IMG/VR virus record: IMGVR_UViG_3300045738_000546
Span: 1-22,446 of that record
Length of the DNA: 22,446 nt
Direction: 5' to 3' (one strand)
DNA from: a virus
The number at the start of each line of letters is the position of its first letter. The stretch's first letter is position 1. The notes below the pieces were generated by a model that was not told the DNA's origin, did not search any database, and saw nothing but the letters and a program-made list of their open reading frames with translations. The translations under genes and the position numbers were made by a program. Positions 1 to 22,446 of this stretch are shown here, in pieces.

Positions 1-1743
1 TTCAGTTTTATGTCCATATTTCTTTAGACTCCTTATTACTTTTTCGTATTCATTGATTAACGTCTCTGTTTCTGCAGTCACTGACTGCCTTTTCATAGCT
101 TCATATGTATTGATTAAAGATTCTACGCTATTTATTTTACCAAATCTATTTATAATACAGAGTGTATCTTTAAATGCATCATTTACATGGTAAAATGACA
201 TACGTTTCCAAAATAATCCTAAATTAGTAAGATAATCACTTTGATGATTTTCAATGTCATAAACAACATTTATCTCATATTTAAAATATGAAGATATCTT
301 ATCTTCAACACATTTATCGATAAATTCTTTATTTAAAGATTTACCATAAAAAGCTACAAGCATTCTTTTTATTCTTGTACTTCTATCCATACAGGATTTA
401 ATAATATAATACTTTTTTATAGTATCTTTAGAATTTACTACATTTGTTTCTTCTGATTCTATTGAAGCTCCAGTTACTCTATGTTTATATTTCCCAGTAT
501 GAGTCATATTATCATAGTGTAATTGTCTTTTTATTTCTAAAGGTGCTAAATATTTACAATATAAATTTATTGCATAATTAGCCTCATTTAATAAACTATC
601 TACCATTTCATTACCATTAATCCATTGATAAAAATTATTAATTAATGTAGATAATGAAAATAAAATAGTTTTATTTATATCATGTCCTTCTATTCGTGAT
701 AGTTCTTGATCAACACTAGACATTATTTCTCTTGTTGTAAAATAAGTTTGAGTACCATCTTCACTTGTATTTGGAATAACAAATAAAGTTCTAGTACTAG
801 CCCAGGGTAAGATAGAAAATTCAGATTGAGAATAATTTCTTCTATCATCTTTTCTTTCATTAGTTTCCATTTGATGTGTTTGAAAATATGAATATTGTTT
901 ACTATCAAATACTTTTAATATCTTTTCTGAAAGACGAGGTTTAATATTATTTATTCTTTTGAATACTTCTGATAAACAATAAATATCATTAGTAACTGAT
1001 CCAGTATTTATTTTAAATAAATTAGTATTTATAAATTCTTTAAATAAAATAGGATCATTTATTGATTTTTTATAAATAATAGATTGTATTACTGATGTTA
1101 AAAACTCTTTAGTAATATTTTCTGATCCTGTTAATCCATTTGTTACTCTATTTATTATTGTAGAATGATTCAAATTCCAAAATGGTGAACGAACATTCCA
1201 AGTATTTAAGAACGAGTGTAATGTTTTTAGATACATAATTGGATTACCTTCTGATTTCCATTTATTAAGATCATTATCATATCCACCTAAACAAGGTTCT
1301 GTTCCAGAGATATGTGGATGCCAAGCAGGTGTCTCTGCTGCAAAATCAAAATGTGTAGAATCTTTATCATCATATAAAGAATTATAGAATTTAACATTTC
1401 TATTCTTTTCTATACGAACATATATCTTACCAAGATGATGAATCTTTCTTGCTCTTAATCTTGGAATACCCATATTAAATATAAGAGCAATATCATCCTT
1501 GCCCCATACATCATGAACATATCCATCTACAGCAACTAATCCAAATACTTCATTTGAATTTGATATCATTGCTCTAAGTATTTTCCAATATTTAGTATCC
1601 ATACTTTTCATTCTAAAAACCTTTAAAAAAGTTCTTTTTAATCTACTATCAAAAGATTTAACTTCTGTTTTAAAAGGTAATCCAGATACAGATGTTACAT
1701 CTCCCATCTTAGCTGGAAAGGTTATTCCAATATTATTAACCAT
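1..1743 (-). CDS. E2 ubiquitin-conjugating-like large protein (partial, C-terminus beyond window)
   Basis: Open for 581 codons from ATG 1743 to the window edge with no stop, so it is partial. The start is set by AAGGAG five bases upstream. Residues 142-151 read HPHISGTEPC, followed by LGG. E2 enzymes carry an HPN motif about ten residues before the catalytic Cys; here H142-P-H144 precedes C151 by nine, with Asn replaced by His. W162 and a helix-like stretch (about 169-182) ending before RSPFW resemble the region after the E2 cysteine. The upstream 80 or so residues contain predicted strands that could form the E2 sheet. About 430 further residues are unlike anything I recognise, with no Rossmann GxGxxG. 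The immediate upstream gene encodes a ubiquitin-like protein in the same operon, which supports the reading. The catalytic role is inference; a structural or RNA-binding phage protein is the alternative. Confidence 0.55.
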   Translation of the reverse strand, partial: MVNNIGITFPAKMGDVTSVSGLPFKTEVKSFDSRLKRTFLKVFRMKSMDTKYWKILRAMISNSNEVFGLVAVDGYVHDVWGKDDIALIFNMGIPRLRARKIHHLGKIYVRIEKNRNVKFYNSLYDDKDSTHFDFAAETPAWHPHISGTEPCLGGYDNDLNKWKSEGNPIMYLKTLHSFLNTWNVRSPFWNLNHSTIINRVTNGLTGSENITKEFLTSVIQSIIYKKSINDPILFKEFINTNLFKINTGSVTNDIYCLSEVFKRINNIKPRLSEKILKVFDSKQYSYFQTHQMETNERKDDRRNYSQSEFSILPWASTRTLFVIPNTSEDGTQTYFTTREIMSSVDQELSRIEGHDINKTILFSLSTLINNFYQWINGNEMVDSLLNEANYAINLYCKYLAPLEIKRQLHYDNMTHTGKYKHRVTGASIESEETNVVNSKDTIKKYYIIKSCMDRSTRIKRMLVAFYGKSLNKEFIDKCVEDKISSYFKYEINVVYDIENHQSDYLTNLGLFWKRMSFYHVNDAFKDTLCIINRFGKINSVESLINTYEAMKRQSVTAETETLINEYEKVIRSLKKYGHKTE

Positions 1744-1818
1744 GATAACTCCTTATATTGTTTAATTTAATTGATTCAGTTAAAGTAGGAAAAGCTGGTA
1801 AACCTATGACCATTAAAT

Positions 1819-1833
1819 AATAATGACATTATT
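1819..1833. other. AT-rich palindrome between the ubiquitin-like and E2-like genes
   Basis: AATAATGACATTATT is a perfect 15-base inverted repeat (7-base arms around one base). It lies in the 123-base gap between the two genes. The gap holds no other gene or convincing promoter. The hairpin could adjust translation or stability of the downstream half of the operon, but being AT-only it may be trivial. Confidence 0.3.
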
Positions 1834-1866
1834 CACTTCCCCTATCTCGGGCATGCAGACGGTAGT

Positions 1867-2076
1867 CTACTTACCTGATGCTACTTTGCTCTTTTGAAAA
1901 GAAACAAAATTTCCATCAGCAAGCGTGTGAGTGGCGTTAGCCTCACTACTTTCTACATGTATTTGAACTCCCTGAAGAGAAAGATCAAGCTGAGTAGCTA
2001 AATCGGCAGGATTAGTGCCTTCCATTTCTCTGGGCATACCACCATTGTGATATGATACAACTGTTACTTTAGCCAT
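1867..2076 (-). CDS. Ubiquitin-like / beta-grasp (MoaD/ThiS-like) small protein
   Basis: 69 residues from ATG 2076, with GGAGG six bases upstream. The layout fits a beta-grasp fold: strand 1 KVTVVSYHNG (3-12), strand 2 around GMPREMEG, a helix NPADLATQLDL, strand 3 GVQIHVESS, then TLADGNFVSFQKSKVASGK at the C-terminus. The pattern L-x-DG-x-x-V-x-x-x-x-KV-x-x-G is the classic end of prokaryotic ubiquitin-like, MoaD and ThiS proteins. Those normally end in Gly-Gly; this one ends Ser-Gly-Lys, so it would need trimming of Lys or a non-canonical conjugation chemistry. It sits directly upstream of the E2-like gene in one operon, so it is probably the modifier or partner of that protein. The fold assignment comes from sequence pattern only; target and activity are unknown. 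Confidence 0.6.
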   Translation of the reverse strand: MAKVTVVSYHNGGMPREMEGTNPADLATQLDLSLQGVQIHVESSEANATHTLADGNFVSFQKSKVASGK

Positions 2077-2098
2077 ATATCCTCCGTACGGTTAGGCG

Positions 2099-2281
2099 TT
2101 AAACAGATTTTCTTTTAGGTCGTTTCTTTCTACTTACTGGTATCTGTCTTGACCAATAGTATACTTGACCTCGTAACTTTTTTACTTGATTTTTTATATC
2201 TTTAATAGAACAATAACATACTACACATGTTATTATGACTCCTGCTATAAATCCAGTAAAAAACATAGAATATATTTCCAA
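2099..2281 (-). CDS. Small single-pass membrane protein
   Basis: 60 residues if started at TTG 2281, which lies six bases after AGGAG and one base beyond the upstream stop; ATG 2266 would give 55 residues. A longer reading from 2377 would run through the upstream gene and lacks an SD. Residues 6-24 are a hydrophobic transmembrane segment (FFTGFIAGVIITCVVCYC). The tail is strongly basic (KKLRG, RKKRPKRK). A short N-terminus and positive C-terminus predict N-out/C-in topology. No family recognised; phage lysis or superinfection proteins often look like this, but function is open. Confidence 0.6.
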   Translation of the reverse strand: MEIYSMFFTGFIAGVIITCVVCYCSIKDIKNQVKKLRGQVYYWSRQIPVSRKKRPKRKSV

Positions 2282-2282
2282 T

Positions 2283-2573
2283 TCATTCTCCTTTTTGTTT
2301 ATATTTAAAGTGTGGGGCAGGAGGATCGCTTTGCCATCTTTGATTTTCTCCTGTTGCATATCCTTTAATTTTAGCAACTGAAATCTTTGTATTTATAGAA
2401 TATTGTAAATGAGTTGTTCGTTTTGCCTTTTCATGTTTTACTACAGCATAATCGATTTTATCATTTATTTCTTTACAATGATTACTTCCAGTTTTAGTAA
2501 TAGTCCTGGCTAATTTTAAAAGATAAACTAAATAACCAGCTGTTTTTGTTTGTAAAATACTTTGATCAAGCAT
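2283..2573 (-). CDS. Hypothetical basic protein
   Basis: 96 residues from ATG 2573, preceded by GAGAGG at a good distance. The in-frame extension to 2633 is rejected because it crosses a strongly structured leader and has no SD. The protein is rich in Lys, Thr and His, predicted helical in its first half (KTAGYLVYLLKLARTITK), and ends in a Pro/Lys-rich tail. No known motif was recognised. Its stop is one base from the next gene's TTG start, so the two are translationally coupled. The structured element at 2599-2679 lies immediately upstream and may control it. Confidence 0.6.
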   Translation of the reverse strand: MLDQSILQTKTAGYLVYLLKLARTITKTGSNHCKEINDKIDYAVVKHEKAKRTTHLQYSINTKISVAKIKGYATGENQRWQSDPPAPHFKYKQKGE

Positions 2574-2598
2574 TATTACCTCTCTTTCTAAAAGACAT

Positions 2599-2679
2599 GG
2601 ATACAGTGTGTGAGTTTCCAAAACTCTGTACAAAGGGATACCCCAAATATCAATTGTACCCTTGTCAGTGACTGTATCC
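2599..2679 (-). ncRNA. Three-way-junction RNA element in the leader of the 2573-2283 gene
   Basis: A closing stem pairs GGATACAGT (2599-2607) with ACTGTATCC (2671-2679), nine perfect base pairs. Inside lie GAGTTT/AAACTC (2612-2617/2621-2626) and a second arm that can form either GTACAA/TTGTAC or AAGGG/CCCTT, which are mutually exclusive. The element fills the only sizeable gap between genes here and ends about 25 bases before the SD of the downstream gene. This fits a cis-regulatory leader or a processing site. It matches no riboswitch or ribozyme core that I recognise. Confidence 0.5.
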
Positions 2680-2688
2680 TATGTCATA

Positions 2689-2925
2689 TTAATGCGAAGA
2701 ATTGGTACCAACCTTAACAATTACTTTAACATTGTCAACTCTATAAATCCTGTCTTTTAGTCCCACATACTTTCCTTTAGCTTTATTTTTTCCACTAGAG
2801 GTTTTCATGTTAGTTGGTATTAAAAGTTTTGTATTCTTAGAGTTCTTCTTCGCAAATTTACTTTCTTTTATTTGACTATCAATGTAAACATCGATCTTAT
2901 CCTCCCAATAATCATAATCAAACAT
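2689..2925 (-). CDS. Hypothetical protein, 78 aa
   Basis: ATG 2925 overlaps the stop of the preceding gene (TAATG), with AAGGA upstream, so it is translationally coupled. The N-terminus is acidic and aromatic (MFDYDYWEDKIDVYID), the middle is Lys/Ser/Asn-rich and probably unstructured, and the C-terminus (YVGLKDRIYRVDNVKVIVKV) looks like beta strands of a small SH3-like or OB-like barrel. No family identified. Context suggests a small early phage protein. Confidence 0.55.
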   Translation of the reverse strand: MFDYDYWEDKIDVYIDSQIKESKFAKKNSKNTKLLIPTNMKTSSGKNKAKGKYVGLKDRIYRVDNVKVIVKVGTNSSH

Positions 2926-3272
2926 TAGATAAGTCCTTCATCTTCCCATTTAATCATTTTATCTAATACATCTTGAACAGAAATTTCATCACCTTTATAT
3001 GGTATTTTACAAGTACTCATAGATTTTAACATTTTTCCTTGTATTTTTACCACTTTTCCAATTTTATTAACTGTCCATTCATCTTTAATCTTATACTTTG
3101 CATCAATATTTATAAGACTTTGACGAAATTCTATTAAATCCTTCTGCATTATTTTCATATCTGTTATCTTTTTTTGCAGCTCTTCAATATCATAAGCATT
3201 ATCATAATGTTTATTAATTATCCATAGACCAAATAATGCTATAGTCATTAATAAGATAGTGTTAATTATCAT
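2925..3272 (-). CDS. N-terminally membrane-anchored coiled-coil protein
   Basis: 115 residues from ATG 3272, which overlaps the upstream stop as ATGA and follows GAGAGG. Residues 1-19 form a hydrophobic signal-anchor (MIINTILLMTIALFGLWII). Residues 29-60 (IEELQKKITDMKIMQKDL...) have heptad-like spacing of a coiled coil. The remaining C-terminal domain is charged with a possible short beta region (WTVNKIGKVVKIQGK). The layout is that of a spanin-like or membrane-tethered phage protein, but it is far from the lysis genes and no lipobox is present, so function stays open. Confidence 0.6.
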   Translation of the reverse strand: MIINTILLMTIALFGLWIINKHYDNAYDIEELQKKITDMKIMQKDLIEFRQSLINIDAKYKIKDEWTVNKIGKVVKIQGKMLKSMSTCKIPYKGDEISVQDVLDKMIKWEDEGLI

Positions 3273-3613
3273 TTAAATTTCCTCTCAGTTTTAATTGATT
3301 TTAAACCATAAACAGGTTTATACACTTTCCTATATTCTTCAGCTAATACGTTATGTCTATAATCATACATATCTTTATCACGTAGATAAGGATATTCATT
3401 AAACAATGATCTACATATTCTTCTAATAGAACTTGAAGAACTTATCTTATCTTTATAATAAGGACTTCCATAAACATATAAAAACTGAGACATACTTATC
3501 CCTAGATAATGTAATTCTCCTTCCCAGATCATAGTTTCTAAAAGTTTATAGCTTTTTCTTGTTTCAGGTTTAGCTTTGAGTAACCTGAGTACTCTTTCTT
3601 TTAGCTTTCTCAT
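3269..3613 (-). CDS. Phage winged-helix-like small protein (putative regulator or replication accessory)
   Basis: 114 residues from ATG 3613 with AAAGGAG upstream; first gene of the left-arm operon. The pattern KPETRKSYKLLETMIW ... SSSSIRRICRSLFNEYPYLR resembles a widespread family of small phage proteins (TR-x-SD-x-x-L...vW ... sI-x-R-x-RR-x-x-Q-x-x-P-x-L) predicted to adopt a winged helix. The C-terminus (YKPVYGLKSIKTERKFK) is basic, as expected for a nucleic-acid binder. Which target it binds cannot be read from the sequence. The family resemblance is from memory of its pattern, so DNA-binding is inference. Confidence 0.55.
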   Translation of the reverse strand: MRKLKERVLRLLKAKPETRKSYKLLETMIWEGELHYLGISMSQFLYVYGSPYYKDKISSSSSIRRICRSLFNEYPYLRDKDMYDYRHNVLAEEYRKVYKPVYGLKSIKTERKFK

Positions 3614-3650
3614 CAGCTTATCTCCTTTTTAAGGGTTATTGAAAATTTAT

Positions 3651-3693
3651 AGAGGAGAAGGCCAGCCAGCCTCTCCTTAGAGTTAACTCCTCT
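3651..3693 (-). promoter_or_regulatory. GC-rich nested hairpin upstream of the left-arm operon
   Basis: AGGAGA (3653-3658) pairs with TCTCCT (3672-3677), and GGC (3660-3662) with GCC (3669-3671) closes a hexaloop. An alternative outer pairing joins AGAGGAG (3651-3657) to CTCCTCT (3687-3693). GAGTTAACTC (3680-3689) is itself a palindrome. On the minus strand the hairpin is followed by CTATAAATTTT rather than a clean U-run. It may therefore be an attenuator or processing site between the noncoding RNA and the operon rather than a strong terminator. Confidence 0.4.
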
Positions 3694-3700
3694 AGAATTA

Positions 3701-4938
3701 TTGGGCGGTAACCAGTGCGTGGATGTATTATCTGGTATTCAATACGTGTCATGACACAGGAGTTGCTACTCTGCGCAACCGCCCAAAGATATCCCAGTGG
3801 TATGAACAGGTGAAAATATTACACAAAATCCTGCAGAGGTCTTCGCAGATACTCCATCACTGGGAATTATTGGGGCGAGAATGTTATATCCATTCATTTA
3901 AGTCTACAGTCTTTCACTGCTCTTTCGTGTATACCTTGAGGGCTTGTTTTAATGTGCACTTCTCTCTGGCATAAACCGTCCCATTTAAATAATATATAGG
4001 AGTAAATAAGATGTCCTGTTAGAGGCTATACATTCTTTGCATGACTAAAGAAAATATAACTTAAGTAACTTGTGTCTTACTTACTCCTAATGTTTAGCGG
4101 GAATTTTAACTCATCTATAAGTAATTAAACTTATAACTATAGTCATGGCTCCCGCCACTCACCAATTTAATATTTTGGCACTCAAGTTCGTTCTACACTT
4201 GTAACGGGAGTATTATTCATACCACATCGGTACTAGTAATGAACGTCAATCCTTATCAATATTTATTACTCTGATAATAATCTACTCATCGATTAAATGA
4301 ATTATCATTTCATAATACTATATAAGTTGCGGGTTATCCTTTTGATTGATATGAGTCTGAGTGCCAATAGTTATAGGGCTATCTGTATTTGATACACTTA
4401 AGTCGGCTTACCTATAATATCTACGTTGTAAGCTACAAATAACCCTAATATTAGGGGAAAGATTCAAGAGATTCATATAGTTTTATTAAACTATCAGGAT
4501 GTAACATTATAAAACCTGCATCATATTAATATCTTTTATGAACCCATAATACCTATGAGTAATTTACTCATTTTCTGGTATTATTACACTTTCCCCTTAA
4601 ATTATTGACGAAGGAATGAGACCAATTACCCTTTCGGAGTTATCCACTTAATGGCTTTTAGCGTATCTGGCTAACACTCATTCCTATTACATTGGATCAC
4701 CTGGTATTTAATCATCGTTTCAGATGAGCAGGCACTGAGATAACAATGTAATGTCGTCAATTTAAATATTTGAGGTACCAGATATTTATCATTACTGGTT
4801 CGTTTGCTTATCCCTCTTTAGCTTCGTGTTTCTTTAATTGTGCATTATTCTTCCTTAATAATGGTTAAAATATAAACCCTATAGCCTGTACTAGCCTATA
4901 CGTTACTCTTATAGCGCCCTATAGTCTACCTGTACATT
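3701..4938 (-). ncRNA. Giant structured noncoding RNA (GOLLD/ROOL-size class or novel)
   Basis: About 1.24 kb without a credible gene and with very many inverted repeats. Main stems, as plus-strand positions: 3701-3709/3778-3786 (9 bp), 3792-3799/3858-3865 (8), 3997-4011/4075-4089 (15 with one wobble), 4095-4103/4149-4157 (9, two wobbles) enclosing 4116-4122/4129-4135 (7), 4272-4278/4301-4307 (7), 4371-4377/4411-4417 (7), 4477-4483/4488-4494 (7), 4546-4553/4577-4584 (8), 4612-4620/4677-4685 (9), 4686-4694/4744-4752 (9). Many smaller hairpins are nested inside. Pairs 4006/4080 and 4096/4156, inside helices, are A-C on the plus strand but U-G on the minus strand, so a minus-strand RNA is favoured. 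A minus-strand terminator ends just upstream of it. Exact ends are not known. GOLLD and ROOL are large phage-associated RNAs of unknown function; membership is only a guess. Confidence 0.65.
4877..4935 (-). promoter_or_regulatory. Duplicated T7/SP6-like promoter motif at the presumed 5' end of the large RNA
   Basis: On the minus strand, GTACAGGTAGACTATAGGG (4935-4917) and GTACAGGCTATAGGG (4891-4877) are near copies differing by a four-base insertion. The first ends ACTATAGGG, the same as the core and start of T7 promoters (CACTATAGGG), and its AGGT resembles the upstream part of the SP6 promoter. Both lie just after the terminator at 4939-4968, where a promoter for the large RNA would be expected. 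No single-subunit RNA polymerase gene is visible in the window, so the call is tentative. The alternative is paired RNA structure, since TATAG/CTATA can also pair here. Confidence 0.35.
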
Positions 4939-4968
4939 AAAAAAGATACCCCCGTTAGGGAGTATCTT
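4939..4968 (-). terminator. Rho-independent terminator of the 5353-4982 gene
   Basis: AAGATAC (4943-4949) pairs with GTATCTT (4962-4968), and CCC/GGG closes a four-base loop. The single C/A opposition at 4950/4961 becomes a U-G wobble on the minus strand. On that strand the stem is followed by six U (4944-4939). It lies 14 bases past the stop of the minus-strand gene, the expected place, and separates that gene from the large RNA. Confidence 0.88.
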
Positions 4969-4981
4969 AGTCGAAGCAGTC

Positions 4982-5353
4982 TTAGAAGCTGATGGCATCT
5001 CGGATGACAACAGGGTAGAAGACTGCGCTTATCGCTTCGGGCTGTGTACCGTCAGCACTTTCGTCGAAAGTGATAGGTTCACCGACCAAGCGGTAATCGA
5101 CGCCATCAACAACCTTGAGAGGTTGCTTCTTCGTCAGGGACGTAGAAACAATCTCAGCAACTTTCTTCGCTGTGATAACAGTGGGGAAAGTGCGATCAAG
5201 TTGAGTGCTGGTGACTCGTAAATTACGAGTGTAGAGGGTATTGCCCTCTTCATCTCGTTCCTTTATGAAGTCACCCACTCTGTTGGTGGCTCCTTTGGAA
5301 GTATTACCAAACTTGGCAGAACTGACGAGCTTGGTCTTGACTGATTTAGCCAT
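4982..5353 (-). CDS. Hypothetical protein, GC-rich single-gene cassette
   Basis: 123 residues from ATG 5353 with GAGGT nine bases upstream. The in-frame extension to 5458 is rejected because it would cross the control region and has no SD. The N-terminus is basic (MAKSVKTKLVSSAKFGNTSKG); the rest is mixed strand/helix with a hydrophobic end (ISAVFYPVVIRDAISF). No motif recognised; a small nucleic-acid-binding or structural role is possible but unproven. Sampled 60-base lines are near 52% G+C, against about 22-30% in the left arm and about 40% in the right arm, so base composition is unlike its neighbours. It has its own promoter region and terminator, consistent with a highly expressed or separately acquired moron-like gene. 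Confidence 0.7.
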   Translation of the reverse strand: MAKSVKTKLVSSAKFGNTSKGATNRVGDFIKERDEEGNTLYTRNLRVTSTQLDRTFPTVITAKKVAEIVSTSLTKKQPLKVVDGVDYRLVGEPITFDESADGTQPEAISAVFYPVVIRDAISF

Positions 5354-5384
5354 AATGTACCTCATTATGTAAATTAGGAAAGAT

Positions 5385-5408
5385 ATCATACCATGGGTAT
5401 GGTATAAT
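5385..5408. promoter_or_regulatory. Overlapping divergent extended -10 promoters
   Basis: Minus strand: TGGTATGAT at 5393-5385 (extended -10) would start transcription near 5378, leaving about 25 bases of leader before ATG 5353. Plus strand: TGGTATAAT at 5400-5408 would start near 5415 and read rightward. The two are inverted copies six bases apart, so each -10 lies close to the other's spacer or -35 region. No good -35 hexamer is seen for either, consistent with extended -10 promoters. Start sites are inferred. Confidence 0.5.
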
Positions 5409-5413
5409 AGTGA

Positions 5414-5432
5414 CACACTGTGTGCCACAGTG
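5414..5432. promoter_or_regulatory. Operator-like dyad beside the divergent promoters
   Basis: CACTGTG (5416-5422) and CACAGTG (5426-5432) are perfect inverted repeats with a three-base spacer; CACACTGTGTG (5414-5424) is a second overlapping palindrome. The dyad abuts the plus start point and covers the expected minus -35, a natural repressor or activator site. No cognate regulator is identifiable; the winged-helix-like protein at 3613 is one candidate. Confidence 0.4.
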
Positions 5433-5676
5433 AGAAGGGGGCAATGAGTTGCGATCAACAGCCCACAGCGAATTCAACGGGCAAGGCAACCCATGCCGTG
5501 AATTTGCACGGGGTGTAGCAACCTGTATACCTCGTAACCCCAGTCTAAATGAAATTTCATCAAAAGAGGTATATGGGATTTCTTACCCTACTCTAAAATA
5601 TTTTTATATTTTATTTTTTCCATTCTCCTATCCATCAGTAATATACAAACTTAACATAGGAGGTGTAAAGTATAAC
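5433..5676. other. Gene-free stretch between divergent control region and late promoter
   Basis: Together with the adjoining promoter sites this forms a 407-base gap between genes. The left part (to about 5560) is GC-rich and holds one clear hairpin, CCGTG/CACGG at 5496-5500/5507-5511. The right part is very AT-rich. An open plus frame spans it (from 5449), but its N-terminal half has no SD, no recognisable protein character and crosses the promoter, so I read it as leader. I see no tRNA, repeat array or attachment site. Confidence 0.5.
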
Positions 5677-5706
5677 TTGACTATTGCATCTTATATATAT
5701 TATTAT
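5677..5706 (+). promoter_or_regulatory. Sigma70-like promoter for the rightward small genes
   Basis: TTGACT at 5677-5682 is one base from the consensus -35. TATTAT at 5701-5706 lies 18 bases on and is a good -10 in an AT-rich context. Transcription would start near 5713 and read through the small genes at 5761 and 5909 toward the terminator at 6123. The spacer is itself full of TATA steps, so the exact -10 is uncertain. Confidence 0.55.
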
Positions 5707-5760
5707 ATAAATTATAGGCAAAAAGAAAGCACATTCTCTTCCGATAAGCTTTTGGCTTCA

Positions 5761-5898
5761 ATGTTACAGAATACACAGATATACAAACCACAGAAACGGG
5801 GAAAAAAGACTACTCAAGGGAGTAGTACGCTGACTAAATACAGTCATAAAGGCTCTAAGAGACGATATATTAAAAGATATATGGGACAGGGAAAATAG
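5761..5898 (+). CDS. Small basic phage protein with QG...KY...RYxGQGK motif
   Basis: 45 residues if started at ATG 5761. A much longer frame exists upstream but is not credible. The sequence KPQKRGKKTTQGSSTLTKYS ... RRYIKRYMGQGK matches a recurring small-protein pattern in phage genomes: Lys/Arg-rich, TQG near the middle, ending YxGQG(K/R). Most likely it binds nucleic acid or is packaged in the virion; function unknown. There is no strong SD before ATG 5761, so the start is uncertain. It lies downstream of the 5677 promoter. Confidence 0.55.
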   Translation: MLQNTQIYKPQKRGKKTTQGSSTLTKYSHKGSKRRYIKRYMGQGK

Positions 5899-5908
5899 GA
5901 AAAAATCA

Positions 5909-6124
5909 TTGTCTAGTTTCAATATAAATGACTATATTAGGAGTAATGAATCATTGGATTACCAGAAGATTTATAGAGATTTGGAAGAAATGACGGGTTT
6001 CATGGCTCAGAAAAGACGAGAGGATCATTACCACAAAGTCGTCGGGCTCTTCGAGAGTCGTAAAAATGGCGAAATCCTGCACAATGCAGGGATTAATGCT
6101 GAGAAGAATGAAATACCGTTTTAG
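5909..6124 (+). CDS. Hypothetical protein, 71 aa
   Basis: Starts at TTG 5909, eight bases after AGGA, ten bases beyond the previous stop. It is helical and charged, with DYQKIYRDLEEMTGFMAQKRREDHYHKVVGLFESRK likely forming one or two long helices. No family recognised. The rho-independent terminator directly after the stop makes this the last gene of a short unit. Confidence 0.6.
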   Translation: MSSFNINDYIRSNESLDYQKIYRDLEEMTGFMAQKRREDHYHKVVGLFESRKNGEILHNAGINAEKNEIPF

Positions 6125-6143
6125 AGGGGCCCCTCTTTTTTTT
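6123..6143 (+). terminator. Rho-independent terminator
   Basis: AGAGGGGCCCCTCT is a perfect palindrome (6123-6136), giving a 5-bp stem with a GGCC loop, followed by a run of eight T (6136-6143). It overlaps the last codon of the 5909 gene and separates the small-gene unit from the lysis genes. Confidence 0.8.
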
Positions 6144-6195
6144 CCTGTTGTGGAGTGGGTTACGAATACGAGTAATAATATAAGGATAAGAGGAT

Positions 6196-6438
6196 ATGAT
6201 AGAGGTTTTTGCCGAATACGGTGCGATTGGAGTCATGATCATACTATTTGGTGGGCAGATAATGTTTCTACAGAAGAGGTTGATGACAAAACTAGATGAT
6301 ATTGAGGATATTTCCATCAAATTGATAGATAGGTGGAATCGTTCTGATGAGACTCGTGATCGAAGACATGAAGACATGGTAAAAGAGTTAAATAATGTTA
6401 CAGATGACCTGAACTACTTAAAAGGAAAGATTAAATAA
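6196..6438 (+). CDS. Small membrane-anchored coiled-coil protein (putative holin or spanin)
   Basis: 80 residues from ATG 6196 with AAGAGG upstream. Residues 9-27 form a transmembrane helix (GAIGVMIILFGGQIMFLQ). The rest is a charged amphipathic helix (KLDDIEDISIKLIDRW ... MVKELNNVTDDLNYLKGKIK) that would form a coiled coil. The stop overlaps the ATG of the endolysin gene. Phage genes of this shape directly before an endolysin are commonly holins or inner-membrane spanins, which time or complete lysis. The specific role is inferred from position. Confidence 0.6.
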   Translation: MIEVFAEYGAIGVMIILFGGQIMFLQKRLMTKLDDIEDISIKLIDRWNRSDETRDRRHEDMVKELNNVTDDLNYLKGKIK

Positions 6439-6830
6439 TGCCTAGATTTAGCACTAAGAGTAAAATGCAGTTGCATACATGTGATGATAGACTGAAAGAA
6501 CTGTTTAATAAAGTTGTCAAAGACTTTGATTGTACAGTTATCGAAGGATATAGGGGTAAAACTAAACAGAATTTAGCATATAAGAGAGGAAATAGCAAAT
6601 TAAGGTTCCCAAGGGGAAGGCATAATAGGATGCCGAGTGTTGCTGTTGATGTAATCCCTTATCCTATAGATTGGAAAGATAGGGATAGAATGCATTATTT
6701 TGCGGGATATGTCCTTGGAATCGCCAGGACAATGGGTTTAAATATTCGTTGGGGCGGGGACTGGGATCAAGATACAAAAACCAAAGATAATAAATTTGAT
6801 GATCTTGTACACTTTGAAATAAAGGAATAG
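6438..6830 (+). CDS. M15-family peptidase endolysin
   Basis: 130 residues, a typical length for single-domain M15C endolysins, which cut the peptide stems of peptidoglycan. Expected Zn ligands and catalytic acid are all present: H62 in GRHNRMPSVAVD, D71 in AVDVIPYP, and D122/H125 in DLVHFE near the C-terminus. The EGYR (36-39) and RWGGDWD (104-110) motifs are also typical. Known M15 enzymes usually read SxHxxGxAxD here; this one has R in place of S before His and MPSVAVD after it, but spacing is kept. It overlaps the membrane-protein gene and is followed at once by a lysine-rich peptide gene. Role: release of progeny at the end of infection. Confidence 0.87.
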   Translation: MPRFSTKSKMQLHTCDDRLKELFNKVVKDFDCTVIEGYRGKTKQNLAYKRGNSKLRFPRGRHNRMPSVAVDVIPYPIDWKDRDRMHYFAGYVLGIARTMGLNIRWGGDWDQDTKTKDNKFDDLVHFEIKE

Positions 6831-6832
6831 AA

Positions 6833-6934
6833 ATGGCTAAAATAAAAAAAGCAGCAAAAAAAGACCCTAAAAAGGTAGTAAAAAAGGCGAAAACTGAGGT
6901 TGTTCGTGGCGTTTACGATCACCGAGGTAAATAA
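6833..6934 (+). CDS. Lysine-rich 33-residue peptide
   Basis: ATG 6833 two bases after the endolysin stop, with AAAGGA overlapping that stop. The first two-thirds is almost all Lys, Ala and Val (KKAAKKDPKKVVKKAK); the C-terminus is VVRGVYDHRGK. It is too small to fold alone and is probably a nucleic-acid-binding or virion-associated peptide. It belongs to the rightward unit and is followed six bases later by the small terminase gene. No family assigned. Confidence 0.55.
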   Translation: MAKIKKAAKKDPKKVVKKAKTEVVRGVYDHRGK

Positions 6935-6940
6935 CTATTT

Positions 6941-7741
6941 GTGAGATACGAGTTAGTATCTGGAAAAAAATACCCAGTCTATTCGCAGAAAGAGGCGGAT
7001 GATCTGGGTTTGTCGTATAAGCACCCTTTTGATGTTCCAGAGGGGGAGTATGGTGTCTCATCTGATGATGAAGTATCCTTATGTCTAAAAAGGAGTCAGA
7101 TGAAGGGGGGAACCTTTAAGGTAAAGTATCCTTGGGGGCCGTCATTCGTACGTTCTGGTGAGGATGATATAAAATCAGTAGGAAGAATTAATAACTATAC
7201 CGAGAGTGGTAAAAATAATCGTGGTAAGTTTGTGTCAAAGAGTGATAACTTTAAGAAGTTAGCACATCTTATGGCACAACCTGGTATGACAAAGAAAGCT
7301 GCTATTAGGCTAGTCTTTGGGTATATGCCTGATGGTAAACGATATTCACTAAATAAGACGATGAGAATGGAGGTCTTTAGAAACATGGTAAATGATGAGT
7401 TAGATAAAATAGTCGAGCAATTTCCAATAGGTAAGATGGATACAGCTAGGGCTCTAGCTGCAGTACTAGATAGAGCTATGGATTGGGATGGGGATAAGAT
7501 GGGTAAGGATGGTGACTCAAAAATAGCAGTATCCGTATTAGATAAACTAATGGATATGAATGATATGAAGAGTAGGGGTAAGATTATTACTACCCATCAG
7601 ATAGAAGCTTCTACTGTAGAGCATACTATTGCTGATATTCAAGAGAAAAAGAAACTTTTTAAGGCAACACAGATAGAGGAGACACATGGGTTGGAACAGA
7701 CAGCAGAAAAAAAAGAAGAAAGTAATAAAGAGGAGGCGTAA
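6941..7741 (+). CDS. terS: Terminase small subunit (putative)
   Basis: 266 residues from GTG 6941. The assignment rests mainly on position: its stop overlaps the start of the large terminase (TAATG). The N-terminal 95 residues are an extra domain (PVYSQKEADDLGLSY ... YPWGPSFVRSG). The middle (residues about 105-205) is helical, with a segment AQPGMTKKAAIRLVFGYMP that could be a helix-turn-helix. The C-terminal tail is charged and coiled-coil-like, as in oligomeric small terminases. Its job would be to recognise the packaging site and load the motor. It is longer than many small terminases (140-200 residues). SD spacing is loose (GAGGT about 12 bases upstream). Confidence 0.55.
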   Translation: MRYELVSGKKYPVYSQKEADDLGLSYKHPFDVPEGEYGVSSDDEVSLCLKRSQMKGGTFKVKYPWGPSFVRSGEDDIKSVGRINNYTESGKNNRGKFVSKSDNFKKLAHLMAQPGMTKKAAIRLVFGYMPDGKRYSLNKTMRMEVFRNMVNDELDKIVEQFPIGKMDTARALAAVLDRAMDWDGDKMGKDGDSKIAVSVLDKLMDMNDMKSRGKIITTHQIEASTVEHTIADIQEKKKLFKATQIEETHGLEQTAEKKEESNKEEA

Positions 7742-9279
7742 TGGGGGCGATAGTCCAAAGAGGACTAGAAAACAGAAATACTGATTACGAATATTCGTAT
7801 ACTCTTGATAAAGAGAAGAAAGAGTTTCAGCGTGATATTGGTTGGTTTGGGAAATATTGTTTTCCTACAGCATTAGCCAAGGATACTCCGTCTTTCCATA
7901 GAGATATATATAAGAATTTAAAGAATGATGAGACGAAACGTGTTTTAATAGCCGCACCCAGGGGAACCGCTAAGAGTACGGTGTGTTCTTTGATCTTTCC
8001 TTTGTATAAGATAGCCTATAAGAAGCCAGATGAAGACCTATTTATTGTTGTTGTCTCGGAGTCTCAGGCTCAGTCAGTAAACTTCTTATCTAGAATAAAA
8101 TATCACTTAGAGCATAGTGACAATTTTAAGCATATATTCGGAGATTTTAGTTCAGCTACATCTAAGCGATGGACTGGTGCAGATATTATATTAAAGAATG
8201 GCACCCGTATTGTTGCTGTTGGTACTGGACAGAGGGTTCGTGGATTTATTGAGGGTGATACGAGACCTAATATTATTATTGTTGATGATTTTGAGTCAGA
8301 ATTGAATGCTTTTACTCCAGAGGGTAGGACAAAAAATAGGAAGTGGATGACCGAGGCTGTGATACCTTCGCTTTCTGACGATGGTAGAATAATTATGATT
8401 GGAACTGTTATATCTGAAGATTGTTTCTTATATTGGGCTAAAGATAGTCCTGCTTGGGAAACTCTTTGGTACAGTATCTGGGATGAGGATGAAAAGAGTA
8501 TATGGCCTGAGAGATTCCCTAAGAAGAGAATTCTTCAGATAAAGAGCGAATTTGAGAGTGTTGGTAATATTAATGGATTCTATCAGGAGTACATGAATAT
8601 TGCACAGTCTCCAGACAATGCTCCATTTAAGCCAGAATATATAAAGTTGCATCATTATGATTTTGAAAAAGTTAATAACCAACCCTGTTTGGTTAGGAGT
8701 GTCGCAGATGAAAAGAAAATTATACCAGTCGAACTCTATACTGGGGTTGATCCTGCATCTAGTCTTAGTGCCCGTGCTGACTTTTTTGTTATTGCTACCA
8801 TTGCTATTGATGCTGATAATAATAAGTATGTTGTCGATATTTTTAGGGAAAGGCTCGATCCTGCGAAACAACCTCAGAAGATTATTGATATTTTTGAGAG
8901 ATACCATCCAAAAAGAATGAAAATTGAAACTGTTGCATATCAAGAAGCGTTAAGAAGTGCAACTAGAGCATTAATGCTTGAAAAGAATTTATATATCCCT
9001 GGATTAGAGACAGGTGTAAAACCAAGGAACCGAAAGAGTGAAAGATTGTTATCATTAGTACCAGCATTCGCTAAGGGACAATTTTTCTTTAGGCCACAAG
9101 ACTTAACTGCTCAGCAAGAGTTCTTGTCATACCCCAGGGGAAAAAATGATGATGTCATGGATGCGATATGGACTGCTCTTGAAGGATCAAGACCGTGTAG
9201 GATAAAAAAGGATGATTTTGATCCATCAAAAGAAGTTGAGAAAAAAAGTAATAAAATACTTGACTGGTTAACCATGTAG
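7741..9279 (+). CDS. terL: Terminase large subunit (packaging ATPase and nuclease)
   Basis: 512 residues, normal for the family. The ATPase domain has Walker A APRGTAKST (72-80) and Walker B NIIIVDDFES (177-186, acidic D182/D183), with the coupling region around MIGTVIS (219-225). The RNase-H-like nuclease domain has its three acidic sites in order: D337 in TGVDPAS, E396 in KIET, and D470/D471 plus D474 in KNDDVMDA. It acts at the portal vertex to translocate and cut concatemeric DNA. The next gene is the portal, 13 bases on. All catalytic residues appear intact. Confidence 0.95.
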   Translation: MGAIVQRGLENRNTDYEYSYTLDKEKKEFQRDIGWFGKYCFPTALAKDTPSFHRDIYKNLKNDETKRVLIAAPRGTAKSTVCSLIFPLYKIAYKKPDEDLFIVVVSESQAQSVNFLSRIKYHLEHSDNFKHIFGDFSSATSKRWTGADIILKNGTRIVAVGTGQRVRGFIEGDTRPNIIIVDDFESELNAFTPEGRTKNRKWMTEAVIPSLSDDGRIIMIGTVISEDCFLYWAKDSPAWETLWYSIWDEDEKSIWPERFPKKRILQIKSEFESVGNINGFYQEYMNIAQSPDNAPFKPEYIKLHHYDFEKVNNQPCLVRSVADEKKIIPVELYTGVDPASSLSARADFFVIATIAIDADNNKYVVDIFRERLDPAKQPQKIIDIFERYHPKRMKIETVAYQEALRSATRALMLEKNLYIPGLETGVKPRNRKSERLLSLVPAFAKGQFFFRPQDLTAQQEFLSYPRGKNDDVMDAIWTALEGSRPCRIKKDDFDPSKEVEKKSNKILDWLTM

Positions 9280-9292
9280 GTTGTAATATTAA

Positions 9293-11485
9293 ATGATGGC
9301 TTATAACTCCAAATCACAGAAATCGGGCAAAAAACTCGTTGAGGAAACTCATAGTCTATGGAAGACTTACTCTAAGAAGCGTGAAACTTGGGCACACCAT
9401 GCTCAGGAAGACCGTGAATTTAGATTAGGGAAACAATGGACTTCGGATCAAAAGCGAATTTTAGAAGAGCGAGGACAAGCAGCTATTGTTGTCAATCGTA
9501 TACATCCAGCAGTAGAAGCAGCTAAGGCTCTTATAACTGCAAATAAACCTCAATTCAGAGTATCTCCGAGAGAAGATAGCGATAACAAGGTGGCTCAGGC
9601 TATGAATGGTTTGTTAGAGTATATCTGGCAGATATCCGAAGGTAATGCCGTTTTAAGGAGAGTTGTTGATGATTACTATGTTACTGGACTTGGTTGTGCA
9701 CTTGCTTATATAGACCCAATGATGGACATGGGTAAGGGAGAAGTTTGTATACATGATATTGATCCTCTCGATGTTTATATAGACCCGAATTCTAGAAGTC
9801 CGCATGGAGATGATGCATCTAATGTTATAATATCAAGACTTTACACAAAAGAACAGGCCAAAGCATTATACCCAATGTATAAAAAGGCTATTGGTAACGC
9901 CTCTACAGAAGATTTTATGACAGATAGACCATCTACTGGGAGAGAGGATGATGGGGAAACAACTTGGCCCGAGACTCCAGAGGTAATGACAACAGCCAAT
10001 TTTGGTGATAGTGATGAGTACATCAGAGGATACGAAAGATACTTTCCTCTAATGATCGATTATTATAGGGTATTTGAGAGTATGACTGGTGATGAGGATT
10101 TGTTAGATGAAGATGAGTATAAAAAATATTTACAGCAGCCTGCTTGGATTATTCAGGGCCAGGTTGTCGCAGAGCCAGAGGAAGCTAAGGCTGCGATTGA
10201 TCAATTGCAGACTATATATCAACAAAAAGTTGAGCAGGGAAGAGAGCAGGGCAATTTAGAATTACCAGAGGAACCAGATATTCAAGAGATAACATTTGCT
10301 CAACTCGTAGAACAAGGAACTATAGAAGTAGTTACAGTACCGACTAAAAGAATTAAGCAATGTGTAGTCATGGGCGATAAACATTTATATTCTCGTATCC
10401 TCCCTATTGATAAGTATCCTATTGTGTTCTTTATGAACCAACATACCCGTACCCCCTATCCTATGTCAGATGTTCGTATGGTAAAGGGTATGCAGGAATA
10501 CATCAATAAAACGAGAAGTTTAATTATTGCCCATGCTACCACTAGTACGAATACAAAAATTTTAATACCATCAGGTTCGGTAGATATGAGGGAGTTCGAG
10601 CAGAAATGGGCCCAGCCTGGAGTAGCCATCGAGGTTGATTTTGATCAAGGGCAGCCAACACCCGTTCAGCCGACTCCCCTACCGAACGAATTGTATTCTA
10701 ATGAGAATACAGCAAAGAATGATATTGATCACCAATTAGGATTATACGAAATGCAGATGGGTAATTCTGCAGTTGCTCCTCATACATATAAGGCCACTGT
10801 GAGTCTAGATGAGTTTGGTCAGCGCAAGATGAAGAGTAAACTTGCCGATATAGAGGCTGGACTTAATAGATTGGGTCAGGTAATCATTCCTATGATGCAA
10901 CAATTATACACCACTCAGAAGATTGTTAGGCTTATTCAGCCTAATAATAGTATGAGTGAATATACTATTAATAAAAGAATGTACGATGATCATACTGGTG
11001 AGCTTAAAATAATAAATGATATAACAGTTGGAAAGTACGATGTAGTTGTAGTTACGGGGTCGACGATGCCAACTAACAGGATGGCTCAGCTAGAGATGTA
11101 TATGGATGCTTATGAAAAAGGTATTATTGATAAGCAAGAAGTTTTAAAGAAGACAGAGGTCTTCGACATGGAAGGGGTCATGCAGAGAACAGATTTGATA
11201 GAACAGTTAAAAGGCCAACTAGAGCAAGCTACTGAAACTATCAAGAGTATGCAAGGAGACTTGCAGACAAGAGAGCGTGAAATTTATCACGCCAGAATGA
11301 AAGCCGAAATCGAAAAAACGAAGTCCAATTTGAAGGGAACTGAAAATCGGGCAAAAATGTCTGGCACTCTATTTGAGAAACGCCTAGATGACGCTTTAGG
11401 GCAAGTTAAAAAAGATGTTGCGGAAGCAGCATCTAAAACAGGCTCACCTTCTTCAAGCCCTAAGAAGAAGCAGTCTAAAAAATAG
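9293..11485 (+). CDS. Portal protein, P22-like
   Basis: 730 residues, close to the usual size of P22-type portals (about 725). The N-terminal part reads VVNRIHPAVEAAKALITANKP followed by a sulfatase-like loop and LLEYIW, typical of this family; further on are DPLDVYIDPNS and an extended stem and crown region with PYPMSDVRMVKGMQEYINKT. The C-terminus (about 640-730) is a long charged coiled coil with a KKKQSKK tail, as in the barrel of P22 portals. It forms the dodecameric ring for DNA entry and exit. Start is ATG 9293 (a second ATG is at 9296) with only a weak upstream SD (TAGG). Confidence 0.88.
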   Translation: MMAYNSKSQKSGKKLVEETHSLWKTYSKKRETWAHHAQEDREFRLGKQWTSDQKRILEERGQAAIVVNRIHPAVEAAKALITANKPQFRVSPREDSDNKVAQAMNGLLEYIWQISEGNAVLRRVVDDYYVTGLGCALAYIDPMMDMGKGEVCIHDIDPLDVYIDPNSRSPHGDDASNVIISRLYTKEQAKALYPMYKKAIGNASTEDFMTDRPSTGREDDGETTWPETPEVMTTANFGDSDEYIRGYERYFPLMIDYYRVFESMTGDEDLLDEDEYKKYLQQPAWIIQGQVVAEPEEAKAAIDQLQTIYQQKVEQGREQGNLELPEEPDIQEITFAQLVEQGTIEVVTVPTKRIKQCVVMGDKHLYSRILPIDKYPIVFFMNQHTRTPYPMSDVRMVKGMQEYINKTRSLIIAHATTSTNTKILIPSGSVDMREFEQKWAQPGVAIEVDFDQGQPTPVQPTPLPNELYSNENTAKNDIDHQLGLYEMQMGNSAVAPHTYKATVSLDEFGQRKMKSKLADIEAGLNRLGQVIIPMMQQLYTTQKIVRLIQPNNSMSEYTINKRMYDDHTGELKIINDITVGKYDVVVVTGSTMPTNRMAQLEMYMDAYEKGIIDKQEVLKKTEVFDMEGVMQRTDLIEQLKGQLEQATETIKSMQGDLQTREREIYHARMKAEIEKTKSNLKGTENRAKMSGTLFEKRLDDALGQVKKDVAEAASKTGSPSSSPKKKQSKK

Positions 11486-11494
11486 GAGACTATT

Positions 11495-12436
11495 ATGGCA
11501 GAAATAGAACAATTGACAACCTCCCCGCCACCTGAAGTTCATAGTGTTGATCTACAGGCAGAAGAGAGCTCTTTGGTCGATGATGTCATTTTTGGTGGAG
11601 AGAAGGGTAGCGTATCAGAAGCCTTCCCAGATGATACTGAACAAGCAATTGTTGAGAACTCTAGTACAGAGTCAGAATCTCAGGTAGAACCTTCTGTAGA
11701 AGTTGACCTAGGTAACGAAGAAGTACGGTATCAGTACTGGCAATCTCAGGCAGATAAACTGCGTAATGAGCGTGATGAGTTGCAGCAGCAATTTAATAAA
11801 GTTGCTGCCCAACAGACTACGCAAGAACCGCAGGAAGAACCTGAGGTAGACACTGAACCAGAATTTCCATCTCCACCCGAGAAGCCGCAGAAACCTTATA
11901 ATTTTTCAATGGACGAGGCGTTATCCGATCCCTCATCTGACAGTGCTAAGTTTGTTCAGTCTGAAGAAACATGGCGTGACCAAATGGATGAACACAAGAA
12001 CTTACAGTTCGAGTACCAAATGGCTATGATGCAGGATGAGAGAGAGAATATACGTAAAGAACGTCAGGATGATATACAGCGTCGTGACGCTGACTCAAAG
12101 CAGGCAGAGCAATTAAACGGAGTAAGAAGTCAAATTATGAATCAATATAAAGTTGATTCTCAAGTTGCTGATGATTTCGTTAGAGTTATGTCTGATCCAA
12201 GTTCTATCAGTCTTGACAACCTTTGGAAATTATATGCATCGGATAATGGATACGGCTCCCCTCAGCAACCTGCGAATTCACCATCTGGTGATTTTCAACA
12301 GGTCAAGAGGGCACAGCAAGTACCTGCTTCGATGGGAGTTATGCCTTCTCAAAATAGACAGAATGAGGATTCTGTAGAAGATAAGATTATAGACAGTATG
12401 ATAACTGACTATAATAAGCAGAATCCCTGGAGTTAA
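11495..12436 (+). CDS. Capsid scaffolding protein (putative)
   Basis: 313 residues between portal and major capsid genes, the standard place for scaffold. It is very acidic, Gln/Glu/Pro-rich and low in hydrophobics. A predicted coiled coil (YWQSQADKLRNERDELQQQF) precedes a Pro/Glu linker, and a helix-rich C-terminal half ends in VEDKIIDSMITDYNKQNPW. Such proteins guide procapsid assembly and leave or are digested before packaging. No protease motif is visible. SD AGGAG lies ahead of ATG 11495. Confidence 0.75.
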   Translation: MAEIEQLTTSPPPEVHSVDLQAEESSLVDDVIFGGEKGSVSEAFPDDTEQAIVENSSTESESQVEPSVEVDLGNEEVRYQYWQSQADKLRNERDELQQQFNKVAAQQTTQEPQEEPEVDTEPEFPSPPEKPQKPYNFSMDEALSDPSSDSAKFVQSEETWRDQMDEHKNLQFEYQMAMMQDERENIRKERQDDIQRRDADSKQAEQLNGVRSQIMNQYKVDSQVADDFVRVMSDPSSISLDNLWKLYASDNGYGSPQQPANSPSGDFQQVKRAQQVPASMGVMPSQNRQNEDSVEDKIIDSMITDYNKQNPWS

Positions 12437-12454
12437 AACTAATAGGAGTTAAAT

Positions 12455-13882
12455 ATGGCAAATCAATATAGTATATCCGCTGGTGGCGGTATGCAGTCAT
12501 CCTCGATTGATCATTCAAGACGAATGTACAATTTCGGGGAAAAAGTTGCTGAACTCGCTCCTAAACAGTCTCCATTCTTTACATATTTGTCTAAAGTAGC
12601 GAAGAAACCTACTGATGATCCTGTTTTTAAATTCTTAGAACAGCGTCATCAATGGCAGCGTCGTAATTTTGAAGTTAAAACAGCAATGACTACCTCCGCA
12701 CATGGTGGTACCGATGCTAACTTGAATCTTACTAACTTGCAGGTTGATTGTCTATATGATAAATATGGTAGGGTCGTAACCACAGCAACACTTCCGAACT
12801 TCATTCTAGAAGGACAAATGGTAGTGATTGAATGTGAATACGATGCTAACGGTAGTGACGCAGGCGTTGGGTCTGAAACTGGGGCTAAAGCATATTATAA
12901 AATTAACGCAAGTCCAGACGTAAGTAATTCTACTTATGCTGAGATTGACGGTACTTTTATAAAAGTTGTTTATAAGCCTACAGCTTCAGTAAGCGGTGAG
13001 ATCACAGAAGCTTCTGCTTCTAAATTGATCTTTCGTGCCGATGGCAAGGGTCAAATCGTTGGTTCAGCTTTTGCTGAGGGATCAACTGATCCAGAAGGAT
13101 GGAAAGATGAGTTCTATGATAGAGAAGGATATTGTCAGATTTTTAAGACGGCAATCTCTTTGTTTAGTGGAACTTCATTAGCTACCCGCTATCGTGGTGT
13201 ATCTAATGAGTACAAGCGAGTATGGCAAGAAAAGTTAATGGAACACAAGATGGATTTAGAACACGCAATGTTATTTGGCGTAGGTTCAGACGATTCCACA
13301 TCAACAGGGCCCGTAAGACGCTCATGGGGTATTGTACCCTATACAGAAGCTTATGGTAAGATTAAAACCTTTACCTATGCTTCCTCGTCTTATGATGACT
13401 TTATTGATGCAATGGAAGATGTCTTCTCACCTGAATCAGGTAATAGCGGAAATAAACTAGTCCTTGCTTCACGCAAAATCCTGTCTTACTTTAACAAACT
13501 TGGCGGAAGTTCTTTCTTAGGGAACACAATGGCACTTGGACACACAGCTACAACTAGCGGTGGTTCCAATGGTTTTCAACTAGATATTCAGAATGTAAAA
13601 GGTTCATTCGGACACAATGTAACACGAGTAAATACTCTTTACGGTGATTTACACTTGGTCGAGCAACCTTTATTCAGGGGTATGTGGGAAGACTATGCTA
13701 TCATGGTTGATCTAAAGAATGTAGCTTATCGTCCGTTAGCTGCTAATGGCACATCGAGAGATACGCATATTATCACTAATGTACAAAATAACAATGTTGA
13801 TGGACGGAAAGATCAAGTCTTGACCGAAGCTGGTCTAGAGATTTCTTTACCTGAAACTCATACCTTGTTAAAGTTCGCATAA
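12455..13882 (+). CDS. Major capsid protein
   Basis: 475 residues with a strong SD (AGGAG), directly after the scaffold. The N-terminal ELAPKQSPFFTYLSKV and VAKKPTDDPVFKFLEQRH are hallmarks of an HK97-fold capsid family common in environmental phages (DUF5309-like). Mid-protein RSWGIVPYTE and the C-terminal VDGRKDQVLTEAGLEISLPETH are also family-like. Residues about 100-205 may be an inserted beta domain (Ig-like or I-domain-like) exposed on the capsid. The gene is followed by a very stable hairpin, as expected for a highly expressed late gene. Confidence 0.87.
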   Translation: MANQYSISAGGGMQSSSIDHSRRMYNFGEKVAELAPKQSPFFTYLSKVAKKPTDDPVFKFLEQRHQWQRRNFEVKTAMTTSAHGGTDANLNLTNLQVDCLYDKYGRVVTTATLPNFILEGQMVVIECEYDANGSDAGVGSETGAKAYYKINASPDVSNSTYAEIDGTFIKVVYKPTASVSGEITEASASKLIFRADGKGQIVGSAFAEGSTDPEGWKDEFYDREGYCQIFKTAISLFSGTSLATRYRGVSNEYKRVWQEKLMEHKMDLEHAMLFGVGSDDSTSTGPVRRSWGIVPYTEAYGKIKTFTYASSSYDDFIDAMEDVFSPESGNSGNKLVLASRKILSYFNKLGGSSFLGNTMALGHTATTSGGSNGFQLDIQNVKGSFGHNVTRVNTLYGDLHLVEQPLFRGMWEDYAIMVDLKNVAYRPLAANGTSRDTHIITNVQNNNVDGRKDQVLTEAGLEISLPETHTLLKFA

Positions 13883-13884
13883 AT

Positions 13885-13921
13885 CAGTAACTTATGGGGG
13901 GCTTCGTGCCCCCCATTACTG
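13885..13921 (+). terminator. GC-rich hairpin after the capsid gene (terminator or RNA-stabilising)
   Basis: ATGGGGGGC (13894-13902) pairs with GCCCCCCAT (13908-13916) around TTCGT. An outer CAGTA/TACTG pair (13885-13889/13917-13921) extends it past a four-base bulge. There is no T-run behind it, so it may be a leaky terminator or a 3' mRNA stabiliser that lets the capsid message dominate. It occupies the same relative position as the T7 T-phi terminator after gene 10. Confidence 0.65.
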
Positions 13922-13957
13922 TAAATGTGTATAAATCACATACTTAAGGAGATGAGA

Positions 13958-14092
13958 ATGAAGATTGTAACTAGTAATGATATTGGTGGTTCATGGCAAT
14001 CTGGAAAAGAAGAGGTCAATGACAATAGCCGTAGACAACAAAATCTAAAAGATCGTGGTAAGATAAAAGTTACCAAGAAGAGGAAGAGATGA
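13958..14092 (+). CDS. Small hydrophilic protein, 44 aa
   Basis: ATG 13958 follows AAGGAG at six to seven bases, and the stop overlaps the next start (ATGA). The sequence MKIVTSNDIGGSWQSGKEE ... KIKVTKKRKR is polar, with a strongly basic end. It is the first of three small basic genes between capsid and connector. No family recognised; a minor virion or DNA-binding component is possible. Confidence 0.6.
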   Translation: MKIVTSNDIGGSWQSGKEEVNDNSRRQQNLKDRGKIKVTKKRKR

Positions 14093-14328
14093 CTACAAGA
14101 TTAGCAATAAAAATTCTAGGAATGACAAAGGTTGCACTGACAAAAAAGTATGGTTCGGTTGCAAAGGGACTTTCTAAAAGAATACAGGCAGGACAAATGA
14201 TGAAAAAAGCTGGTATAAAATTTCCTAAAAAGGGTAAGAGTCTCTCTAGTGGCGAACTCTCTAAAAAAGAAATGATGGAAGAAGCTGATAGATTTAATCC
14301 GTTTAAAAAAGCTAGAGAAAAACGATAA
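14089..14328 (+). CDS. Small basic protein, 79 aa
   Basis: Translationally coupled to the preceding gene through ATGA. It is Lys-rich with an amphipathic N-terminal helix (TRLAIKILGMTKVALTKKYG) and a Met/Lys-rich second half ending FNPFKKAREKR. No transmembrane segment or known motif. Its composition suggests nucleic acid or membrane binding. Together with its neighbours it could be an ejected or internal head protein, but this is a guess. Confidence 0.6.
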   Translation: MTTRLAIKILGMTKVALTKKYGSVAKGLSKRIQAGQMMKKAGIKFPKKGKSLSSGELSKKEMMEEADRFNPFKKAREKR

Positions 14329-14532
14329 ATGACTAGTGTAGTAGCAAAAGCAGTAATGAATGCTATAAAGGCTAATAATATGGCTCGAATAAAAGCACTT
14401 GCACAGGCGTCAAGGATGTCTCGTGGTAAGTTAATGTCAGAAGCTAAAAAATATGTATCAAAGAAAAAACGTACCCCAAAAACAATGGGCGAACAAAGCA
14501 GGGCTATAGCCCGTAAAGCTGGGAAAAGATAA
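14329..14532 (+). CDS. Small basic protein, 67 aa
   Basis: Starts at ATG 14329 directly after the previous stop (TAAATG). It ends TAATG overlapping the start of the connector gene, so it is coupled on both sides. The sequence is Ala/Lys/Met/Arg-rich and helical (VAKAVMNAIKANNMARIKAL), with a basic tail ending RKAGKR. It is similar in composition to the 79-residue neighbour, so a paralogous pair is possible. Function unknown. SD is weak, so translation probably depends on coupling. Confidence 0.55.
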   Translation: MTSVVAKAVMNAIKANNMARIKALAQASRMSRGKLMSEAKKYVSKKKRTPKTMGEQSRAIARKAGKR

Positions 14533-16757
14533 TGGCTTTTGTTGATGAAATAGGTTATTACGCTGGAAGTACTAGTAGTAAAACGAGTGAAATAACTCAG
14601 TTTATTACTAATGGTATAAAGTGGGTTATTAATCAAATTGAGAAGGGTAATCCTGAATTATTGCCACTTTTTGCACAAGCAAGTGTTCTGACTAATTCAT
14701 CCCCCACCCTTACATTATCTTCGAATAGTAGGATAATAGATGTAGTAAGACTAAATGCTGATGACGGAACTGCCGAGGCTTTAAAATGTAGCCCAGTGAA
14801 TTCTGCTTATCGAAGTAATGTCGTCAATACGGATAGTCTTTATTATGCAGGAAAGGATTCCCCTGTTTATTATATTGATAATGCAGTTCTTACGGTTAAG
14901 CCTACGCCAACTGCTTCACAGACAGCTACAATAAGTATAGTTTTACCAGATACTTCTGTTACTGGAGCTGGAAATGGTATACAAAATTTTCCCTCCGATT
15001 TATATCATGCTGTAATTTTATATGCATCTATACAACTTTTACACAATAAAATGGCAGTTTTGAATTCTAAGTTACCGACTGATCTTGATTCGGATACTAC
15101 AGTATTCGATGCTATATCAGATGTTAGTGTTGATTTAGCATTATCGAGTGCTTTACCTACTGCAATAAGTATGGGGGCAACTGGTTTGCCTGCTGCAATA
15201 GATATGGATTCTGTTGCGTTACCATCAGCAATAACTGTCAGTTCTTCATTACCAAGTGGTGTGGCTATATCAAGTAGTCTACCAACTGGTATAAATGTTA
15301 GTAGTAGTTTGCCATCTACTATAGTTGTTACTACTGCTTTGCCTAGTGGTATAGCTATTTCAAGTAACTTACCAACTGGATTTACTTCATTGGCAACTTC
15401 TTTGCCTGGGGGTTTTACAGACAGTCTATCAACTGATCTACCTACTAATTTTTCTGTTACAGCTACATTACCTAATCCAATAGTAGTTGGAACAAGTATA
15501 CCAACTTCTATAGATGTAAGCAGTATTAATATTCCAGGTGCATTTGCACCAACAACAAGTATACCTACTATTGCCATACCAGAAATTTCTGCTGATTTTC
15601 AGGATGCGATGGATAAGGCTAAAAATTTAATCGATGATGCGGCTGGTGGTACTGGCACTTCTTCTTCTGCTCAGACTTGGCTTGCGGATGAAGACGAAGA
15701 AATGGCTCAGGCAACTGTTCAAGTAGCCTCTCAAGAACTTCAGAGAGCAACCGCTTCTTTAGGGAAGTGGAGAGAAGATGTGACTAAAGCTGGATCAATA
15801 TTTCAATCTGATATGCAAAAGCATCAAGCAGACGTAGCTAAAGAAACTCAAAGAATAGCGAACGAATCTTCAAGATATACCACTTTACTTGGAAAAGAAT
15901 CTGGCAGAATTGAGACTGAACTTGGTAAATACAATGCTGAGGTTCAGAAGGAAGGACAACGAGTTCAGACTGATGTATCAAATTTTACAGCTCAGACTCA
16001 GAAAGAAAGTCAGAGATATCAGGCAGAATTGGGATCGTACGGTGCTGAAGTAACAAAAGAATCTCAAAGAATACAAGCTGATATTACTGAGTATAGTGCA
16101 GAGGTAGCTAAAGAAAGTCAAAGAATTCAATCTGATATTGCTAAATATACTGCGGAAGTTACAAAAGAGGGGCAGAGGGTTCAGGTGGATACTAGTATTT
16201 ATACAGCAGAGATACAAAAGGAAGGTCAAAGAGTACAAGCAGAAGCGAGTAAATTTACGGCTGAATTGGAAAAAGAAGGTCAAAGAGTACAAAATGCAGT
16301 TGCTATTTATACTTCTGAGGTTCAGAAAGAAGGACAGCGTATTCAGGCTGAGACTGGAACATATACCACTGAACTATCTCTAAAAAGTACTCAAATGCAA
16401 CAGGAGGTATCGGCATATACTAATCAACTTTCGAAGGAAACTGCCAGAGTTCAACAAGAAACATCCACATTCACTAGTCAGCTTTCAAAGGAAACGGCAA
16501 GGATTCAACAGGAATCTGGTAATTATACTGCCGAGTTACAGAAGGAAGGTTCCCGTGTTCAAAATGAACTTGCAAAATATAATGCAAATCTCCAAAAAAA
16601 GGTTACGCTTTATACTACTATTATTAGTAAATTGAACACAGACTACCAATGGCTTCAAAGCCAATACCAGGTTGTGAAGCAAGAGTTGATGGAGTTTATG
16701 GCTCCATATGCTGTAGCTGGGATGCCAGATAGTACAGTAGAGAGGGTAAGACGTTGA
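14532..16757 (+). CDS. Connector/tail-like protein with giant 18-residue-repeat coiled coil
   Basis: 741 residues in three parts. Residues 1-200 resemble a head-tail adaptor (NGIKWVINQIEKGNPELLP ... FPSDLYHAVILYASIQLL), a pattern also seen at 17496. Residues about 206-354 are an LPSGI-type beta repeat; five consecutive units (237-286) have a ten-residue period. Residues 437-688 are 14 gap-free copies of an 18-residue unit like KEGQRVQAEASKYTAEVQ, then a short helix and end. An 18-residue period equals five alpha-helical turns, so the copies should stack into one long straight helix. In the particle it could be a fibre, needle or internal rod joined to the connector. The start at ATG 14532 overlaps the upstream stop. 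Role inferred from position and shape. Confidence 0.7.
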   Translation: MAFVDEIGYYAGSTSSKTSEITQFITNGIKWVINQIEKGNPELLPLFAQASVLTNSSPTLTLSSNSRIIDVVRLNADDGTAEALKCSPVNSAYRSNVVNTDSLYYAGKDSPVYYIDNAVLTVKPTPTASQTATISIVLPDTSVTGAGNGIQNFPSDLYHAVILYASIQLLHNKMAVLNSKLPTDLDSDTTVFDAISDVSVDLALSSALPTAISMGATGLPAAIDMDSVALPSAITVSSSLPSGVAISSSLPTGINVSSSLPSTIVVTTALPSGIAISSNLPTGFTSLATSLPGGFTDSLSTDLPTNFSVTATLPNPIVVGTSIPTSIDVSSINIPGAFAPTTSIPTIAIPEISADFQDAMDKAKNLIDDAAGGTGTSSSAQTWLADEDEEMAQATVQVASQELQRATASLGKWREDVTKAGSIFQSDMQKHQADVAKETQRIANESSRYTTLLGKESGRIETELGKYNAEVQKEGQRVQTDVSNFTAQTQKESQRYQAELGSYGAEVTKESQRIQADITEYSAEVAKESQRIQSDIAKYTAEVTKEGQRVQVDTSIYTAEIQKEGQRVQAEASKFTAELEKEGQRVQNAVAIYTSEVQKEGQRIQAETGTYTTELSLKSTQMQQEVSAYTNQLSKETARVQQETSTFTSQLSKETARIQQESGNYTAELQKEGSRVQNELAKYNANLQKKVTLYTTIISKLNTDYQWLQSQYQVVKQELMEFMAPYAVAGMPDSTVERVRR
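15147..15594 (+). repeat. LPSGI-type degenerate protein repeat
   Basis: About a dozen imperfect copies of a pattern like SSSLPSGIAV. Five consecutive units (15240-15389) are in exact ten-residue register: SSSLPSGVAI, SSSLPTGINV, SSSLPSTIVV, TTALPSGIAI, SSNLPTGFTS. The alternating hydrophobic/polar pattern suggests a beta-solenoid or elongated beta stalk between connector domain and coiled coil. Confidence 0.65.
15840..16595 (+). repeat. Fourteen tandem 54-base repeats (18-residue coiled-coil units)
   Basis: Each unit starts K-E-[ST/G]-x-R-[IV]-Q and ends Y-x-A-E-[VL]-x. All 14 copies (residues 437-688) are in perfect register with no insertion or deletion. The DNA copies have diverged in third positions, showing old duplication maintained by selection. 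One copy is the least regular (LKSTQMQQEVSAYTNQLS). Confidence 0.85.
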
Positions 16758-17038
16758 AATTAAAAGAAATGGTAGAAATGGTTCAGCAGCATCATCCAGA
16801 TTTGGGTGTTACTGAGATAGTTAAGATGCTGAACATAGCTCAAGATGAGTATAGCCAAAGGACAAGAATGCTTGAAAAAGCCACTCAATTTGACTTAGCG
16901 GATGGTCAAAGATACTATGCATTAGATGGTGCAATTCTTGAAATAAAATCGGTAGACATGGAAGGTGCTGATGGAAGTGCTGACCATGTGAATATACCAA
17001 AACTAATCGGTAGACCGATAAGAAGGGACTTAACATAA
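16754..17038 (+). CDS. Small head-tail adaptor-like protein
   Basis: 94 residues from TTG 16754, which overlaps the previous stop as TTGA and has AGAGGG eight bases upstream. The sequence reads like the first half of a connector: a helix (LGVTEIVKMLNIAQDEYSQR) then a strand region (FDLADGQRYYALDGAILEIKSVDM). This matches proteins that pack under the portal. It is followed by TAATG overlap with the next gene. Assignment is by resemblance and position only. Confidence 0.5.
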   Translation: MKLKEMVEMVQQHHPDLGVTEIVKMLNIAQDEYSQRTRMLEKATQFDLADGQRYYALDGAILEIKSVDMEGADGSADHVNIPKLIGRPIRRDLT

Positions 17039-17496
17039 TGGCGATAACATTTAAAATACAATATGCTGCTTCTGCTACGCCTATTGAATCAACTCAACTT
17101 ACTGATACAAGTAATGTTGCTACTTCTGTACATAGTAGTATCGATAAGTCTATAGGTGGAGGAAAAGAAATATCATGTAGTACAGTAGCTACTAATGTTA
17201 ATTATAAAGACTATACAACGACTGCTGCGTATGTTATTTTAGATCATGCTACTATTTACAATACTACAGTAACAGATGCAGATTTTCTTATTATCAAGAT
17301 AAGAGAAGCGGGGTCATCAGGAACACCTGATGTTTTAGTGCACTTTGCTGGAGTAGATGATGCTTTGAAACTTAGCGGTATTGGAGATGTGATGATGCTT
17401 AGACCTAATGCTATAGAGGGTGCCAATATTAAATTAAAGTCGTCTGGTAGTACAACTCTTGCTAAGGTAGATATATTATATGGGTTAGAATCGTAA
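17038..17496 (+). CDS. Beta-rich virion protein (hypothetical)
   Basis: 152 residues coupled on both sides by TAATG overlaps. Thr/Ser/Ala-rich with many predicted strands (FKIQYAASATPIESTQLT ... VDILYGLES). No catalytic motif. The composition and place between two adaptor-like genes suggest a capsid-decoration or tail-sheet structural protein. No specific family recognised. Confidence 0.55.
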   Translation: MAITFKIQYAASATPIESTQLTDTSNVATSVHSSIDKSIGGGKEISCSTVATNVNYKDYTTTAAYVILDHATIYNTTVTDADFLIIKIREAGSSGTPDVLVHFAGVDDALKLSGIGDVMMLRPNAIEGANIKLKSSGSTTLAKVDILYGLES

Positions 17497-17915
17497 TGGC
17501 TGGTACTTATGTAGATAATTGGAGCAATAGATATGCTGCTAATCAATGGGTTTGGTGGACAGAAAGAGATGCGGTCGGAATTGCAAAATATAACCCTAAC
17601 TCTGAGAGATTTACTTCTCCAAGTACGGCTCAAGTTGGTAAAAAGATCACTTTATTTTATTATAAAAAAGCTGCTCAGTTTACTGAACCTTCCTCTGCGT
17701 CATATTCATGGACAGCTGTCAGCGATTTCCCATCACAGTTTCATGATTATATAGTTGCAAAAGCTGTTGCGTTAGGTTATGAAAAGAAACCTGAGACTAT
17801 TCAGTTAGCTCAGTATTTTCATGAGAAATTTGAAAAGGGTGTTAAAGAAGGAAGAAGCTTTGCCTATCGGGCAAGAGCTGGTACTGTTAAATACATAAAG
17901 CCTGTGAGCTTTTAA
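17496..17915 (+). CDS. Head-tail adaptor-like protein
   Basis: 139 residues. The C-terminal half contains FPSQFHDYIVAKAVALGYE followed by a charged helix (HEKFEKGVKEG), the same arrangement as FPSDLYHAVILYASIQLL in the N-terminal domain of the 741-residue protein. Together with the 94-residue protein it resembles the two halves of a gp4-like connector. The N-terminus WSNRYAANQWVWW is Trp-rich. Starts by overlap with the previous stop. Assignment inferred. Confidence 0.55.
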   Translation: MAGTYVDNWSNRYAANQWVWWTERDAVGIAKYNPNSERFTSPSTAQVGKKITLFYYKKAAQFTEPSSASYSWTAVSDFPSQFHDYIVAKAVALGYEKKPETIQLAQYFHEKFEKGVKEGRSFAYRARAGTVKYIKPVSF

Positions 17916-17926
17916 AGGAGATTATT

Positions 17927-18568
17927 ATGCCAGGGTTACTAGATAAAATAAAAGAGTTTGCTTCCCAGCAGGGAGAAAACTGGAGAACGGCTAGAGAGCG
18001 TCAGGATGCTGGTGGAAATAGAAATCCGTGGCTAAAGACAGATCAAGAACAGGCTCAACTAGCAAGAGATCAGAGTGGTGGAGAAATAGGTCAAGTAGCT
18101 AATCGAGCATGGGCTAGTAAGATGTCTGCTGGTTCTCCCGACAGTGTGGCTGGAACTTCTGGAATGAGTTTTGATCCTCAAGATTCAGATAGTGTTATGG
18201 AGATGCAGAGATCGTTAAATGCATCTGGTATAACAGACAAATGGGGAGAAGCCCTTTCCGAAGATGGTAGAATGGGCCCAAAAACATTATCAGCTTTAAG
18301 GTCTATGCAAGAATCAAGAGGTCAGTTTATAGGGCCAGAGGGTTCTGATGAGCAGGCTTTAAATCAAGACTATCAAGAAGATCATGGCAGATTAAATGAG
18401 ACTGGAAATCCACTAATGAATAAGAGTAATTGGTGGGATAAGCTTATTGGAAGAACTCCAGAAGAAGGGCATATTCAAGAATATAATCCTCAAATGAGGG
18501 CTCCTGGCCCTGGTGGAAGAATGGGTGCTTATAAACGACCAAGTGGTGGTGGTGGAAGGATGTATTAA
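17927..18568 (+). CDS. Virion protein with peptidoglycan-binding-like domain
   Basis: 213 residues from ATG 17927 with AAAGGAG upstream. Residues 86-132 form a PG_binding_1-like unit (VMEMQRSLN ... DGRMGPKTLSALRSMQ). Flanking regions are hydrophilic and Gly/Pro-rich (N-terminal GENWRTARERQDAGG; C-terminal GPGGRMGAYKRPSGGGG), so likely unstructured. Such a protein could anchor the tail tip or an internal ejection protein to the cell wall. No hydrolase domain is visible. The stop overlaps the next start. Confidence 0.6.
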   Translation: MPGLLDKIKEFASQQGENWRTARERQDAGGNRNPWLKTDQEQAQLARDQSGGEIGQVANRAWASKMSAGSPDSVAGTSGMSFDPQDSDSVMEMQRSLNASGITDKWGEALSEDGRMGPKTLSALRSMQESRGQFIGPEGSDEQALNQDYQEDHGRLNETGNPLMNKSNWWDKLIGRTPEEGHIQEYNPQMRAPGPGGRMGAYKRPSGGGGRMY

Positions 18569-18825
18569 TGGCAATTAATACTAGAGCATATGATTGGGAA
18601 AAGAATAACTTCGGGACAACTGAATTTGATGATCTTAGTGGTTGGGCGTTTACCGAACTAGGAAATCAGTACTTTAATTCATTTGTTACTGATAACTTTA
18701 GTCCTATTGCGGTATTAGCAAGCCCGACTCTTTCTAGTGTTAGTGTTGGTTCGACATCTTATACAGATCAGTCTGTGAGTGCCCCTATTTATACAGAAGT
18801 AGAAATAATAAGTGAGAATTTTTAA
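18568..18825 (+). CDS. Hypothetical tail protein, 85 aa
   Basis: Begins by overlap with the preceding stop and ends by overlap with the next start. N-terminal 45 residues are aromatic and mixed (YDWEKNNFGTTEFDDLSGW), the rest Ser/Val/Thr-rich and probably beta. No known domain recognised. Position within the fibre cluster suggests a tail component or fibre adaptor. Confidence 0.55.
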   Translation: MAINTRAYDWEKNNFGTTEFDDLSGWAFTELGNQYFNSFVTDNFSPIAVLASPTLSSVSVGSTSYTDQSVSAPIYTEVEIISENF

Positions 18826-19106
18826 TGGGATCATTATCAGGCCCTAATAAAATAAAGGATGTTTATACAAAGCTTGTCTTTAAAGGCACGGATGGACTTC
18901 TTTATATAGATGACGGAACTTCAGATGTGCAGGTTATGAATCCTGCAATTCAGGGTGTACTTAAGAGTGCGACTCTTCCTGGTTCTGGAATTGAGGGAGA
19001 CCTGTATTATGATACCGATGATGATAAACTTTATGCTAGGGATGAGGACTCTTGGAATGAGATAGTCACTAGCATATCTGGAACCGTCGATGGCGGTTCC
19101 TATTAA
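18825..19106 (+). CDS. Small fibre-like protein with KLY motif and DGGSY end
   Basis: 93 residues. GIEGDLYYDTDDDKLYARDEDSWNE is the pattern of phage fibre N-domains in which a G-E/D-x-x-y-x-T-D-x-x-KLY unit precedes a Gly-rich or Trp end. The C-terminus is TVDGGSY, identical to the end of the 348-residue fibre protein that follows. The two may share an assembly-terminating or exchange peptide. Coupled to its upstream neighbour by TAATG. Confidence 0.6.
   Translation: MGSLSGPNKIKDVYTKLVFKGTDGLLYIDDGTSDVQVMNPAIQGVLKSATLPGSGIEGDLYYDTDDDKLYARDEDSWNEIVTSISGTVDGGSY
19080..19100 (+). other. RNA hairpin overlapping the end of the 93-residue gene
   Basis: GGAACCG (19080-19086) pairs perfectly with CGGTTCC (19094-19100) around a seven-base loop. 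It covers the last codons (GTVDGGSY). There is no T-run behind it. It could moderate readthrough to the next fibre gene; the matching end of the 348-residue gene does not form it. Confidence 0.35.
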
Positions 19107-19127
19107 CAATGAGATAAGGAAGTAACT

Positions 19128-20174
19128 ATGGCACGAAATAATCTATTACAACTTAGAAGAGGAGCTGATTCTAGCCTTCCAAGTTCTGGTTTAGCTGCTG
19201 GTGAACCCCTATTTAGTACAGATAACATGAAGCTTTATATAGCTTCTAATGGAACGACCACTAATTGGGTTGGAGCACCTATTGTTGACCAGGATAATAT
19301 GGCTGATGATAGTGCTGTTAAACTTGCAACTCAGCAGAGTATTAAGAAATATGTTGACGATCAAGTAGCGGCTAAGGATGCTCTATCCGAATTAACGGAT
19401 ACAACAATAGCTTCACTTTCGAGTGGGCATATGTTATTCTATGATGGTTCGGATTCATGGGATAATAAGGCTATGAGTGGAGATGCTACTATTAATAGTA
19501 GTGGTGCTCTTACAATTGCAGCTAGTTCAGTAGAAGGTTCAATGCTAAACGCTAATGTTCCTGGTCATGGAATAGAAATTAATTCCAGTGCATTAAGAGT
19601 TAAGTTAGATGGTGGAGCTTTAGCTAGAAGTTCAAGTGGAATGACTATCGCTGCTACTGGAGTAACCAATGCTATGTTAGCAGGTTCAATTGCAATTACT
19701 AAACTTGCAGCTTCAACTATTACAGTATCAGATGGTTCTAGTTCAACGGCAACTTCTCTTGGTGGAACAATTACTTTTGCTGGAACGAGCAATGAGGTAA
19801 CTGTTGATGAATCAAGTGGAACTATTCAGATTGGACTTCCAAATGATGTAACAATCGCAGGGAATCTTACCGTTTCAGGCGATACTGTGACTACTAATGT
19901 TGCTACTGTAAGCATCGAAGACCCTCTGGTCTCTTATGCTAGTGGTAATAGTGCAAATGCTGTTGATATTGGATTCTATGGTAAATACGTAGAATCTTCT
20001 ACAACTAAGTATCTTGGACTAGCTTGGGATGCAGATCAAACTGAATTTATCCTTTTTGAGGGTAATCAGGCTGTTCCTACTACAACGGTAAATAAGAGTG
20101 GTACAGGATTCGCTTTATCTGACTTAAGATTGGGAACAATTCACGCAGCAACTGTCGACGGTGGTTCATACTAG
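19128..20174 (+). CDS. Tail fibre protein
   Basis: 348 residues, ATG 19128 with AAGGAAG upstream. The N-terminus MARNNLLQLRRGADS ... LAAGEPLFSTDNMKLY is a well-known phage fibre head-binding pattern. The middle is Ser/Thr/Ala/Gly-rich with repeated beta-strand units (DATINSSGALTIAASSV, GGTITFAG), as in trimeric fibre shafts. The C-terminus (YASGNSANAVDIGFYGKY ... TVDGGSY) resembles a globular tip domain. It would mediate host recognition or attach other fibres. Confidence 0.8.
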   Translation: MARNNLLQLRRGADSSLPSSGLAAGEPLFSTDNMKLYIASNGTTTNWVGAPIVDQDNMADDSAVKLATQQSIKKYVDDQVAAKDALSELTDTTIASLSSGHMLFYDGSDSWDNKAMSGDATINSSGALTIAASSVEGSMLNANVPGHGIEINSSALRVKLDGGALARSSSGMTIAATGVTNAMLAGSIAITKLAASTITVSDGSSSTATSLGGTITFAGTSNEVTVDESSGTIQIGLPNDVTIAGNLTVSGDTVTTNVATVSIEDPLVSYASGNSANAVDIGFYGKYVESSTTKYLGLAWDADQTEFILFEGNQAVPTTTVNKSGTGFALSDLRLGTIHAATVDGGSY

Positions 20175-20188
20175 AAAGGGAGTAACAT

Positions 20189-20437
20189 ATGGCTCGTAAT
20201 AACAAGATTCTTCTTATGAAGAGCACAAGTACTGGTACTCCAGCCCCTGGTTCTGGTAGTCTAGAGAGTGGTGAACTTGCATTGAATTATAGTGCAAGTG
20301 TGAAAAGACTATATTTTAAAGATAGCGGTGGGACTGTGAGGGAGTTTATAGACTCAGTTCAGGTGCAAACAAAAGCTGATGCTGCTCAATCGGCAGCAGA
20401 AGGAAATGCTACTGCTTTGGCAATAGCGTTAGGGTGA
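20189..20437 (+). CDS. Small fibre N-domain protein (LESGELALNY type)
   Basis: 82 residues, ATG 20189 with AAAGGGAG upstream. Like the 348-residue fibre it begins MARNN, and it carries LESGELALNYSASVKRLYFKD, the same N-domain pattern, then a short helix (KADAAQSAAEGNATALAIALG). It looks like a stand-alone fibre head domain, either an adaptor or a truncated paralogue. Its stop is four bases before the next start. Confidence 0.65.
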   Translation: MARNNKILLMKSTSTGTPAPGSGSLESGELALNYSASVKRLYFKDSGGTVREFIDSVQVQTKADAAQSAAEGNATALAIALG

Positions 20438-20441
20438 GATA

Positions 20442-20783
20442 ATGGCTAATACTTTTAAATTAAAAACAAAGCCAAGTCTCACTACAACCCTAGCTGCTTA
20501 TTATACAGTTCCTAGTAGTACAACTGCTGTTGTTCTTGGAATATCACTTGCGAATGTAACAAGTGGTAGTGTTACTGCTGATATTCAAATAGTTTCAGAT
20601 ACTAGCGATGTTGAGACTAATGCGAATACTTATCTTGGAAAATCTTTACCTATTCCTGCAGGGGGTACCCTAGAAATAATGCAGGGAAATAAACTAGTTT
20701 TACAGACAACAGATATTATTAAAGCGAAAGCAAGTGCTACGTCTTCTGTAGACTTGCTTATTTCAATTATGGAGATCACCTAG
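20442..20783 (+). CDS. Small beta-rich tail protein
   Basis: 113 residues, ATG 20442 with weak upstream GGGTGAG. Strand-rich sequence (AYYTVPSSTTAVVLGISLANV ... SVDLLISIMEIT) lacking charged surface clusters; resembles jelly-roll-like virion proteins. The stop overlaps the GTG start of the next fibre (TAGTG), so they are coupled. No family certain; a fibre-associated or decoration protein is likely. Confidence 0.6.
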   Translation: MANTFKLKTKPSLTTTLAAYYTVPSSTTAVVLGISLANVTSGSVTADIQIVSDTSDVETNANTYLGKSLPIPAGGTLEIMQGNKLVLQTTDIIKAKASATSSVDLLISIMEIT

Positions 20784-22446
20784 TGGCTTACCATGGTTTT
20801 AAACCAGCAGAACAAGCAATACAGATTGGTGCAGATGAGATTCTTTCATCTCACATCTCTGATGGCGTAATTGTAAATGCAGATGTAAATGCTTCAGCAG
20901 CTATCGCTACCTCTAAGGTAAGCGGTGCAGTAACAAGTATAGGCAGTCATGGACTTGGCTCTTTGGCTACTCTGAGTGCAGTTGCTTCTGCACAGATTAC
21001 CGATGGCACAATTGTTAATGCCGATGTAAATAATTCAGCCGCTATTGTAACAAGTAAACTTAGCGGTTCTTTAACCTCTGTAGGTTCTCATGGTCTGGCA
21101 ACTTCTGCCACGACTGATACAACCAATGCTTCCAATATATCCTCTGGTACTTTAGCAGCAGCTAGAGTCGCAACCCTTAATCAGAGTACAACTGGACAAG
21201 CAGGAACGGTAGCAACAATAGCTGGATTAGCACCTAATACTGCAACAACTCAAGCAGCTCAATCCGCTATTACTTCAGTAGGTACTCTTACAGGATTATC
21301 AGTTGGAATATCGGCAGTAAGTAAAGCCCATATTTACGAAAATACAACTGCCACTGATTCTTCTGCTGGATTAACAATAGAACAAGCAGGCACTGGTGAT
21401 GCTATATTACAATTTTTAGAAACTGGTACACAGCGTTGGGTAATGGGTCTTGATAATAGTGATTCAGATAAATTTAAAATATCTTCCGATGGGGATTTAA
21501 ATACAAATGCAAGACTAACAATAGATACTTCAGGCAACGCCACATTTGCTGGTACAATAACTACTACTGAAGATTTAGCCGCAGGCAACGCCACATTTGG
21601 TGGGAATGTCAAAGTTGGTAATGATACTGGTAAGTATGTTGGAACTGCTGGTGGAAATCAAATTATTTTTTCGGGAAGTCCATATCACATTCTTTACAAT
21701 TCAGTAAGTGGGCATTGGTTTAATCTTGATTCAAACGCATCGGGATTGACAGGCGACTTTGTAATTGGAAAGGACAGAACAGGAATATCTGGAGGCACAA
21801 CTTATTTTACTCTTGCTGAGTCTAACGGCAACGCCACATTTGCTGGGAAGATAGCTGTTGAACATACTAATACGCCACAGTATGATGTTCACATTGAGGG
21901 AGGTGGGGAATTATTACTTTCTCACGCAACAGATACAGTCGGTGAAAGTGCAAAACTATTATTTCGTTCAGAGGGTGGTGAATCAGATGGTGCTTTAAGA
22001 ATTAAAGGTGGAATATTCTTCCAACGAACTGGTGATTATGGCAGGGGTGATATGTATTTAGCTAATCTTGGAACTCAATCTAATTCATCAGTTACAAGTG
22101 CTGATTATGTTCTAAAATTAGATAGTGGTAAGAACGCCACATTTTCTGGGGATGTAACAATTGGTGGGAATTTTATTGCCAGTGGAACTGGGTTGCATAC
22201 ATTTGCTGGTAAAGTAACATCAAGTGGAGAAGTTACTGGGACAGGCACAAGAACTGTTGGGTCTAACTCAGCAAATGTAGTTAAAACTCACGGTGCAGAT
22301 GGGGATTATGATGGAGATATAGTAATTACTGTTACACACGGTAATTATCACTCAACTGCTTATGATATAAAGGTAGCGGCATATAATGGTTCTGCCCATT
22401 TTGCTGGGATGTATTATCAGAACAGTAGCATTTTTCATCATCACCA
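20783..22446 (+). CDS. Large tail fibre/receptor-binding protein (partial, 3' end beyond window)
   Basis: Open from GTG 20783 to the window end (554 codons or more), preceded by GGAG eight bases upstream. N-terminal VAYHGFKPAEQAIQIGADE is followed by two copies of an ISDGTIVNADVNxSAAI unit. Then come several G-N-A-T-F-x-G units, the classic spacing of phage fibre shafts, separated by beta-rich segments. The end of the window is in a probable globular domain (THGNYHSTAYDIKVAAY). It is the best candidate for the host-receptor-binding protein. An intramolecular chaperone may lie beyond the edge. Confidence 0.85.
   Translation, partial: MAYHGFKPAEQAIQIGADEILSSHISDGVIVNADVNASAAIATSKVSGAVTSIGSHGLGSLATLSAVASAQITDGTIVNADVNNSAAIVTSKLSGSLTSVGSHGLATSATTDTTNASNISSGTLAAARVATLNQSTTGQAGTVATIAGLAPNTATTQAAQSAITSVGTLTGLSVGISAVSKAHIYENTTATDSSAGLTIEQAGTGDAILQFLETGTQRWVMGLDNSDSDKFKISSDGDLNTNARLTIDTSGNATFAGTITTTEDLAAGNATFGGNVKVGNDTGKYVGTAGGNQIIFSGSPYHILYNSVSGHWFNLDSNASGLTGDFVIGKDRTGISGGTTYFTLAESNGNATFAGKIAVEHTNTPQYDVHIEGGGELLLSHATDTVGESAKLLFRSEGGESDGALRIKGGIFFQRTGDYGRGDMYLANLGTQSNSSVTSADYVLKLDSGKNATFSGDVTIGGNFIASGTGLHTFAGKVTSSGEVTGTGTRTVGSNSANVVKTHGADGDYDGDIVITVTHGNYHSTAYDIKVAAYNGSAHFAGMYYQNSSIFHHH
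20855..21097 (+). repeat. Two-copy 47-residue unit in the large fibre
   Basis: Residues 25-58 and 72-105 of the fibre are similar: ISDGVIVNADVNASAAIATSK and ITDGTIVNADVNNSAAIVTSK, each ending in a GSHGL. The repeat period is 47 residues. They probably form successive shaft segments. Confidence 0.7.
21533..22149 (+). repeat. GGCAACGCCACATTT direct repeats in the fibre gene
   Basis: GGCAACGCCACATTT occurs exactly at 21533, 21584 and 21827, and a variant (AACGCCACATTTTCTGG) starts at 22133. All are in frame and encode GNATF(A/G)G-type turns. The near-identical DNA, unlike the freely varying neighbouring codons, suggests recent duplication or recombination between shaft modules. Confidence 0.75.

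Follow-up and report, generated by a model that had tools for sequence, protein, structure and literature searches.

A probable array of separately folded, exchangeable RNA modules in a gene-free region of an uncultivated tailed phage

Overview

The window analysed here, i.e. the whole 22,446-nt (22.4 kb) stretch of record IMGVR_UViG_3300045738_000546, belongs to an uncultivated tailed phage, likely of marine origin, and contains a gene-free stretch of about 1.3 kb whose minus strand carries an array of some ten independent RNA modules of 70-195 nt each, separated by short A/T-rich linkers and in most cases closed by a helix of their own of 6-14 bp. This structure, and the exchange of its modules between phages, is very likely. 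The wider reading, in which the array is a leftward chain of stand-alone, traded RNA modules acting in trans as an accessory of the phage, is given a probability of about 0.6 in the absence of expression data.

A first-pass annotation had described positions 3701-4938 as a large structured noncoding RNA, possibly of a new class, without a credible gene and leaning to the minus strand, and these claims held. None of the outcomes it had named as refuting, namely an intact reading frame, no covariation or folding at the level of shuffled sequence, came true. Its view of a single ornate giant RNA failed, as the region is a string of separate domains, and its extent has been corrected: on the minus strand, the RNA-bearing part begins nearer 4900 and ends nearer 3654. 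What it overlooked is the modular, exchangeable and horizontally transferred architecture, which outweighs length in importance.

Genome setting and anatomy of the array

Genes of the window are directed leftward to the left of about 5350 and rightward from 5909, and the RNA region is flanked by two leftward genes (4982-5350 and 3269-3613). Cultured relatives are remote, with TerL identities of about 25-27% in the best-listed matches and capsid identities of 24-28% in three records, marine hosts among them. Between the flanking genes (3614-4981) each reading frame is interrupted by 27-43 stop codons, and the longest open reading frame (83 aa, plus strand) has a single 18-aa tblastn match, which is explained by DNA identity in module I. 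No conserved reading frame indicative of a small protein gene was found in the window region or in the ~470-nt module L described below. When positions 3681-4938 were folded and compared with 60 dinucleotide shuffles, z-scores of -4.8 for the minus and -3.4 for the plus strand were obtained.

The features are listed in Table 1. Several module boundaries were set by eye, few sequences are available per module, and all of them come from metagenome contigs. The own folds of modules I, J and K are not significant singly. The individual helices that the first-pass annotation had quoted were confirmed as far as they were examined, which concerns only a subset of its twenty-odd stems: the 15-bp helix lies at 3997-4011/4075-4089, its 4006/4080 opposition is A.C on the plus strand and U.G on the minus strand, and module G has as its two arms the abutting stems at 4612-4685 and 4686-4752.

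Table 1. Coordinates of the RNA array, in leftward order, and of marker genes in the window
Feature	Position	Strand	Sequence and remarks
Intrinsic terminator of upstream leftward gene (ORF 4982-5350, minus)	4939..4966	-	GATACTCCCTAACGGGGGTATCTTTTTT; fold z -5.7; terminator scan positive
Promoter-like element and conserved 5' leader (inferred)	4884..4936	-	TGTACA-N18-TATAAG, then GTAACGTATAGGCTAGTACAGGC; kept in relatives, several of which have TATAAT
Module G	4605..4760	-	Closing helix TTGACGA/TCGTCAA round two abutting hairpins; fold z -3.5
Module F	4453..4597	-	Closing helix AGGGGAAAG/CTTTCCCCT
Module B	4371..4448	-	TTAGGGTTATTTG/CAGATAGCCCTATAA; fold z -3.3
Module CD	4175..4367	-	P1 TTGGCACTCA/TTGAGTGCCAA; conserved CAGACTNATATCARTC and CGAACTTGAG; 16 contigs; model R1
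Module E	4094..4165	-	GTGGCGGGAG ... TTCCCGC; fold z -4.7
Module H	3997..4089	-	15-bp closing helix; fold z -5.7 minus, -3.3 plus
Module I	3872..3989	-	ACGAAAGAGCAGTGAAA core; weaker closing helix
Module J	3793..3864	-	CCCAGTG/CACTGGG; own fold z -0.9
Module K	3703..3784	-	GGGCGGTT/..TTACCGCCC; 7-bp closing helix; fold z -1.5
3' hairpin	3654..3676	-	GGAGAGGCTGGCTGGCCTTCTCC; precedes first left-operon gene (3269-3613); from sequence and fold
Endolysin	6438-6830		
TerL	7741-9279		
Portal	9293-11485		
Major capsid	12455-13882		

Homologues, covariation and strand

A TerL scan over 2.9 million viral contigs yielded 80 loci, and the syntenic gaps of these loci match the array only in patches, which are mostly stretches closed by their own helix. 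The patterns of CD, G, F, B and E were then scanned for, which added further loci, many of them in phages with a TerL only 26-40% identical to that of the window; loci are cited here by L numbers. Altogether, seven of the modules (G, F, B, CD, E, I and J) were found in other uncultivated phages, where their neighbours differ, including phages with a TerL identity of only about 25-40%; for modules H and K no relative was detected among the loci searched. Module G is common to the window, L097, L098, L103 and L104, and module B to the window and L003/L051/L106, the match between window and L003 being broken only by an 18-nt insertion within the module. Module F is 91% identical to L097 over 101 nt, module E is 97% identical to L003/L051 over 74 nt, beyond which most of the flanking sequence is unrelated, and the core of module I recurs at L110 5409-5486 with 87.5% identity.

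The CD pattern 5'-TT(G/A)GCACTCAGACTNATATCARTC ... GAYTGACG ... CGAACTTGAGTGCYAA-3', or a close variant, occurs in 15 further contigs, and the CD model gives 17 matches in 16 contigs, without turning up a second copy in those of the fuller records that were searched. In an alignment of eight CD sequences 99% of the pair cells are standard and 7 of the 26 pairs show changes on both sides, a level of covariation attained by none of 500 shuffles, while structures slid along the alignment are only 27-41% paired; the result repeats on a model-fitted alignment with 15 distinct rows. Five of 20 pattern matches (L091-L093, L095 and L099) lack the 3' partner and were rejected as chance.

The closing helices of modules G, F, T and U vary in sequence between copies with the pairing kept (in F, compensation is seen in L097), apart from a mismatch in one copy of G and a poor helix in another. 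The closing helix of module L is also re-paired by compensatory change, whereas the two copies of J have the same closing helix and there is little variation in B and E; covariation is thus demonstrated solely for CD, G, F, L, T and U.

Module L, which is absent from the window, is a noncoding RNA of about 470 nt in L011, L016, L018, L020, L055, L110 and L116. It is noncoding in every array-strand frame, shows changes on both sides in 43 of 121 predicted pairs across five sequences, and matched no Rfam family in those of its loci that were scanned.

With regard to strand, the RNAalifold energy of the array strand was better than that of the reverse complement in all five alignments (for module L, -186 versus -158 kcal/mol, with 77 versus 17 G-U cells), and G-U counts favoured the array strand in four of the five. 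Moreover, wherever the strand of TerL is known, the pattern copies lie without exception on the other strand, i.e. on that of a leftward transcript.

A separate observation concerns module T (L084 array 662-780, L101, and L103 4615-4765 on the minus strand), which contains a GGTTCGAATCC stretch resembling a tRNA T-arm and has an 11-bp compensated closing helix, and in which ARAGORN finds no tRNA.

Insertion, replacement and reordering of modules

It has been possible to follow exchange between closely similar genomes. L058, L083, L086 and L100 are 97-100% identical up to the end of CD and then diverge in content; L083, L086 and L100 re-converge past the divergent part, and the L058 contig ends. 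Compared with L083, L100 carries one additional element of about 100 nt directly behind CD, and 103 nt of this element are 100% identical in L103, a phage whose TerL is 35% identical to that of the window. There the element stands between two leftward genes, after the stop of the one and before the ribosome-binding site of the other; although it falls within an open frame, it was read as intergenic, as protein homology starts only after the element. A single site has likewise been found in three states, being empty in L016, occupied by module J in L011 and occupied by another stem-closed module in L018. Module order also changes, G-F-B-CD-E in the window versus CD-F-G in L097 (89-98% identity per block), CD stands alone beside small ORFs in L084 and L094, and the copy of module I in L110 lies between two genes, far from the L110 array, with a different closing helix.

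Untuned BLAST blocks have a helix joining their two ends more often than random intervals do, with a combined p of ~4e-6, in which three CD blocks are non-independent. Assembly chimeras are unlikely, since the array of L003 is 99.9% identical across three independent samples.

Transcription setting and the variable zone

In most aligned relatives the terminator of the upstream gene is found in the same place, its stem differing in sequence with the pairing kept, and is followed by a conserved element consisting of a TATAAT-like box and GTTAGTACA/GCTAGTACAGG. This element (window 4884-4906, minus strand) reads GCGTATATTGTATAG..GCGTTAGTACACGTATA in one group and GTAACGCATAGGCTAGTACAGGCATA in another. 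It may be a phage-specific promoter or operator; a simple sigma-70 scan recognised no minus-strand promoter at 4884..4936, and the region holds four promoter-like sites, of which a single one is on the minus strand, a total not above the shuffle mean of 6.2. The array is inferred, from position and strand and from a promoter that is itself inferred, to be the first-transcribed and variable end of the leftward operon. At its other end, the terminator scan found no evident terminator in the 3' hairpin.

Several relatives hold small ORFs behind the leader, alongside RNA modules, and in other phages this variable zone holds small accessory genes. Two candidate modules were rejected as coding, namely L003 631-695 (also in L103), a small coding gene, and a conserved block in L003, L011, L018, L025, L026 and L034, which is an ORF of about 27 aa.

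Comparison with known RNAs and mobile cassettes

Rfam searches of the window and seven relatives returned nothing at E<=1, and those of 12 further relatives returned only one tRNA and chance-level matches. The claim that the region is neither GOLLD nor ROOL thus stands, the covariance models of GOLLD, ROOL and OLE having no match at E<=1 on either strand of the window and 19 relatives. Similarly, there was no Rfam covariance-model match to group I or II introns, known ribozymes or riboswitches in the window and the relatives scanned, ARAGORN finds neither tRNA nor tmRNA in the window, and BLAST against GenBank phages gave no match for the window region, the ~470-nt module or the L084 array. 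Pattern scans for CD and module L in 85,000 bacterial and archaeal genomes were also negative, so the host remains unidentified.

GOLLD and ROOL (and with them OLE) resemble the array as long structured noncoding RNAs, the first two phage- or prophage-associated; each is a single family, and to our knowledge the function of neither is known. The array differs from them in its lack of a covariance-model match and of a tRNA, and in its exchangeable stand-alone modules without a constant core beyond the short leader. The Vibrio phage ICP1 encodes a noncoding RNA of ~800 nt in a gene-free gap of ~1 kb at the start of its lysis cluster (PMC7567579). It is similar as a long noncoding transcript from a gene-free gap, the gap of the window also lying near an endolysin gene (transcription of the window being inferred), but modular exchange is not mentioned in the relevant passages of that paper; the evidence on sequence is indirect, a BLAST search of the phage collection with the window region having given no match.

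Also related are the promoter-early-stem-loop elements (PeSLs) of T4-like phages, which are short noncoding mobile cassettes of variable regions that mediate modular shuffling (Arbiol et al. 2010, cited in PMC4503421). The modules of the window are also noncoding exchangeable cassettes in a variable zone; however, they do not meet the PeSL definition of an early promoter plus a single stem-loop as the mobile unit, as modules here span 60-470 nt, mostly have several helices and share no visible promoter. Phages such as T4 also carry polycistronic clusters of tRNAs and stable RNAs that vary between phages, and the array is likewise a variable string of small RNAs; unlike these clusters, array loci lack ARAGORN tRNAs, the only one across 31 relatives being a tRNA-Met in L020.

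Both long phage RNAs (GOLLD, ROOL, ICP1) and mobile noncoding cassettes (T4 PeSLs) are already known. Because RNA modules that fold separately, follow one another in a chain and can be exchanged belong to neither group, this appears to be a new kind of arrangement, although only open-access literature was searched and an earlier description may have gone undetected. It offers roughly a dozen RNA families unrelated to one another, for which near-identical genomes provide natural knock-ins, knock-outs and swaps, so that the role of phage noncoding RNA can be tested module by module.

Proposed explanation and rival readings

In the proposed explanation, a promoter just past the terminator would start a minus-strand transcript at about 4900, which would fold into some ten self-contained RNA modules. 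Modules would move via recombination in the A/T-rich linkers, so that gain or loss of a single module would leave the others undisturbed. More weakly inferred are the release of modules by cleavage in A/U-rich linkers and their action in trans as accessory units of host takeover or counter-defence. Processing and such a role are guessed from where the modules lie, how variable they are and the fact that they are traded; the trans-acting function is a best guess with weak support that may well prove wrong, there being no data on target, processing or counter-defence.

Under one alternative to a chain of separate RNAs, the array would be one giant structural RNA of the GOLLD/ROOL type, for example an oligomeric cage, with the modules as swap-tolerant peripheral domains. 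Its similar size, phage setting and many stems are in favour, as is the fact that GOLLD itself is conserved in its 3' part and less so in its 5' part, and that GOLLD and ROOL form homo-oligomeric cages (PMC12286853). Nevertheless, it is unlikely: there is no Rfam match, no constant core is common to all arrays except the 5' leader, and modules are kept outside any large RNA, as seen for CD alone in L084 and L094, module I in L110 and the 103-nt element between genes in L103. Equally unlikely is a cis-acting leader, in which the array would be a long 5' UTR governing termination or translation of the leftward operon genes. The position of the array, preceded by the promoter-like element and followed by the ribosome-binding site of the first gene on the left, and the lack of a clear terminator at its 3' end, would fit, but module content and order vary freely ahead of the same downstream genes and module copies also precede unrelated genes.

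It remains possible that the modules are selfish mobile DNA or RNA elements whose fold serves their own movement without benefit to the phage. This view is supported by the clean L100 insertion with its 100% identical copy in a distant phage, by the empty and occupied site of L016 and L011, and by isolated copies between genes. On the other hand, the ends of the modules vary in sequence both from family to family and inside a family, with co-varying changes, which speaks against MITE-like elements; a shared end sequence is absent, and target duplication is not obvious, in L100/L083, the one clean pair available. Inspection of the arrays by eye showed no constant core-site sequence of the integron type. 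Furthermore, copies occur on the sense strand only, whereas random insertion should give both orientations, and conservation spans the whole fold rather than the ends alone.

The chain-of-modules reading can be taken further, to "RNA morons", an exchangeable library traded at one locus like small anti-defence genes, in which every module would act in trans as an RNA of its own, blocking or mimicking some component of the host, for example as a tRNA mimic (module T). This bolder version, taken as a whole, is speculative and more doubtful than the chain itself, and the T-arm-like stretch of module T is the sole hint of a possible target. If counter-defence or host-takeover RNAs were confirmed, phages would own an RNA counterpart of anti-defence gene islands.

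Further observations in the region and its relatives

The ORF of about 27 aa (L003 array 787-863, and L011, L018, L025, L026 and L034) encodes a MLLEYLLTIGLIVCLINIFILTKHYN-like, probably membrane peptide, and the lone tRNA-Met gene of L020 lies at 1027-1100 on the minus, leftward strand. In the upstream gene (4982-5350), coding DNA at 5101-5400 folds far beyond shuffles (z -9.6 plus, -6.6 minus), a signal exceeding that of every 300-nt stretch of the array. Finally, window 1-1743 (minus strand) encodes a 581-aa protein without Pfam or PHROG match, which is also present in the leftward operon of relatives.
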